Shown here in pieces: positions 1 through 64,000 of a DNA stretch of 64,000 bases. The position numbers were made by a program, and so were the translations under genes. Source of the DNA: Leptospiraceae bacterium (GTDB lineage Bacteria; Spirochaetota; Leptospiria; Leptospirales; Leptonemataceae); NCBI GenBank assembly GCA_026005135.1, contig BPKM01000006.1, positions 62,001 to 126,000 of the forward strand, given 5' to 3'. Each line of letters opens with the position of its first letter. Positions within the stretch are counted from its first letter, which is position 1. The notes under the pieces are model-generated. The model searched no databases, was not told the origin of the DNA, and was given only the letters and a program-made list of their open reading frames with translations.

Positions 1-393
1 GATAATATAGATATTAATATTTCTAATATTGAAAAAAACAAAAATATAATTCAAGAGTACCAATCAATTTTCGGAACGCAGAATCAAAAAGGAAAAATTA
101 TTTTCTTAGATGCCTTTCCCGTAGATAATATAAATCTTAAATTAGATATTATGAATGTTCATTATCCAGATTATTATTCTAAGAAAGAAGCCCCTACGGA
201 TTTCCAAAACCCCATTCCAATTTATTTTTTGACCTTAGAGAAAACAAAATTTAAATTTTTTTTACTAGCAAAAGAAAAAGAAAATGATTTACTACAAAAA
301 ACCAAAAATTATTTACTAGAATCTTTAAAAGAATATGGTATAGGGGCAAAAACATCCCTTGGTTATGGTTTATTTGATAACTTTATTTTATAA
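1..393 (+). CDS. cmr6: CRISPR type III-B RAMP protein Cmr6, 3' end (partial)
   Basis: The reading frame is open from base 1 and ends at a TAA, giving 130 residues of a protein whose start lies left of the window. The C-terminal segment contains GIGAKTSLGYG, the glycine-rich signature of Cmr6-family RAMP proteins. The preceding stretch (FGTQNQKGKIIFLDAFP, later the NVHYPDYY patch) also matches Cmr6. Cmr6 is a backbone subunit of the Cmr effector complex that binds crRNA and target RNA. No other cmr gene and no CRISPR array lies inside the window, so the rest of the module must be upstream if it exists. The assignment rests on motif recognition; another RAMP family is the main alternative. Confidence 0.8.
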   Translation, partial: DNIDINISNIEKNKNIIQEYQSIFGTQNQKGKIIFLDAFPVDNINLKLDIMNVHYPDYYSKKEAPTDFQNPIPIYFLTLEKTKFKFFLLAKEKENDLLQKTKNYLLESLKEYGIGAKTSLGYGLFDNFIL

Positions 394-420
394 ACAATAT
401 TTATAAAGAAAGGATTTATT

Positions 421-921
421 ATGAATTTATTTAAGCTAAAAATACTGTTGTTAAATATTTTATTATTATTGGTAATATGTAAAAAAGAAAATCATCATGA
501 GCATAGACATAATGAGGAGAATCATATTATTTCACAGACACTTAATTTTTGTGATGCACATACTTCTGGATGTGAATTTGAAATTTGGGATTCGGATTCC
601 AACAAAGAAAAGATAATTGTAAAAGGAGTTTTAAATTTAAATCCAAAACCTGTAAAAGCTATGGAAAATATAGAATTTCAATTAATGTTAACCCAAAATC
701 AATTGATGGAGCCAGAGATTCTATTAGATTTATCTATGCCAGGAATGTATATGGGAGATAATAAAGTAAAATTAAAAAAAATTTCAAAAAATATGTATCG
801 AGGATATGGTGTTTTTCCTGAATGTATGAGTAATCATAGACGCTGGAATATAAAAATTATATTTCAGGATAAGAATCAAAAAAAATTTTCCACAGATATA
901 AAGTTTGATATAATACAATAA
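421..921 (+). CDS. FixH/YtkA-like small lipoprotein
   Basis: 166 residues. The N-terminus has a hydrophobic stretch ending in a lipobox-like LVIC at about residues 17-20, followed by a His-rich linker (HHEHRHNEEN), so it is probably a lipoprotein. The rest is predicted beta-rich, with MPGMYMGDNKVKL and later GYGVFPECM and RRWNIKI. This resembles the FixH/YtkA-type immunoglobulin-like domain. An AAGG-type RBS precedes the ATG. Its stop codon overlaps the start of the TauE/SafE gene, so the two are probably translated together. Such pairs occur near cytochrome oxidase or copper-handling genes; the His-rich segment would suit metal binding. The function is inferred. Confidence 0.5.
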   Translation: MNLFKLKILLLNILLLLVICKKENHHEHRHNEENHIISQTLNFCDAHTSGCEFEIWDSDSNKEKIIVKGVLNLNPKPVKAMENIEFQLMLTQNQLMEPEILLDLSMPGMYMGDNKVKLKKISKNMYRGYGVFPECMSNHRRWNIKIIFQDKNQKKFSTDIKFDIIQ

Positions 922-1601
922 TGGATGCTTTTTATATTGTGGCATTAAGTTCTGGATTCTTAGGTGGATTAAGTCATTGTAGTTTTATGTGTGGACCAAT
1001 TATTTCTTCTCTGGTTATAGAAAACAAACAAACTCATTTTAATTTATTCTGGGCTCAATTTTTATATCATTCTGGTAGAATTTTTACTTATAGTTCTATT
1101 GGATTTTTAATTGGATATACGGGCTCATTTTTAAATACTATAACGATATTTTCTGGAATAAAAAATATAGTTATGATTTTAGTCGGTTTATATTTAATAA
1201 TCAAAGGAATGGAAATGTTAGGATTCATAAAGCATCTTTCTTTTTTATTCAATAAAATTGAGCGTTCTTTTCGTTTTTTTTCTAATTTAATTATCATAAT
1301 AAGAGATGTAAATTCTATCTGGAAATACTTTTTATATGGTTTGTTTTTGGGTTTTTTACCATGTGGATTGTCCTATACAGCATTTATTGCATCAGCAGCT
1401 ATGAATGATCCCTTTAAAGGCTTTTTATTTATGTTTTTATTTGGGTTAGCAAATATACCAGCATTATTTATAGTTGTTTCTTTTTCTTATAAAATATTGA
1501 GTAAATCAAGAAATATTTTATATTATATTACTGGTATTACATTTCTATTTTTTGGTTCTTATTTATTATATAAAGAGTTTATAAAATTTATTAAAATATG
1601 A
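921..1601 (+). CDS. TauE/SafE-like (DsbD-related) membrane protein
   Basis: 226 residues with about six hydrophobic segments. The first membrane segment carries GGLSHCSFMCGP, a Cys-x4-Cys pair typical of the TauE/SafE subgroup related to the DsbD/CcdA core, and a second motif FLPCGLSYTAF occurs near residue 150. In this subgroup the cysteines are thought to move electrons or metal for cytochrome oxidase or copper assembly, rather than sulfite. The ATG shares a base with the preceding stop (TAATG), indicating translational coupling to the FixH-like lipoprotein. Its own end overlaps the next gene by 4 bases. Confidence 0.7.
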   Translation: MDAFYIVALSSGFLGGLSHCSFMCGPIISSLVIENKQTHFNLFWAQFLYHSGRIFTYSSIGFLIGYTGSFLNTITIFSGIKNIVMILVGLYLIIKGMEMLGFIKHLSFLFNKIERSFRFFSNLIIIIRDVNSIWKYFLYGLFLGFLPCGLSYTAFIASAAMNDPFKGFLFMFLFGLANIPALFIVVSFSYKILSKSRNILYYITGITFLFFGSYLLYKEFIKFIKI

Positions 1602-2299
1602 ATTTAATTCTTATTACATCTGCTATTAAAGAAGAATTGATTGATTTGGAAAACTGGAATGAATTTGAATTTTCTCTTAATGATGAATTGTATAAAATAC
1701 TCATTTTCCCTATTGGTATTGGTAAATTAAATGCATTATATAATTTAATGTACTGGTTTTATAATACATATCATAAGAAATATAAAAAATATCATTTAAA
1801 AGAGATTTTGTTTTTGGGGTCTTGTGGAAGTTACAATATAAATTATAAAGAAAATATAATATATTCCAATAAATATATGAATATTGATTTTGCAAGTATT
1901 ATAAATAAAGCAAAAATATTGGAAGATATTTCTAAGGTAATGGAAACTACGCAGGGTTTTTTTGCGAAATGTATTATTAATCATTATAAATGGCAAACTG
2001 GTATAGTAAATTCTACTGATTCTGTTACATTAACACAAATTTCAGAAATCTGGATTAAAAATCAATTTCCAGAATTAAAAGAAGTAAAAGAAAATATTTT
2101 TGAAAATTTAGAAGTCTATGGAATAGCAAAATTTTGTATCCAACATCAAATTGCATTTACTTCATTTTTAACTATAACCAATGCTGTTTATGAAAATGGT
2201 TCCATAGAGTGGCAAAAAAATTATAGGAAAAGAGCTAAAAATTTAAATAAAAAAATAAAAAAATATTTTCAATCTATTTTAGAATCGAGTTTTTCGTAG
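1598..2299 (+). CDS. Nucleoside phosphorylase-superfamily hydrolase, possibly futalosine hydrolase MqnB
   Basis: 233 residues. Recognisable PNP/MTAN-family elements are a LILITSAIKEE start strand, FPIGIGKLNA in the early loop, ILFLGSCGSY in the middle, VNSTDSVTLT, and the late ENLEVYGIAKFC helix corresponding to the nucleoside-binding M-E-x-A region. These point to an N-ribosyl hydrolase or phosphorylase. Futalosine hydrolase of the menaquinone pathway fits the size and divergent character, but MTA/SAH nucleosidase cannot be excluded. The ATG overlaps the previous stop, so it sits in the same operon as the TauE-like gene. Confidence 0.5.
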   Translation: MNLILITSAIKEELIDLENWNEFEFSLNDELYKILIFPIGIGKLNALYNLMYWFYNTYHKKYKKYHLKEILFLGSCGSYNINYKENIIYSNKYMNIDFASIINKAKILEDISKVMETTQGFFAKCIINHYKWQTGIVNSTDSVTLTQISEIWIKNQFPELKEVKENIFENLEVYGIAKFCIQHQIAFTSFLTITNAVYENGSIEWQKNYRKRAKNLNKKIKKYFQSILESSFS

Positions 2300-2317
2300 T
2301 CGATATTATAAATAACT

Positions 2318-2683
2318 ATGAGGCACAACGATCAAGATATACGGGGTTCGCGAGTGAGTAATGATTACGAAACAAAAGAAGTATTTTATAGAATACAATT
2401 AACAGTCGCTGTATATAAAAATAAAAAATTAGCCTATAAAAACGAAATGGTAGTACCTACTTGGTATACAAGACGTTCCGAAGCACGTGCTCATATAAAA
2501 AAAGAAATTAATAAACGTTTAAAAGAATCAGATTTTTTTATTTCTCCCAGAGTAGATTATGATTTAGTACGATATTCTCAAGAGGGTAGTTGTAATACTT
2601 ATATAAGATATAGAATCATAGAAGAAGAGGGAGATTTATTAAAGATACAGGAACAAATATCAATTGACAATCCAGCAATATAA
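2318..2683 (+). CDS. Hypothetical protein, 121 aa
   Basis: Not recognised. The protein is soluble and mixed alpha/beta, with a basic helix rich in Arg/Lys (RRSEARAHIKKEINKRLKES) in the middle and no signal peptide or transmembrane segment. No clear RBS precedes the ATG. A GTG at 2353 is an alternative start that would remove 12 residues. It is followed after 14 bases by the next gene on the same strand and probably shares its transcript. Confidence 0.55.
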   Translation: MRHNDQDIRGSRVSNDYETKEVFYRIQLTVAVYKNKKLAYKNEMVVPTWYTRRSEARAHIKKEINKRLKESDFFISPRVDYDLVRYSQEGSCNTYIRYRIIEEEGDLLKIQEQISIDNPAI

Positions 2684-2697
2684 TTTATTCAAAAATT

Positions 2698-4074
2698 GTG
2701 CTGGCAGTTGATGAACATTCTCCCTCCTTTCAAAAGGAAGCAATTGAGTTTTTATTAAAAAGGATATTAGATTCTCTAAAAATAGATAGTAGTAAAAAAT
2801 ATAATTTATTTCATCAAATTAGACAATATTTAGACGAAAATCATATCAATAGCATAGAGTCGCTTTTACAGAATTCCTATACTATTGCTCAGATTTTACA
2901 TATAAAACCAGAAAGTTTTAACGAAGTTATCCAGAAGAATTATTTTAAAATTATACAATATCTAAAAAAACAAAAAGAAACATATAATATTTTTTTAACA
3001 GATGAAAAGCAAAATTTGATTGAAATAATTTCTAAATATATATTCCCGGCTGATTTGTCTTTAGCTTATTTTCAACAAGAAGATTATTATTATGTTTTAA
3101 ATTTCCCCTCAAAAAAGATTATAGATGCAACAGTAGATTCCTATAAAAATGCTATTGAAAGACAGCAAAATAATGAAAACCTGCAAGAAAAAAAAGTAAG
3201 TAATCATATCATTTCAGAAGAAATATCAATAATACAAGAAATATTACAAAAATTTCCAGATATATATGTTTCTAAAAATTTATCCTTAGAACTGGATTCT
3301 GTATTGAATCAAAATTTTACTATGGAAAGTGCAATAAAAGAAAAACAAGATATAAAACAAATAAATACAAGCATTATTGACGACAATCATTCTATTATAG
3401 AAGAAATTCTTAATACATTTTCTGATATATTACCTGTTTCTGTCGATTTACAGGAATTAATAAATCAGGAAGAAATAGAATCAAATCAAATAAATCAATC
3501 AAATGATATAAAAAATAAACAGGGAAGTTTTAAAAATAATTTAGTTCTTAAAATACCGTTATCAATTACTGAATATTTACAAATAAGAAAAAAACTACAT
3601 TATTTTAAAATACAAAATGATTCTATTGGTTATCAAAATTTCTTACAGAATGCAGATGAAAAAATAAAAAGTTGTATAGCGATTTTAAATATTTTATCTA
3701 ATGAAAAAACTCCAAATTTTAGCCTCGAACTTTCTATAGATAAAATAGCTCAAAAAGTCAGTTATAGTAAAGAATCATTATTGGAATTATACTATAGAAT
3801 AAAAAAATATAATTTATGTATAGGGTTTGTTAAACAGGCTTCAGAATATTTAAAGAATCATGATAAAAAATTATATGAATATTTTGTTAAAATCTATGAA
3901 CCATTACTGGATTTTATTTCTTTATTAGAAAAAGATAATGAAGACTTTTTTATGGAAAAAAATATAGATAAAAATTTAAAATTATTATTGATTTCTGTAC
4001 AAGATGAAAATGATAGGCATAAATTACATATTTTTTTAAAGAATTTTATATATAAAATTCGTAATTATTTATAG
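2698..4074 (+). CDS. Hypothetical protein, about 458 aa
   Basis: Not recognised. The reading frame begins at a GTG; there is no strong RBS and the true start could lie a few codons later. The protein is Lys/Ile/Asn/Gln-rich and mostly predicted helical. It contains two similar segments around residues 175-195 (EEISIIQEILQKFPDIYV) and 225-245 (NHSIIEEILNTFSDILPV), suggesting an internal repeat. It has no signal peptide or membrane segment. It lies directly before the tRNA pair that opens the ribosomal block, separated by about 105 bases of AT-rich DNA. Confidence 0.55.
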   Translation: MLAVDEHSPSFQKEAIEFLLKRILDSLKIDSSKKYNLFHQIRQYLDENHINSIESLLQNSYTIAQILHIKPESFNEVIQKNYFKIIQYLKKQKETYNIFLTDEKQNLIEIISKYIFPADLSLAYFQQEDYYYVLNFPSKKIIDATVDSYKNAIERQQNNENLQEKKVSNHIISEEISIIQEILQKFPDIYVSKNLSLELDSVLNQNFTMESAIKEKQDIKQINTSIIDDNHSIIEEILNTFSDILPVSVDLQELINQEEIESNQINQSNDIKNKQGSFKNNLVLKIPLSITEYLQIRKKLHYFKIQNDSIGYQNFLQNADEKIKSCIAILNILSNEKTPNFSLELSIDKIAQKVSYSKESLLELYYRIKKYNLCIGFVKQASEYLKNHDKKLYEYFVKIYEPLLDFISLLEKDNEDFFMEKNIDKNLKLLLISVQDENDRHKLHIFLKNFIYKIRNYL

Positions 4075-4133
4075 CTGGTTAAAAAAAATTTAAATATTTT
4101 TCCTCTATATTGCTATATTATAAATGAAAACTC

Positions 4134-4161
4134 TTGACTACATTCTGTCAAAAAAAATAAA
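4134..4161 (+). promoter_or_regulatory. Candidate promoter for tRNA-Thr/tRNA-Trp/secE
   Basis: TTGACT (-35) is separated by 16 bases from AATAAA (-10, 4 of 6 matches). Transcription would start about 12 bases before the tRNA-Thr 5' end. Position is reasonable but the -10 is weak. Confidence 0.35.
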
Positions 4162-4179
4162 GGTCATTCCATAAAATTT

Positions 4180-4252
<73 letters not shown>

Positions 4253-4260
4253 AAAAGTAC

Positions 4261-4335
4261 AGGCCGGTAGTTCAATGGCTAGAATGGGGGCCTCCAAAGC
4301 CCTTGATGCGAGTTCGATTCTCGCCCGGCCTGCCA
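4261..4335 (+). tRNA. tRNA-Trp (anticodon CCA)
   Basis: A cloverleaf with acceptor AGGCCGG paired to CCGGCCT and discriminator G. The anticodon loop CTCCAAA gives anticodon CCA, and the T-loop is TTCGATT. The terminal CCA is encoded. It lies 8 bases after tRNA-Thr and 27 bases before secE, a tRNA-secE-nusG arrangement common in bacteria, so it is likely processed from the secE transcript. Confidence 0.95.
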
Positions 4336-4362
4336 TAATGTTTTTGGTGGTTGAGGTATTTT

Positions 4363-4554
4363 ATGTGGAAATTTATACAGGAAGTGAGGGAAGAATTAAA
4401 ACATGTAATCTGGCCCTCAAGAGAAGAAGTTGTAAAATCAACATGGATTATATTGTTAACTGTTATCGCTATTTCTATTTTTTTATTTGTTACTGATTTT
4501 GTTTTTGAAAAAATATTTGAATTTTTGGTAAATTTAGGAACAGGCTCAGGTTAA
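4363..4554 (+). CDS. secE: Preprotein translocase subunit SecE
   Basis: 63 residues, the short single-helix SecE type. The amphipathic N-terminal helix carries the hallmark ELKHVIWPSREEV. It is followed by one transmembrane helix at about residues 28-52. SecE clamps SecY in the inner-membrane SecYEG channel. I chose the ATG at 4363 because TGAGGT lies 6 bases upstream; an in-frame TTG at 4351 would overlap that RBS. It ends two bases before nusG. Confidence 0.95.
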   Translation: MWKFIQEVREELKHVIWPSREEVVKSTWIILLTVIAISIFLFVTDFVFEKIFEFLVNLGTGSG

Positions 4555-4556
4555 TT

Positions 4557-5090
4557 ATGAAGCAGTGGTACGTTATTAGAACACAATCAGGGCACGAAAA
4601 GAAAGCAAAAGCAAATTTAGAAAAATATTTAGAAAAAAGAGGCATTAGAGATAAATTAGGACAGGTAATAGTGCCCGTGATAAAAGTACCTCAAATAAGA
4701 AAAGGAAAAAAAGTATTTGTAGAAAAAAAAGTAATGCCAGGGTATATTATTGCAGAATTAGAATTAGACGAAGATATTAAATCAGAAATAAGAAAGGTTC
4801 CCTCTATTGCAGGTTTTGTAGGAGGTGCTAATCCTAAACCATTATCAAAAGATGAAGTAAGAGATATCTTAAACTTACAGGGTGTAGATACAGAAGAAGC
4901 ATCAGTACCTCCACCTGTTTTATTTAACAAAGGAGAAAAAGTTAAAATTATTGATGGTCCATATAATAATTTTACTGGAACAATAGAAGAAGTCCTAAAA
5001 GATCAAGGTAAATTAAAAATAAAAATAGAAATATTTGGACAAACTACAACAGTAGAGGTGGACTATTCTCAGGTAGCAGCAAATGTATAA
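4557..5090 (+). CDS. nusG: Transcription termination/antitermination factor NusG
   Basis: 177 residues. The N-terminal NGN domain starts with KQWYVIRTQSGHEKK and contains the GYIIAELELD segment, which binds RNA polymerase across the cleft. The C-terminal KOW domain (about residues 125-175) has FNKGEKVKIIDGPYNNFTG, the S10/Rho contact surface. Length is typical. It is immediately downstream of secE and part of the secE-nusG-rplKA unit. Confidence 0.98.
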   Translation: MKQWYVIRTQSGHEKKAKANLEKYLEKRGIRDKLGQVIVPVIKVPQIRKGKKVFVEKKVMPGYIIAELELDEDIKSEIRKVPSIAGFVGGANPKPLSKDEVRDILNLQGVDTEEASVPPPVLFNKGEKVKIIDGPYNNFTGTIEEVLKDQGKLKIKIEIFGQTTTVEVDYSQVAANV

Positions 5091-5130
5091 TTTATAATTA
5101 AAATAATATTTTTATTGAAGGCATAAGCAT

Positions 5131-5562
5131 ATGGCACAAAAAAAAGTTGTAAAACAAATTAAATTACAAATCGATGCAGGGAAAGCTACACCAGCACCAC
5201 CAGTAGGACCAGCATTAGGTCAGGCTGGTGTAAATATTAAGGAATTTTGTGATCAGTTTAACAATAAAACAAAAGGACAGGTTGGGCTTAAAATCCCCGT
5301 AGTAATTACTGTTTATTCTGACAGAAGCTTTACATTTATAACAAAATCACCTCCTGCATCTGTATTAATCTTAAAAGAATTGGGATTAGAAAAAGGAGCT
5401 CAGACACCCGGAACTCAGAAAATTGGGAAGATTACTCGAGCACAATTAGAAAAAATTGCAGAAATTAAGAAAAATGACCTTAATGCTCATGATATGGATG
5501 CAGCAATTAAGATTATCGCTGGAACATGTAGATCTATGGGTGTTGAGGTGGAATTAGATTAA
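5131..5562 (+). CDS. rplK: 50S ribosomal protein L11
   Basis: 143 residues, full length. The N-terminal domain shows [20 protein letters not shown] and the C-terminal rRNA-binding domain ends with [13 protein letters not shown]11 forms the GTPase-associated centre stalk base with 23S rRNA and contacts EF-G and EF-Tu. It is first of the L11-L1 pair and precedes rplA by 26 bases. Confidence 0.98.
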
Positions 5563-5588
5563 TGTTTTAAAAATAACTGGAGGACTCA

Positions 5589-6266
5589 ATGAAGCGCGGT
5601 AAAAAATGGATAGAAGCAAGTAAAAAAGTAAATTCCAACGAACCACTTCCTGTCGATGATGCTGTAAAAAAAGTAAAAGAAGTATCTTATACAAAATTCG
5701 ATGGGACAGTGGAAGCGCATTTTAAAGTTAATTATAAATCATTACAAAATGTAAGAGGAATTGTTTATCTTCCCCACGGTACAGGTAAAAAAATTAAAGT
5801 ACTTGTTATAGCCAAGGAAGATAGACATCAGGAAGCAAAAGAAGCTGGTGCAGATTATGTAGGTTCAGATGATATTATAGAAAAAATACAAAATGAAAAA
5901 TGGACAGATTTTGATGTTTGTATTGCAACACCAGATATGATGGGGAAAATAGGAAAATTAGGACCTATATTAAAAGGAAAAATGCCAAAGCCTAAAGCTG
6001 GAACTGTTACTGATGATTTAAAATCTGCAATAAAAAATGTTAAAGGTGGACAAGTTGAGTATAAAGCAGATAAAACAGGTGTTGTGCATGTACCAATTGG
6101 AAAAGTATCCTATAGTGAAGAACAATTAAAAGAAAATTTAAAGGCTTTATATCAAACTATAATGCGAGATAAACCAGCAGATGCAAAAGGGGAATATATT
6201 AAAACAATCTATTTAGCACCAACTATGGGACCATCTGTAAAAGTAAACCCCAAAAGTTTAATATAA
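5589..6266 (+). CDS. rplA: 50S ribosomal protein L1
   Basis: 225 residues, typical size. Conserved pieces include the segment FDGTVEAHFKVNY, the LPHGTGKKIKVLV strand, GKLGPILKGKMPKPKAGT and the C-terminal TMGPSVKV. L1 forms the mobile stalk at the E site and in many bacteria represses its own L11-L1 message. A good GGAGG-type RBS (TGGAGGACTCA) precedes the ATG. The unusual repeat-rich leader of rplJ begins right after its stop. Confidence 0.98.
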   Translation: MKRGKKWIEASKKVNSNEPLPVDDAVKKVKEVSYTKFDGTVEAHFKVNYKSLQNVRGIVYLPHGTGKKIKVLVIAKEDRHQEAKEAGADYVGSDDIIEKIQNEKWTDFDVCIATPDMMGKIGKLGPILKGKMPKPKAGTVTDDLKSAIKNVKGGQVEYKADKTGVVHVPIGKVSYSEEQLKENLKALYQTIMRDKPADAKGEYIKTIYLAPTMGPSVKVNPKSLI

Positions 6267-6313
6267 AGATATTATTTAAAAATTAAATGTTTTGTTAAGA
6301 TATAATAATAGTT

Positions 6314-6582
6314 GTAGCTGAATTTTACACAGCATCAACTAATAAAGGGATTGGGAGGGAGGGAAAAAATCCGTTGGGTTTACTCAACGGTAACACCAAA
6401 AAAAGGTGGGCAAGGAAATCCGACGCTGGGCTATGCACAGCGTCAACTCAAGGAGTGTAAAGGGAGGTGGGTGGGCAAGGAAACCGACGCTGGGCTTTGC
6501 ACAGCGTCAACTCAAGGAGTGTAAAGGGAGGTGGGTGGGCAAGGAAATCGACGCTGGGCTTTGCACAGCGTCAACTCTAATG
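6314..6582 (+). repeat. GC-rich 64-bp hairpin repeats in the rplA-rplJ intergenic leader
   Basis: The 326-base gap before rplJ is filled with about five repeat units. Three are almost identical with a 64-base period: GACGCTG/CAGCGTC stems start at 6422, 6486 and 6550, each with a nine-base loop (GGCTATGCA or GGCTTTGCA). They are joined by a purine/G-rich linker (AGGGAGGTGGGTGGGCAAGG). Two degenerate units lie upstream: a perfect 6-bp CCGTTG/CAACGG hairpin at 6371-6390 and a partly paired copy at 6314. The change of both stem arms in the 6371 unit suggests the hairpin is maintained. It is far richer in G+C than its surroundings and occupies the place of the usual L10 leader. Confidence 0.9.
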
Positions 6583-6592
6583 GAGAATAGAT

Positions 6593-7135
6593 ATGCCATC
6601 AAAAAGAAATATACAATTATTAGAAGAGATAAATAAAATATTAGATGAAAAACCAAATATAGTAATGACTACATATACGGGATTAACGGTTGAACAGTTA
6701 ACAGAGCTAAGAAATAAAATAAGAGAAAAAAATGGAACTTTAAAAGTTGTAAAAAATAATCTTTTTAAGATTGCTTTAAAAAATTCTGGAAAGCATGAAT
6801 TTGAAGAAAAATCAAAAGAAATAGAGAAAACAATTGTAGGACCTATAGCAGTAGCTTTTGCAGGAGAAGAATTGCCAGCAATTGCAAAAATTCTTGTAGA
6901 AGAAAGTAAGAAAGAAGAGAAAATACAATTAAAAGGCGGATATTTTGAAGGAAAATTCTTTGATCAAAAAGAGATTAAAAATTTAGCTGGATTACCAACA
7001 AAAGAAGAATTATTAACGATTATTGCTCGAGGATTAAATACGCCAGCTCAAAAAATTGCTATTGGAATTAATGAAATTATGGCTAAATTAGCTAGAGGAA
7101 TTAAAGCAGTAGCAGAAAAAAATAATAAAACATAA
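6593..7135 (+). CDS. rplJ: 50S ribosomal protein L10
   Basis: 180 residues. The N-terminal rRNA-binding domain has TTYTGLTVEQLTELR and LKVVKNNLFKIAL. The C-terminal helix (after about residue 135) binds L7/L12 dimers. A TGGAG RBS sits 7 bases before the ATG, just after the last hairpin of the GC-rich repeat array. In many bacteria L10 bound to L12 represses this operon through a structured leader. Here that leader is replaced by the repeats, so how the gene is controlled is open. Confidence 0.97.
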   Translation: MPSKRNIQLLEEINKILDEKPNIVMTTYTGLTVEQLTELRNKIREKNGTLKVVKNNLFKIALKNSGKHEFEEKSKEIEKTIVGPIAVAFAGEELPAIAKILVEESKKEEKIQLKGGYFEGKFFDQKEIKNLAGLPTKEELLTIIARGLNTPAQKIAIGINEIMAKLARGIKAVAEKNNKT

Positions 7136-7190
7136 AATATAATGTAAAACTTAATATTTTAAAATTTAATAAATATAAAAGGAGAAACTT

Positions 7191-7577
7191 ATGTCAGTAA
7201 CAGATGAATTACTTGAAAAAATAGGAAAATTAACCTTAGTAGAAGCGGCAGAATTAGTAAAAAAGATGGAAGAAAAATTTGGTATTTCTACAGCTGCACC
7301 AGTAGCTGTAGCAGGAGTAGCACCAGCAGGTGGTGGAGCAGCACAGGCAGTAGAAGAGGCTTCTTCTTTTAATGTTGTTCTAAAGAGTCAAGGAGATAAA
7401 AAGGTTGATGTAATTAAAGTAGTAAGAGAAATTACAGGTTTAGGATTGAAAGAAGCAAAAGAATTAGTAGAAAAAGGAAATCAAGCTATTAAAGAAGGTG
7501 TAGCAAAAGAAGAAGCACAAGAATTAAAGAAAAAATTAGAAGCTGCTGGAGCAACAGTAGAGCTTGTACCAGCTTAA
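7191..7577 (+). CDS. rplL: 50S ribosomal protein L7/L12
   Basis: 128 residues. The N-terminal dimerisation helix (about 1-35) is followed by an Ala/Gly/Pro hinge ([17 protein letters not shown]). The C-terminal factor-binding domain has [21 protein letters not shown]7/L12 forms the flexible stalk that recruits EF-Tu and EF-G. A strong AAGGAG RBS lies upstream. It is followed by a hairpin before rpoB. Confidence 0.98.
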
Positions 7578-7589
7578 TCTGATTTTAAG

Positions 7590-7610
7590 GCCCGCACAAT
7601 AAGTGCGGGT
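7590..7610 (+). terminator. rplL-rpoB intergenic hairpin (attenuator or processing site)
   Basis: The stem CCCGCAC/GTGCGGG with five-base loop AATAA lies 12 bases after the rplL stop. It has no continuous T run, so it is not a strong intrinsic terminator. In enterobacteria the rplL-rpoB gap contains a partial attenuator and an RNase III site, and this hairpin sits in the matching place. The remaining 230 bases before rpoB are AT-rich and I see no real gene there. Confidence 0.65.
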
Positions 7611-7841
7611 CTATAATACTACATATATAATAAGAAAATTAAAGCAAAAACCCTTTTATACAATTTTAAGAATGGATTATAATTGTAGACAATTATTTAT
7701 AATAAAGTTGAATAAATATAAAATTCATATAACATATATTCTCATAAATATATGTCAAATATTATTTCCAGCAATTATAGTGAATAAATTATCAAGTATT
7801 TGCAAAAATTATTTTCAGTTTATAAATATTAGAGGATAAAT

Positions 7842-10800
7842 ATGGCTACAAAAAATTTACAGGATAATCAAAAATTAGTACCACGAAAAAAAATTATAAA
7901 TTTGGGGAAAATTACAAACTATGATTTAATTCCAGATTTAATTGCAATACAATTTAAATCTTATAATGATTTTTTACAATTAGATGTAGATCCGAAGAAA
8001 AGAGAAAATAAAGGTTTAGAACAAGTTTTTCAAGAATCATTTCCTATAGAGTCAACAACAGGAGATATTGTTTTAGAGTATGATCATTATATTTTAGGAG
8101 AATGTAAATGGTCTCCCAGAGAATGTAAAAGTAGAGGTATAACATACGGTGCACCACTTAAAGCAGTATTACGTGTTGTAAATAACGATACTGGAGAAAT
8201 ACGCGAGCAAGAAGTGTATTTTGGAGAAATACCTTTAATGACTCCCAATGGAACATTTATTATTAATGGTGCAGAGCGAGTAGTAGTTTCTCAATTACAT
8301 CGTTCCCCCTGGGATCTTCTTTTTTGAAGAAAAAGATAAAGGGATATTTACAGCTAGAATCATACCATACAAAGGTTCTTGGATAGAGATTGAGGTTGAT
8401 CAAAAAGAAATTTTATATGTGAAAATCGATAAGAAAAAAAGAATACCAGCTACAATATTTTTACGTTCTTTAATAGCAGAAAAAGGTACAGATGAAGAAA
8501 TATTAAAAATATTTTACGAAACAGAAAAAGTAAACATAAAAAAATTAAGAAAAAATCAGATAAATCAAATTCTAAATAGAAGAGTAGCTGAAGATATAAT
8601 TGAACCAGAAAATAACGAAATAATTATGCATGCAGGCGAAAAAATTGATGAGGATGTTTTTAATATTCTAAAAGAAAGAAAAATAGAAGAAATAGAAATT
8701 TTAAAATTCCCAAATGATAAAGATGATACATTATTAATTAATACATTAGAAAAAGACGGAGTAAAAAATAAAGAAGAAGCAGTAATGAAATTTATAGAAT
8801 ATCTAAGAGGGGATGGTTATGAATATGAAGACGCTCTAACATTATTAGAATCAGTGTTTTTTGATGAAAAGAACTATGATTTATCTCCTGTTGGAAGATT
8901 TAAAATCAATAATAAATTTAGATTTATTAATCCTAAAGACTTTGAAAACGTTTCTGACAGAGTTCTCCGAAAAATTGATATAATAGAAACATTTAAATAT
9001 TTTATAAGACTTCTTAATGAAATAGAAGGATATAATGTTGATGATATTGATCATCTTGGAAATAGAAGAATCAGAAGCGTAGGGGAATTATTAGCGAATC
9101 AATTAAAATCTGGATTTGCTAAAATGGAAAGAGTTATAAAGGAAAGAATGAATTCTGCAGAAAAAGATACAATAACTCCTCAATCTCTTGTATCACCAAA
9201 ACCAATCACAAGTGCTATTAATGATTTTTTTGGATTAGGACAATTATCTCAATTTATGGATCAGACTAATCCTTTATCCGAAACCACACATAAAAGACGT
9301 TTAAATGCTTTAGGACCAGGAGGACTTAATAGAGAACGAGCAGGTTTTGAAGTTCGTGATATTCATTTTAGCCATTATGGTAGAATGTGCCCTATTGAAA
9401 CACCAGAAGGTCAGAATATTGGTTTAATTGTTTCAATGAGTACGCTTGCTAGGGTAAATGAATATGGATTCTTAGAAACACCCTATAGAAAAGTAATTAA
9501 AGAAAGAGATAAGAATGGTAAGATTACGAAAGTTTATGTCTCTGATGAAATAGAATATATGACAGCTGATGTTGAAGAACATTATGTAATTGCTCAGGCT
9601 AATGCTCCATTAAACGAAGATGGAACTTTTAAGAATAAACTTGTTGCATGTCGTAAAAAAGATGATTATCCATTAAAACCGCCAGAAGAAATTGATTATA
9701 TGGACATAGCTCCACTACAGGTAGTAAGTGTTTCTACCTCATTAATCCCATTCTTAGAACATGATGATGCTAACAGAGCATTGATGGGTTCTAATATGCA
9801 AAGACAGGCAGTACCCTTACTTTACGAAGAAGAACCATTCGTTGGTACTGGTATGGAGACCAGAGTTGCTTATGATTCGAGGGTATGTATTTTAGCAGAA
9901 GAAGATGGGGTAGTTGTTAAAGTAGATGCAAATCAAATTATTGTTCGGGGAAAAGATGGAAATGAAAGAATTTATAAATTAAGAAAATTTGAAAGAACTA
10001 ATCAAGATACATTATTTAATCATAAACCTGTGGTACATACAATTATATTTGATTATAAAATTTGGAATGATGAAAAGAAAGAATATATTTATCCTAAGGA
10101 AGCAATTGTAAATGCAGTAAAACGAGATAGTATAGAAATAAAAATAAAAATTCAAGAAAGAGAAGAAGTTCTAACATATCCATTAAAATACGAAGATAAA
10201 GAATTTGAACCATTTGTTAAAGAAGGTGATAAAATAAAAAATGGAACTACCTTAGCCGGTCAAAAGGTTTATAAAGAACAAAGAGATTCTAAGGGTTATT
10301 TAAAAAGAAGATCAACCATATTGGCGGAAGGTCCTTCTGTTAATAATGGTCGATTAGCTCTTGGTAAAAATGTTCTTGTTGCATTTATGCCCTGGAATGG
10401 ATATAATTTTGAAGATGCTATTTTAATAAGCGAAAGACTTGTTAGAGATGATGTTTATACTTCTATTCATATTGAAGAATTTGAAGTGCTTGCAAGAGAA
10501 ACAAAATTAGGTCCAGAAGAAATAACAAGGGATATACCAAATATAAGCGATAAAGCATTTAGAGAATTAGATGAACATGGAATTATAAGAATTGGTGCAG
10601 AAGTAAAACCAGGTGATATACTTGTGGGTAAAGTAACTCCGCAGGTAGATAGAGAAATGACACCAGAATATAAGCTCTTACATAGTATTTTTGGAGAAAA
10701 GTCAAGAGATGTAAAAGATACTTCTCTAAGAGTTCCTAATGGAGTAGAAGGTATAGTTGTTGATGTTAAACGATATTCACGGAAAGAAGGAGATGAATTA

Positions 10801-11631
10801 CCATCTGGTGTTGAGGAGATGGTAAAGGTTTATGTGGCAAGTAAAAGAAAATTACAAGTAGGAGATAAAATGGCTGGTCGCCATGGAAATAAAGGTGTTG
10901 TTTCTAAAGTATTACCTATTGAAGATATGCCTTTTATGGAAGATGGTACACCAATAGATATTGTTTTAAATCCCTTAGGAGTTCCTTCTCGGATGAATAT
11001 AGGACAGATTTTAGAAACGATGTTAGGTTTTGCTGCTCATAAATTAAATTATCTTTTCGAAACACCAGTATTTGATGGTGCAACAGAAGAAGATATAAAA
11101 AAATACTTGGAAGAAGCAGGTTTACCATTAGATTGTAAATTTGATTTATATGATGGTAGAACTGGTGAAAAATTTGAAGGAAAGGTATTCTGTGGTTATA
11201 TCTATATGCTAAAATTAGCTCATATGGTTGATGATAAAATGCATGCTCGTTCTACTGGTCCATATTCGTTGGTAACACAACAGCCATTAGGTGGTAAAGC
11301 TCAATTTGGTGGTCAAAGATTAGGAGAAATGGAAGTATGGGCTCTCGAAGCTTATGGTGCTGCTTATAATCTTCAGGAATTATTATCAGTAAAATCTGAT
11401 GATATTTTAGGCAGAAATAGGATCTATGATGCGATTATTAAAGGTATTCATACTATTAAACCAGGTATACCTGAATCCTTTAACGTATTATTACAGGAAT
11501 TAAGAGGTCTAGCATTGGATATGATTATGCTTGATGAAAATGGTAATCCAATAGACCTCGCTGATTTAGATGAAGATTATAGTCGTTCCAGTAAAACAAG
11601 AATTCGTATAGAAACCATAGAGAGAAGCTAA
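7842..11631 (+). CDS. rpoB: RNA polymerase beta subunit, needing a +1 frameshift at codon 156
   Basis: The first frame (7842-8327) encodes 161 residues and stops at TGA. The second frame resumes the conserved protein and runs to 11631. Joined by skipping one base near 8310, the product is about 1,262 residues, in the normal range for a leptospiral-type beta. Across the join the expected [10 protein letters not shown] sequence is restored. Downstream conserved blocks include [44 protein letters not shown] and [20 protein letters not shown]. Both halves look under full constraint, with no other lesion. Either translation shifts frame or the assembly has an inserted C in a five-C run. It is followed by rpoC after 32 bases. 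Confidence 0.95.
8304..8313 (+). other. Putative +1 frameshift site in rpoB
   Basis: Zero-frame codons are TCC CCC TGG G. The expected conserved protein needs Ser-Pro-Gly, obtained by reading CCC, skipping T8310 and reading GGG (equivalently, slipping CCC to CCT). CCC-T belongs to the CC[C/U]-[C/U] class at which tRNA-Pro is known to slip by +1. The zero frame ends at TGA 8325-8327. No Shine-Dalgarno-like stimulator is apparent immediately upstream. Confidence 0.6.
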
Positions 11632-11663
11632 TATACTAAAAAATAAATTAAAAGGGAATATAT

Positions 11664-14600
11664 ATGGCATTAAAAAAAGAAAAAACATTTGAAGCAATAA
11701 AAATAATGTTAGCAAGTCCCGAAAGAATTCGGGAATGGTCTTATGGAGAAGTAAAAAAAGCAGAAACAATCAATTATAGAACATTAAGACCAGAACGTGA
11801 TGGTTTATTTTGCGAAAAGATTTTTGGAACAACAAGAGATTGGGAATGCTTTTGCGGAAAATTTAAGTCAGTAAGGTATAAAGGTGTAATTTGCGATAGA
11901 TGTGGCGTAGAAGTTACACATAGCAAAGTTAGAAGAGAACGAATGGGACATATTGAGCTTGCAACGCCTGTTGCGCATTTATGGTATTATAGAAATGTTC
12001 CCAGCAGGATTGGTTTATTATTAAATAAAAATATCAATGAGATTAAAAGCATATTAAATTACGAAAAATATGTTGTAATTGATCCGGCTGATTCAGATAA
12101 AGAAGTTGGAGAATTAATCATAGAGGATGAATATAATGAATATCTTGATGAATATGGAGAAAAATTTGTTGCGATGATCGGTGCAGAAGCACTTAAAGAA
12201 CTTTTAAGTAGAATTAATATTGATGAAGAAATTCATGAAATACGAAGTCAATTATCATTAGAACAAACAAAAGCATCAGATCAAAAATTATTAAAACGAT
12301 TAGAAATATTAGAAGCTTTAAGAGAATCTGGTAATAGACCAGAGTGGATGATACTTGAAGTAATTCCAGTCATACCACCTGAATTACGTCCAATGGTTCA
12401 ATTGGAAGGTGGTAGATTTGCATCTTCTGATCTTAATGATCTTTATAGAAGAGTAATCAATCGAAATAATCGGTTAAAACGATTACAACAATTAAGAGCA
12501 CCAGATATCATTGTTAAAAATGAAAAAAGAATGCTTCAAGAAGCGGTAGATTCTTTATTCGATAATACAAAAAGAGGAAAGCAAGGTGTAGTTAAAGGAA
12601 AAGGTAATCGACCTTTAAAATCCCTTTCTGATATGTTAAAAGGTAAACAGGGAAGATTCAGACAAAATTTATTAGGAAAACGTGTTGATTATTCTGGTCG
12701 TTCTGTTATAGTGATTGGTCCTAATCTTAAATTACACGAAATGGGATTACCCAGAAAGATGGCTCTTGAATTATTTAAGCCATTTATACTTAGAAGATTA
12801 ATGGAACTTGATATTGTACCTAATATTAAAACAGCAAGAAAAAAAGTAGAGGAAGAAGCACCAGAAGCAAATGAAGCATTAGAATATGTTATCAAAGAAC
12901 ACCCAGTATTGTTAAACAGAGCACCTACATTACATAGATTGGGTATTCAGGCATTTTTACCAGTAATAGTAGAAGGTAAAGCAATTCAATTACATCCTTT
13001 GGTATGTCATGCATTTAATGCAGATTTTGATGGTGACCAAATGGCTGTCCATGTGCCATTATCAGCTCGAGCACAGTTAGAGTCATGGATGTTGATGTTA
13101 TCATCTCATAATATATTAAATCCAGCAAATGGTCAGCCAATTGTATTCCCAACACAGGATATGGTTTTAGGCCTTTATTTTCTAACAGCGAAATTAGAAG
13201 GTGATGTAGGAGAAGGTAAAAGTTTTTCTTCTTTAGAAGAGATATTATATGCAGTTGATAAAAAAATTGTTGGGTTAAGAGCAGAAATTCGTTATTTAAT
13301 CGAAGATAAAATTATAAGAACTACACCAGGTAGAGTAATTTTTAATTCTGTATTGCCCAAAGGATATCCTTTTGTTAATAATCCAATTACAGATAAAGAA
13401 GCAATTCGAATTATAGCAGATGTTTATTCTAATTATAGTGCTATTGAAACAGTAGAAATGTTAGAAAAATTTAAAGAGTTAGGCTTTTATTATTCAACTC
13501 GTTTTGCACCATCAATTTCTATTTCTGATATAAAAGTACCTAAGAAAAAATATGAGCTTGTCGAACAAGCCAATAAAGAAGTAGAAAAAGTTACTAAGGA
13601 ATTTAACAATGGTACAATAACAGATGAAGAACGATATAAAAAAGTAATAGAAATCTGGGATAAAACGAATGAAGAAGTTTTAAAAGCAGTATTCGAAGAG
13701 TTAAAGCAAGATCAGAAAGGGTTTAATCCTGTATATGCAATGGCAGAATCCGGAGCGAGAGGATCAAAACAACAAATTCGTCAGTTAGCTGGAATGAGGG
13801 GATTAATGGCGAAACCATCTGGAGAAATCATAGAATTACCCATTCGTTCTAATTTTAAAGAAGGTTTAAGTGTTCTTGAATTTTTTATCTCTACACATGG
13901 TGCAAGAAAAGGTTTAGCAGATACTGCATTAAAAACTGCTGATGCTGGATACTTAACAAGAAGATTAGTTGATATAGCTCAGGATGTAATTGTAACAGAA
14001 GAAGATTGTGGAACAGAAGAAGGTTTATGGATAGGTCCTGTAAAAGATAGAGATAAAATTGTGGTTACCTTAGGCGATAGATGTTTTGGAAGAATTTTAG
14101 CAAAAGATGTTGAGGATCCAATTACAGGAGAAGTTGTATTTAAAGCTGGCACAATGATAGATAAAGAAGTTGGTAAAAAGATTGATTCTCTTGGAATTGA
14201 AAAAATCTATATCAGATCCGTATTAACTTGTGAATCTAGAAGAGGTATTTGTGCTAAATGTTATGGTCTTGACCTTGCTCGATTAAAATTAGTAGAATTA
14301 GGAGAAGCAGTAGGTATTATTGCTGCACAATCTATCGGACAACCAGGTACTCAATTAACAATGCGAACCTTCCATGTTGGTGGTATTGCTACAAATGTAG
14401 AAAGGGGAGAAAATGAGCATAGAGCACCGGATAATTGTTTAATAACAAATTTACAGGGATCAATTGTAGAAGATAAATCTGGAAGAAGATTATTAGCTAC
14501 GAGAGGTACAATTGAATTCAAAAAAATTCATTTTAAGTGTCCCTTAGATAAATTAAATGGATTAAGGGTTAAAAATGGAGATATTATAATCCCAGGTCAG

Positions 14601-15995
14601 CAAATAGCTGATGAGTATTATGATGAAAATAATGAGTTAAAACGTGGTTTAACATCAGAAACAAAAGGTGTTGCTGTTATAGACGAAGAAAAAAATTTAT
14701 TTTATATAATAGATGAAAATACAATAACAATTAATCTAAAAGTAGGAAGTGAAATTTTTATAGAAGAACATCAATTCTGTAATCAAGGCGATCTATTAGC
14801 AAGATTTGACTCCTTAAATGATATAATTATTACTGATATTGAAGGTACAATTGAATTTAAAGATATAGTTGAAAATGAAAATCTAAAAAAAGATGAACAA
14901 GGTAATTTCAGGATTTATGAAGTAAGAGGTGATAAATTAAATCCAAGTATTATTGTAAAACAGGATAAAAATAATTTTAAAGAATTTCCTGTTGCAATAG
15001 GTGCTGTATTAATGGTTAAAAATGGAGAAAAAGTAAGACCAGGAGATATATTATTTAAAATAGCAACTTCTAAAGAAATAAAAACAAGAGACATTACTGG
15101 TGGTTTACCAAGAGTAGAAGAGTTATTCGAAGCTAGAGCACCTAAGAAGACAGCTATATTAGCACCTATAGATGGAATTGTTAGAGATAAAAATGAAGTA
15201 ATTAAAGATAAACGTATTATATATATCGTGCCTCTTGAAATATCAGAAAATATGAATGAGCAAACAATAGAAATCGAAGAAAGAGAAGAAATATTCGAAG
15301 AAATAGAAAAACAGGAATATCAGGATTATCATATCTATGATCAAGAAAGTGATGAACCTGCTATTTATAAAATTGCAATTCCAAGACAGATGAGAATTCT
15401 TGTAAGAGATGGCGATCAGGTTAAAAAAGGTGAACCAATTACAGAAGGTCAATTAAATCCTCATGATATTTTAAGAATTAAAGGACTCGATGCATTACAT
15501 GAATTTTTGATCCAGGAAATACAGGAAGTTTATCGTTTACAGGGAGTATTTATTAATGACAAACATCTTGAAATTATAATAAGACAGATGCTTAAGAAAG
15601 TAGAAATTACAGATCCTGGAGATACAAATTTTGTATTACATCAACAGGTTGATAGATTTAAAGTTGTTGAAGAGAATAAACGTGTTATTGAAGAAGGTGG
15701 AGAGCCATGTAAGTGGCGTCCTATATTACTTGGTATAAAAAAAGGAGCTTTAACAACAGAATCTTTCTTATCTGCTGCTAGCTTCGAGGAAACCCCCCGA
15801 GTTTTAACAGATGCAGCAATAAAAGGTAAAGTAGATGAATTAGTAGGTTTAAAAGAAAATATTATTGTGGGTCATTTAATACCAGCTGGAACAGGTCTTA
15901 AAAAATATAGAGATATTGAAATTTTCTACGAGGAATACGGTGATATACAAAGAATTTACAAACAAAAATTGGAATTACAAAGTCAAGAAGATTAA
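11664..15995 (+). CDS. rpoC: RNA polymerase beta' subunit
   Basis: 1,443 residues, uninterrupted. The N-terminal zinc site is visible as ECFCGK and CDRCGVEV. The catalytic magnesium loop [15 protein letters not shown] lies near residue 455. The trigger-loop region contains [19 protein letters not shown]. The second zinc cluster is [15 protein letters not shown]. Start chosen at the ATG after AAAAGGGA. A proline codon followed by T (CCT-TTT, near 13367) is read normally here, which shows that the tetranucleotide at the rpoB and fusA lesions is not sufficient to break a frame. Confidence 0.99.
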
Positions 15996-16098
15996 AAATT
16001 GATTTTAAGTTGATTGCTCTGGATATAAAAATTTTATGGTTATTCCAATAAGGAATGAAAATTAAAAGTTATTTATAAAAATTATATAGGAATGAAGT

Positions 16099-16473
16099 AT
16101 GCCAACAATAAATCAATTAATTAGATTAGGAAGAAAGAAAGTAAAAAAGAAAACTAAATCACCAGCATTAAAAGGATGTCCTCAGAGAAGAGGGGTTTGT
16201 GTAAGGGTAATGACTGTTACACCCAAAAAACCCAATTCTGCATTAAGAAAAGTAGCAAGGGTACGTTTAACAACTGGAATAGAAGTAACAGCATATATTC
16301 CAGGCGAAGGACATAATTTACAGGAACATAACACAGTATTAATTAGAGGTGGAAGGGTTAAGGATTTACCTGGTGTAAGGTATCATATTATTAGAGGAAC
16401 CTTAGATGCATTAGGGGTAGAAAATAGAAGAAAAGGTCGTTCCAAATATGGAACAAAAAAACCAAAAGCATAA
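16099..16473 (+). CDS. rpsL: 30S ribosomal protein S12
   Basis: 124 residues. Conserved [16 protein letters not shown] and [12 protein letters not shown] loops carry the lysines whose mutation gives streptomycin resistance; both are the susceptible wild-type residues here. The aspartate in KDLPG is the site methylthiolated by RimO in other bacteria. S12 monitors codon-anticodon pairing. It starts the str cluster 103 bases after rpoC and is followed by rpsG after 12 bases. Confidence 0.98.
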
Positions 16474-16959
<486 letters not shown>

Positions 16960-16998
16960 AATTTTTATTTAAACAAAATTTATATTTGGGAGAAACAT

Positions 16999-19099
16999 AT
17001 GCCAAGAGAAGTGCCATTAGAGCAATATAGAAATATAGGTATCATGGCTCATATTGATGCCGGAAAAACAACAACAACAGAAAGAATTTTATATTATACA
17101 GGAAAAACATATAAAATTGGAGAAGTTCACGAAGGTGCAGCAGAAATGGACTGGATGGAACAAGAAAAAGAAAGAGGAATTACAATTACTTCTGCTGCAA
17201 CAACTACATTCTGGAATGGAATGGAAAAGCAATTCAAACCACATAGAATTAATATAATTGATACTCCAGGGCACGTAGATTTCACCGTAGAAGTAGAAAG
17301 ATCACTTCGTGTTTTAGATGGTTCCATAGCAGTATATGATGGTGTTGCTGGAGTAGAACCACAAACAGAAACAGTATGGAGACAGGCTGATAAATATCAT
17401 GTACCCAGAATTTGTTTTATTAATAAAATGGATAGAATGGGGGCTGATTTCTTTTTCTGTGTAAATAGTATAAAAGAACGACTCGGTGCAAATGCAGTGC
17501 CTATTCAATTACCAATTGGTTCAGAAGCTGATTTTACAGGAGTTGTAGATTTAGTACATAATAGAGCTATTATCTGGACTGGAGAAGAATTAGGAGCAAA
17601 ATTTATATTTCAGGAAATACCAGATGATTTAAAAGAATTAGCAGAAGAATATAGAACAAAATTAATAGAATCTGCTGTAGAATGTGATGATGAATTATTA
17701 GAAAAATATTTAGAAGAAGGCGAAATTACAGTAGAAGAATTAAAAAGAGCAATACGTAAAGGGACACTTGAAAGAAAAATATTCCCAGTATTATGTGGTT
17801 CTGCCTTTAAAAATAAAGGTGTTCAGCCATTATTAGATGCAGTTGTAGAATATTTACCTTCTCCTCTTGGATATTGCACATGTAAAAGGTATTGATCCTA
17901 AAACTGGAGAAGAAATTGAAAGAAAAACAGATGATAATGAACCTTTCTCTGCATTGGCATTTAAGATAATGTCAGATCCTTATGTTGGAAAGTTAACATT
18001 TTTTAGAGTATATTCAGGAACGTTAAAAAAAGGTTCATATATATTTAACTCCACGAAAGGCAAAAAAGAAAGAATAGGACGTCTCTTATTAATGCATGCA
18101 AATCAGAGAGAAGAAATCGATGAAGTAAATGCGGGAGATATCGCAGCGGCAGTAGGACTAAAAGATACAACAACTGGTGATACATTATGTGATGAAAATC
18201 ATCCTATTATATTAGAAAGTATGACATTCCCTGAACCTGTTATTGATTTAGCAATTGAACCATTAACAAGAGCTGATCAGGATAAATTGGGAACTGCTTT
18301 AATGAAATTAGCAGAAGAAGATCCAACTTTTAGAGTTAAAACAGATCATGAAACTGGACAAACAATTATATCTGGAATGGGAGAATTACATTTAGAAATT
18401 ATTGTAGATCGATTAAAAAGAGAGTTCAAAGTAGAAGCAAATGTAGGTAAACCACAAGTAGCATATAGAGAAACGATTACTGGTTCTGCAGAAGTAGAAG
18501 GAAAATATATAAAACAAACAGGTGGTAGAGGTCAATATGGTCATGTCTGGATCCGTGTTAAACCAAATGAGCCAGGGAAAGGATATCAATTTATTAATTC
18601 AATTGTAGGTGGTGTAATACCAAAAGAATATATTCCCGCAGTAGATAAAGGTATACAGGAAGCAATGCAATCAGGTGTTCTTGCAGGATATCCAGTAGTT
18701 GATGTTGTGGTAGAATTATTTGATGGTTCCTACCATGAAGTAGACTCTTCCGAAATGGCATTTAAAGTTGCTGCATCTATGGCATTTAAAGATGCATGTA
18801 AGAAAGCGAATCCAGTATTATTAGAACCTATAATGGATGTAGAAGTAGTAACGCCCGAAGATTATATGGGTGATGTTGTAGGTGATTTAAATAGAAGAAG
18901 AGGAAGAATTTTATCTATGGATCAAAGAGGAAATGCAAGAGTAGTAAAAGCAGAAGTACCTCTTGCAGAAATGTTTGGCTATGCAACAGATTTAAGAAGC
19001 TTTACCCAAGGTAGAGCATCTTATACAATGAAGTTTAAACATTACGAACAAGTACCTGCTAATATTGCAAATGAAATAATCGCGAAAGTATCTGTGTAA
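16999..19099 (+). CDS. fusA: Translation elongation factor G, needing a +1 frameshift at codon 289
   Basis: The first frame (16999-17895) encodes the G domain with [24 protein letters not shown] and NKMDRMGAD, then stops at TGA shortly after the end of the G domain. The second frame picks up domain II ([15 protein letters not shown]) and runs through domains III-V to 19099. Skipping one base at 17866-17869 gives about 699 residues, the normal EF-G length, and restores [11 protein letters not shown]. All later EF-G motifs are intact ([24 protein letters not shown]), so this is not a decayed gene. A terminator overlaps its 3' end. EF-G drives translocation, so a full-length product is required unless a second fusA exists elsewhere. 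Confidence 0.95.
17860..17872 (+). other. Putative +1 frameshift site in fusA
   Basis: Zero-frame codons are TCT CCT CTT GGA T. The conserved Ser-Pro-Leu-Asp is obtained by reading CCT, skipping C17866, then reading TTG GAT. As in rpoB, the shift follows a Ser-Pro codon pair and has the CC[C/U]-[C/U] form, here CCU-C. Skipping a T or the first G gives the same protein, so the exact slip point is not fixed. The zero frame stops at TGA 17893-17895. Confidence 0.6.
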
Positions 19100-19120
19100 A
19101 ACAGATACTTTTTTTATTTT
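19085..19120 (+). terminator. Intrinsic terminator overlapping the end of fusA
   Basis: An 11-bp perfect stem AAAGTATCTGT/ACAGATACTTT is followed by T6-A-T7. The fusA TAA lies in the five-base loop GTAAA, so the stem is built partly from the last codons of fusA. It separates the rpoBC-str transcript from tuf. Confidence 0.9.
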
Positions 19121-19228
19121 TTTATGTGTTTTGTTTAAAATTAAGTAGACATAAAAACTACATAAAAAAAATTATCTATCTCAACATTGCAATAAAACAA
19201 TAAAAAATTAAATAAAAAGGGTAAAAGT

Positions 19229-20431
19229 ATGGCAAAAGAAAAATTTGATAGATCCAAACCACATTTAAATATTGGAACTATTGGTCACGTAGACCATGGA
19301 AAAACAACATTAACGGCGGCTATTACACATGTATTAGCTAAGTATAAAGGTGGAAGAAATAGACCTGTTAAATATGATGAAATTGATAATGCACCAGAAG
19401 AAAGAGAAAGAGGAATTACGATTGCTACTTCTCACCAGGAATATGAAACAGAAAAAAGACATTATGCTCATGTGGATTGTCCTGGTCATGCTGACTACGT
19501 AAAAAATATGATTACTGGTGCAGCACAAATGGATGCAGCTATTCTTGTAGTATCTGCAGTTGATGGTCCAATGCCTCAAACAAGAGAGCATATTTTATTA
19601 GCAAGACAGGTTGGTGTACCATACATCGTTGTATTTTTAAATAAAGTAGATGCATTATCTCCAGATGAAAGAGAAGAAATGGTAGAATTAGTTAAAGAAG
19701 AAGTAAAAGATTTATTAGTAAAATATGGATTTCCAGAAGATACACCAATGGTAGCAGGTTCTGCTTTAAAAGCCTTAGAAGGTGATCAATCTGAAATTGG
19801 TGAGCCAGCTATTTTAAAATTAATGGAAATTATTGATGAATATGTGCCTGAACCACAAAGAGATATTGATAAACCATTCTTAATGCCAATAGAAGATGTA
19901 TTTTCTATTACAGGTCGTGGAACAGTAGCAACAGGTAGAGTAGAAACAGGAAAATTAAATCTTAATGACGAAGTAGAAATTGTTGGATTAAGACCAACAC
20001 AAAAAACTGTTGTTACTGGTATTGAAATGTTCCGTAAACAATTGGATTATGCTCAAGCTGGAGATAATATTGGAGCATTATTAAGAGGTATTAAAAAAGA
20101 AGATATAGAAAGAGGTCAGGTATTAGCAAAACCAGGTACAATTACACCTCATAAAAAATTTAAAGCAGAAGTATACGTATTAAAGAAAGAAGAAGGTGGA
20201 AGACATACACCATTCCAAAACAATTATAGACCACAATTCTATTTTAGAACTACAGATGTAACTGGAACAATTAAATTACCAGAAGGTGTAGAAGTTGTAA
20301 TGCCAGGTGATAATGTAAATTTAGAGGTTGAATTAATTTATCCAATTGCTATGGATAAAGGATTGCGTTTTGCTATTAGAGAAGGTGGTAGAACAGTTGG
20401 TTCTGGTGTTGTAACAGAAATTATTGAATAA
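19229..20431 (+). CDS. tuf: Translation elongation factor Tu
   Basis: 400 residues. G-domain motifs are [18 protein letters not shown] and NKVD, and the effector region has [17 protein letters not shown]. Domain II contains [13 protein letters not shown] and the C-terminus [13 protein letters not shown]. The N-terminal [18 protein letters not shown] is strikingly Leptospira-like. It follows the fusA terminator by about 110 AT-rich bases, so it should have its own promoter. I could not settle on one: a TTGCAA near 19196 has only a weak -10. It probably leads the long S10-spc-alpha transcript. Confidence 0.99.
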
Positions 20432-20450
20432 TATTTAAGAGGAAAGGGGA

Positions 20451-20777
20451 ATGGAAACAAAATCTAGAAAAATTAGAATAAAACTAAAATCTTTTGATCA
20501 TAAGTTAATAGATAAGGCTGCTATGGATATTGTATCTGCAGCAAAAAGGAATGGAGCCAAAGTATCAGGACCCATTCCTCTTCCTACAACAATAGAAAGA
20601 TTTACTGTATTAAGATCTGTACATGTAAATAAAAAATCAAGAGAACAATTTGAAATAAGAACCCATAAACGATTAATAGATATAATAGAACCAAATGAAC
20701 AGGTTACAGAAGCATTAAGTAAACTAAAGTTACCAGCAGGTGTCCAGGCTCAAACATTAAAAACAAAAAGAAAGTAA
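20451..20777 (+). CDS. rpsJ: 30S ribosomal protein S10
   Basis: 108 residues. It shows [16 protein letters not shown] at the start, [17 protein letters not shown] in the middle and [10 protein letters not shown]10 is part of the 30S head and also the NusB/NusG antitermination partner (NusE). A GGAAAGGGGA RBS precedes the ATG. It lies 19 bases after tuf, with no terminator between, so they probably share a transcript. Confidence 0.98.
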
Positions 20778-20790
20778 TTAGGAGATAAAA

Positions 20791-21411
20791 ATGGCAAAAG
20801 GATTAATTGGACGAAAAATTGGAATGACCAGAATCTTTGATGAGAATAGAAAAGAAACACCCGTTACAATAATAGAATGTGGTCCATGTTATGTAGCAGA
20901 AATAAAAACAGAAGAAAAACATGGTTATAATGCTGTTCAATTAGCTTATTTACCAACAAAAGAAAAACATCTAACAAAACCAGAATTAAATCATTTAAGA
21001 AAATATGGATTAGGTCCTTTTAAAATTATAAAAGAATTTCGTGATTTTGGAGAAGAATTACAACCAGCACAAGAATTAACAGTATCTATCTTTGAAAAAG
21101 GACAAAAAGTTAAAGTTCAAGGAACTAGTAAAGGAAAAGGTTTTCAAGGTGTAATAAAAAGACATGGTTTTGGTGGTGGTAGAGCATCACATGGTTCTAA
21201 ATTCCATAGAGCGCCAGGTTCTATAGGAGCAAGTACTTTTCCTTCTGAAGTAGTAAAAGGAAAAAGAATGCCTGGAAGGATGGGTGGTAAAACAGTAACA
21301 ATAAGAAATTTAGAAATAGTAGAAATTGATCCAGATAATAATTTATTATTTATAAAAGGTTCTGTACCAGGACCAAAGAAATCTATAGTAAAAATAGAGG
21401 TGCAAAAATGA
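20791..21411 (+). CDS. rplC: 50S ribosomal protein L3
   Basis: 206 residues. Typical L3 pieces are GLIGRKIGMTRIF at the N-terminus, KVQGTSKGKGFQGVIKRH and the long extension GSIGASTFPSEVVKGKRMPG reaching toward the peptidyl transferase centre. Its stop overlaps the rplD ATG (ATGA), implying coupled translation. Confidence 0.98.
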   Translation: MAKGLIGRKIGMTRIFDENRKETPVTIIECGPCYVAEIKTEEKHGYNAVQLAYLPTKEKHLTKPELNHLRKYGLGPFKIIKEFRDFGEELQPAQELTVSIFEKGQKVKVQGTSKGKGFQGVIKRHGFGGGRASHGSKFHRAPGSIGASTFPSEVVKGKRMPGRMGGKTVTIRNLEIVEIDPDNNLLFIKGSVPGPKKSIVKIEVQK

Positions 21412-22073
21412 GTTTAGAATTATTAACAACTCAAGATAGAAAAATATTGCTATTAGATGAAAATGGAAATCAGATAGGAGAAGACAAATTAGATCAAGAT
21501 ATAATTATAGAAAATGATAAAATTTCTATAAATTTAATACATAATGTATTAGAAGCAGAACGATGGAATAGAAGACAGGGAACAAGAAAAACTAAAACAA
21601 GAAGCGAAGTAAGAGGTGGAGGAAAAAAACCATATAGACAAAAAGGAACAGGTTATGCAAGACAAGGTTCTATAAGAGCACCTCAGTTCCGTGGTGGAGC
21701 AACAGTATTTGGTCCACAACCACAAGATTTCTATAAAAAAATCAATCCAAAAATGAGAAAATTGGCATTTAAACAATTATTAAATATTAAATCTGCTCAA
21801 AATGCATTATATAAAATTAAAGGATTTAAATTAGAAACATTTTCAACAAAAACTGTATATAATACATTAAAAAATGCAAACTTATTACCAGCAAATTTGA
21901 TAACCTTAGTATATAACGATGATGAACCATATTTATATAAATCAGCAAATAATATAGCATTATTAAAATTAGTATCTGGAAAAAGGCCCACATTTCCAGA
22001 AATGTATTATAATAGTGTCTTACTCTTTACAGAAAAAGGATTTGAAGATTTTATTAATATTATAAAAAATTAG
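21408..22073 (+). CDS. rplD: 50S ribosomal protein L4
   Basis: 221 residues. The exit-tunnel loop is visible as RRQGTRKTKTRSEVRGGGKK followed by RQKGTGYARQGSIRAPQF. L4 is an assembly initiator and in enterobacteria represses the S10 operon. The start overlaps the L3 stop by 4 bases. Confidence 0.98.
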   Translation: MSLELLTTQDRKILLLDENGNQIGEDKLDQDIIIENDKISINLIHNVLEAERWNRRQGTRKTKTRSEVRGGGKKPYRQKGTGYARQGSIRAPQFRGGATVFGPQPQDFYKKINPKMRKLAFKQLLNIKSAQNALYKIKGFKLETFSTKTVYNTLKNANLLPANLITLVYNDDEPYLYKSANNIALLKLVSGKRPTFPEMYYNSVLLFTEKGFEDFINIIKN

Positions 22074-22084
22074 AGGGAAGTAAT

Positions 22085-22372
22085 ATGGAAATCGATAAAG
22101 TATTAATTATGCCTTACGTAACAGAAAAAACAGAGATGTTAAATCAAAACTCAAAGAAAGGGCAAGTTGTAGTATTTAAGGTGCATAAAAATGCTACAAA
22201 AACAATGATAAAAGAAGCTATCTATAGATTATATAATGTTAAAGCAATGAAAGTAAATATTATTAATCAACCATATAAAAAGACAAGATTTAGAAATATA
22301 ATAACAAAAAAGCCAGGTTTTAAAAAAGCGATTATTACATTAGAACCAGGAAAAACAATAAAATTTGATTAA
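22085..22372 (+). CDS. rplW: 50S ribosomal protein L23
   Basis: 95 residues, normal length. It has VLIMPYVTEKTEML at the N-terminus, VFKVHKNATKTMIKEAIY and the late KKAIITLEPGKTI. L23 sits at the tunnel exit and is the docking site for trigger factor and SRP. A GAGGGAAG RBS is present. Confidence 0.97.
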   Translation: MEIDKVLIMPYVTEKTEMLNQNSKKGQVVVFKVHKNATKTMIKEAIYRLYNVKAMKVNIINQPYKKTRFRNIITKKPGFKKAIITLEPGKTIKFD

Positions 22373-22393
22373 CAAGACAGCAGAGGGAAGAAA

Positions 22394-23236
22394 ATGCCAA
22401 TAAAAAAATTAAAACCATATACACCAACAACAAGATATCAAACTTTTTATGATTATAGTGAATTGGATAAAGTAGAACCAAAAAAATCATTGTTACAAGT
22501 ATTAAATTATACTGCTGGTAGAAATTCTCAGGGAAGAATAACAGTATGGCATAGAGGAAAAAGACATAAAAGAAAATATAGAATAATAGATTTTAAAAGA
22601 GATAAATATGATATAGAAGGAACAGTTGTATCTATAGAATATGATCCAAATAGAACAGCTCATATAGCATTAATTAAATATCCAGATGGAGAATATCGTT
22701 ATATTATTGCACCTGATGGAATTAAAAAAGGAGATAAGATAATATCTTCCAAAAACAATGCTCCAATAAAAATAGGAAATTGTTTGCCATTAGAAAAGAT
22801 CCCTCCAGGTACAAATATACATAACATAGAATTATTACCTGGAAAAGGTGGTCAATTATGTAGAGCAGCTGGAACATTTGCAACATTAGCAGGATTTGAT
22901 GATAAATATGCAATTATAAGATTACCATCTTCTGAACTAAGAAAAGTTTTAAAAGAATGTAGAGCAACAATAGGACAAGTTAGTGCAAAAGATCATAATC
23001 TTGTTGTATTTGGTAAGGCTGGAAGAAAACGTTGGATTGGGATAAGACCTACTGTACGTGGTGTTGCAATGAACCCAATTGATCACCCACATGGTGGTGG
23101 AGAAGGTAGAGGTAAAGGAAATCATCCTCAAACACCATGGGGTCAACCAACGTTAGGATATAAAACAAGAAAGAAAAGAAAGAAAACAAATGATCTAATT
23201 ATAGAAAGAAGAAAATCAAAAAGAAAAAATAAATAG
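22394..23236 (+). CDS. rplB: 50S ribosomal protein L2
   Basis: 280 residues. Markers are [35 protein letters not shown], the SH3-like central domain, and the C-terminal [19 protein letters not shown] with the conserved histidine close to the peptidyl transferase centre. Full length, with an AGAGGGAAG RBS. It is followed by rpsS after 9 bases. Confidence 0.98.
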
Positions 23237-23245
23237 GAGTTAAAA

Positions 23246-23524
23246 ATGGCACGTTCATTAAAAAAAGGACCATTTATAGATGATCATTTAATGAAGAAAG
23301 TCTTAAAAGCAATAGAAACGAATGATAGAAAACCAATAAAAACATGGTCAAGAAGATCAACAATATTTCCAGAAATGATAGGATTAACATTTTTAGTACA
23401 TAATGGAAAAAATTTTATACCAGTTTATGTGACTGAACAAATGGTTGGACATAAATTAGGTGAATTTGCACCTACAAGAACCTATAGAGGTCATACATCA
23501 ATGGATAAAAAATTAAAAAAATAA
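23246..23524 (+). CDS. rpsS: 30S ribosomal protein S19
   Basis: 92 residues. It carries [55 protein letters not shown] and GHTSMDKK. S19 forms a head complex with S13 and contacts the A-site finger of the 50S. Confidence 0.98.
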
Positions 23525-23537
23525 ATAGGTGAAAGAT

Positions 23538-23870
23538 ATGGAAGCAAAAGCAGTATCAAATTTTTTAATGATAAGTCCAAGAAAATTAAGATTAGTAGCA
23601 GATGAAGTAAGAGGATATTTAGTTGATGATGCAATTAGTATTTTAAAAAATATGCCAAAAAAAGGTGCACGTTTATTAGAAAAGGCTATATTATCTGCGA
23701 AAGCTAATTATATGAATTTAAATCCTAATGCAAACGAAAGCCAGATATACATTAAAAAATTATATGTTGATCAGGGACCAATTTTAAAACGATATAGACC
23801 AAGAGCTAGAGGTAGAGCATTTAGAAGATTAAAAAGAACAAGTAAAATAACAGTAGTTGTATCAGAATAA
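23538..23870 (+). CDS. rplV: 50S ribosomal protein L22
   Basis: 110 residues from the ATG at 23538. I prefer this start because AGGTGA lies about 6 bases upstream; a GTG at 23529 would sit inside that RBS. Conserved parts are [20 protein letters not shown], the exit-tunnel loop [16 protein letters not shown] and [12 protein letters not shown]. The beta-hairpin lines the tunnel constriction with L4. Confidence 0.97.
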
Positions 23871-23885
23871 TAAAAGAGGAAGATT

Positions 23886-24557
23886 ATGGGACAAAAAGTA
23901 AATCCAATAGGATTAAGATTAGGTATAAATAAAACATGGGATTCCTTATGGTACGAAAAAGAGAAATATAGAAACTACTTATACGAAGATTTGATAATAA
24001 AAGAACATATAAAAAATAATTATCCAAAAGGAACAATTGTAAAAGTTATAATTAAACGTGTGATGGATAGAGTAAATGTGACAATAGAAACAGTACGCCC
24101 AGGAATGGTAATAGGAAATAAAGGGGCAAAAATAGAAAATTTAAAACAAGAATTAAGAAAAAAACTTAATAATGAAAATATAAATATAACAATAAAAGAA
24201 AAAAGAAATCCGGAAACAATTGCACAAATTATTGCAGATAATGTAGCAGAACAGATAGAAAAAAGAATGCCATATAAAAGAGCAATGAAATCTGCTATAA
24301 GAGCTGCTCGTAGAGGTGGAGTTGTTCAAGGAATAAAAATTATGGTTTCTGGAAGATTAAACGGAGTAGATATGGCTCGAACTGAATATTATATTGATGG
24401 AAGGGTACCATTGCATACATTAAGAGCTGATATTGATTATGCTTTAAGTGAAGCTTTAACAACTTATGGTATTATAGGCGTAAAAGTTTGGATATATAAA
24501 GGAGATATAATTGAACCAAAGAAAAATTTTAATACAGTAGAAGTAGCAGAAAGTTAA
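23886..24557 (+). CDS. rpsC: 30S ribosomal protein S3
   Basis: 223 residues. It begins GQKVNPIGLRLGINKTWDS. A KH type II domain with GMVIGNKGAKIENLKQEL lies near residues 75-95. The C-terminal domain has GIKIMVSGRLNGVDMARTE. S3 lines the mRNA entry channel and has helicase activity with S4 in other bacteria; the rpsD gene for S4 is not in this cluster. Confidence 0.98.
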   Translation: MGQKVNPIGLRLGINKTWDSLWYEKEKYRNYLYEDLIIKEHIKNNYPKGTIVKVIIKRVMDRVNVTIETVRPGMVIGNKGAKIENLKQELRKKLNNENINITIKEKRNPETIAQIIADNVAEQIEKRMPYKRAMKSAIRAARRGGVVQGIKIMVSGRLNGVDMARTEYYIDGRVPLHTLRADIDYALSEALTTYGIIGVKVWIYKGDIIEPKKNFNTVEVAES

Positions 24558-24581
24558 TGATATTATAGAAGGAGTTTTGAA

Positions 24582-24995
24582 ATGTTAAGCCCTAAAAGAG
24601 TAAAATATAGAAAAAGACAAAAAGGTAGATTAAAAGGAATATCATCAAGAGGAAATAAAGTATCATTTGGAGAATATGGTTTAAAAGCTGTAACTGGTGC
24701 AAGAATTTCAGCAAGACAAATAGAAGCAGCAAGACGAGCGATTACAAGACATATTAAAAGAGGTGGAAAATTATGGATTAGAATATTCCCAGATTATCCA
24801 GTTACAAAAAAACCAGCAGAAACAAGAATGGGATCTGGTAAAGGTAACCCTGAATATTGGGTAGCAATAGTAAAACCTGGAAGAGTAATGTTTGAAATAA
24901 GTGGAATTCCAGAAGAAACAGTAAAAGAAGCATTTCGACTAGCAAGTCATAAATTACCAGTAAAAACAGTTATAGTAAAAAAAGAGATTATTTAG
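24582..24995 (+). CDS. rplP: 50S ribosomal protein L16
   Basis: 137 residues. [16 protein letters not shown] at the start, [40 protein letters not shown] and the [19 protein letters not shown] segment identify L16. It binds near the A-site tRNA elbow and is a late assembly protein. RBS AAGGAGTTT. Confidence 0.98.
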
Positions 24996-25016
24996 TTCTA
25001 TATAAAGGAGGGTAGA

Positions 25017-25235
25017 ATGGCTAAGCATAAATTTCATGAATTGAGTGATGAAGAATTAAAAGAACAACTAAAAGTAAAAAAAGAGGAATTATTAAAAATG
25101 AGATTTTCCTTAGGTGTAAATAGAATGTTACAAAATCCAGCACAATATAGAAAAACAAAAAGGGATATTGCAAGAATCTTAACTATCTTAAGAGAAAGAG
25201 AATTAAAAAATCAAAAACAAACACTAAAAAAATAA
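25017..25235 (+). CDS. rpmC: 50S ribosomal protein L29
   Basis: 72 residues, two antiparallel helices. HELSDEELKEQLKVKKEELL and NPAQYRKTKRDIARILTIL are characteristic. L29 packs beside L23 at the tunnel exit. A very strong GGAGGGT RBS lies just upstream. Confidence 0.96.
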   Translation: MAKHKFHELSDEELKEQLKVKKEELLKMRFSLGVNRMLQNPAQYRKTKRDIARILTILRERELKNQKQTLKK

Positions 25236-25248
25236 TTAGAGGATTGCT

Positions 25249-25530
25249 ATGACAGAAATAAATGAAAAACAAAAAAAGAAAAATTTAAAGATAGTTCAAG
25301 GGAAAGTAATTTCGGATAAAATGAATAAAACAAGAGTTGTTTTAATAGAAAAAAATGTTTTACATCCATTATATAAAAAAGTAATAAAGCGATCCAAAAA
25401 AATAAAAATGCATGATGAAAATAACGAAACAAAAGTAGGTGATATTGTTCAGGCAATAGAAACACGTCCATTATCAAAAGAGAAAAGACATACTTTATAT
25501 AAAATAATTGCAAGAGGAGAAGAGCAATGA
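25249..25530 (+). CDS. rpsQ: 30S ribosomal protein S17
   Basis: 93 residues. The OB-fold protein shows [57 protein letters not shown]. It has a Lys-rich N-terminal extension of about 10 residues before the usual start. Its stop overlaps the rplN ATG by 4 bases. Confidence 0.97.
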
Positions 25531-25919
25531 TACAGGAACAAACCATATTAAATGTTGCTGATAATACAGGTGCTAAAAAAGTAATGTGTATTAGAATTTT
25601 AGGAAGCTCTAAAAAAAAGTATGCAGGCGTTGGTGATATTATAGTAGTAGCAGTAAAACAAGCTCTTCCAGAATATGGATTAAGAGATTCTCGAGGTAAA
25701 AAAGTACATAATAAAGCAGTCCAAAAGGCAGTCATCATTAGAACAAAAAAAGAAATAAAAAGACCAGATGGTTCTATAATAAAATTTGATGATAATGCTT
25801 GCGCCTTAATTGATGAAAAAATGAATCCAAAAGGAACAAGAATCTTTGGACCAGTTGCAAGAGAATTAAGAGATAAAGATTTTAAAAAAATTATATCATT
25901 AGCTCCAGAGGTATTATAA
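25527..25919 (+). CDS. rplN: 50S ribosomal protein L14
   Basis: 130 residues, slightly longer than the usual 122. The conserved [20 protein letters not shown] start is followed by [16 protein letters not shown]. The extra residues lie around [12 protein letters not shown] in the central loop. The end has [15 protein letters not shown] and ISLAPEVL. L14 contacts 16S rRNA across the subunit interface. Translationally coupled to rpsQ. Confidence 0.97.
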
Positions 25920-25931
25920 AAGGGGTCAAAA

Positions 25932-26318
25932 ATGGATAGAAGAAAATTACAAAAAATACAGAAAAAAAACCCAAAATTATATAATAAATTAAAACATAGA
26001 AAAACAAAATTAAAAGTAAATGATGAAGTTGTTGTAATAGCTGGGAAACATAAAGGAAAGAGAGGAAAAATACTTTATATAGATAGATTAAGAGAGCGTG
26101 TAATCGTTCAGGGTGTAAATAAAATAAAAAAATTTGTAAGACCAACACAGGAAAATCCTCAAGGAGGACAGATAGAAATAGAAGCACCAATACATATATC
26201 TAATGTAATGTATTATGACCCAAAAATAAAAAGAGGTGTAAGGATTGGATATAAATTTGAGGATGATAAAAAATTACGTGTAGCTCGTGGAAAAGGTGGA
26301 AATAGAGAAATAGATTAA
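25932..26318 (+). CDS. rplX: 50S ribosomal protein L24
   Basis: 128 residues versus the more common 100-118. The KOW motif [20 protein letters not shown] starts near residue 33, so there is a basic N-terminal extension ([20 protein letters not shown]). Later markers are [18 protein letters not shown] and [15 protein letters not shown]24 initiates 50S assembly and lies at the tunnel rim. Confidence 0.96.
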
Positions 26319-26329
26319 GGAGAAATCAT

Positions 26330-26872
26330 ATGCCAGTATTAAAAGATTTATATTATAAAGAAGTTATACCTAAATTAAAAGAAAAATATAATTATAAAAA
26401 TATAATGCAAGTTCCCAAAATAGAAAAAGTAACATTAAATATAGGAATAGGTAGTGCTCCATCAAATCCAAAATTATTAGAATCTGCAATGGAAGAATTA
26501 GCATTAATAACTGGTCAAAGACCGGTTAAAACAAAAGCAAAAAAATCAATCGCTGCCTTTAAAATAAGAGAAGGTATGAATATAGGATGTATGGTCACCT
26601 TAAGAAGAGAAAGAATGTGGGAGTTTCTATATAAATTAATAAAAGTAGCATTACCAAGAGTAAGAGATTTTAGAGGATTAAGTCCAAAATCATTTGATGG
26701 TAGGGGAAATTATAATTTTTCAATAAAAGAACAAATTATTTTCCCAGAGATAGATATAGATAAAATAGATTTTTATCATGGAATGAATATTACAATTACA
26801 ACAACAGCAGAAACAGATGATGAAGCTCTATCTTTACTTGAGTTTTTAGGATTTCCATTTAAAAAGAATTAA
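26330..26872 (+). CDS. rplE: 50S ribosomal protein L5
   Basis: 180 residues. [53 protein letters not shown] and the [21 protein letters not shown] segment are classical. L5 binds 5S rRNA in the central protuberance. RBS AAGGAGAAATC. Confidence 0.98.
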
Positions 26873-26886
26873 TTTGGAGGAATGAA

Positions 26887-27072
26887 ATGGCTAGAAAAGC
26901 AATGATGGAAAAAGCAAAAAGAAAACCAAAATTTAAAGTAAGACAAAGAAATCGATGCCCATTTTGTGGAAGACCAAGAGCTTATTTAAGAAAATTTGGA
27001 ATGTGTAGAATATGTTTTAGAAAAAAAGCTGGATTTGGTGAAATTCCAGGAGTAATCAAAGCATCCTGGTAA
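26887..27072 (+). CDS. rpsZ: 30S ribosomal protein S14, zinc-binding (type Z)
   Basis: 61 residues, the short S14 form. It carries the two cysteine pairs of the zinc ribbon, CPFCGRPR and CRICFRKK, and ends [12 protein letters not shown]14 is a 30S head protein. The zinc form is common in spirochaetes and Gram-positives. RBS TGGAGGAATGAA. Confidence 0.98.
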
Positions 27073-27108
27073 TGTATATTCATAAAAGAATAATTAAGGA
27101 GAAATTGT

Positions 27109-27504
27109 ATGGCAATGTCAGATCCTATTGCAGAAATGTTAACAAAAATACGAAATGCTCAAATGGCAAAACATGAAGAAATAACAGTGAGATATTCAAA
27201 AATAAAAGAAGAAATATTAAAAATTTTAAAAAATGATGGATTTATATTAGATTATAAAGTTTTAAAAGTAGCAAATAAATCAGATTTGAAAATAAAGTTA
27301 AAATATTATAACAAAAAACCTGTAATATCTGGAATAGTAAGAGTATCAAAACCTGGTAGAAGAATTTATGTAAAAGCAGAAGAATTACAGCCAGTAATGA
27401 ATAATAGAGGTGTTGCAATTATATCAACATCAAAAGGATTAATGCCAGGAAGAAAGGCAAAAAAGTTAGGAATAGGTGGAGAATATTTATTAAAAGTATG
27501 GTAA
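27109..27504 (+). CDS. rpsH: 30S ribosomal protein S8
   Basis: 131 residues. It shows SDPIAEMLTKIRNAQMAKHE, VSKPGRRIYVKAEEL, NNRGVAIISTSKGLMPG and the final GGEYLLKVW. S8 binds the central domain of 16S rRNA and represses the spc operon in E. coli. AAGGAGAAATTGT gives a good RBS for the chosen ATG. Confidence 0.98.
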   Translation: MAMSDPIAEMLTKIRNAQMAKHEEITVRYSKIKEEILKILKNDGFILDYKVLKVANKSDLKIKLKYYNKKPVISGIVRVSKPGRRIYVKAEELQPVMNNRGVAIISTSKGLMPGRKAKKLGIGGEYLLKVW

Positions 27505-27525
27505 AATCTCATACGAGGTGAAGTT

Positions 27526-28068
27526 ATGTCAAGAATAGGAAAATTACCCATAGAAATACCCAAAGGTGTTGAAGTTAAAGTAAATGGTAATCTAGTAAAC
27601 ATAAAGGGACCATTAGGACAAATAACACAAAAAATACCAGAAAATATAGAAGTTAAAATAGAAGACAATAAAATTAAAGTAGAAAGAAAAAATGACTTAA
27701 AACAAACAAAAGCATCTCATGGATTAGTTCGTTCTTTATTGAAAAATCATATAATAGGAGTTACACAAGGTTGGACAAAACGTTTACTATTAGTTGGCGT
27801 AGGATATAGAGCAAATTTAAAAGGCAATACATTGGTATTATCCTTGGGATACTCACATGATGTAAATTATGATTTACCAGAAGGAATAAAAGCAAAAGTT
27901 GATCAACAAACAAAAATAGAATTAACTGGAATTGATAAACAAAAGGTAGGTCAAGTAGCAGCAGTTATAAGAAGTTTTAGGCCACCTGAACCTTATAAAG
28001 GTAAAGGAATCAGATACGAAGATGAAGAAATCATAAGAAAAGCTGGTAAAGCTGGTAAAGGTAAGTAA
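27526..28068 (+). CDS. rplF: 50S ribosomal protein L6
   Basis: 180 residues made of two similar domains. SRIGKLPIEIPKGVEVKV opens the first. The second carries LLLVGVGYRANLKGNTLVLS and the final PPEPYKGKGIRYEDEEIIR, the signature contacting the sarcin-ricin region. An ACGAGGTGAAG RBS is present. Confidence 0.98.
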   Translation: MSRIGKLPIEIPKGVEVKVNGNLVNIKGPLGQITQKIPENIEVKIEDNKIKVERKNDLKQTKASHGLVRSLLKNHIIGVTQGWTKRLLLVGVGYRANLKGNTLVLSLGYSHDVNYDLPEGIKAKVDQQTKIELTGIDKQKVGQVAAVIRSFRPPEPYKGKGIRYEDEEIIRKAGKAGKGK

Positions 28069-28089
28069 TTATCATAAGGGGAATTAATT

Positions 28090-28464
28090 ATGAATAGATT
28101 AAAACTAAAATATAAACGCTTGGAAAGAAGAAAAAAAAGAGTAAAATATAGTACATTACCAAAAGATCCAGAGAGAAAAAGATTAATAATAATTAAAACC
28201 AATAGATATCTTTATTCCCAGATTGTAGATAATCAAACAGGTAAAACATTGTTAAGTGTTGGAACATTCAGTAAAGAATTAGGGATTCCAGAAAATGAAA
28301 GTAAAAAAAATTTAGAAGCTGCAAAAAAATTAGGTCAATATATAGCAAAATTAGCTTTAGAAAAAGGAATAACTAAGGTCTATTTAGATAGACGAGGAAG
28401 AAAATATTCTGGGAGAATAGCAGCTTTTGCTGATGCAGCAAGAGAATCAGGATTACAATTTTAA
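28090..28464 (+). CDS. rplR: 50S ribosomal protein L18
   Basis: 124 residues. It shows RLERRKKRVKYSTLP and RLIIIKTNRYLYSQIVD, then ending LDRRGRKYSGRIAAFADAAR. It binds 5S rRNA together with L5. Full length, with a basic start. Confidence 0.97.
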   Translation: MNRLKLKYKRLERRKKRVKYSTLPKDPERKRLIIIKTNRYLYSQIVDNQTGKTLLSVGTFSKELGIPENESKKNLEAAKKLGQYIAKLALEKGITKVYLDRRGRKYSGRIAAFADAARESGLQF

Positions 28465-28476
28465 GAGGTAATAATT

Positions 28477-28986
28477 ATGATAATAAAAGAACAACCAGAG
28501 CAATATATAGAGAAAGTAGTTAAAATTAACAGGGTAACTAAGGTAGTAAGAGGAGGTAGAAGATTTTCATTTAATGCACTTGCTGTTGCAGGTAATGGAA
28601 ATGGGAAAGTAGGAATTGGTTTTGGTAAAGCTAAGGAAGTACCAGAAGCAATAAGGAAGGCTATTGAACAAGCGAAAAAAAACATGATAGAAGTATCTAT
28701 AACAAAACGAAAAACCATACCACATGATGTTGTAGGTGAATTTAAAGCAACAAAAGTATGGATGAAGCCAGCTACACCAGGTACTGGAATTATAGCAGGT
28801 GAATCTGTTCGTGCAGTATTAGAAGCAGCAGGAATACATGATGTATTAACAAAAGTAATTGGATCAAAAAATTATTTGAATGTAGTAAAAGCAACCATAG
28901 AAGCTTTAAAACAATTAGAGAATCCAGTAGAAACAGCAAAAAAACGTGGAATAACCCTAAAACAATTATTTGGACATTATGATTAG
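28477..28986 (+). CDS. rpsE: 30S ribosomal protein S5
   Basis: 169 residues. It shows [40 protein letters not shown], and [21 protein letters not shown]5 is an accuracy protein near the decoding centre and mRNA entry. The fragment [16 protein letters not shown] is the dsRNA-binding-like domain. Coupled closely to rplR (12-base gap). Confidence 0.98.
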
Positions 28987-29001
28987 AAGAGGAGTTTAAA
29001 T

Positions 29002-29217
29002 ATGTCGGTTTTAAAATTAAAAGAACAGGGTGCAAAAAAAATAAAAGTAACATTAAAAAAAAGTATTATAGGGAAAAAACCAGATCATAGAGCAACAGTA
29101 AAAGCACTTGGATTAAGAAAAATTGGGAAAAGTAGAGAAATTGATATGTCCAATAATGCATTAGTAGGAATGGTAAAAAAAATTGAATATATGTTAGATA
29201 TAGAGGTGATAGAATGA
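29002..29217 (+). CDS. rpmD: 50S ribosomal protein L30
   Basis: 71 residues, slightly longer than the usual 58-62. KKIKVTLKKSIIGKKPDHRA is followed by VKALGLRKIGKSREIDMS and the GMVKKIEYMLDIE end. Its stop overlaps the rplO ATG by 4 bases. RBS AGAGGAGTTT. Confidence 0.95.
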   Translation: MSVLKLKEQGAKKIKVTLKKSIIGKKPDHRATVKALGLRKIGKSREIDMSNNALVGMVKKIEYMLDIEVIE

Positions 29218-29744
29218 ATACAAATGAAATATTATCCATATCATTGATTAAACCAGAGAAACAAAAAAATAAAATAAAACGAGCAATACCCATAATTGAA
29301 TTAAAACCATATCCAAATTCTAAGAAAAAAAGAAAAAGAGTAGGTAGAGGAGAAGGATCAGGCTTAGGAAAAACTTCAGGTAGAGGACAAAAAGGACAAA
29401 AATCTAGAACAGGATATTCTAAAAAAATTGGTTTTGAAGGTGGACAGATGCCTCTTTATAAAAGAATACCCAAGAGAGGCTTTAAAAATCCTTTTAAAAA
29501 AGAATATAGAGTGATTAATCTATTTATGTTAGAAAAAAAAGGATTAGAAGGTGATGTAACAATCGAAACACTTATAGAAAAAAAGGTTATAAAAGATGCA
29601 AAATTGCCAGTAAAATTATTAGGAACAGGAGAAATCAGTAATCCAATAAATATTAAAGTTCATTCTGCTTCTAAAAGTGCTATAGAAAAAATAGAATCTA
29701 AAGGTGGAAAAGTAGAAATAATCGAAAAAGAAGAAAATAAATAA
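29214..29744 (+). CDS. rplO: 50S ribosomal protein L15
   Basis: 176 residues. The usual start block appears only at about residue 38 ([20 protein letters not shown]), so there is an N-terminal extension of roughly 25-30 residues. No other ATG lies before the conserved part, and GAGGTGATAG in front of 29214 supports this start. Later pieces are [20 protein letters not shown] and the [14 protein letters not shown] core. L15 is a late 50S assembly protein. It ends two bases before secY. Confidence 0.97.
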
Positions 29745-29746
29745 AT

Positions 29747-31108
29747 ATGAATGCCTTATTAACAATATTACGAATCGATGATTTAAGAAAGAAGATACTA
29801 TATACTCTTGGGCTATTGGTTGTATACAGAATGGGCTCATTTATTACAATCCCAGGAGTTGATCCAATAGCAGTTGCTAATGCCCGTCCAAGAGGCCAGA
29901 GTATTTTAGATGTAGTAGATATTTTTTCTGGTGGAGCATTATTTAAACTTTCTATATTTTCACTTGGCATAATGCCCTATATTTCTTCTTCTATTATTAT
30001 GAGTTTATTAACTGTAATAATACCCCAGTTAGCTCAATTACAAAAAGAAGGAGAATACGGACGAAGAAAAATCAATCAATATACAAGAATGGGTACTGTA
30101 TTATTATGTGCAATACAATCTTTATTTATTCTTCTATGGGCTGTTGATCAAACAAGTAGAGATGGAATGCCCTTAGTTGCAGAGGTTATACCCAAAGGAT
30201 TATTTTATGTAGTAGGTATTATTGCAATAACAACTGGAACACTTGTATTAATGTGGATGGGTGAACAAATAACAGAACGTGGAATAGGAAATGGAGTCTC
30301 TTTAATAATTTTTGCAGGTATTATTGCACGATTACCTACTAATATTATAAAAATGATACAGGATCCTTCTATTAAATTCTTTGATATTTTTATTTTAATC
30401 CTTCTATTTATTGTATTAATTGCATTAACAGTTATATTATCCCAAGGTGTAAGAAAGATTCCTTTACAATATGGTAAAAGAATACAGGGTCGAAGAATGG
30501 TTCAGGCACAAAGCCAGAGTTTACAGTTTAAACTAAATTCAGCAAATGTTATGCCAATCATTTTTGCTTCTTCTTTATTATTATTCCCTCAAACCATTTT
30601 TGGTATGTTGGGAAGTCAGGCTCAAGCCTGGATTGGATGGCAAATTTTACAACAATGGCTAAATCCTTTTGCACCAACGTTCTGGCAACAGTTGCCTTAC
30701 TATATTATTTATACTGTATTGATTATATTCTTTTCTTATTTCTATACAGCAATATATATTAATCCTCAGGAATTAGCAGAAAACCTAAAAAAATTTGGTG
30801 GATATATTCCAGGTATTAGACCAGGAAATCAAACAAAAGAATATTTAGAGAGAGTATTAAATCGTATTATTCTTCCTGGATCGGTTTTTTTAGCTGGTTT
30901 AGCAATTGCTCCTTATTTAATTATTAACATGATGGATTTAAAGGCAAATCAAAATATACAGGGATTAGCATATACCTTTGGGGGTACTTCTCTTTTAATT
31001 ATGGTAGGTGTAGCATTAGATACATTAAAACAAATAGAAGCTCAATTGATAATGAGAAATTATCAGGGATTTATGAAAAAAGGAAAATTAAAAGGTAGGA
31101 TACGATGA
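29747..31108 (+). CDS. secY: Preprotein translocase subunit SecY
   Basis: 453 residues with ten transmembrane helices. Signatures are [11 protein letters not shown] near the start, the [14 protein letters not shown] motif, the cytoplasmic loop [10 protein letters not shown], and [12 protein letters not shown] followed by [10 protein letters not shown]. SecY is the protein-conducting channel, partnered by the secE gene of this window. It is two bases after rplO, and its TGA overlaps the adk ATG. Confidence 0.98.
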
Positions 31109-31671
31109 AAATTATAGTTTTTATGGGACCACCAGGAGCAGGTAAGGGTACACAGGCAAAAAAGATTTGCGAAACACTAAATATACCACAAATATCTACA
31201 GGAGATATTTTAAGAAAAGCAATTCAGAATGGGACAGAACTTGGCAAATTAGCGAAAAGCTATATAGATAAAGGAGAATTAGTACCTGATTCTGTTGTTA
31301 TAGGGATTGTCGAAGAAAGAATTAAACAAGATGATTGTAAAAATGGTTTTTTATTAGATGGATTTCCAAGAACAATAAAACAGGCAGAAGAATTAGATAA
31401 ATTATTAGAATCTTTAAATAAAAAAATCAATATTGTTATCAATTTAGATGTACCAGAAGAAGAAATAGTAAAACGTTTATTAAATCGTGCTAAAATTGAA
31501 AATAGAACAGATGATACAGAACCAGTAATAAGAAATAGAATGAAAACTTATTTAAAACAGACCTATCCATTAATTCAATATTATGAAAAAAAAGGGTTAT
31601 TAAAAAATATTAATGGTTTAGGTACAATAGAAGAAATAACGAAAAGTATAATGAATGTAATCCAAAATTAA
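31105..31671 (+). CDS. adk: Adenylate kinase, short-LID form
   Basis: 188 residues. The P-loop is [10 protein letters not shown], followed by [10 protein letters not shown] and DGFPRT. The LID region is the short type ([17 protein letters not shown]), without the zinc-binding insertion. The enzyme interconverts ATP + AMP with 2 ADP. Its ATG overlaps the secY stop. In many genomes map follows adk; it is absent here and infA comes next. Confidence 0.98.
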
Positions 31672-31714
31672 AGATGACAAATAAAAATATATAAAAAAAC
31701 TGGATCATTACAAT

Positions 31715-31933
31715 ATGCCAAAAGAAGAACCAATAGTAGTAGAAGGAAAAGTAATAGAAAATTTACCGAATGCAATGTTTAGAGTAGAATTAGATAATGG
31801 GCATAAAGTTTTAGCACATATATCTGGAAAAATGAGAATGCATTATATAAGAATTTTACCAGGGGATAGAGTAAAAGTAGAATTATCACCTTATGATTTA
31901 ACAAGAGGTAGAATTACTTATAGAGTCAAATAG
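31715..31933 (+). CDS. infA: Translation initiation factor IF-1
   Basis: 72 residues, an OB fold. [39 protein letters not shown] and the end [11 protein letters not shown] identify IF-1, which occupies the A site during initiation. The N-terminal [11 protein letters not shown] is conventional. Between adk and rpmJ. Confidence 0.98.
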
Positions 31934-31965
31934 ATATATCATAATAAATTAACGAGGTATAAAAT

Positions 31966-32079
31966 ATGAAAGTAAGAGCATCTGTAAAAAAAATATGTAA
32001 TCATTGCAGAATAATTAGAAGAAAAGGTGTAGTTAGGGTAATATGTAAGAATCCTAAGCATAAACAAAGACAAGGATAA
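31966..32079 (+). CDS. rpmJ: 50S ribosomal protein L36
   Basis: A 37-residue gene. The zinc-binding set is C11, C14, C27 and H32 (motifs [26 protein letters not shown]), so this is the cysteine-containing form. An ACGAGGTATAAAAT RBS lies upstream. It falls exactly between infA and rpsM as in other bacteria. Confidence 0.96.
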
Positions 32080-32093
32080 ATTGGAGTAAAAAT

Positions 32094-32462
32094 ATGGCAA
32101 GAATTGCTGGAGTTGATTTACCAAAAGAAAAACGTGCAGAAATAGGTTTAACATATATATTTGGAATAGGTCGTTCAAGAGCACAAAAAATTTTAGATTC
32201 ATTAAATATAGATAGAAATAAAAAAATAAAGGATTTAACTGATCAAGAAATAGCCGCAATAAGGGATTTTATTGATAAAAATTATCGTGTAGAAGGTGAT
32301 CTAAGAACAGAAATAAATTTAAATATAAAACGTTTGATTGAAATAGGTTGTTATCGAGGACTTCGACATAGAATGGGTTTACCAGTTAGAGGACAGAGAA
32401 CTAAAACAAATGCACGAACAAGAAAGGGTGCAAGAAAAACAATACCTAATAAGAAAAAATAA
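32094..32462 (+). CDS. rpsM: 30S ribosomal protein S13
   Basis: 122 residues. [20 protein letters not shown] and the [11 protein letters not shown] helix-hairpin-helix are followed by [20 protein letters not shown] and a basic tail. S13 contacts P-site tRNA and the 50S central protuberance. TTGGAG RBS. Confidence 0.98.
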
Positions 32463-32477
32463 AAAAGGAGCTAATTA

Positions 32478-32849
32478 ATGGCTACGAAAAAAAAAGAAAA
32501 ACGTAATGTTCCTAGTGGAAGAATATATATAAATGCAACATATAATAATACTGTAATTACAGTTACAGATGAACAGGGAAATGTTATTTGCTGGGCAAGT
32601 GCTGGACAATCTTTTCGTGGAACAAGAAAATCAACCCCTTATGCAGCACAAATTACAGCAAAAGAAGCAGTTCAAAAAGCAAAAGAATATGGTTTACGAG
32701 AAGCAGATGTATTAATTAAAGGACCTGGCTTGGGAAGGGAATCTGCTATAAAAGCAATTGCTGCAGAAGGAATAAAAATAAGAATGATTAAAGATATTAC
32801 ACCAATTCCACATAATGGATGTAGACCACCGAAAAAAAGGCGAGTCTAA
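32478..32849 (+). CDS. rpsK: 30S ribosomal protein S11
   Basis: 123 residues. Markers are [54 protein letters not shown] and the final [14 protein letters not shown]11 forms part of the platform near the mRNA exit. The next gene should be rpsD in the usual order, but rpoA begins only 39 bases later. Confidence 0.98.
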
Positions 32850-32888
32850 TTTTATAACGAAATATTGTTCCACAACGAGGATTAAAAT

Positions 32889-33881
32889 ATGAGAGTATTA
32901 TTAAAACCGTTAAAAAAACCTAAAGAAATCATATACGAAACTTTGGAAAATCAACCAAATTATGGTAAATTTATTATACAACCTTTCGAAAGAGGTTTTG
33001 CAACAACAATTGGAAATGCATTAAGAAGAACATTATTATCTTCTATAGAAGGAAGTGCAATTACAGCAATAAAGATAGAAGGTGTAGAACATGAATTTAC
33101 TTCTATTCCGGGAGTATTTGAAGATGTTACAAGAATAATTTTAAATTTAAAAAAAGTGAGGTTAATTTACGAAACTGAAAATAAAGATGAACCAAAAGTA
33201 ATTCATATAGAAAAGAGAGGTGCAGGATTATTTACAGCTGGAGATTTAGCAATAGATTCTTCTATACAGATATTAAATCCAGATTTAGTAATTGCTACAT
33301 TAAATGAAGATGCTGAATTAATAATGGATTTACAAATTGAACGCGGTAGAGGTTATGTTCCAGCAGAAGCATTTAAAAAAAATATAGAAGAAATAGGAAC
33401 TATACCAATTGATGCATTGTTTTCGCCGATTCAAAAAGTAAATTTTACAATAGAAGAGTTAACAAAAGGTACAAGGAATGAATATGAAAAATTAATACTT
33501 GAAATTTGGACTGATTCTTCCATAAAACCAGAAGATGCATTAGGACAGGCAGCGAAAATATTAAAAGACCATCTAATAAAATTCATTAACTTCGAAGAAA
33601 CAATAGAAGAAGATGAAGAATCCGAATTACCAGAAATTGAAGAAACATTAAAACAAAATTTAGAAAAACATGTAGAAGAATTAGAATTCTCAGTTAGAAC
33701 CTTATCATTATTAAAATCCTTAGAGATAGAATATGTAATAGATTTAGTTAAAAAACAAGAAGATGAATTTCAAAAATCAAAACATTATTCACAGGAATGT
33801 ATTGAAGAAATTAAAGAAAAATTAAGAAATTTAAATTTAGAATTAGGTATGAAAGATATTCCATTTGTAAGAGAATCATAA
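32889..33881 (+). CDS. rpoA: RNA polymerase alpha subunit
   Basis: 330 residues. The N-terminal dimerisation domain has [40 protein letters not shown] and [13 protein letters not shown]; a late piece is [14 protein letters not shown]. An acidic linker (about residues 235-260, [13 protein letters not shown]) leads to the alpha-CTD with [20 protein letters not shown]. The C-terminal domain contacts UP elements and activators. Directly after rpsK, without rpsD. Confidence 0.98.
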
Positions 33882-33902
33882 TTAATATAAGAGAGGAAAA
33901 AA

Positions 33903-34484
33903 ATGAGAAAGGGAAATAAAACGAAAAAGTTAAATCGAGTTACATCACACAGAAAAGCAATGTTAAGAAATATGGCAACAAGCCTTTTGGAACATGAACA
34001 AATAATTACTACAAGAGCAAAAGCAAAAGCCTTGAAACCATTTGTAGAAAGATTAATAACTCGTGCAAAATATAATTTAAATGATGAATTAACACCAGAA
34101 AAGAAATTACATAATAAAAGATATGTAATGAGATTTATAAAAAATAGAAAGATTGTAGTTAAATTGTTTGATGATATAGCAAAAAGAAATCAAAATAGAA
34201 ATGGTGGTTATACAAGAATAATACATTTACCAGAAAGAAAAAGTGATAGTGCAAAAATGTCAATTATAGAATTAGTAGAAAAACAAAAAGTAAAACGTAT
34301 TCCAAGAAGAGAATTAAGAAAACAACAAGAATTACAGGAAAAAGAAACTTTAGAAACATTAACGAGAAAAAAACAGAAAAAAGAAAACGAAGTAACACAG
34401 GCTAAAAAGAAACAAGAGAAATGGTATCATAGATTTAAAATAGGTAAAAAGAAACGAGAAGAGAAAGAACAATCTGAATCATAA
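33903..34484 (+). CDS. rplQ: 50S ribosomal protein L17 with long C-terminal extension
   Basis: 193 residues, against the usual 115-135. The core (about residues 1-120) has KLNRVTSHRKAMLRNMATSL, EQIITTRAKAKALKPFVERL and GGYTRIIHLPERKSDSAKMS. The remaining ~70 residues are Lys/Glu/Arg-rich and probably helical (KQQELQEKETLETLTRKKQK). L17 lies near the tunnel exit, so the extension may reach the nascent-chain side. It ends the alpha cluster, directly before a terminator. Confidence 0.97.
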   Translation: MRKGNKTKKLNRVTSHRKAMLRNMATSLLEHEQIITTRAKAKALKPFVERLITRAKYNLNDELTPEKKLHNKRYVMRFIKNRKIVVKLFDDIAKRNQNRNGGYTRIIHLPERKSDSAKMSIIELVEKQKVKRIPRRELRKQQELQEKETLETLTRKKQKKENEVTQAKKKQEKWYHRFKIGKKKREEKEQSES

Positions 34485-34505
34485 GCGCTATTGCGCTTTT
34501 TTTAT
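34483..34505 (+). terminator. Intrinsic terminator after rplQ
   Basis: The stem AAGCGC/GCGCTT with four-base loop TATT is followed by a T-rich run (TTTTTATTT). It overlaps the rplQ TAA and ends one base before the convergent Rrf2-family stop. It closes the ~30-kb ribosomal block. Confidence 0.9.
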
Positions 34506-34925
34506 TTAGATATAATACATTAAAGAATCATCGTTATTTTCCATTTTATTCATAAAATCTACTAAATTAATAGAAAGCATATCTTTAATTTTATTATCTA
34601 TTTCTTTCCAGAATAAACCTGCATCACCCTGAACAATATCACTTTTAGGATCAATTATACTTAAATTCCCTTCTAAACATTTTAAAATATCGTATAAAGT
34701 AATTGTTTCTGGTGGTTTAGATAATTTATATCCACCTTCTGCACCACGTATACTAATAACAAGACCACATTTTCTTAAATTATTTATTATCTGTTCTAAA
34801 TACTTAATGGGTATATTTTGCCTTTCAGAAATTTCTCTTGATTTAACAAGAGTATTGGAATTATAATATTTAACCAGATCAATCATAATTTTAATTCCAT
34901 ATCTTCCTTTACTTGTAATCTTCAT
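34506..34925 (-). CDS. Rrf2-family transcriptional regulator (CymR-like)
   Basis: 139 residues from the ATG at 34925 (an upstream TTG is less likely). The winged-helix domain has MKITSKGRYGIKIMIDL, SREISERQNIPIKYLEQI and the wing RGAEGGYKLSKPPETITLYD. The three-cysteine cluster used by IscR/NsrR for an Fe-S centre is missing; only two separated cysteines occur (KCGLV, KCLEG), so an Fe-S sensor is unlikely. CymR-like cysteine or sulfur regulation is one possibility. It diverges from the bamA gene with a 185-base gap. Confidence 0.8.
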   Translation of the reverse strand: MKITSKGRYGIKIMIDLVKYYNSNTLVKSREISERQNIPIKYLEQIINNLRKCGLVISIRGAEGGYKLSKPPETITLYDILKCLEGNLSIIDPKSDIVQGDAGLFWKEIDNKIKDMLSINLVDFMNKMENNDDSLMYYI

Positions 34926-35110
34926 TAAAACCAAAAAAAATTAATTTAATGATTTTTAAAGTAATAATTAAATTTATATAAAATTATTCTAACACTGATT
35001 ACAAAAATATATATAATAAAATATGTTAAATAATTTATAGTTGCCTGTTAAACATTCAAATAAAACGTGTATAAGAAATTATCAGGATATTACAGGATAT
35101 AATATAAAAA

Positions 35111-38100
35111 ATGAATTCTAATTATATAAGCTATATATTAAAGTTAATTTTTTTATATTTTTTAATAATTTATTTTTTACCAGTAGAATCAAGAATTCAG
35201 GATTATATTGGAAAAAGAATTATTTCAATTCGAATCTATGGTTTAAATAATGTTTCTGAATTTGATGTAAGGGATGAATTACCATTTAAGGAAGGATCAA
35301 TCTTAAAAGAAGAAGATCTAAATTTAGCTGTTCAAAATTTATATAATACAGGTAATTTTGAAAATGTAAGGATTTTTGCAAAAATTATAAATGATAACGA
35401 AATACAAATAAATATAGTTTTAAAAGAATTACCACGAATAGAAGAAATAAAAATTATCGGAGAAGAAGAATTATACGAAGCAGATTTAAAAACGCTATTA
35501 CCATTTAAAGAAGGTGATGTCTATAATCCACAGGATGTAAAAAATGGTGTTGATGTTTTAAAAACAAAATATTTAGAAGAAGGTTTTTTTCTAGCAAATA
35601 TTTGGTATAAAACAGAAATAAAAAATGAAAGTGTAATTGTAAAATATTATATAGATGAAGGCAAAAATATACCAATTGCAAAAATTAATATTATTGGCTT
35701 AAAACATTTAAATCCAAATGAAATTATTGATATATTAGAACAAAAAGAAGAAGGCTTATTCGAAGATGGAATTTTTCAGGAATCGAAGTTTGAAGAAGAT
35801 AAATTTAGAATTATTGCTTATGCTAAATCGAAAGGATATGTAAATGCAGAAATTGATCCAGAAGGAACAGGTTATGAAATTCGTTGGCGTAATCCAAAGA
35901 AAAAAGAAGAAGGTAGAGTAGTAATAATAACCTATAAAATAAATGAAGGAGATATCCGTTATTTTGGTGGTTATTCAATAGAACATGATCCTCTTTATAT
36001 AAACAAAGAATTAAATCCTCCTGAAAGAAAAAATAAAGAAAAAATTCGCCCAATTTATGAGCCAGAAAAGTTATTAAATATGCTGGAATTTCAACCCGAC
36101 AATGCTGGTGACATTTTTGACGAAACAAGATATTTTCGGGATAGAAATACATTACAACAAGCATATTCAACACAGGGTTATGTATTTGCTCAAATTCAGC
36201 CATATTATACAAACTTTCCTTTAACAAAAGAAAATATAGAAAAATATAAATCCTGTAAAGATATTAAAGCTCCTCAGACAGAAGAAGAAAAAACCTGTAA
36301 AAATATAGCAAATAGTTTAGATCTGGAAAAATTAGAAAATATATTAAAAGAAGATCCATCAAAAGAAGGAATCATATTACGACATGTACATTTTGTAATT
36401 AGAGAAAATAATAGAGCTTATATAGAAAATATTATCATAAAAGGAATGAAAAAAACAAAAGAAAAAGTAATACGAAGACAACTTCTGATTAAGGAAGGAC
36501 AATTATTTAATTCTGCTCTTGTAGAAAAAAGTAGAGAAAGAATTTATAATTTAGGTTATTTCAAGGAAGTAAATTTAGAAATGAGACCTGGTTCTGATGA
36601 TAAAAAAATGAATTTGATAATTAGTGTAGAAGAGCAGCCAACAGGTACTATTACAATGGGGGGAACTTATGGAACCCAATCGGGATTCTCTGTCTTTACA
36701 GAAGTAGGAGAAAATAATTTATTTGGAACTGGACAAAGATTATCTGGAAAGTTACAGTATGGTCCAACCGTAAGAACTATTAGTGTTTCCTGGACAGAAC
36801 CATGGTTTTACGAAGAATGTGATAATATAACAGGACGATATTGGTTTTTTAAACAAAAATCATTCGATGAAGCCTCAGATTTTAAAACATTATTATTATT
36901 AATTGAAAATTTTAAAAATGAAAATCCAACACTTGCGACTTCTTTAGAAGTGGCTATTAAAGATGAATTAAAAACAAAAGACTTTTCAGAAATAAAAGAA
37001 GTTTCTATAGAAACCTTAGATAAATTAAAATGGAGAATTCGAAGAAAGTTATATGGTTTTGTTTCGAAAGAAGAAAAATGCTATCGTAGTGTTCCAAAAC
37101 CATGGTCATTATCTTTATATGCTGGATATAGTTCTCAACGTTTAGAAACTTCCGCATTAAGTGTAAGTAATGATCCATATGATTTATATGAAAGTGCTTT
37201 TTATGATTATAATGCTTTTTCACTTGGGGTTGGTGTAGGCCATGCATTGGGAATATATTGGTCTCATTACCATAGATATTCACCTACCTGGTCAACAATA
37301 ACAAGACCAACTGCATTATCAGATAATTCTGTAATTCAGAGAAGTAACTTAGGATGGCAATTTAAATCCAGCTTGACAAATGGAATTTCTTATAGTTCTA
37401 TTGATAATTATTTAAATCCTACACGTGGTTCAACTATGGATTTATCTATAGAAACCGTAGGACAATTCTTAGGTGGAGACGACCATTTTAATAGATATAA
37501 ATTTGTATTCACCAATTATCAGAGATTAGGAGATTATACGTTTGGTGGATTAATTCGCAATAATAAACTTCAACGTTGGGCAATAACTTTAGAAGCGAGA
37601 ATATCTTTAACTTTTACTCACGAAACTACACCTTATAATAAAAAACAGAATAAAGAATCAAATCCCTATTTAGAGAGAAGTGATCGTTTATTTCTTGGTG
37701 GATACGAAACAATAAGAGGATATGATTATGGAAATGATAGACAATTTCCACAACCATGGTATCAATTTGGAGGAGTTAATCATTTATTATTGGGAAGTTT
37801 AGAATTACGCTTCCCTATTGAACCAACAACTCTATGGTTTGTTATGTTTTTAGATGCAGGTGGTGGTTATATTAATTTAGGCGAATTAACAGGAAATGAA
37901 AAAGAGTATGTTGAAAATTATAAAGAAAATGTAAGAAAACTTTTCGAAGGAAGAACAATTACAGATATTTATTTAACTGAAAAATTTGATACAATTCGAA
38001 ATGCTCGTTATTTTTATGAATCTCGAACAGATTGGAATGATCCCAGTCGATATGTTTTATCTCAGAGAAATGTTGCTTTAGATCGATTATTATATTCTGT

Positions 38101-38248
38101 TGGAATTGGTTTAAGAGTCCAGATCCCGGTATTACCAATAAGATTATTTTTAGCTCAAAAACGATATTATAAAAAAGGACACCTTCTACCAATACCAAAA
38201 GATGATAAATATAATTTTGTCTTTGGTATTGGAGATTATAGATTTTAA
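35111..38248 (+). CDS. bamA: Outer-membrane assembly factor BamA (Omp85), enlarged
   Basis: 1,045 residues, versus about 800 in E. coli. An N-terminal hydrophobic segment (residues 8-24) is followed by repeated POTRA domains (about 30-500; e.g. IISIRIYGLNNVSEFDVRDE, PRIEEIKIIGEEELYEADL, AYIENIIIKGMKKTKEKVIR). The C-terminal barrel shows GEQNNLFGTG-type strands (VGENNLFGTGQRL) and the ETIRGYDYG motif of the L6 loop. An insertion of about 90 residues follows the SWTEPWF strand end, containing two cysteines. BamA folds and inserts outer-membrane barrels. The next two genes, for lipid A transport and phosphorylation, probably share its transcript. Confidence 0.93.
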   Translation: MNSNYISYILKLIFLYFLIIYFLPVESRIQDYIGKRIISIRIYGLNNVSEFDVRDELPFKEGSILKEEDLNLAVQNLYNTGNFENVRIFAKIINDNEIQINIVLKELPRIEEIKIIGEEELYEADLKTLLPFKEGDVYNPQDVKNGVDVLKTKYLEEGFFLANIWYKTEIKNESVIVKYYIDEGKNIPIAKINIIGLKHLNPNEIIDILEQKEEGLFEDGIFQESKFEEDKFRIIAYAKSKGYVNAEIDPEGTGYEIRWRNPKKKEEGRVVIITYKINEGDIRYFGGYSIEHDPLYINKELNPPERKNKEKIRPIYEPEKLLNMLEFQPDNAGDIFDETRYFRDRNTLQQAYSTQGYVFAQIQPYYTNFPLTKENIEKYKSCKDIKAPQTEEEKTCKNIANSLDLEKLENILKEDPSKEGIILRHVHFVIRENNRAYIENIIIKGMKKTKEKVIRRQLLIKEGQLFNSALVEKSRERIYNLGYFKEVNLEMRPGSDDKKMNLIISVEEQPTGTITMGGTYGTQSGFSVFTEVGENNLFGTGQRLSGKLQYGPTVRTISVSWTEPWFYEECDNITGRYWFFKQKSFDEASDFKTLLLLIENFKNENPTLATSLEVAIKDELKTKDFSEIKEVSIETLDKLKWRIRRKLYGFVSKEEKCYRSVPKPWSLSLYAGYSSQRLETSALSVSNDPYDLYESAFYDYNAFSLGVGVGHALGIYWSHYHRYSPTWSTITRPTALSDNSVIQRSNLGWQFKSSLTNGISYSSIDNYLNPTRGSTMDLSIETVGQFLGGDDHFNRYKFVFTNYQRLGDYTFGGLIRNNKLQRWAITLEARISLTFTHETTPYNKKQNKESNPYLERSDRLFLGGYETIRGYDYGNDRQFPQPWYQFGGVNHLLLGSLELRFPIEPTTLWFVMFLDAGGGYINLGELTGNEKEYVENYKENVRKLFEGRTITDIYLTEKFDTIRNARYFYESRTDWNDPSRYVLSQRNVALDRLLYSVGIGLRVQIPVLPIRLFLAQKRYYKKGHLLPIPKDDKYNFVFGIGDYRF

Positions 38249-38261
38249 GTTTATATAAAAT

Positions 38262-40148
38262 ATGAAAAATAAAAAACCAGCTATTTTAAGATTAAAGCAA
38301 TATATCTTAAAATATAAGATTCGTATTTTATTAGGTATTTTTTTTGCGTTAATAGCATCACTATCAAACTTATTTTCTTTAACCTCATTTGTTCCAATTT
38401 TTAATGCTATTGGCTCGGATAAAAAAATAAAAGTTATAGAAATAGGACCAGAAGAGAAAAAAATTTATGAAAAATTTAAAAAAAATTTAGAATTAGAATC
38501 TTATGAAAAACTTTATGTTAAATGGGTAGAAATTAAAATAAAAATAAATCAATATTTTGAACCTTATGATAATAAACAGACTGTTTATAAAATTATTTTA
38601 TTTATAATTCCTGTTTATCTTTTAAAGATGCTTTCTTTAACAGCATCAATTTTCTTTCTTGGAACAGCTGGTTTTTATGCTACAAGAGATTTAAGAAATG
38701 ATTTATACGAAAAACTTAATAGATTAAATTTATCATTTTTTGAACAGGAAAGAACAGGTTATATAATGAGTCGAGTAGTAAATGATGTTCATTTGATTTC
38801 TCGTTCTATTTCTGTAGAATTTCAGGAAGCAATAGTTAATTTTTTTTATATTATTACTCATCTTGCTTTATTGATATTTATTTCCTGGAAAATGTTAATT
38901 ATAGTATTAATTGGTGTTCCTATTTTGATGACACCTGTTAATAAATTTGCATTAAAAGTTAAAAAAGCAGCCAAAAACCAGCAAGAAAGATTGGCAGATT
39001 TATTAACCCATTTACAGGAAATTATTTCTGGTATCAGAGTAATTCGAGCATTTTCGATGGAAGATTTTGAAGAAATGCGATTTAATTTGATAAATGAAAA
39101 ATTATATAAAGATACATTTAAAGGTCATTATTATCATCAGGTTGGTCCAGCCATAACAGAACTTGTAGTTACAGTTGTAGTTTTATTATTTTTATCCTGG
39201 GGAGCATACGAAATAACTCAGGGAGAGCTTACAAAAGGGCATTTTTTTACTTTTTTCTTTACATTAATGTTTATAATGAGGCCATTAATTCAAACATCTG
39301 TAATGTTGAATTTATTGGGAATTGTTGGTGCTGCATCAGAAAGAATTTTTGAAATTTTTGATAATAATAATGAATTTCAATTACCCGAAAATCCTATAAC
39401 ATTTAAAGGATTAAAAAAATCAATTCAATATAATCATGTTTATTTTACTTATCCTACGAAACAAAAGGGTGATTATGTTTTAAATGATATTAATATAGAA
39501 ATTAAAAAAAATCAGGTTATTGCATTAGTAGGTGAATCTGGTGGTGGAAAATCAACTATAGTAGATTTATTAATGCGATTTTATGATCCAATTAAAGGAG
39601 AAATTTTAATAGATGATATTGATTTAAGACAATATAATATTTTTGATATACGTAAAAAAATTGGTATTGTTTCACAAAATGTATTTTTATTTAATGCTAC
39701 AATAAAAGAAAATATTACTTTATTTGATGATACAAAAACAGATGAAGAAATCATAAACGTTTGTAAATTGGCTTATGCGCATGATTTTATTGAAAAATTA
39801 CCTCATGGTTATAATACTCTTGTAGGAGAAAGAGGGGTAATGTTATCTGGTGGTCAAAGACAAAGAATAGCTATAGCTCGTGCATTAATTCATAATCCAG
39901 AAATTATAATTTTTGACGAAGCAACAAGTGCATTAGATAATGAAAGTGAAAAAATGGTAGAGAAAGCAATTGAATCTGCTATAAAAGATAAAACTGTTAT
40001 AATGATTGCTCATAGATTTAGAACAATCTATAAAGCAGATAAAATTTATGTAATAGAAAAAGGAACTATTTTAGAAGAAGGTACCCATCAGGAATTAATC
40101 GAAAAAAATGGTTATTATAAAAAGTTATATGAATTACAATTTTCCTGA
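38262..40148 (+). CDS. msbA: ABC transporter, MsbA-like lipid A flippase
   Basis: 628 residues. An N-terminal exporter membrane domain (six helices, about residues 15-335) with the coupling region LNRLNLSFFEQERTGYIMSR is fused to a nucleotide-binding domain (about 385-625). That domain has Walker A GESGGGKST, signature LSGGQRQRIAIARAL and Walker B IIIFDEATSALD. A large loop after TM1 (residues 50-110) is unusually long. Context between bamA and lpxK supports lipid A-core export, but a general lipid exporter is possible. It overlaps lpxK by 20 bases. Confidence 0.85.
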   Translation: MKNKKPAILRLKQYILKYKIRILLGIFFALIASLSNLFSLTSFVPIFNAIGSDKKIKVIEIGPEEKKIYEKFKKNLELESYEKLYVKWVEIKIKINQYFEPYDNKQTVYKIILFIIPVYLLKMLSLTASIFFLGTAGFYATRDLRNDLYEKLNRLNLSFFEQERTGYIMSRVVNDVHLISRSISVEFQEAIVNFFYIITHLALLIFISWKMLIIVLIGVPILMTPVNKFALKVKKAAKNQQERLADLLTHLQEIISGIRVIRAFSMEDFEEMRFNLINEKLYKDTFKGHYYHQVGPAITELVVTVVVLLFLSWGAYEITQGELTKGHFFTFFFTLMFIMRPLIQTSVMLNLLGIVGAASERIFEIFDNNNEFQLPENPITFKGLKKSIQYNHVYFTYPTKQKGDYVLNDINIEIKKNQVIALVGESGGGKSTIVDLLMRFYDPIKGEILIDDIDLRQYNIFDIRKKIGIVSQNVFLFNATIKENITLFDDTKTDEEIINVCKLAYAHDFIEKLPHGYNTLVGERGVMLSGGQRQRIAIARALIHNPEIIIFDEATSALDNESEKMVEKAIESAIKDKTVIMIAHRFRTIYKADKIYVIEKGTILEEGTHQELIEKNGYYKKLYELQFS

Positions 40149-41124
40149 AAAACAATATTCCTTATTAGAAAAAATTTATTTATATTTTCATAAAAAAGTA
40201 TTCGAAAATAGATTAAAAAAGCAAATTTATTTAGATGATAAATTTATTATATCCATTGGTAATATAACCACTGGAGGAACAGGAAAAACACCTTTAACGA
40301 TATTTTTAGCAGATTATTTTTTAAAGCTTAATAAAAAGGTTTTAATCTGTCTACGTGGATATAAAGGATCCTTTAAAGGTGATTTATTAGTTTCTGATAA
40401 AGGAAAAATTTTTACCACACCATATATTTCTGGCGATGAACCATATTTGATTGCCTTTAAACTTATTGAAAAACAACATACAAATTTTAAAGTTGCATGT
40501 GGAAAAAAACGTCAAAATTTAATAGAAAAATATGGCAAAGATTGTGACATTATTTTACTTGATGATGCTTTTCAAAATCCCTTAATAGCAAGAAATAAAG
40601 ATATTGTCCTAATAGATGTTAATGATAATCCAGATAATATAAAATTAATTCCAATTGGAAAATATAGAGAACCAATAGAAGCTCTTTTAAGAGCAGATAT
40701 AATTGTTTTAACAAGAATTAAAGAAAATCAAGAAAATTTAAAAAAATGGGAAGCTATCATTAATAAATTAAATAAAGCATATTTTAAATCCGAACATATC
40801 AAAGAAGATATAATACCCCCATTAAAAGATAAAAATGTTATTTTAATAAGTGGTATTGGTAATCCAGATTCATTTATTAAAGCAGTCGAAAAAGAAAATA
40901 TAAACATTATTAAGAAGTATATTTATAAAGATCATCATTCTTTTACAAATTTAGAAATTCAAAATTGGTTAAAACATAAAAAGCCTATTTTATTAACCGA
41001 AAAAGATTGGGTTCGTTTATTATATAATCCTATTTATTTACAAAATAAAAGTTATTTTTATCGCTTTGTTATAACGATTAAAATTTATTCATTAAATCAA
41101 TTTATAGAGCAGATCTATTCTTAG
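40129..41124 (+). CDS. lpxK: Tetraacyldisaccharide 4'-kinase LpxK
   Basis: 332 residues from the ATG at 40129 (an in-frame TTG at 40108 is possible but lies deep in the upstream gene). A Walker A-type motif sits in GNITTGGTGKTPLTIF near residue 48. Family segments ICLRGYKG, SGDEPYLIAFKL, DIILLDDAFQNP and LIPIGKYREPIEALLRADI follow. LpxK adds the 4'-phosphate of lipid A at the inner membrane. It confirms an LPS-making organism and excludes LPS-lacking spirochaetes such as Borrelia and Treponema. Confidence 0.93.
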   Translation: MNYNFPEKQYSLLEKIYLYFHKKVFENRLKKQIYLDDKFIISIGNITTGGTGKTPLTIFLADYFLKLNKKVLICLRGYKGSFKGDLLVSDKGKIFTTPYISGDEPYLIAFKLIEKQHTNFKVACGKKRQNLIEKYGKDCDIILLDDAFQNPLIARNKDIVLIDVNDNPDNIKLIPIGKYREPIEALLRADIIVLTRIKENQENLKKWEAIINKLNKAYFKSEHIKEDIIPPLKDKNVILISGIGNPDSFIKAVEKENINIIKKYIYKDHHSFTNLEIQNWLKHKKPILLTEKDWVRLLYNPIYLQNKSYFYRFVITIKIYSLNQFIEQIYS

Positions 41125-41136
41125 GAGGAAAATAAT

Positions 41137-41796
41137 ATGCATAGAGATTTCTGGTTAGAACGATGGAAAAAAAAAGAAATTGGTTTTCATCAGGAAAATT
41201 ATAATGAATATTTAATTCAATATGGAGAAGAATTTTTTAAATCCTGTAATTTTATATTTGTTCCTCTATGCGGTAAAACTAAGGATATTTTGTGGTTTTA
41301 TCATAATAAGAAAAAAGTAGCAGGTATTGAATTATCCGAAATTGCATGTAAGGAATTTTTTATTGAAAATCAAATCTCGTATAATTTAATCTATTATAAT
41401 GACTTTATCGTTTATGTATCTATTGATAAAAAAATTATTATAATAAATGGAGATTTCTTTCAACTTAATAAGGAACTATTTGAATATTTTGAAATTCATA
41501 TAGATGGAATTTATGATCGAGCATCGTTAATAGCATTACCTTCTGATTTAAGAAAAAAATATGTTGAGAAAATATTCGAATTGTTTGATGATAAAATAAA
41601 ATATTTTCTTATTACAATGGAATATGAACCCTTAGAAAATTCAGATAAAGAGATAGGTCCCCCTTTTTCTGTTCCTGAAAAGGAAATTAAAATTTTATTT
41701 CAAGATAAATTCAAATTAAATAAAGTTAAGGAAAAACCTATAGAAAGAAATAATGTAAAAAATTGTAAAGAAGTATTATATTTTCTGGAGAAATAA
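41137..41796 (+). CDS. TPMT-family S-methyltransferase
   Basis: 219 residues. DFWLERWKKKEIGFHQEN at the N-terminus and FVPLCGKTKDILWFYHNKKK followed by VAGIELSEIA are the classical thiopurine methyltransferase family motifs. The DRASLIALPSDLRKKYVEKI segment supports it. Bacterial members methylate chalcogen or thiol compounds (selenite, tellurite) or free sulfhydryls. SAM is the expected donor. It lies 12 bases after lpxK, with an AGGAGG RBS; two bases separate it from the next gene. Confidence 0.88.
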   Translation: MHRDFWLERWKKKEIGFHQENYNEYLIQYGEEFFKSCNFIFVPLCGKTKDILWFYHNKKKVAGIELSEIACKEFFIENQISYNLIYYNDFIVYVSIDKKIIIINGDFFQLNKELFEYFEIHIDGIYDRASLIALPSDLRKKYVEKIFELFDDKIKYFLITMEYEPLENSDKEIGPPFSVPEKEIKILFQDKFKLNKVKEKPIERNNVKNCKEVLYFLEK

Positions 41797-41797
41797 T

Positions 41798-42151
41798 ATG
41801 GATACATTTACAATATTAATGTTAATTGTTGCTATTGTCTTAAATGCTTTAGCAAATATATTAATAAAAGCAAGTGCTATCTATTCTAATGACGAAACTA
41901 TAATAGGTTTAATTACAAATCCATGGTTAATAAGTGGACTGATTTCATTTGGATTAGCATTTGTTTTTTATCGATATGTTTTATCAAAAGGATTACCATT
42001 AAGTATTGCTTATCCTTTAATGACAACAACAGGATTTGCCATAGTCATTATTGCTTCTCGAATTTTTTTTAATGAAAGATTGGTTTTGATACAATGGCTT
42101 GGAATTGGTTTTATTGTATTAGGAATCTGGTTAATTGCTTCTAAAATATAG
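41798..42151 (+). CDS. Small multidrug-resistance/EamA-like membrane protein
   Basis: 117 residues with four hydrophobic helices. The middle motif GLPLSIAYPLMTTTGFAIVI and the LNALANILIKAS start belong to the EmrE-like (SMR) side of the DMT superfamily. Substrates are uncertain; some relatives are lipid A sugar carriers (ArnE/F-type). Neighbouring lpxK would fit a lipid carrier role, but that is inference. Its TAG ends one base before the convergent lipoprotein stop. Confidence 0.75.
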   Translation: MDTFTILMLIVAIVLNALANILIKASAIYSNDETIIGLITNPWLISGLISFGLAFVFYRYVLSKGLPLSIAYPLMTTTGFAIVIIASRIFFNERLVLIQWLGIGFIVLGIWLIASKI

Positions 42152-42152
42152 G

Positions 42153-42710
42153 TTAAAGTTTTTCCCATATAGTTATTTCTTTTCCAATTTGCCAGAATAA
42201 AAAATAATATTTTTTTTCCTCGTAATAGTATTTATTTTTAATGCCTCTAACATAGTATAAACTAATTGGAAGAGTTTGATTTTCTAAGGGTTCCTGATCA
42301 TAAGTAATTAATATAAATCCACCACCTCGAATTTTATTATAATCAGAAAAAAGATAATTTGTAAAATTAGAATAATTCTTACAGTTTGATAAGTAATTTA
42401 AAGATACATTATATGGGTTATGATATTCGTAAAAAAAACAATATTCTTTATTTCTTTTTTTTTCTTTAATATTATAATTTTCTATACATTGTATATGTTG
42501 TGCATCAATATTTTTACAGGTTTTAATTGCATTAGTGGAAACTGTTAATTCATTATATCGATTAAAAAAAAATTTAATTCCTTTGTATGTACCAGGAATT
42601 TCATTTTCTATTATAAACATAGAATCATTATAAATATTTATAGGTGGAAAAAATGAGCAATGATTCAAAAAAAATAATAAAAAAAACAATCTAACTATAA
42701 GTCGTTTCAT
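42153..42710 (-). CDS. Hypothetical lipoprotein, 185 aa
   Basis: From the ATG at 42710 the protein begins MKRLIVRLFFLLFFLNHCSF, a lipoprotein signal with Cys18. An in-frame upstream start at 42755 is less likely because it would bury the signal. The rest is Asn/Tyr-rich with several cysteines (about residues 62-105). I do not recognise the family. It is convergent with and almost touches the SMR gene, and diverges from the GGDEF-EAL gene. Confidence 0.6.
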   Translation of the reverse strand: MKRLIVRLFFLLFFLNHCSFFPPINIYNDSMFIIENEIPGTYKGIKFFFNRYNELTVSTNAIKTCKNIDAQHIQCIENYNIKEKKRNKEYCFFYEYHNPYNVSLNYLSNCKNYSNFTNYLFSDYNKIRGGGFILITYDQEPLENQTLPISLYYVRGIKNKYYYEEKKYYFLFWQIGKEITIWEKL

Positions 42711-42790
42711 AATAATATAAAAAGAATAAAAATTAATGATATAAAATAACGTCAAATTAAATTAAGTTTATTATATTTATAAAAATATGA

Positions 42791-42819
42791 TTGATAAATC
42801 AGACATAAATTTTTATAAT
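42791..42819 (+). promoter_or_regulatory. Promoter of the GGDEF-EAL gene
   Basis: TTGATA is separated by 17 bases from a perfect TATAAT. The expected start of transcription (about 42826) lies only about 5 bases before the ATG, so the message would be nearly leaderless. Confidence 0.75.
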
Positions 42820-42830
42820 TCATTTAAGAG

Positions 42831-44963
42831 ATGGAACGTCTTTTTCGTATTTTAATTAATTATAAAATAAAATATCTTATACCTGTACTTTTACTAATTG
42901 GAATGTTTATAACATCACTTGGAATTATTTTTACTATATATTTTATTGTTGATAATACAATAGATCGTCAGATAACTAATGGAATAATTTATCATCGTAA
43001 TTTAATTTTATATATATTAAATAAAAATACCAAAATAATAAATGGAAATCAACAACTACAAAAAGAACTTTTTTATAATGATTTACTTTTTCATTCGAAT
43101 AATCTATATCATATATTTATCATAAATAAAGAAAATAGTAATATAGTTTTTTCGAATTATAAAGTTTTTCAAAATAGAAATTTTCATCAAATTTTAGAAA
43201 GATATAAAGATTCTTTAGCTTTCGAATGGAATGATATTTTAAATGCAAAGTCCTATATTGAAAAGAATAAAAAGAAAAAAATATACAAAAAAAATAACTA
43301 TTATTTTTATATTGAAGAATTAAATCAAGATTATTGGTTAATAATTATATATGCTTTTAATTGGTTTGATATATTTAATATAAAAAATATTACCATATTA
43401 ATTATAGTTTTTATTGTATTAATTTTTTTACCTTTCTGGTTTTTCTTTTATTTTTATAAACAATTTTACGAAACAAGAATTGAATATCTATTAAATGCAG
43501 TAGAAAAAATTTCGGAAGGCGATTTAAGTAGTATGGTACCTGTAATTGGTAATGATGAAATAACTCAAATTTCCAGTTTTGTTAATAGAATGAAAGACCA
43601 ATTAAAAGAAATCATTTTCGAAGATTCATTAACTAAGGTATTGAACCGTAAAGGGTTTGAATTTTATAGTAGTAAATTATTGACTTTGAATAAAGAATGT
43701 GCCATATTTTTTATGGATTTAGATGGTTTTAAATATGTGAATGAAACATATGGTCATGATATTGGTGATAAAGCATTACAAATTGTAGCGAAACGTTTAA
43801 AACAATTATGTCAAGCAAACCTTTTAAATGCAAAAATGATCTTAGGTAGAATAGGTGGAGATGAATTTGCATTATTAATCGATCTAACAAATTTAAAAGA
43901 AGCATATTTAGATATACAAATATTTGCCTTAAAAATTATTGAAGATATTTCTCAAAAATACGAAGTACAGAATATTACTTTTAATTTAGGAATAAGTATT
44001 GGAATTGCTATATATCCTGAACACGGAAAAAATTTAAATGAATTATTAACAAATGCTGATCTGGCAATGTATCAGGTTAAATATTCAACAAAAAATTCCT
44101 ATTACTTTTTCGATAGCAAGTTAAAATCTTTTTATGAACAAAAAAATCAATTAAGAAATGAATTAATAACAATTTTTAGAAATCATCAAATTCAAGATCA
44201 TTTTTATTTAGTATATCAACCTATATATAATCTAAAACTTAAAAAAATAAACCATATTGAAGTTTTATTAAGATTTCAACATCCTTTATTAAAATCCTAT
44301 CCTGCTGATTTTATTCCCTTATTAGAGGAATTAAATTATATTTCCATTATTGGAAATTATATAATAAAAAAGTCTATAGAAGATTTAATAGATATACAAA
44401 ATCGTCTAAATGAAAAAATAAATATTAGTATTAATATTTCTCCTAAACAAATTATAGATAAAAATTTTTATAAAGATATTATGTTACTTTATAATACTTA
44501 TTCTAAATATAATATTAAAACAAATCAGATTATTTTAGAAATAACAGAAAATATTTTAATAGATAATCCTGCAAAAGTATTAAGAGTTATAAATAGTTTA
44601 CATGATATTGGTTTTAGTTTTGCTATTGATGATTTTGGAACAGGTTTTTCTTCTTTAAGTTATTTAAAAGAATTACCTGTTAAATATATAAAAATAGATA
44701 AAAAATTTACTGAAGATCTTGTTTTAAATCCTAAAACAGAATTAATTGTGCGTTCAATTATTAATCTTGCCCATTTACTTGGTTACAATACCATTATTGA
44801 AGGAATAGAAGATTATATTACATTAAAAAAAGTTATTGAACTTAAAGGTGATTATGTGCAAGGTTATTATTTAACTCCACCTTTACCAAAAGAAGAATTA
44901 ATAAATTTTTTAGAGAAGCCAGAAAACTATCAATTAGATAATATATTTTTAGAAAATCATTAA
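42831..44963 (+). CDS. Membrane-bound GGDEF-EAL c-di-GMP enzyme
   Basis: 710 residues. A transmembrane helix at about 15-40 and another at about 187-207 enclose a periplasmic sensor region. A HAMP domain (about 205-265) follows. The GGDEF domain has intact RIGGDEFALLI near residue 346 and AIYPEHGKNLNELLTNADLA. The EAL domain (about 450-695) has EVLLRF in place of the EAL triad, INISPKQI, ILEITEN, AIDDFGTGFSS and KIDKKF. Metal-binding residues look mostly preserved, so either diguanylate cyclase or phosphodiesterase activity is possible. It has its own promoter. Confidence 0.92.
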   Translation: MERLFRILINYKIKYLIPVLLLIGMFITSLGIIFTIYFIVDNTIDRQITNGIIYHRNLILYILNKNTKIINGNQQLQKELFYNDLLFHSNNLYHIFIINKENSNIVFSNYKVFQNRNFHQILERYKDSLAFEWNDILNAKSYIEKNKKKKIYKKNNYYFYIEELNQDYWLIIIYAFNWFDIFNIKNITILIIVFIVLIFLPFWFFFYFYKQFYETRIEYLLNAVEKISEGDLSSMVPVIGNDEITQISSFVNRMKDQLKEIIFEDSLTKVLNRKGFEFYSSKLLTLNKECAIFFMDLDGFKYVNETYGHDIGDKALQIVAKRLKQLCQANLLNAKMILGRIGGDEFALLIDLTNLKEAYLDIQIFALKIIEDISQKYEVQNITFNLGISIGIAIYPEHGKNLNELLTNADLAMYQVKYSTKNSYYFFDSKLKSFYEQKNQLRNELITIFRNHQIQDHFYLVYQPIYNLKLKKINHIEVLLRFQHPLLKSYPADFIPLLEELNYISIIGNYIIKKSIEDLIDIQNRLNEKINISINISPKQIIDKNFYKDIMLLYNTYSKYNIKTNQIILEITENILIDNPAKVLRVINSLHDIGFSFAIDDFGTGFSSLSYLKELPVKYIKIDKKFTEDLVLNPKTELIVRSIINLAHLLGYNTIIEGIEDYITLKKVIELKGDYVQGYYLTPPLPKEELINFLEKPENYQLDNIFLENH

Positions 44964-45018
44964 ATTATATTTTCAAAAAATAAATGTCGTTTTGTAAAAT
45001 AAAAATTTATTGGATAAT

Positions 45019-46209
45019 ATGATAGTTCTAAAAGAAAAAGATTTTAAAGTTCCCCTAAAAATCTGGACTAATTTAGAAGATATAGAAGAAGAAGCTCGTA
45101 AACAATTATATAATATTGCTCGTTTGCCATGGGTATTTCATCATGTTAGTGTAATGCCAGATGTACATTTTGGTAAAGGAGCAACTGTAGGTTCTGTAAT
45201 TGCTACTAAAAATGCTATTAGTCCAGCAGCTGTTGGTGTAGATATTGGTTGTGGTATGGCTGCTGTAAAAACAAATTTAAAAGCGAAAGATTTACCAGAT
45301 TCTTTAAGAGAAATACGATTAGCATTAGAAGAAGCAATACCTGTTGGTTTTAATGAACATAAAAAAGCAGTGTATTATAAATATTTACCAAAAGAATTAT
45401 TACAGGAAGCATCTGAATTATTTCGAAATTTTTATCGTTTAACAGAAAAAGTTCATTCTTTAAAAAGCAAGGCAGAAAAACAATTAGGAACCTTAGGTGG
45501 TGGTAATCATTTTATTGAATTATGTCTCGATACAGAAGAAAATGTGTGGTTAATGCTTCATTCAGGTTCACGAAATATAGGCAATGAATTAGCAAAGTAT
45601 CATATAGAAAGGGCGAAAAAATTAGCACATAATAAAGATTTACCAGATCCTGATCTTGCTGTATATTTAGATGGAACAAAAGAAATGGAAGAATATAAAC
45701 ATGATTTATACTGGGCTCAAAAATATGCATTTTTAAATAGAAATGTCATGTTAGAAATTTATAAATATGTTTTACAACAATTCTTCCCTCAGTTAAAAGA
45801 AGAAGAGAAAGTTATATGTCATCATAATTATGTTGCAGAAGAATACCATTTTGGAGAAAAAGTCTATGTAACAAGAAAAGGAGCTATTCGTGCAGGAAAG
45901 GGAGAAATGGGGATTATACCGGGGTCAATGGGAACAAAAAGTTATATTGTTAGAGGATTAGGAAATCCAGAATCTTACGAAAGTGCATCTCATGGCGCAG
46001 GTAGAAGAATGAGTCGAAATAAGGCAAAGAAAACTTTTACAGAAAAGGATTTAATAGAACAAACCAGAGGAGTAGAATGTCGAAAAGATAAAGGTGTTTT
46101 AGATGAAATTCCAGCGGCTTATAAAGATATTGATCTGGTAATGGAGCAACAAAAAGATTTAGTGGAAATTGTTTATGTATTAAAACAAATTTTATGTGTT
46201 AAAGGTTAA
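45019..46209 (+). CDS. rtcB: RNA ligase RtcB
   Basis: 396 residues from the ATG at 45019, the short bacterial type. Motifs in order: MPDVHFGKGATVGSV, DIGCGMAAV with the metal-binding Cys, GTLGGGNHFIEL, HSGSRNIG, CHHNYV and the guanylylated-His region ASHGAGRRMSRNKA. RtcB joins 2',3'-cyclic phosphate and 5'-OH RNA ends using GTP and Mn2+. No archease gene is adjacent. Its stop directly abuts the pdxH stop. Confidence 0.95.
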   Translation: MIVLKEKDFKVPLKIWTNLEDIEEEARKQLYNIARLPWVFHHVSVMPDVHFGKGATVGSVIATKNAISPAAVGVDIGCGMAAVKTNLKAKDLPDSLREIRLALEEAIPVGFNEHKKAVYYKYLPKELLQEASELFRNFYRLTEKVHSLKSKAEKQLGTLGGGNHFIELCLDTEENVWLMLHSGSRNIGNELAKYHIERAKKLAHNKDLPDPDLAVYLDGTKEMEEYKHDLYWAQKYAFLNRNVMLEIYKYVLQQFFPQLKEEEKVICHHNYVAEEYHFGEKVYVTRKGAIRAGKGEMGIIPGSMGTKSYIVRGLGNPESYESASHGAGRRMSRNKAKKTFTEKDLIEQTRGVECRKDKGVLDEIPAAYKDIDLVMEQQKDLVEIVYVLKQILCVKG

Positions 46210-46863
46210 TCAAGGATAGAGACGATAACGTTTCCATTCCTCAATAGAAGTAGATTCTCTTATATATAGTAATCGATCATGGAAACGGGCTGGACGACCT
46301 TGCCAGAATTCAAATTTTAAAGGAATTAAAATATAACCACCCCAACTCTCGGGTTTAGGAACAGGTTTATTTTTAAATTCTTCTAATAATTGATGGAATT
46401 TTTTTTCTACTTCGTCTCTATTCTCTATAATTTCACTTTGCTTAGATAAATAGGCAGCAACCTGACTTTCAAATGGTCTTTGTTGAAAATATTCAATTGC
46501 TTCTTGTTCGGATAATTTTTCTACAATGCCGAAAATTCTAACCTGACGAACCATTTTATGCCAGAAAAAGACAATTGTAGCCTTTGGATTTTGTGCTAAA
46601 TCTTTTCCTTTTTTGCTATGATAATTTGTATAAAAAATAAAACCCTTTTCATTTACTTCTTTTAGTAACATTATTCTTGCATCTGGATTATGATTTTCAT
46701 CAACAGTTGCAAGTGTCATAGCATTTGGATCTATTTCTTCTTTTAATGCTTGCTCAAACCATTTCTGGAATAATTCAAAAGGATTACTCCCTGCTTCTTC
46801 TTCCAATAATCTGGGACCTTCGTATTCTCGTCGGATTGATTTTAGATCTAATTTCTTATCCAT
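46210..46863 (-). CDS. pdxH: Pyridoxamine 5'-phosphate oxidase
   Basis: 217 residues. It has PNAMTLATVDENHNPDARIM, GFIFYTNYHSKKGKDLAQNP, ATIVFFWHKMVRQVRI, SWGGYILIPLKFEFWQGRPA and the C-terminal FHDRLLYI. These are the FMN-binding and active-site segments of PdxH, which makes pyridoxal 5'-phosphate. Full length. It lies 47 bases after the divergent-oriented patatin gene on the same strand and probably follows it in one transcript. Confidence 0.95.
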   Translation of the reverse strand: MDKKLDLKSIRREYEGPRLLEEEAGSNPFELFQKWFEQALKEEIDPNAMTLATVDENHNPDARIMLLKEVNEKGFIFYTNYHSKKGKDLAQNPKATIVFFWHKMVRQVRIFGIVEKLSEQEAIEYFQQRPFESQVAAYLSKQSEIIENRDEVEKKFHQLLEEFKNKPVPKPESWGGYILIPLKFEFWQGRPARFHDRLLYIRESTSIEEWKRYRLYP

Positions 46864-46895
46864 AAGTATGGAATATCAATATAAATTAGAATTTT

Positions 46896-48848
46896 CTAAT
46901 TATCAAGAAATATTTCTCTTATTTGGGGTAGTTTATTTAATGCTTCTTCTTTTCCTTTTTCGATAATTTGTTCTCGTAAATGAAAATCAAATAAACCAAA
47001 CTCAGTTATATCTGGATTTAAAATAAAATTAAAAAATTGTAATTGGAATTTTAATAATTCTCTACCCTGTATTGCAATGGAACGGTTAATTATATTTAGA
47101 ATTGGTGGTAAAGAATAATATTCATAAATTCCTTTAAGACCTTTTTCTTTTTCTATTTGTGATGAAATAGGATCTACAAGAGGTGTAACGTTAATTCCCA
47201 TAATTTTATGATATCCTTTATGTTTTAAAACTTCACCGGGTAAATTATTTAATACACTTCCGTCTACCAATACATATTCTCCATATTTAATGGGAGGATA
47301 AACACCAGGAAGGCTAACACTACAACGTAAAGCAAAATCAATAAATCCTCGATCAAATACAATCATTTTACCAGTTGTAAGATCTGTTGCAGTACAATAA
47401 AATGGAATTTCTAATTCTTCTATTCTCATATCTTCAAAAACATTATCTAATAAATGATTTAATTTATTTCCTTTAAAGAAACTTACAGTAGGAATATTTT
47501 TATCAAGAATAGCATCACTCTTAGGCAAATATTTTTCTACCATTTTCCTTATTTCTAAAGAAGAGAGTCCCATAGAATATAAAGCACCAATTACTGCTCC
47601 CATAGAAGAGCCAACAACAGCATCGAATTCAATTCCTTCAGATTCAAAAATTTCTATACATCCAATATGTGCAAGTGCTCTTGCTCCACCACCACCTAAG
47701 GTTAATCCTCGGGAACGGTTTAGTAAAACACGTACAAATCTTCTTAAACTTCTATCTTCTTGAGGTTCTAAATCTTCTTCAATAAATGTTTTAAGATAAT
47801 AAATATTTTCTTTATCTGCTTCTTCGAAAGGAGTTTTTTCTTTAATAGATTTTTCGTAAATAAATAGGATTTTATTCTGTTGGTCTAAATATTTTTGTTT
47901 ATTAAATTGTTCTAAATAAAGTTCTTTTATGGCAATACTTGTTATTCCATATCTTTGAAAAAATAAAATATGATTACATATTCTTAAAAAGACCTGACTA
48001 ATCATATAGTCTAAACTTGGAACTTCTATAAATATGATAGAGAAATAACGTCTTAAACAGGAGAGAAAATCAATTAATTTATGTTCATTAAATTCTTCTT
48101 TTAATAAAGATATTCCATTCAAAAAATATACCTTATTTTCTTTATTTAATTCTTCGCAATAATCTATCAATTCATCTTCTGAATTTTTATATAATTTATT
48201 AAATAATTGTAAATTTTCTTCATCATTTTCCCAGCCCTTCTGGAAGTAAATTACTATAACAGATTCTTGTATTTCTTTATTTGTAGAATAAGCAAGTGTA
48301 CGAATCATTTTAAAATTTCTTTCTGGTATATCTGGGTATAAACAACTTACAATTTTTCCTATATGAGTTTCTATATTACCTATTCTTTGCCTAAATCGAG
48401 AAGAAAGTAGTTTTATTGTTTTAATTGCAAGATTGTGATCAGCTTCTAAAAGTTCTAAAAAAATTTGACCGGGTATATGAGCTATTTTACATTTTGTTAA
48501 GCAAATTGCTGTTGAAGAATGTGTTTCTCCAGCTAAAAAACTTACTTCTCCAAATATACTTCCTTTGCCATGTATTGATAATAGACTTTTAGGATCATTT
48601 AAAAAAAATCTGGAGTTTATCTTATTTTGGTCAGATTCTTGATTATTAATATTAGAAAAGAAAATACCAACTTCTCCAGAAAGAACTATGTATACATATT
48701 CTGCTGGTTGTCTTTTTTCGTAAATAATAGAATTCTTAGGAAAGTCTTTAATAAAAATATAGCTTAATAATTTCTGGATTTTTTTACTGGAAAAATTTAA
48801 TGTTTCAAAAAGAGGACTTTTTTTCATTATGTTTATGAGTTCTTTCAT
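46896..48848 (-). CDS. cNMP-binding patatin-like phospholipase
   Basis: About 650 residues from the ATG at 48848; a TTG at 48899 would extend it by 17 but directly abut purF. The N-terminal cyclic-nucleotide-type domain (about 20-130) has YVYIVLSGEVGIFF and GSIFGEVSFLAGE. A long middle region (to about 380) is not recognised but resembles the NTE-like linker. The patatin domain has the oxyanion loop GGGGARALAHIG, nucleophile GSSMGAVIGAL and catalytic Asp in LVDGSVLNNLP (DGS in place of the common DGG). It is probably a membrane-associated lysophospholipase/esterase. Confidence 0.9.
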   Translation of the reverse strand: MKELINIMKKSPLFETLNFSSKKIQKLLSYIFIKDFPKNSIIYEKRQPAEYVYIVLSGEVGIFFSNINNQESDQNKINSRFFLNDPKSLLSIHGKGSIFGEVSFLAGETHSSTAICLTKCKIAHIPGQIFLELLEADHNLAIKTIKLLSSRFRQRIGNIETHIGKIVSCLYPDIPERNFKMIRTLAYSTNKEIQESVIVIYFQKGWENDEENLQLFNKLYKNSEDELIDYCEELNKENKVYFLNGISLLKEEFNEHKLIDFLSCLRRYFSIIFIEVPSLDYMISQVFLRICNHILFFQRYGITSIAIKELYLEQFNKQKYLDQQNKILFIYEKSIKEKTPFEEADKENIYYLKTFIEEDLEPQEDRSLRRFVRVLLNRSRGLTLGGGGARALAHIGCIEIFESEGIEFDAVVGSSMGAVIGALYSMGLSSLEIRKMVEKYLPKSDAILDKNIPTVSFFKGNKLNHLLDNVFEDMRIEELEIPFYCTATDLTTGKMIVFDRGFIDFALRCSVSLPGVYPPIKYGEYVLVDGSVLNNLPGEVLKHKGYHKIMGINVTPLVDPISSQIEKEKGLKGIYEYYSLPPILNIINRSIAIQGRELLKFQLQFFNFILNPDITEFGLFDFHLREQIIEKGKEEALNKLPQIREIFLDN

Positions 48849-48899
48849 ATTTCTTACTTGCTTATTTCTAAATATTGATTTTTTTGGAATTATCCACAA

Positions 48900-50396
48900 A
48901 TGAAAGTAAAATTTCCTCAGTTATTAGCAAATAAATTTTTTAATTGTAAAATTAATAATCCCTCTTATTATCCAAAAGAAGAATGTGGTATTTATGGTAT
49001 ATTTGGTGTAGAAGAAGCAGCTAACTATACTTATCTTGGTTTATATGCATTACAACATCGAGGACAGGAAAGTGCTGGAATTGTTTCTTCTGATGGAGAG
49101 CGTTTGTATCGTTATGCTGGAATGGGACAGGTAGCTCATGTATTTGATCAAGAAAAAATTAAAATGCTTCGTGGATTTGCTGCTATTGGTCATAATCGAT
49201 ATTCTACAACGGGAGCATCTTTTTTAAGAAATGCTCAACCTATTAGGGTAGAATCTCACTTAGGTAGTTTTGCTTTAGCTCATAATGGAAACATTACGAA
49301 TGCATGGGATATAAGAAAACAATTAGAAGAAAAAGGTTCAATTTTTCAGACAACTGTAGATACAGAAATTATTTTTCACTTAATGGCTAGAAGTGGTAAA
49401 AGAGAATTTTTAGATTCTTTAGTTTATGCCTTAAGAAAGGTAAAAGGTGCTTATAGTTTACTTGTCTTAAATCCTCATGAACTTTATGCTATACGGGACC
49501 CTATGGGATTTCGTCCTCTTGTGATGGGAAAGCACAAGTCTGGTGCAATTGTTTTTGCTTCTGAAACATGTGCCTTTGATATAACCGATGTGGAATATAT
49601 TCGTGATATAGAACCCGGAGAAATTGTAAGGGTTACTAAAAAAGGTGTAGAATCCTTTTTTCCATTTCCTCATACTAAAAGACAGGCATTATGTATTTTC
49701 GAAAATATATATTTTGCTCGTCCAGATTCTTATATATTTAATCGTTCAGTATATGAAGTTAGAAAAAGTTTAGGAAGATATTTAGCTATAGAACATCCAG
49801 CAGAAGCAGATGTAGTTATTGGAGTACCTGATTCATCAATTGTTGCTGCTTTAGGTTATTCTGAACAAAGTGGAATACCATTTACAACTGGATTAATCCG
49901 TTCTCATTACATAGGAAGAACATTTATAGAACCAGAACAAAAAATTCGTGATTTTGGTGCAAAAATTAAATATAATGTAGTAAAGAGTGCAGTTAAAGAC
50001 AAAAGAGTTGTTGTAGTCGATGATTCTATAATGCGTGGGACTACATCGAAAAAACTTATAAAAATGATCCGAAAAGCTGGAGCAAAAGAAATTCACTTAC
50101 GAATAAGTGCTCCTCCTACACGATTTCCTTGTTTTTATGGTATTGATATTCCAACAAGACATGAACTTATTGCATCAAGTCATACAATAGAAGAAATTCA
50201 GAAATATTTAAAAATTGAATCTCTTGGATATCTAAGCATAGAAAATGCAAGAAAAGCAATGGAAGTAAATAATAGTCCAGTCTGTCAATGGTGTGATGCT
50301 TGTTTTACTGGGAATTATCCTTTACCATTTCAGGAAGAAGAATATAATAATCAAAAAACGCTGTTTTCCGAATATATGATAGAAGAAATCCGTTAA
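48900..50396 (+). CDS. purF: Amidophosphoribosyltransferase
   Basis: 498 residues. A propeptide of about 28 residues precedes the catalytic Cys in ECGIYGIFG. The glutaminase domain has ALQHRGQESAGI and GHNRYSTTGASF. The PRTase domain has the VVVVDDSIMRGTTSKKLIKM PRPP loop. Four cysteines match the Bacillus-type 4Fe-4S set: RQALCIFENIYF, TRFPCFYG and VCQWC. This enzyme makes phosphoribosylamine, the first step of purine synthesis. No clear RBS before the ATG. Its stop abuts the convergent perR stop. Confidence 0.95.
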   Translation: MKVKFPQLLANKFFNCKINNPSYYPKEECGIYGIFGVEEAANYTYLGLYALQHRGQESAGIVSSDGERLYRYAGMGQVAHVFDQEKIKMLRGFAAIGHNRYSTTGASFLRNAQPIRVESHLGSFALAHNGNITNAWDIRKQLEEKGSIFQTTVDTEIIFHLMARSGKREFLDSLVYALRKVKGAYSLLVLNPHELYAIRDPMGFRPLVMGKHKSGAIVFASETCAFDITDVEYIRDIEPGEIVRVTKKGVESFFPFPHTKRQALCIFENIYFARPDSYIFNRSVYEVRKSLGRYLAIEHPAEADVVIGVPDSSIVAALGYSEQSGIPFTTGLIRSHYIGRTFIEPEQKIRDFGAKIKYNVVKSAVKDKRVVVVDDSIMRGTTSKKLIKMIRKAGAKEIHLRISAPPTRFPCFYGIDIPTRHELIASSHTIEEIQKYLKIESLGYLSIENARKAMEVNNSPVCQWCDACFTGNYPLPFQEEEYNNQKTLFSEYMIEEIR

Positions 50397-50921
50397 TCAA
50401 CTTTTGATTTCATTATTTTCTTGGTTATTTTTATTTGTTTTTAAACGGCCTTTAATTAAAATATTGATTTCTTCTACTTCAATATTTCCTAATTCATTTT
50501 TATCTAACTCTGGACCTGGAATTAAACAAGCAGGTATATCGTATATTTTTCCAGTATCTAAATCTAAAAAATGATGATGATTTGTTGTATTAGAATCATA
50601 ATAAATTCTATCCGAAGAGAAAATAAGTTCTTTAACAACATTTTTTTCTACGAATAATCTTAATGTATTATATACTGTTGCCTGACTAACTTTTTCATAT
50701 TCTTTATTAAGATGATTTAAGACTTCTTCAGCGGAAATATGTTGTGGTTTTTGATAGATAAAGTGTGCAATTTCTACCCTTTGACTTGTCGGATTAATCC
50801 CCTTTTCTCTTAGTAATTCTGCTATTTCTCTTTTACTTAATTTATATTTTATTTTGTTTCTTTTATGCATAATTTCTTGTAATTTTTTTTCCATTTCTTG
50901 CTTCTTCATCTTTTTTGACAT
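50397..50921 (-). CDS. PerR/Fur-family regulator lacking CxxC zinc motifs
   Basis: 174 residues from the ATG at 50921, which is preceded by AGGAG; the upstream in-frame TTG is unlikely. The DNA-binding domain has NPTSQRVEIAHFIYQKPQHI and SQATVYNTLRLFVE. The metal-sensing region is DRIYYDSNTTNHHHFLDLDT. There is only one cysteine (IPACLIPG), so the structural zinc site of classical Fur/PerR is absent. This matches what is known of the leptospiral PerR. A possible Per box lies upstream. The first ~30 residues are a basic extension. Confidence 0.87.
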   Translation of the reverse strand: MSKKMKKQEMEKKLQEIMHKRNKIKYKLSKREIAELLREKGINPTSQRVEIAHFIYQKPQHISAEEVLNHLNKEYEKVSQATVYNTLRLFVEKNVVKELIFSSDRIYYDSNTTNHHHFLDLDTGKIYDIPACLIPGPELDKNELGNIEVEEINILIKGRLKTNKNNQENNEIKS

Positions 50922-50986
50922 AACTCCTAATTTACCCAAATCTTTAATATGATCAAAAAAATTATAATTTATATATGGGCAAACAT

Positions 50987-51001
50987 TTAAAATTATTCTA
51001 A
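50987..51001. promoter_or_regulatory. Candidate Per box upstream of the perR-like gene
   Basis: TTAAAATTATTCTAA fits the general Per/Fur-type consensus NTANAANNATTNTAN on both halves. It lies about 66 bases upstream of the regulator start and in the shared gap with the divergent PP2C gene. In such AT-rich DNA chance matches are common. Confidence 0.35.
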
Positions 51002-51164
51002 TATTAGGAAAATAAAAAATTTATAAAATGGCAATAAAATAAAAATTTTTTTCAAAATTAAAATAAAATACTATTCAATATAAATTGTGGGTGATTCGTA
51101 TCTAATACTTTTTAGTTTTATATAACTATTTGACAATTGATATATTAATAAAAAAATATAACGT

Positions 51165-53342
51165 ATGGAAAAAAATAAAAATAATAAAAATATATTTCTG
51201 TCATTTTCTTTTAAAATATCCATTATTTTTTCTTTAGTGACTCTTTTTGTATCTATAATTATATTATATTATTTCTATTATTATTCCAAACAAAATATAT
51301 TAAATTCTTTGCAAAATCGAATTAAAGATATAGGCAAAACAGGAATTTTTTTATTTGAGGAAAGTGATCTGGAATATTTAAAAAGTTTAGATAATCAATT
51401 AAATAAAAAGTTAATTGTAATGATAAAAGAAGATAAAAATCTTTTAAAAGAAATAAAAAAAACACCTCCAGGCGAAACTTATGAGATTTTAACAGAAGAA
51501 CAAAATAAAGAATTATATAATTCAAAGCAATCTCAGTCTATTGTACAGATTTTAAGAAAAATTAAAGCAGGAAGTTCTCCACAAGTAATTTTAAAAAAAT
51601 TTTATAAAATGAAGTTTTATGATTTAAAAACACAACCTTTTTTAAGATTTATTTATATATTGACCACAATTCCATATTTTGATGATTATTCCTTTGTTAA
51701 ATTTTTATTTGATGCTGATATGGAAGAAGAAGATATAAATCAAAATGGGAAAATAGATTCAGATGAAGAAGGACTATTTATTGGGACAATATGGAATATT
51801 GTTTATTTACCTAGTTTACAAAATGCATTTAAATTAAAAAAAATACAATGTGAAAATGAATTTTATGAAGATCAATGGGGAATCTGGCTTTCTTGTTATA
51901 TACCTATATTTGACTACAACAATCATTTTATTGGTATAATGGGATTGGATTTAGATGTACATTCTGAATATAATAAATTAAACCAACTAAAAAATATTTT
52001 ATATATTTTATTAGTTATACTTTTAACAGGAATTTTTATTTTAAGTTATATAACGGCAAAAATATTTTTAAAACCAATTATAAAATTATCCGAAGCCAGT
52101 ATTCAGGTAGCAAATAAAAATTTCAATATTGAATTAATACCATCTTCTAAAGATGAAGTTGGTATTCTAACAGAGAATTTTAATCTGATGGTAAAAGAGA
52201 TCAAGCAATATTCAGAGAATTTAGAAGAATTAGTAAATCAAAGAACAAAGCAATTGCAGGAAGCTTTAAAACATGTTCAGGACTTAAAAGAAAAGCAGGA
52301 TGGAGATTATTTTTTAACGAGTTTATTGATTGAACCATTAGTAAAAAATTTAAATAAATCTCGTAATGTTATCACTGATTTTTTTATCAAACAAAAAAAA
52401 GAATTTGTTTTTAAAGATAGAAAAAAAGAAATTGGAGGTGATATTTGTATTACAGGTAATTTAAGGTTTTTAAATCAAGAAAAAAAGATAGAACGCTGGG
52501 TATTCTTTTTCAATGGTGATGCAATGGGAAAATCGTTACAGGGTGCTGGTGGTTCGCTTGTTATGGGTGTGATTGTCAATACAATTTTATCACGATCTGC
52601 TGCAAATGATAAAATTCAAAACATTAAACCCATACAATGGTTTAAAGAAACGGTTTTTGAACTACAATCCATTTTCTCTAAATTTGATGGTTCTATGATG
52701 GTATCTGCTGCTATGGGAATATTAAATGAACATACTGGTGAAATTATTTATGCAAATTTTGAACATCCCTATTCCATTTTATATAGAAATCATAAAGCAG
52801 TTTTTTTGGAAGAAGATAATTCCATTAATTATAAATTTGGTTTTCCAGATACAAAATCTTTAAAGATAATTCGGACTTATTTGCAGGAAGGAGATGTATT
52901 AATCTTAGCTTCAGATGGTAGAGATGATATTATACTAAAAGAAACAGGAGAAATGAATCGTGATGATACATTAATTTTAAAAATAGTAGAAAAATCCTTA
53001 GGAAGAATCAATAAAATATACGAAAATTTAACAGAAATAGGGCAATTAACAGATGATCTCTCTTTTTTAAGACTTGAATTTTTACAAAAAGTTCCAAGTA
53101 ATAATGATGCATTAAATTATATAAAGAAATTTATACAAAATAATCAATACGAACAGGTAATTCAATTTGCAAAAGAATTAGATTTAATTAATGAACCAAT
53201 TTGCTATTACTATATTTCTTATGCATACTTTAAAAATAAAGACATAAGAGAGGCAAAAAAATGGTTAGAACCAGTTAAAGATATTTTAAAGCATCCAGTT
53301 ATAGAAAAATATAAATTACATCTATTTAAACTAACTGAATAA
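51165..53342 (+). CDS. Membrane PP2C (SpoIIE/RsbU-type) serine phosphatase with sensor and HAMP
   Basis: 725 residues. TM1 at about 15-38, a periplasmic region to about 270 with a PAS/Cache-like end (WLSCYIPIFDYNNHFIGIMG), TM2 at about 277-297, HAMP (about 297-350) and a short coiled coil. The phosphatase domain (about 395-640) has KEIGGDICITG, FFNGDAMGKSLQGAGGS, LILASDGRDD and LTDDLSFLRLE, giving the acidic metal ligands. A helical TPR-like tail ends the protein. It would control an anti-anti-sigma pathway as RsbU does. A TTGACA at 51130 may be its -35, but I find no convincing -10. Confidence 0.9.
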   Translation: MEKNKNNKNIFLSFSFKISIIFSLVTLFVSIIILYYFYYYSKQNILNSLQNRIKDIGKTGIFLFEESDLEYLKSLDNQLNKKLIVMIKEDKNLLKEIKKTPPGETYEILTEEQNKELYNSKQSQSIVQILRKIKAGSSPQVILKKFYKMKFYDLKTQPFLRFIYILTTIPYFDDYSFVKFLFDADMEEEDINQNGKIDSDEEGLFIGTIWNIVYLPSLQNAFKLKKIQCENEFYEDQWGIWLSCYIPIFDYNNHFIGIMGLDLDVHSEYNKLNQLKNILYILLVILLTGIFILSYITAKIFLKPIIKLSEASIQVANKNFNIELIPSSKDEVGILTENFNLMVKEIKQYSENLEELVNQRTKQLQEALKHVQDLKEKQDGDYFLTSLLIEPLVKNLNKSRNVITDFFIKQKKEFVFKDRKKEIGGDICITGNLRFLNQEKKIERWVFFFNGDAMGKSLQGAGGSLVMGVIVNTILSRSAANDKIQNIKPIQWFKETVFELQSIFSKFDGSMMVSAAMGILNEHTGEIIYANFEHPYSILYRNHKAVFLEEDNSINYKFGFPDTKSLKIIRTYLQEGDVLILASDGRDDIILKETGEMNRDDTLILKIVEKSLGRINKIYENLTEIGQLTDDLSFLRLEFLQKVPSNNDALNYIKKFIQNNQYEQVIQFAKELDLINEPICYYYISYAYFKNKDIREAKKWLEPVKDILKHPVIEKYKLHLFKLTE

Positions 53343-53379
53343 AATTCAATTAAAATAAATTTATAAAAAATTCTAAATA

Positions 53380-53409
53380 TTGATAATTAAAGTTTCTTGA
53401 CTTTACAAT
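53380..53409 (+). promoter_or_regulatory. Candidate promoter of icd
   Basis: TTGATA, 18 bases, then TACAAT (5 of 6). The predicted start is about 15 bases before the icd ATG. Confidence 0.5.
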
Positions 53410-53430
53410 TTCTAAAAATGTTCTGGAATC

Positions 53431-54654
53431 ATGTCTGGAGAAAAAATTCGAATAGAAAATGGGAAATTAATTGTTCCCGATAATCCTATCATACCTTTTA
53501 TAGAAGGTGATGGTACCGGTCCTGATATTTGGGCTGCAGCCGTACGTGTAATTGATGCAGCAGTAGAAAAAGCATATAATGGTAAAAGAAAAATTATCTG
53601 GAAAGAAGTATATGCTGGAGAAAAAGCATATAATAAATTTAATGATTGGTTACCAAAAGAAACCTTAGATACTTTTAGAGAATATTTAGTTGGAATTAAA
53701 GGTCCATTAACAACACCTGTAGGTGGTGGTATTCGTTCTTTAAATGTAGCATTAAGACAGGAATTGGATTTATATGTATGTCTTCGTCCTGTTAGATGGT
53801 TTAAGGGTGTACCAAGTCCAGTAAAACATCCCGAATTAGTTGATATGGTAATTTTTAGAGAAAATACAGAAGACATTTATGCAGGAATTGAATTTAAAGC
53901 AGGTACAGAAGAAAATAAAAAATTTTTAGATTTGTTTAAAGAACATTTTCCGGAATATTATAAAAAAATTCGTTTTCCAAATACATCTGGTATTGGTATT
54001 AAACCTGTTAGTAAAGAAGGTTCTTATCGATTAATTAGAGCTGCAATCAATTATGCAATACAGAATAATAGAAAAAGTGTAACCCTTGTTCATAAAGGAA
54101 ATATAATGAAATTTACAGAGGGTGCTTTTAGAGATTGGGGATATGAATTAGCAAAAGAAATGGGTTCAATAGATTTAGATGGAGGACCATGGCAATTACT
54201 AAAAAAAGATGGAAAAGAAATTGTAATTAAAGATGTGATTGCAGATGCATTTTTACAACAGATTTTAACACGTCCAGCGGAATATGATGTAATTGCTACT
54301 ATGAATTTAAATGGAGATTATATTTCTGATGCTCTTGCTGCTCAGGTAGGTGGTATTGGTATCGCTCCCGGTGGAAATATTAATTATGATACAGGTCATG
54401 CTATATTTGAAGCAACTCATGGAACAGCACCTAAGTATGCTGGTTTAGATAAAGTAAATCCTGGATCTGTAATTTTATCAGGAGAAATGATGTTAAGATA
54501 TATGGGTTGGACAGAAGCAGCAGATAAAATTATCGAAGCAATGGATAGAACCATTTCTAAGAAAATTGTAACTTATGATTTTGCGCGATTAATGGAAGGT
54601 GCAAAAGAAGTTAAATGTTCTGAATTTGGAACAGCCTTAATCGATAATATGTAA
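53431..54654 (+). CDS. icd: Isocitrate dehydrogenase (NADP-type)
   Basis: 407 residues, E. coli-type homodimeric ICDH. The substrate-binding Ser lies in [32 protein letters not shown] is present, as are [20 protein letters not shown] and [10 protein letters not shown]. The coenzyme pocket has [16 protein letters not shown], where Lys-Tyr is the known NADP-specifying pair. It converts isocitrate to 2-oxoglutarate in the TCA cycle. Own promoter upstream and a clear terminator downstream make it a single-gene unit. Confidence 0.96.
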
Positions 54655-54662
54655 ATAATTTT

Positions 54663-54686
54663 AAGCCCTTCGGGGCTTTTTATTTT
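54663..54686 (+). terminator. Intrinsic terminator after icd
   Basis: The stem AAGCCC/GGGCTT with a stable TTCG tetraloop is followed by T-rich sequence. It lies 9 bases after the icd stop. Confidence 0.93.
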
Positions 54687-54712
54687 TTGTAAAGTAATAA
54701 AAAAGGTTTTTT

Positions 54713-55225
54713 ATGAAAAAAGAATTAGAGATTCAATTTACTTTATGGAAGATTATAAGAGAACAAATTTTAAATATTGTTCAAAATAAAAGTATAGAAC
54801 AGCTTTTTAAAATTCCAGAACCATTTTCTAATAATATAATATGGATTTTTGGTCATATTGTTAGAACAAGAAATTTTTTAATTTTAAAGTTAGCAGGGAA
54901 TCCTTCTCTTTTTCCCAAAGAATTAGATCCTCTATTTGCAAAAGGAAGTTGTCCAAAAGAATGGAAATATCAAGATGATAAAATAGTAATAGAAAATCAG
55001 CTTTTATCAAAACAAGAACTTGTAGATAAAATTTTTATATTTGAAAAAACTAATTTCGAAGATTTAATTCGTTATATAAATGATAATTATGATAAATCCT
55101 ATTTAGAACCTTATAAAACATCAACAGGATATGTAATTCAAAATTCTTTAAATGCTTTGCAATATAATATTATACATGAATCTATTCATTTAGGACAATT
55201 ACAATTATATAATAAACTTGTTTAA
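54713..55225 (+). CDS. DinB-family protein
   Basis: 170 residues, predicted four-helix bundle. A histidine in WIFGHIVRTRN and two in NIIHESIHLGQLQLY fit the three-His metal site of DinB-like proteins. Family members include bacillithiol/mycothiol-type S-transferases, but the substrate cannot be told here. It overlaps nothing upstream and ends 4 bases before the next gene's ATG. Confidence 0.75.
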   Translation: MKKELEIQFTLWKIIREQILNIVQNKSIEQLFKIPEPFSNNIIWIFGHIVRTRNFLILKLAGNPSLFPKELDPLFAKGSCPKEWKYQDDKIVIENQLLSKQELVDKIFIFEKTNFEDLIRYINDNYDKSYLEPYKTSTGYVIQNSLNALQYNIIHESIHLGQLQLYNKLV

Positions 55226-55229
55226 TGCT

Positions 55230-55703
55230 ATGAAAAAGATTTATATATTATTATTTTTTATTTATCTATCGTGTACGAATTATTCTTCTAAACCTTTACC
55301 TGTAAATCCAGTAATATTATTAGCCCCACCTTCTGGAAATTCTACAACTACTAAAATTAATGCTATTGAAAAAACATCTACAGGACATATTCTTAGAGTA
55401 GCAGCACAAAATACAGAATTAACGTTTAAAGGTTATAGAATTTATCAAGCACCAACAGAAGAACAGGTTTTAAATTTAGATGCATCTTCTGGAGTAGATT
55501 GTGGTTCTTTATTAGAATTGCCAAATACTGGTAAAATTTATATAATGGAAGCTTCCACAAATCCACTCGGATTAGCAACATTATGTACATTTCCAGTTAA
55601 TTTAACTTCTGGATATTATGTTTCGATTAGAGTAACATATTTTCAAGGGATAGGGCAGGAAGATGGAACATCTATGCCTTCGAATGCATTATTAATCCCT
55701 TAA
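55230..55703 (+). CDS. Hypothetical lipoprotein, 157 aa
   Basis: From the ATG at 55230 it begins MKKIYILLFFIYLSCTNY, with lipobox Cys15. An in-frame TTG at 55218 would overlap the DinB gene. The mature part looks beta-rich with a conserved-looking VILLAPPSGNSTTTKINAIE start and a possible disulfide (DCGSLL, LCTFPVN). It resembles fibronectin III-like leptospiral lipoproteins, but I cannot assign a family. Its stop is one base from the convergent GT4 stop. Confidence 0.6.
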   Translation: MKKIYILLFFIYLSCTNYSSKPLPVNPVILLAPPSGNSTTTKINAIEKTSTGHILRVAAQNTELTFKGYRIYQAPTEEQVLNLDASSGVDCGSLLELPNTGKIYIMEASTNPLGLATLCTFPVNLTSGYYVSIRVTYFQGIGQEDGTSMPSNALLIP

Positions 55704-55704
55704 A

Positions 55705-56922
55705 TTAACTTGTTTTTTTTAATTGAAGTTTTTTGTTTAAAATGGAATAATAATATTGATTTAATTTGTAAGCAATACCTTCCCATGTAAAGTATGGCAA
55801 ACGATATTTATGTTCTTTTATGATCTGCATTTTATGTTTTTTTATTAAATTTTTATTTTCTATATATTTTTTTAAATTATGATACCATATTTTTTCTTCC
55901 TGCGATGAATTTAAGGGAATTAAAAAACTATTTTTTTCATGTTTATAAAGCAAATTTGCTGCTGCATATTTAAATGAAATGGTTGGTATTCCAGATGCGT
56001 AAGCTTCTAATAATACATTACCAAATGTTTCTGTTTTACTGGGGAATAAGAATACATCAGATGATGCATAGATTTTTGCTAATTCTATTCCTTTAAATTG
56101 ACCTGGAAAAAGAATTTTGGGATATTTTTTCATCAATTCTTGTTTTTTGGGTCCATCACCTACTATCATTAATTTTATATTTGGATAATCTCTATGTAGC
56201 TGATAAAATAGATTGCAAAGAAAATCTAAGTTTTTTTCTGGTGCAATTCTTCCTACATAAAGAAATAAAATATCATCTGGATCAATATTAAATTTTTGTC
56301 GTATATTTATACTAAAATTATCTGGATTAAAAATAGAAGTATTTATACCACGATAAAGAACTTTTATATTTTGATATTTACTTTGAATTAATCTTTTTTT
56401 TATTGTTTCATCTGGTACTAATGTTAAATCACATTGATTATGAAAATATTTTAAATAATATTGAATAAAATCTTTTAGAAATTCCAGCCCATAAAAATCA
56501 AGATATTGATCAAAATTTGTTCTATAATCAGCAATAATGGGTATTTTCATTTGCTTTGCAATTATTAAAGAAGAAAATCCTAAGGGTCCTTCTGTAATAA
56601 TATGAACAATATCAGGTTTAAATATATTAAAAGCGTCATAAATTCTTTGAAATAAAGGAATTCCCAGTTTTACTTCATTGTAAAAAGGTAAGGAAATATA
56701 AGGGAAGAAAATTTCTTTTAAATTGGTTTGTATATTAAGGGAATAAAAAGTTTCTTCTGGTCTTAAAATTAATATTTCTTGTTGTTTTTTTAATTCATTT
56801 ATAACTTGATGTAAAGAATTTGCAACTCCATTTATATCTGGTGGATATGTTTCTGTTACAATGGCTATTTTTAATTTTTTCCATTGATAGGTTTTACGTA
56901 TATTAGGTATAGATATAAACAT
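55705..56922 (-). CDS. GT4-family glycosyltransferase
   Basis: 405 residues. The N-terminal Rossmann domain has AIVTETYPPDINGVANSL, DIVHIITEGPLG and IIADYRTNFDQYLDFYG. The C-terminal domain has YVGRIAPEKNLDFL, VGDGPKKQEL and the donor-binding E-x7-E in SKTETFGNVLLEAYASG. It is closest in feel to alpha-mannosyl/glucosyl-diacylglycerol or SQDG-type transferases acting at the inner membrane. The acceptor is unknown. It is preceded by about 230 AT-rich bases (56923-57152) with nothing recognisable. Confidence 0.87.
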   Translation of the reverse strand: MFISIPNIRKTYQWKKLKIAIVTETYPPDINGVANSLHQVINELKKQQEILILRPEETFYSLNIQTNLKEIFFPYISLPFYNEVKLGIPLFQRIYDAFNIFKPDIVHIITEGPLGFSSLIIAKQMKIPIIADYRTNFDQYLDFYGLEFLKDFIQYYLKYFHNQCDLTLVPDETIKKRLIQSKYQNIKVLYRGINTSIFNPDNFSINIRQKFNIDPDDILFLYVGRIAPEKNLDFLCNLFYQLHRDYPNIKLMIVGDGPKKQELMKKYPKILFPGQFKGIELAKIYASSDVFLFPSKTETFGNVLLEAYASGIPTISFKYAAANLLYKHEKNSFLIPLNSSQEEKIWYHNLKKYIENKNLIKKHKMQIIKEHKYRLPYFTWEGIAYKLNQYYYSILNKKLQLKKTS

Positions 56923-57152
56923 AGAAATTAAAATAGATATAAATATAAAGAAAATATTATGACTTTATTACAATTTGATTTTTTAGTTTGAAAATAATAT
57001 AATTTAATGGGAAATATATGAATTTTGTTTATTATAAATGTATAAAATCTAATATCTTTTTTATTTACTATTAAAGTTGCTTTTTAATTCTAATTTCTAA
57101 AAGAAAAGTGATTATTACTAAATTTGATCTATATGATTTATAAGGCAAAATG

Positions 57153-57692
57153 TTATTCTTTTATTACTTCTATTGTTAAATGATTATTTGTATATACGCA
57201 TATATCAGCAGCGATTTTTAGGGATTCTTCTACAATAGTTTTTGCATCTAAATTACTATGTTTTTTTAAGGCGCGTGCAGCTGCTAATGCAAAATTACCA
57301 CCTGAACCTATTGCTAATATACCATCGTCTGAAGCTACAACATCACCTGTACCAGAAATTATATAAGCTTCTTTTGGATCTGCAACAATCATAAGAGCTT
57401 CTAATCGCCTTAACATACGATCTGTTCGCCAGTCCTGAGCTAATTCGACTGCTGCTCTACTTAAATTTCCTCTAAATTGTTCTACTTTTTTTTCGAATAA
57501 TTGAAATAATGTCATTGCATCAGCAGTTGAACCTGCAAATCCAGCAACAATATTTTTACTTTCTATTTTACGAATTTTTTTTGCCGAATGTTTAAGTATG
57601 GTATTACCCATACTTACTTGACCATCACCACCTATTGCAGTTATACCATCTTTTTGCACACAAAGAATTGTCGTTCCATGAAATTTTACCAT
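57153..57692 (-). CDS. hslV: ATP-dependent protease subunit HslV
   Basis: 179 residues. The N-terminal [16 protein letters not shown] contains the catalytic threonine after a short propeptide. [40 protein letters not shown] and [16 protein letters not shown] confirm HslV. It forms the double-hexamer proteolytic core for HslU. hslU is not next to it on either side; the gap downstream is 230 bases and the GT4 gene follows. Confidence 0.95.
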
Positions 57693-57703
57693 ATAGACAT
57701 TTT

Positions 57704-58435
57704 TTATAAGCCTATTTGCCAGTCATGTTTTTTATTACGGCGATCATAGTAGGCGGCAATCATCATATCCATGGAATATAGAGCAGTTCTTAAGTTTATA
57801 AAGACTTTCCTTAAAGCTTTTAGTTGAATTTCTGGCGAAGAATTTTCGAGACTTTCTAACATTCTAAAATTCTGACGTAATGTTTCTAATTGTATAGTTT
57901 GAATACTTGGATAATAAATCCTCATAATTTTTCTTGTCCACCATTCATATTGATCTACACCTCTAATCATAGAATCAAGTACTATACAATCAATTTCTCC
58001 ATTAGAATTGTAATGTAATGCAAGTACCTTTTTAGAATTAACAAAAATACCATCTCTCCATGAACCAGGATTATCTTCTAAAATAATTTCCTGGTATTCT
58101 TTTAATTCTGGATAAAGCTTAATAAGTTCTTTATGTTTGTTAACAAGATCTTTAATTGCCTGTTCAACATTGGCAATTTCTATTTTTAATAATCGAATAA
58201 TTTCCTCTCTATATTCTACTTCTTGAGGATTATTTCCCCATGCAATATCTGGTAATATCAATTTATCTGGTGTGGTTTTTCTATACTTTTCTGGTTCTTT
58301 ACATTCTCTTAAAGAATCAGTTGGTTTTTTTAAAACTGTTGTATTATTTGATGATACTAAAGTTGTTTGGGATATCAATAATCCAGAAAAAGAAATAAAC
58401 ATAATAAAAAAAATAAAAACTTTATTTCGTATCAT
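57704..58435 (-). CDS. Hypothetical exported protein, 243 aa
   Basis: Not recognised. The N-terminus ([20 protein letters not shown], then ISQ) is a signal peptide with likely cleavage near residue 22. The middle (residues 75-115) is helical, followed by a mixed region with [12 protein letters not shown] and a C-terminal helix. A good AGAGGTGG RBS precedes the ATG. It ends 11 bases before hslV and probably shares its transcript. Confidence 0.6.
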
Positions 58436-58663
58436 TATACCACCTCTTCTTATGAATCGGAATTTTAATATTCATAATTTAATTTCTCTATTTACAAAAT
58501 AAAGTAAAATTAAAATAAAATCAATAATTTTTAAATTTTTTGTGTTAAAAATAGATTTAGTTCTATAATTTATATAGGAAATTTTAAACATTCAAAGAAT
58601 GCCGTATAATTTTTAGCCCCTGTTAATTTTGCTTCTAAATTATGGTTTTATTATAAAAAAAAT

Positions 58664-58692
58664 TTGATTTTCTTATATTTTTTTAGTAAGAT
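58664..58692 (+). promoter_or_regulatory. Promoter of DUF1564-like gene, copy 1
   Basis: TTGATT, 17 bases, TAAGAT. The same elements and spacing occur in copy 2, so they have been kept while the neighbouring bases vary slightly. No Shine-Dalgarno precedes the ATG. Confidence 0.5.
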
Positions 58693-58720
58693 TTTTAATA
58701 AAAATTAGACTAATATATTA

Positions 58721-59239
58721 ATGGCTACTTATATTAGAAAGAATATACAAAGTCCTAACGAAGAACTAGAAGAATCAAGTAATACTGTAATTTTACACTT
58801 TATGATTTACTTACCCTATAAAGAAGATTTGCAGGATTTAAGGAATCAGCATTCCAGCTATTCGGATATGTTTTTGTTTTTAATTTCTAAATACATAGAA
58901 AGATTAAAAAAATTAGCAAATCAAAAGAAAACCAGTAAAAAAATTTATCAGATAGTATGTAATGATTATGAACACTATTCTATAAGAGTAAGTCAGAATA
59001 TTCATCAATTATTAAAAGACATATCCGAGATGACGGGTTATAGTATAAGTCATATAATAAGGTTACTAATAGAATGGGAATGTTATAGAAGGTTTGATAA
59101 TAAGGTATCTCTGTTGAGAGTCCCATTAAGGGAAATTGGCCGTGAATTTGTAACAAGTATTACAGAAATCAGGATAGAGCATAGATTTTACAGGGCAAGG
59201 GAGCTAGTAGAAGAAGATATTGAAATATTATGTGCTTAA
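58721..59239 (+). CDS. DUF1564-like tandem ribbon-helix-helix-type protein, copy 1
   Basis: 172 residues. Two halves each look like strand-helix-turn-helix: VILHFMIYLPYKEDLQDLRN then YSDMFLFLISKYIERLK, and HYSIRVSQNIHQLLKDISEM then GYSVSHIIRLLIEWE (I in place of V in this copy). This is the pattern of ribbon-helix-helix DNA-binding folds, here in tandem. The architecture resembles the DUF1564 family, abundant in Leptospira. A basic tail (REIGREFVTSITEIRIEHRF) follows. The other copy (62644-63162) is about 96% identical, with most of the roughly 38 codon differences silent, so both are under selection. DNA-binding is inferred. Confidence 0.7.
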   Translation: MATYIRKNIQSPNEELEESSNTVILHFMIYLPYKEDLQDLRNQHSSYSDMFLFLISKYIERLKKLANQKKTSKKIYQIVCNDYEHYSIRVSQNIHQLLKDISEMTGYSISHIIRLLIEWECYRRFDNKVSLLRVPLREIGREFVTSITEIRIEHRFYRARELVEEDIEILCA

Positions 59240-59283
59240 AAATAATTTACGAAAATATAAATTGATCGCTTATGAAAATTTTA

Positions 59284-59312
59284 TTGACTTATGAAAAAAA
59301 TTTATTTATATA
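59284..59312 (+). promoter_or_regulatory. Candidate promoter of recG
   Basis: TTGACT, 17 bases, TATATA. The predicted start is about 56 bases before the recG ATG. It lies directly after the end of direct-repeat copy 1. Confidence 0.5.
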
Positions 59313-59374
59313 TAAACATATATTAAGTTATTGAGTTATAAGAAAAATTGTTCGATTGTTAATAATAATATACT

Positions 59375-61471
59375 ATGGCTATAAAAATTCATTCTTCTAA
59401 AATTATATCTGATTTACCAGTTGAAGTATTATCAGGTCTGGGAGAGGCAAAAAAAAAGGTTTTAAATAAAATCAATATAAAAACGATCGAAGATTTATTA
59501 TATTATTTTCCCCGAAGATATGTTGATAGAAGTATTCATGATCAATTTTTTTTACAGGAAGGTCCTATTACATTGTTAGTAAAAATTCAATCTTCTTATT
59601 TAGCACATGGTAGAAAATCACGCTTTATAGTAAATTGTAAAACAATACAGGGTAATCCTATAATATTGTTATTTTTTAATGGAATTCAATATTATCGTTA
59701 TGCATTAAAAAAAGATAAAACTTATATAGTTTCTGGTAAATTAGAGATGTTTCGAGGGACGCCTCAAATGATTCATCCGGAAATAGAAGCAATTGATCAG
59801 GAAGATTTAGATAATGCCATACATAGTGGTGGTATTATACCAATTTATTCCACTACAGAAGCGTTAAAAAAAGTTGGTTTAGATAGTAGAGGATTAAGAA
59901 AGTTGATTCATCAAGCAATACAGAAAATACAAAAAGAATGGATTGTTCCAGAACTTATTCCAGAAAATCTTAGAAAAAAATATCAATTTCCTTCGAGAAA
60001 GGATGTATTAATACAAATCCATTATCCAGATAATAAAGAAAGTTTAAAAATTGCTCGACGAGTATTAAAATACGAGGAATTATTTTTATTTGGTGCTTTG
60101 ATGCATCGAAAAAAAGAAATTAGAAAATCTTTCGATAGAGAATTAAAACCCTTACCTTTTGGACAATCAAAGTTATTCGAAACTCTGCAAAAGAATTTAC
60201 CTTTTAAATTAACACAAGGACAGATAGATGCAATAAAAAAAATTATAGATGGATGTCAGAAAGAATATATGTCTGCCTATTTATTACAGGGTGATGTGGG
60301 TTCTGGTAAAACACTGGTTGCTTTTGCCTGTGCATTACATTACATAGAAAATGGTATTCAGGTCGCTTTAATGGCTCCAACAGAAATCTTAGCAAGACAA
60401 CATTATAATACATTAACAACACTACCAGGATTATTGCCAGGGGTTCATTTAGATATATTAACTGCTGGAGAAAGTAAGAAAAATAAAGAAAAGACCTTAG
60501 ATAGAATTAAACGTGGTGATAGTAATTTTATAATTGGTACTCATAGTCTAATAGAAGATAGTGTCACGTTTTTTAATTTAGGATTGGTAATAATTGATGA
60601 ACAGCATCGTTTTGGGGTTAATCAACGTGAATTATTACGAAAAAAAGGAAGAAATCCAGACTTAATAACAATGACTGCAACGCCAATACCCCGTTCTTTA
60701 TGTTTAACAATATTTGGAGATCTGGAACCTGTTTATTTAAAAGAAAAACCAGCTGGTAGAAAACCCGTTAAAACATTATGGCTAAAAGAAAAACAAAGAA
60801 AAGGTTTATATAAATCTATACGAAAATATGTAAGTCAGGGTAGGCAATGCTATATTGTTTATCCTGTAATAGAAGAATCTGAAAAATTAGATTTAAGAGC
60901 GGCAACAGAAGCTTATGAAGAATTAAAAAATGTGATTTTTCCAGATTTTCGTGTTGAATTAATCCATGGAAGAATGAAGTCTGATGAAAGAGAAAAAATT
61001 ATGCAGGATTTTCGTAATGGTAAAATCCATATTTTAGTAAGTACTACAGTAATAGAAGTGGGAGTTGATGTTCCTAATGCAACAATAATGGTTATAGAAC
61101 ATGCAGAAAGATTTGGAATTTCTCAATTACATCAATTACGAGGTAGGGTAGGAAGGGGCTCTGAAGAATCTTTTTGTATTTTAATGTCTGATAGTGATTC
61201 CGAAACAGCTAAGGAACGATTAGAGGCTATTGTGAATAATCAAGATGGTTTTGAATTAGCAGAAATTGATTTAAGAATCCGCGGTCCTGGAGAACTTTTA
61301 GGAATAAAACAACATGGTCTTCCAGACTTTAAATTAGCAGATTTTGTTAAAGATAGAAAACTTGTAGAAATTTCTTACCAGGATGCTATGGAAAATCCTC
61401 ATTTAAATGAGTTTGCTATTAAATTTATTCAGAAATCATTTTCGGAAGGTATAATGGTATTTCCAAATTAA
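59375..61471 (+). CDS. recG: ATP-dependent DNA helicase RecG
   Basis: 698 residues. The N-terminal wedge/OB region is followed by the helicase core: QGDVGSGKTLVA (Walker A), APTEILARQHYNTL, VIIDEQHRFGV (motif II, DEQH), TATPIPRSL, VELIHGRMKSDEREKIMQDF, TTVIEVGVDVPNATIM and HQLRGRVGRGSEESFC. RecG remodels replication forks and Holliday junctions. It lies between two direct repeats and ends in a bidirectional terminator. Confidence 0.97.
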   Translation: MAIKIHSSKIISDLPVEVLSGLGEAKKKVLNKINIKTIEDLLYYFPRRYVDRSIHDQFFLQEGPITLLVKIQSSYLAHGRKSRFIVNCKTIQGNPIILLFFNGIQYYRYALKKDKTYIVSGKLEMFRGTPQMIHPEIEAIDQEDLDNAIHSGGIIPIYSTTEALKKVGLDSRGLRKLIHQAIQKIQKEWIVPELIPENLRKKYQFPSRKDVLIQIHYPDNKESLKIARRVLKYEELFLFGALMHRKKEIRKSFDRELKPLPFGQSKLFETLQKNLPFKLTQGQIDAIKKIIDGCQKEYMSAYLLQGDVGSGKTLVAFACALHYIENGIQVALMAPTEILARQHYNTLTTLPGLLPGVHLDILTAGESKKNKEKTLDRIKRGDSNFIIGTHSLIEDSVTFFNLGLVIIDEQHRFGVNQRELLRKKGRNPDLITMTATPIPRSLCLTIFGDLEPVYLKEKPAGRKPVKTLWLKEKQRKGLYKSIRKYVSQGRQCYIVYPVIEESEKLDLRAATEAYEELKNVIFPDFRVELIHGRMKSDEREKIMQDFRNGKIHILVSTTVIEVGVDVPNATIMVIEHAERFGISQLHQLRGRVGRGSEESFCILMSDSDSETAKERLEAIVNNQDGFELAEIDLRIRGPGELLGIKQHGLPDFKLADFVKDRKLVEISYQDAMENPHLNEFAIKFIQKSFSEGIMVFPN

Positions 61472-61472
61472 A

Positions 61473-61495
61473 AAAACAGGGATAAACCCTGTTTT
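61473..61495. terminator. Bidirectional intrinsic terminator between recG and the DUF2892 gene
   Basis: The stem AAAACAGGG/CCCTGTTTT with loop ATAAA has T-rich tails on both strands. It sits between two convergent genes and serves both. Confidence 0.88.
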
Positions 61496-61678
61496 CTATG
61501 ATTTATTAGTATTAATTTTAAATGGTAGATAAGCTGGACACCAACCTAAACTACCAGTAATAATGGGGATAATACCTATTGCACCCCACCAACTCTTATA
61601 GTATATACCAATACCAATTATAACCAATCCTACAATAATTCTGATGATTCTGTCTGTTTTTCCTACATTTTTTACCAT
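61496..61678 (-). CDS. DUF2892-family small membrane protein
   Basis: 60 residues. VKNVGKTDRIIRIIVGLVII, then GIIPIITGSLGWCPAYLP, matches the YgaP-like DUF2892 membrane domain of two helices with an invariant GWCP(x)Y. In other proteins this domain is attached to rhodanese; here it stands alone. The function is unknown. A perfect AGGAGGGA RBS is present. Confidence 0.88.
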   Translation of the reverse strand: MVKNVGKTDRIIRIIVGLVIIGIGIYYKSWWGAIGIIPIITGSLGWCPAYLPFKINTNKS

Positions 61679-61750
61679 ACTAATCCCTCCTATATGTATT
61701 AGTTCTTATTATAATTTTCGTATTTAATAAGTTTATGGTTACTTATAAAA

Positions 61751-62401
61751 TTAAAAAAGATTGAATATTCTGCCTAATAAACCAATAATAGAAACCGCTG
61801 CAAAAGTCATAGCAAATGTAAAAAGTCTTATTGTTAAAGTTCTATTTTCTCTTAAACCAGCATCTATTTTTGTATCTATTCTTTCAAGAATTTTATCTAA
61901 CTTTATTTCAATATTCTCAAAGCGTTCATCAATTTTTTCAAAACGCTTATCAACCTGTTCGAATCTTTTATCAACCTGTTCGAAACGTCTATCTATATCT
62001 TGTTTGAAGGATTCGAATCTTTTATCTATTTGTTCGAAACGTTTATTTACATCCTGTTTAAATGATTCAAATTGTTTATCAATCTGTTCAAATCTTTTAT
62101 CAATCTGTTCGAAACGATTATCAACTTGTTTAAAACGATTATCTATATCCTGCTTAAAGGTTTCGAATCTTAAGTCTATTTCCTTTTTTTGTGCTTCGAA
62201 ACGATCATTTACATGTTTTTCAAAATCTTTAATATTTATTTTAATTTCTCTAATATCATCTAAAATAACATTAATCTGGGATTGTAAATGATCAAATCTA
62301 CTTTCAAAATATTTAGAGGTTGGAATAATATTTGCAATTAAAACATCAATTGCCTTTTTATCAAATATATAATTTTCTTGATTTTGTTTTTCTTCTGCCA
62401 T
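61751..62401 (-). CDS. Coiled-coil protein with repeated RFEQ(V/I)DK heptads and C-terminal membrane anchor
   Basis: 216 residues. From about residue 65 to 165 the chain is a chain of units: seven-residue ones (RFEQIDK, RFEQVDK, RFEKIDE) and eleven-residue ones (RFESFKQDIDR, RFESFKQDVNK). The mix of heptads and hendecads predicts a long straight coiled coil. A single C-terminal hydrophobic segment (FTFAMTFAAVSIIGLLG) would anchor it in a membrane with the coil in the cytoplasm. Similar DUF1640-like repeat proteins occur in many bacteria; no function is known. The DNA repeats could change unit number by slippage. Confidence 0.75.
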   Translation of the reverse strand: MAEEKQNQENYIFDKKAIDVLIANIIPTSKYFESRFDHLQSQINVILDDIREIKINIKDFEKHVNDRFEAQKKEIDLRFETFKQDIDNRFKQVDNRFEQIDKRFEQIDKQFESFKQDVNKRFEQIDKRFESFKQDIDRRFEQVDKRFEQVDKRFEKIDERFENIEIKLDKILERIDTKIDAGLRENRTLTIRLFTFAMTFAAVSIIGLLGRIFNLF

Positions 62402-62426
62402 AGCAATACCCTGAAGCTATATATAC

Positions 62427-62455
62427 AATATATATCTTTAATGAAAAACTGTCAA
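62427..62455 (-). promoter_or_regulatory. Promoter of the coiled-coil gene
   Basis: On the minus strand TTGACA (perfect -35) is followed by 17 bases and TATATT (-10, 5 of 6). Transcription would start about 19 bases before the ATG. Confidence 0.75.
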
Positions 62456-62586
62456 ATAATTTTAATAAATATTTTTGTAACCATATGAAGAATAATAATA
62501 AAAATTTGTAAGAGTTCAATAAATGCCGTATAATTTTTAGTCCCTATTAATTTTGCTTCTAAATTATGGTTTTATCATAAAAAAAT

Positions 62587-62615
62587 TTGATTTTCTTATA
62601 TTTTTTTGGTAAGAT
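62587..62615 (+). promoter_or_regulatory. Promoter of DUF1564-like gene, copy 2
   Basis: TTGATT, 17 bases, TAAGAT, identical in elements and spacing to copy 1. Confidence 0.5.
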
Positions 62616-62643
62616 TTTTAATAAAAAATAGACTATTATATTG

Positions 62644-63162
62644 ATGGCTACATATACAAGAAAAAATATCCGAAGTCCTAACGAAGAGTTAGAAGGATCA
62701 AGTAATACTGTAATTTTACATTTTATGATTTATTTACCCTATAAAGAAGATTTGCAGGATCTAAGAAATCAGTATTCCAGCTATTCGGATATGTTTTTGT
62801 TTCTTATTTCTAAATATATAGAAAGACTAAAAAAATTAGCAAATCACAAGAAAACCAGTAAAAAAATCTATCAGATAGTTTGTAATGATTATGAACATTA
62901 TTCTATAAGAGTAAGTCAGAATATTCATCAATTATTAAAGGATATATCCGAGATGACGGGTTATAGTGTAAGTCATATTATAAGATTACTAATAGAATGG
63001 GAATGTTATAGAAGATTTGATAATAAGGTATCTTTATTGAGGGTCCCGTTAAGAGAAATTGGTCATGAATTTGTAACAAGTATTACAGAAATCAGGATAG
63101 AGCATCGATTTTACAGGGCGAGGGAGCTTGTAGAAGAAGACATCGAAATTTTATGTGCTTAA
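62644..63162 (+). CDS. DUF1564-like tandem ribbon-helix-helix-type protein, copy 2
   Basis: 172 residues from the ATG at 62644; the TTG at 62641 is not used in copy 1 and I ignore it. It differs from copy 1 by about seven residues (I5T, Q10R, E18G, H44Y, Q68H, an I/V and an R/H change). Both halves keep the strand-helix-helix pattern, e.g. YSIRVSQNIHQLLKDISEM. The copies are therefore active paralogues, possibly able to form mixed complexes. A decayed third copy lies just downstream. Confidence 0.7.
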   Translation: MATYTRKNIRSPNEELEGSSNTVILHFMIYLPYKEDLQDLRNQYSSYSDMFLFLISKYIERLKKLANHKKTSKKIYQIVCNDYEHYSIRVSQNIHQLLKDISEMTGYSVSHIIRLLIEWECYRRFDNKVSLLRVPLREIGHEFVTSITEIRIEHRFYRARELVEEDIEILCA

Positions 63163-63226
63163 AATAATTTACGAAAATATAAATTGATCGCTTACGAGAA
63201 TAAAGAATACTAAAAATTCTAAATAG

Positions 63227-63396
63227 TTAATTTATTAGAATGGGAATATTATAAAAAAAATATCTCTATTGTGGATTCCATTTAAGGAAATTGGGTCTGA
63301 ATTTAAATATTACAGAAATCATAATCGAGTATAGATTTTACATGAAAAAATAATTTGGAGAAAAGGACATCGAAATATTATGTATATAGAATAATT
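63227..63396 (+). pseudogene. Decayed 3' fragment of a third DUF1564-like copy
   Basis: The stretch still aligns with the last third of the gene: TTATTAGAATGGGAATATTATA, then TAAGGAAATTGGGTCTGAATT, TTACAGAAATCATAATCGAG and ATCGAAATATTATGTATA. It has lost reading frame by several indels and substitutions. No open frame remains. The 5' two thirds are missing. It fills most of the 331-base gap between copy 2 and hsdR. Confidence 0.85.
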
Positions 63397-63449
63397 TAAA
63401 ATAAAATAAAAAATTGAGTATGTCACATCTAAAAAACTTATAAAAAAAA

Positions 63450-63477
63450 TTGACAAATAAAAAAAATTATATAGTAT
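63450..63477 (+). promoter_or_regulatory. Promoter of hsdR
   Basis: TTGACA (perfect), 16 bases, TAGTAT (4 of 6). The predicted start is about 11 bases before the ATG. Confidence 0.55.
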
Positions 63478-63494
63478 TAAAAATATATTAAATT

Positions 63495-64000
63495 ATGGCT
63501 GGAAAGGAAGCAAAAGCCAGAATCAAAATTAATAAATTATTAGAAGAAGCTGGGTGGAGATTTTTCGATACACCAGAGGGAAAAGCAAATGTACTTCTTG
63601 AGAATCATATTAAAATGACAGAACAGGAAATTAACAAATTAGGAGAAAATTTCGAAAATACCAAAAAAGGTTATGTTGATTTTTTACTTTTAGATGAAGA
63701 AGGATTTCCCTTAGTTGTATTAGAAGCAAAAGCAGAAGATAAAGACCCTTTATTTGGAAAAGAACAGGCAAGGAAATATGCTCGTTCCTTAGGTTGTCGT
63801 TTTGTAATTCTTTCTAATGGAAATATACATTATTTCTGGGATCTGGATAGAGGTAATCCGCATTTAATCAGTCATTTCCCTACCTTAGAGGCAATTAAAG
63901 GATATGCAGAATTTAAACCAGATAAAGAATTATTAATTAATGAAATTGTTAATGAAGATTATATTGTATTAACACAAAAACCAGATTATAAAAATGATCC
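63495..64000 (+). CDS. hsdR: Type I restriction enzyme HsdR-like subunit, N-terminal part (partial)
   Basis: 168 codons are present before the window ends. The N-terminal domain has the PD-(D/E)xK nuclease pattern: GYVDFLLLDEEGFPLVVLEA with Asp, then the Glu-x-Lys of LEAKAED. FGKEQARKYARSLGCRFVIL and SNGNIHYFWDLDRG are typical HsdR sequence (HSDR_N). The rest (helicase) lies beyond the right edge. No hsdM or hsdS is visible. HsdR is the motor and nuclease subunit of type I restriction-modification. Confidence 0.88.
   Translation, partial: MAGKEAKARIKINKLLEEAGWRFFDTPEGKANVLLENHIKMTEQEINKLGENFENTKKGYVDFLLLDEEGFPLVVLEAKAEDKDPLFGKEQARKYARSLGCRFVILSNGNIHYFWDLDRGNPHLISHFPTLEAIKGYAEFKPDKELLINEIVNEDYIVLTQKPDYKND

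What the first reader, a model, noticed from the sequence alone, without database searches (positions are those of the whole stretch)
6314..6582. GC-rich 64-bp hairpin array replaces the L10 leader
Three nearly identical units and two diverged ones occupy the rplA-rplJ gap, in an otherwise very AT-rich region. The unit at 6371 has changed both stem arms yet keeps perfect pairing, so the hairpins look maintained. The G-rich linkers could give G-quadruplex-like structures or mask the rplJ RBS. It may be a mobile REP-like element that landed in, or took over, the leader that senses L10/L12.
Basis: partly seen in the sequence, partly recalled or inferred. Interest (0 to 1): 0.68.

Follow-up and report, generated by a model that had tools for sequence, protein, structure and literature searches.

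The report
Hairpin and G-tract repeat gene leaders
The repeats in front of the ribosomal protein gene rplJ belong to a previously undescribed family of repeated RNA hairpins and G-rich stretches that one uncultured Leptospiraceae genus places, always in the reading direction, just ahead of the ribosome-binding site of about 17 genes (recA, respiratory oxidase, central metabolism), so they look like a shared tuning element rather than a special rplJ switch.

Summary
In detail: three near-identical 64-bp units plus two diverged hairpins fill the rplA-rplJ gap. The interpretation changes. The own genome holds about 75 copies of the hairpin at 18 loci. At 17 of these the array is in sense orientation and stops just before the Shine-Dalgarno sequence of a gene: rplJ, recA, ccoN, ccoP, ppdK, acs, hsp20, dctP and others. 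The stems come in several types with covarying arms around a conserved loop (GGCTTTGCA or GGTTTAC). The linkers carry three or four GGG runs far more often than shuffled linkers, which makes them candidate G-quadruplexes. A congener (MAG SKW199) has fewer copies, also in leaders. In congeners, five of six array genes compared carry a hairpin or a G-tract at the same place. A second strain has swapped, gained and homogenised units. No L10 leader, no Y1/RAYT transposase and no Rfam family was found; outside the genus no copy was found among 393 genomes of the phylum. It is therefore neither an L10-leader replacement nor a generic REP. Best reading: a lineage-specific, modular 5'-leader RNA element that probably tunes mRNA stability or translation. 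The mechanism is inferred, not shown.

The parts
6311..6339 (+). Diverged first hairpin GTTGTAGCTGAATTTTACACAGCATCAAC (GCTG/CAGC inner stem, GTTG/CAAC outer stem, 2x2 mismatch)
6347..6363 (+). G-tract GGGATTGGGAGGGAGGG (four GGG runs; three-tier G-quadruplex motif)
6371..6390 (+). Type-B hairpin CCGTTGG-GTTTAC-TCAACGG, subtype shared with recA, acs and hsp20 leaders
6417..6480 (+). 64-bp unit 1: type-A hairpin 6422-6444 plus CAACTC and G-tract 6462-6475 GGGAGGTGGGTGGG
6481..6544 (+). 64-bp unit 2: type-A hairpin 6486-6508 plus G-tract 6526-6539
6545..6592 (+). Unit 3: type-A hairpin 6550-6572, CAACTCTAAT and Shine-Dalgarno GGAG (6582-6585); the junction shared by nearly all arrays
6593..7135 (+). 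rplJ, ribosomal protein L10 (NCBIfam equivalog, 155 bits)

Best explanation
The rplJ array is one of about 17 copies of a lineage-specific, modular 5'-leader RNA element. Each module is a GC-rich stem-loop with a conserved loop, a CAACYCTAA-type tail and a G-rich segment (a probable G-quadruplex and/or anti-SD-binding tract). [quoted passage not shown] Shown: sense orientation, position at the RBS, arm covariation, G-run clustering, turnover between strains, and recurrence of a leader element at orthologous genes. Inferred: the module acts in the mRNA; the hairpins and G-tracts shield the leader from ribonucleases and/or hold initiating 30S subunits near the RBS, so unit number tunes mRNA lifetime and protein output. 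It spreads by unit duplication and by recombination between leaders, not by a dedicated transposase (also inferred).
For:: 76 model matches in the own genome; 17 of 18 loci sense, last hairpin at an RBS; model end 9-13 nt from the ATG in 14 of 16 automatically measured cases (dctP 50); C3a and C5 were read by eye; two-sided changes in four of eight pairs, covariation score 0.365 against 0.137 in shuffles and at most 0.044 in slid controls; 32 of 40 distinct linkers have three GGG runs against 0.36 expected; leaders of the congeners' recA, ppdK, ccoP, a lipoprotein gene and an acidic-protein gene carry a G-tract and/or hairpin at the same place; a second strain has a swapped hairpin type, an extra unit, and one base change shared by all six copies; the downstream genes are mostly core metabolism and maintenance. 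Precedent: 5' hairpins and RBS-like sequences in leaders stabilise bacterial mRNAs (PMC3997798).
Against: No expression data exist. Transcription start sites are not known and promoter scores were mostly no better than shuffles. The rplJ array is absent in sister species, so it is not essential there. G-quadruplex formation is only predicted. The tails and linkers vary in type. The hairpins and linkers are related by descent, so the covariation and G-run counts overstate independence.
Confidence: 0.5

Rival explanations
1. Selfish or neutral repeat, like BOX, REP or mitochondrial GC clusters: the module spreads by recombination or an unknown enzyme into leaders, is tolerated there, and has no regulatory role.
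For: Units move as blocks, are homogenised within arrays and change between strains. The rplJ array is absent in G003 and G002. Several hairpin types are shared between unrelated leaders.
Against: 17 of 18 loci are sense and end at an RBS; repeats such as BOX, RUP and SPRITE also sit between convergent genes (PMC3049150). No Y1 transposase in the genus. Leaders of orthologous genes keep a G-tract even without hairpins.
Confidence: 0.25
2. Binding sites of a trans-acting RNA-binding regulator that recognises the conserved loop (GGCUUUGCA or GGUUUAC) and controls a regulon of respiration, carbon and stress genes.
For: Loop conserved while stems vary with compensation. Shared downstream functions: cbb3-type oxidase subunits, acs, ppdK, acyl-CoA ligase, etfA in the sister.
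Against: Two loop types. Some orthologous leaders have G-tracts but no hairpin. No candidate protein was sought or found.
Confidence: 0.15
3. The G-rich linkers are Shine-Dalgarno-like standby sites (STAB-SD type) rather than G-quadruplexes; the leader still works as an mRNA stabiliser but through bound 30S subunits.
For: 18 of 40 linkers contain GGAGG and several read TAAAGGGAGGTG, close to a full anti-SD complement. STAB-SD precedent cited in PMC3997798. Simple G003 leaders look like repeated TCTAA-GGGAGG blocks.
Against: Over half of the linkers lack GGAGG but keep GGG-N-GGG-N-GGG with changing spacers.
Confidence: 0.2
4. A special L10/L12 autoregulatory leader built from repeats.
For: Position before rplJ only.
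Against: Same arrays before recA, ppdK, ccoP and others. No L10 leader at rplJ in any congener.
Confidence: 0.02

Closest known systems
BOX elements of Streptococcus pneumoniae (boxA-boxB(n)-boxC)
   Same: Modular short repeats with a variable number of tandem stem-loop units; can alter expression of the gene next to them (PMC3049150)
   Different: BOX has boxA and boxC ends and IS-like terminal repeats, sits in both orientations and also between convergent genes; here there are no defined ends, the arrays are always sense, and they are joined to the RBS
TAACTGA direct repeats of Beggiatoaceae
   Same: Tandem repeats directly upstream of start codons of many genes including ribosomal protein genes; proposed post-transcriptional role (PMC4679880)
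   Different: 7-nt unstructured units that replace the SD; here 50-66 nt structured units that precede an intact SD
REP/BIME elements with RAYT (Y1) transposase
   Same: GC-rich dispersed hairpins
   Different: No Y1 transposase in the genus; arrays at RBSs in sense, not scattered
STAB-SD and 5' stabiliser leaders (cryIIIA, ermC)
   Same: Leader hairpin or SD-like sequence upstream of the real RBS (PMC3997798)
   Different: Single gene-specific leaders, not a dispersed repeat family with G-tract arrays
Rfam L10_leader (RF00557)
   Same: Position before rplJ
   Different: No sequence or structure match at E<=5

Membership tests
L10 leader (RF00557) | Match to the Rfam covariance model upstream of rplJ | tested here: not met
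   none in the window at gathering score, none at E<=5 in the four rplJ loci of the genus
L10 leader (RF00557) | Binding of L10-(L12)4 | not testable with these tools
   needs biochemistry
REP/RAYT | Y1 (IS200-like) transposase in the genome | tested here: not met
   0 of 4 genomes of the genus, controls positive
REP/RAYT | Many copies scattered without regard to gene starts | tested here: not met
   17 of 18 loci end at an RBS in sense
BOX | boxA and boxC flanking modules with terminal inverted repeats | tested here: inconclusive
   no common outer ends seen in the arrays by eye; no model search for boxA/boxC made
TAACTGA repeats | Tandem TAACTGA heptamers | tested here: not met
   sequence of the arrays
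5'-UTR RNA G-quadruplex | Four G-runs with short loops on the sense strand of a leader | tested here: met
   28 of 40 linkers two-tier (4.9 expected), 6 three-tier (0.01 expected)
5'-UTR RNA G-quadruplex | Folding in vitro or in vivo | not testable with these tools
   needs CD, RT-stop or chemical probing
mRNA-stabilising leader (STAB-SD / 5' hairpin) | Longer mRNA half-life conferred on a reporter | not testable with these tools
   needs experiment

The most novel reading that the evidence does not exclude
A new class of cis-acting bacterial leader RNA: beads of covarying hairpins alternating with G-quadruplex tracts, copied between genes and strains, whose unit number sets expression of a set of unlinked core genes, a natural modular rheostat used in place of gene-specific leaders.
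Probability: 0.35. Interest if true: 0.85.

Novelty: new variant of a known kind. Interest (0 to 1): 0.68.

Why it matters
Natural RNA G-quadruplexes in bacterial leaders and the regulatory role of short repeats are both open questions. Here one genus offers many natural variants (unit number, hairpin type, with or without hairpins, orthologous leaders, two strains) at recognisable genes such as recA, ccoN, ccoP, ppdK and rplJ. That makes copy-number tuning, G-tract function and spread of regulatory RNA modules between genes directly testable in laboratory reporters.

Tried and rejected
L10 leader and any other Rfam family: no credible match. Y1 transposase: absent. A second small hairpin (AACYCT...AGRGTT) after the main one, sometimes with the SD in its loop: 26 of 68 units reach the score cut-off against 23% of shuffles, too weak to claim. 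Sigma-70-like promoters directly upstream: clear only for acs and the CoA-transferase-like gene (99.5th percentile of shuffles; ccoN 95th), otherwise no better than shuffles. Viral contigs: no copy. Genome-collection hits in a Gemmatales and a Chryseobacterium are single short matches with no array. Searches failed for wrong coordinates and were repeated with letters. Literature searches for tandem hairpin leaders in spirochaetes found nothing relevant.

Full report
Check of the observation. The hairpin is not expected by chance in the window, the region is locally GC-rich, and the three G-tract matches of the window all lie here.

Copies elsewhere. The own genome (3.42 Mb, 18 contigs) has many more copies. 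A covariance model R1 built from 20 hairpins gives 76 matches at E<=1. These fall in 18 loci, one of them a single weak hit (C2:259741, E 0.045, not next to an RBS). All other 17 loci are in sense orientation to a following gene, and the array runs up to a CAACYCTAA-(A)GGAG-type RBS. In 14 of 16 automatically measured cases the model end is 9-13 nt before the ATG. The dctP array ends 50 nt before it because a last G-tract follows. The array before the IS110-like transposase on C5 ends at an SD and a short ORF. The C3a array was read by eye.

Genes. Downstream are rplJ, recA, ppdK, an acs-type acetate-CoA ligase, an AMP-binding acyl-CoA ligase, a CoA-transferase/hydrolase-like protein, a cbb3-type oxidase subunit I relative (ccoN, weak NCBIfam match) and ccoP (FixP_N), hsp20, dctP, a TetR regulator, an Mpo1-like protein, a DUF3332 protein, a lipoprotein-like protein and two small proteins (recA named from its sequence by eye).

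Module anatomy. The stem-loop has a 7-8 bp stem of several types (GACGCTG, GTCGCTG, GTTGCTG, GTCGGCG, GCCGTTG, GTCGTCG) around one of two loops, GGCTTTGCA or GGTTTACT. On 77 distinct hairpins 97% of cells pair, and four of eight pairs have two-sided changes. The covariation score is 0.365 against 0.137 in shuffles and at most 0.044 with slid partners (for the seed set). The alignment was fitted to the structure and the copies are related, so this is support, not proof. Linkers between hairpins: 32 of 40 distinct ones hold three GGG runs (0.36 expected in shuffled linkers) and 28 of 40 a two-tier G-quadruplex pattern (4.9 expected). ViennaRNA with the G-quadruplex option predicts at least one G-quadruplex in each of 15 leaders, three in rplJ. 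The Shine-Dalgarno is not generally hidden (mean unpaired 0.70 against 0.62 in six other leaders of the window; rplJ 0.27 at 37 C and 0.48 at 55 C).

Relatives. R1 finds copies in one congener only (G003, 7 matches), in none of the other 46 genomes of the class, and nowhere else in 393 genomes of the phylum (stricter filters and only the best candidates scored, so weak copies could be missed). A collection scan names a carrier, Leptospiraceae MAG SKW199 (JAOACE01); its contig lengths equal those of G003 contigs, so G003 is that MAG. All G003 copies also stand before RBSs: etfA, a PfpI-like gene, a DUF2147-like gene as read by eye, and a lipoprotein-like gene. A simpler form, G-tracts without hairpins before an RBS, occurs in G003 (ppdK, an acidic small protein, ahcY, and by eye a clpP-like and a CBS-domain gene) and in G001 (ccoP). 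The recA leader of G003 has a diverged hairpin and a G-tract. So five of six array genes compared (ppdK, the acidic-protein gene, ccoP, recA, the lipoprotein gene) carry some form of the element in a congener; rplJ does not. Of ten G003 leaders found by model or G-tract pattern three are orthologues of the roughly 22 own-genome ones; about 0.08 would be expected if unrelated (my estimate, assuming about 2700 genes).

Strain comparison. A 14-kb contig misfiled under a Sericytochromatia MAG (BPII01000034.1) is the same species at about 97-98% identity. Against it, the last hairpin of one array has changed type (GACGCTG to GTCGGCG), another array has one more unit, and a single T/C change is present in all six copies of that array. 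Units thus move, multiply and are homogenised as blocks.

Interpretation. The sense-strand bias, the RBS junction, the maintained pairing with conserved loops, and the recurrence at orthologous genes point to a function in the transcript. The block turnover and absence from most of the class point to a young, spreading module. The best reading is a lineage-specific leader RNA module, probably acting on mRNA stability or translation initiation, for which hairpin and SD-like leaders are precedents (PMC3997798). Bacterial leader G-quadruplexes are little studied; artificial ones that mask the RBS lower expression in E. coli (PMC10801317). A tolerated selfish repeat remains a serious rival.

What it is not. 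There is no L10 leader at rplJ in any of the four congeners, and in G002 the gap is about 14 bp. Hence nothing shows that a canonical leader was replaced; Rfam's sensitivity for this clade was not tested with a positive control. There is no Y1 transposase. BOX (PMC3049150) and TAACTGA repeats (PMC4679880) resemble it in idea but not in sequence or anatomy.

Noticed in passing
window 7842-8327 and 8419-11631: rpoB is split into two ORFs by an apparent frameshift near 8320; may be an assembly error.
   Followed up: no
window 16999-17895 and 17867-19099: fusA is likewise split into two overlapping ORFs, again an apparent frameshift.
   Followed up: no
L130 (G000 C5 end), array at locus 8990-9339 minus strand: The array of six near-identical units ends at an SD and a short ORF followed by an IS110-like transposase; its upstream sequence resembles that of the ppdK array on C11.
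   Followed up: partly
BPII01000034.1 (L166, L171): Contig filed as Sericytochromatia KatS3mg068 is 97-98% identical to this Leptospiraceae genome: a misbinned contig in a public MAG.
   Followed up: yes
L187 (G000 C9:6420-11242) and L188 (C1:635400, 637588): A different G-rich motif TGGGTAGGGGATTGGG recurs about every 0.95-0.98 kb, six times on C9 and twice on C1, within a longer repeated block.
   Followed up: no
L054 about 3190-3230 (C3a gene): The small acidic protein gene after the C3a array differs in frame from the second strain by a small length difference near its start.
   Followed up: no
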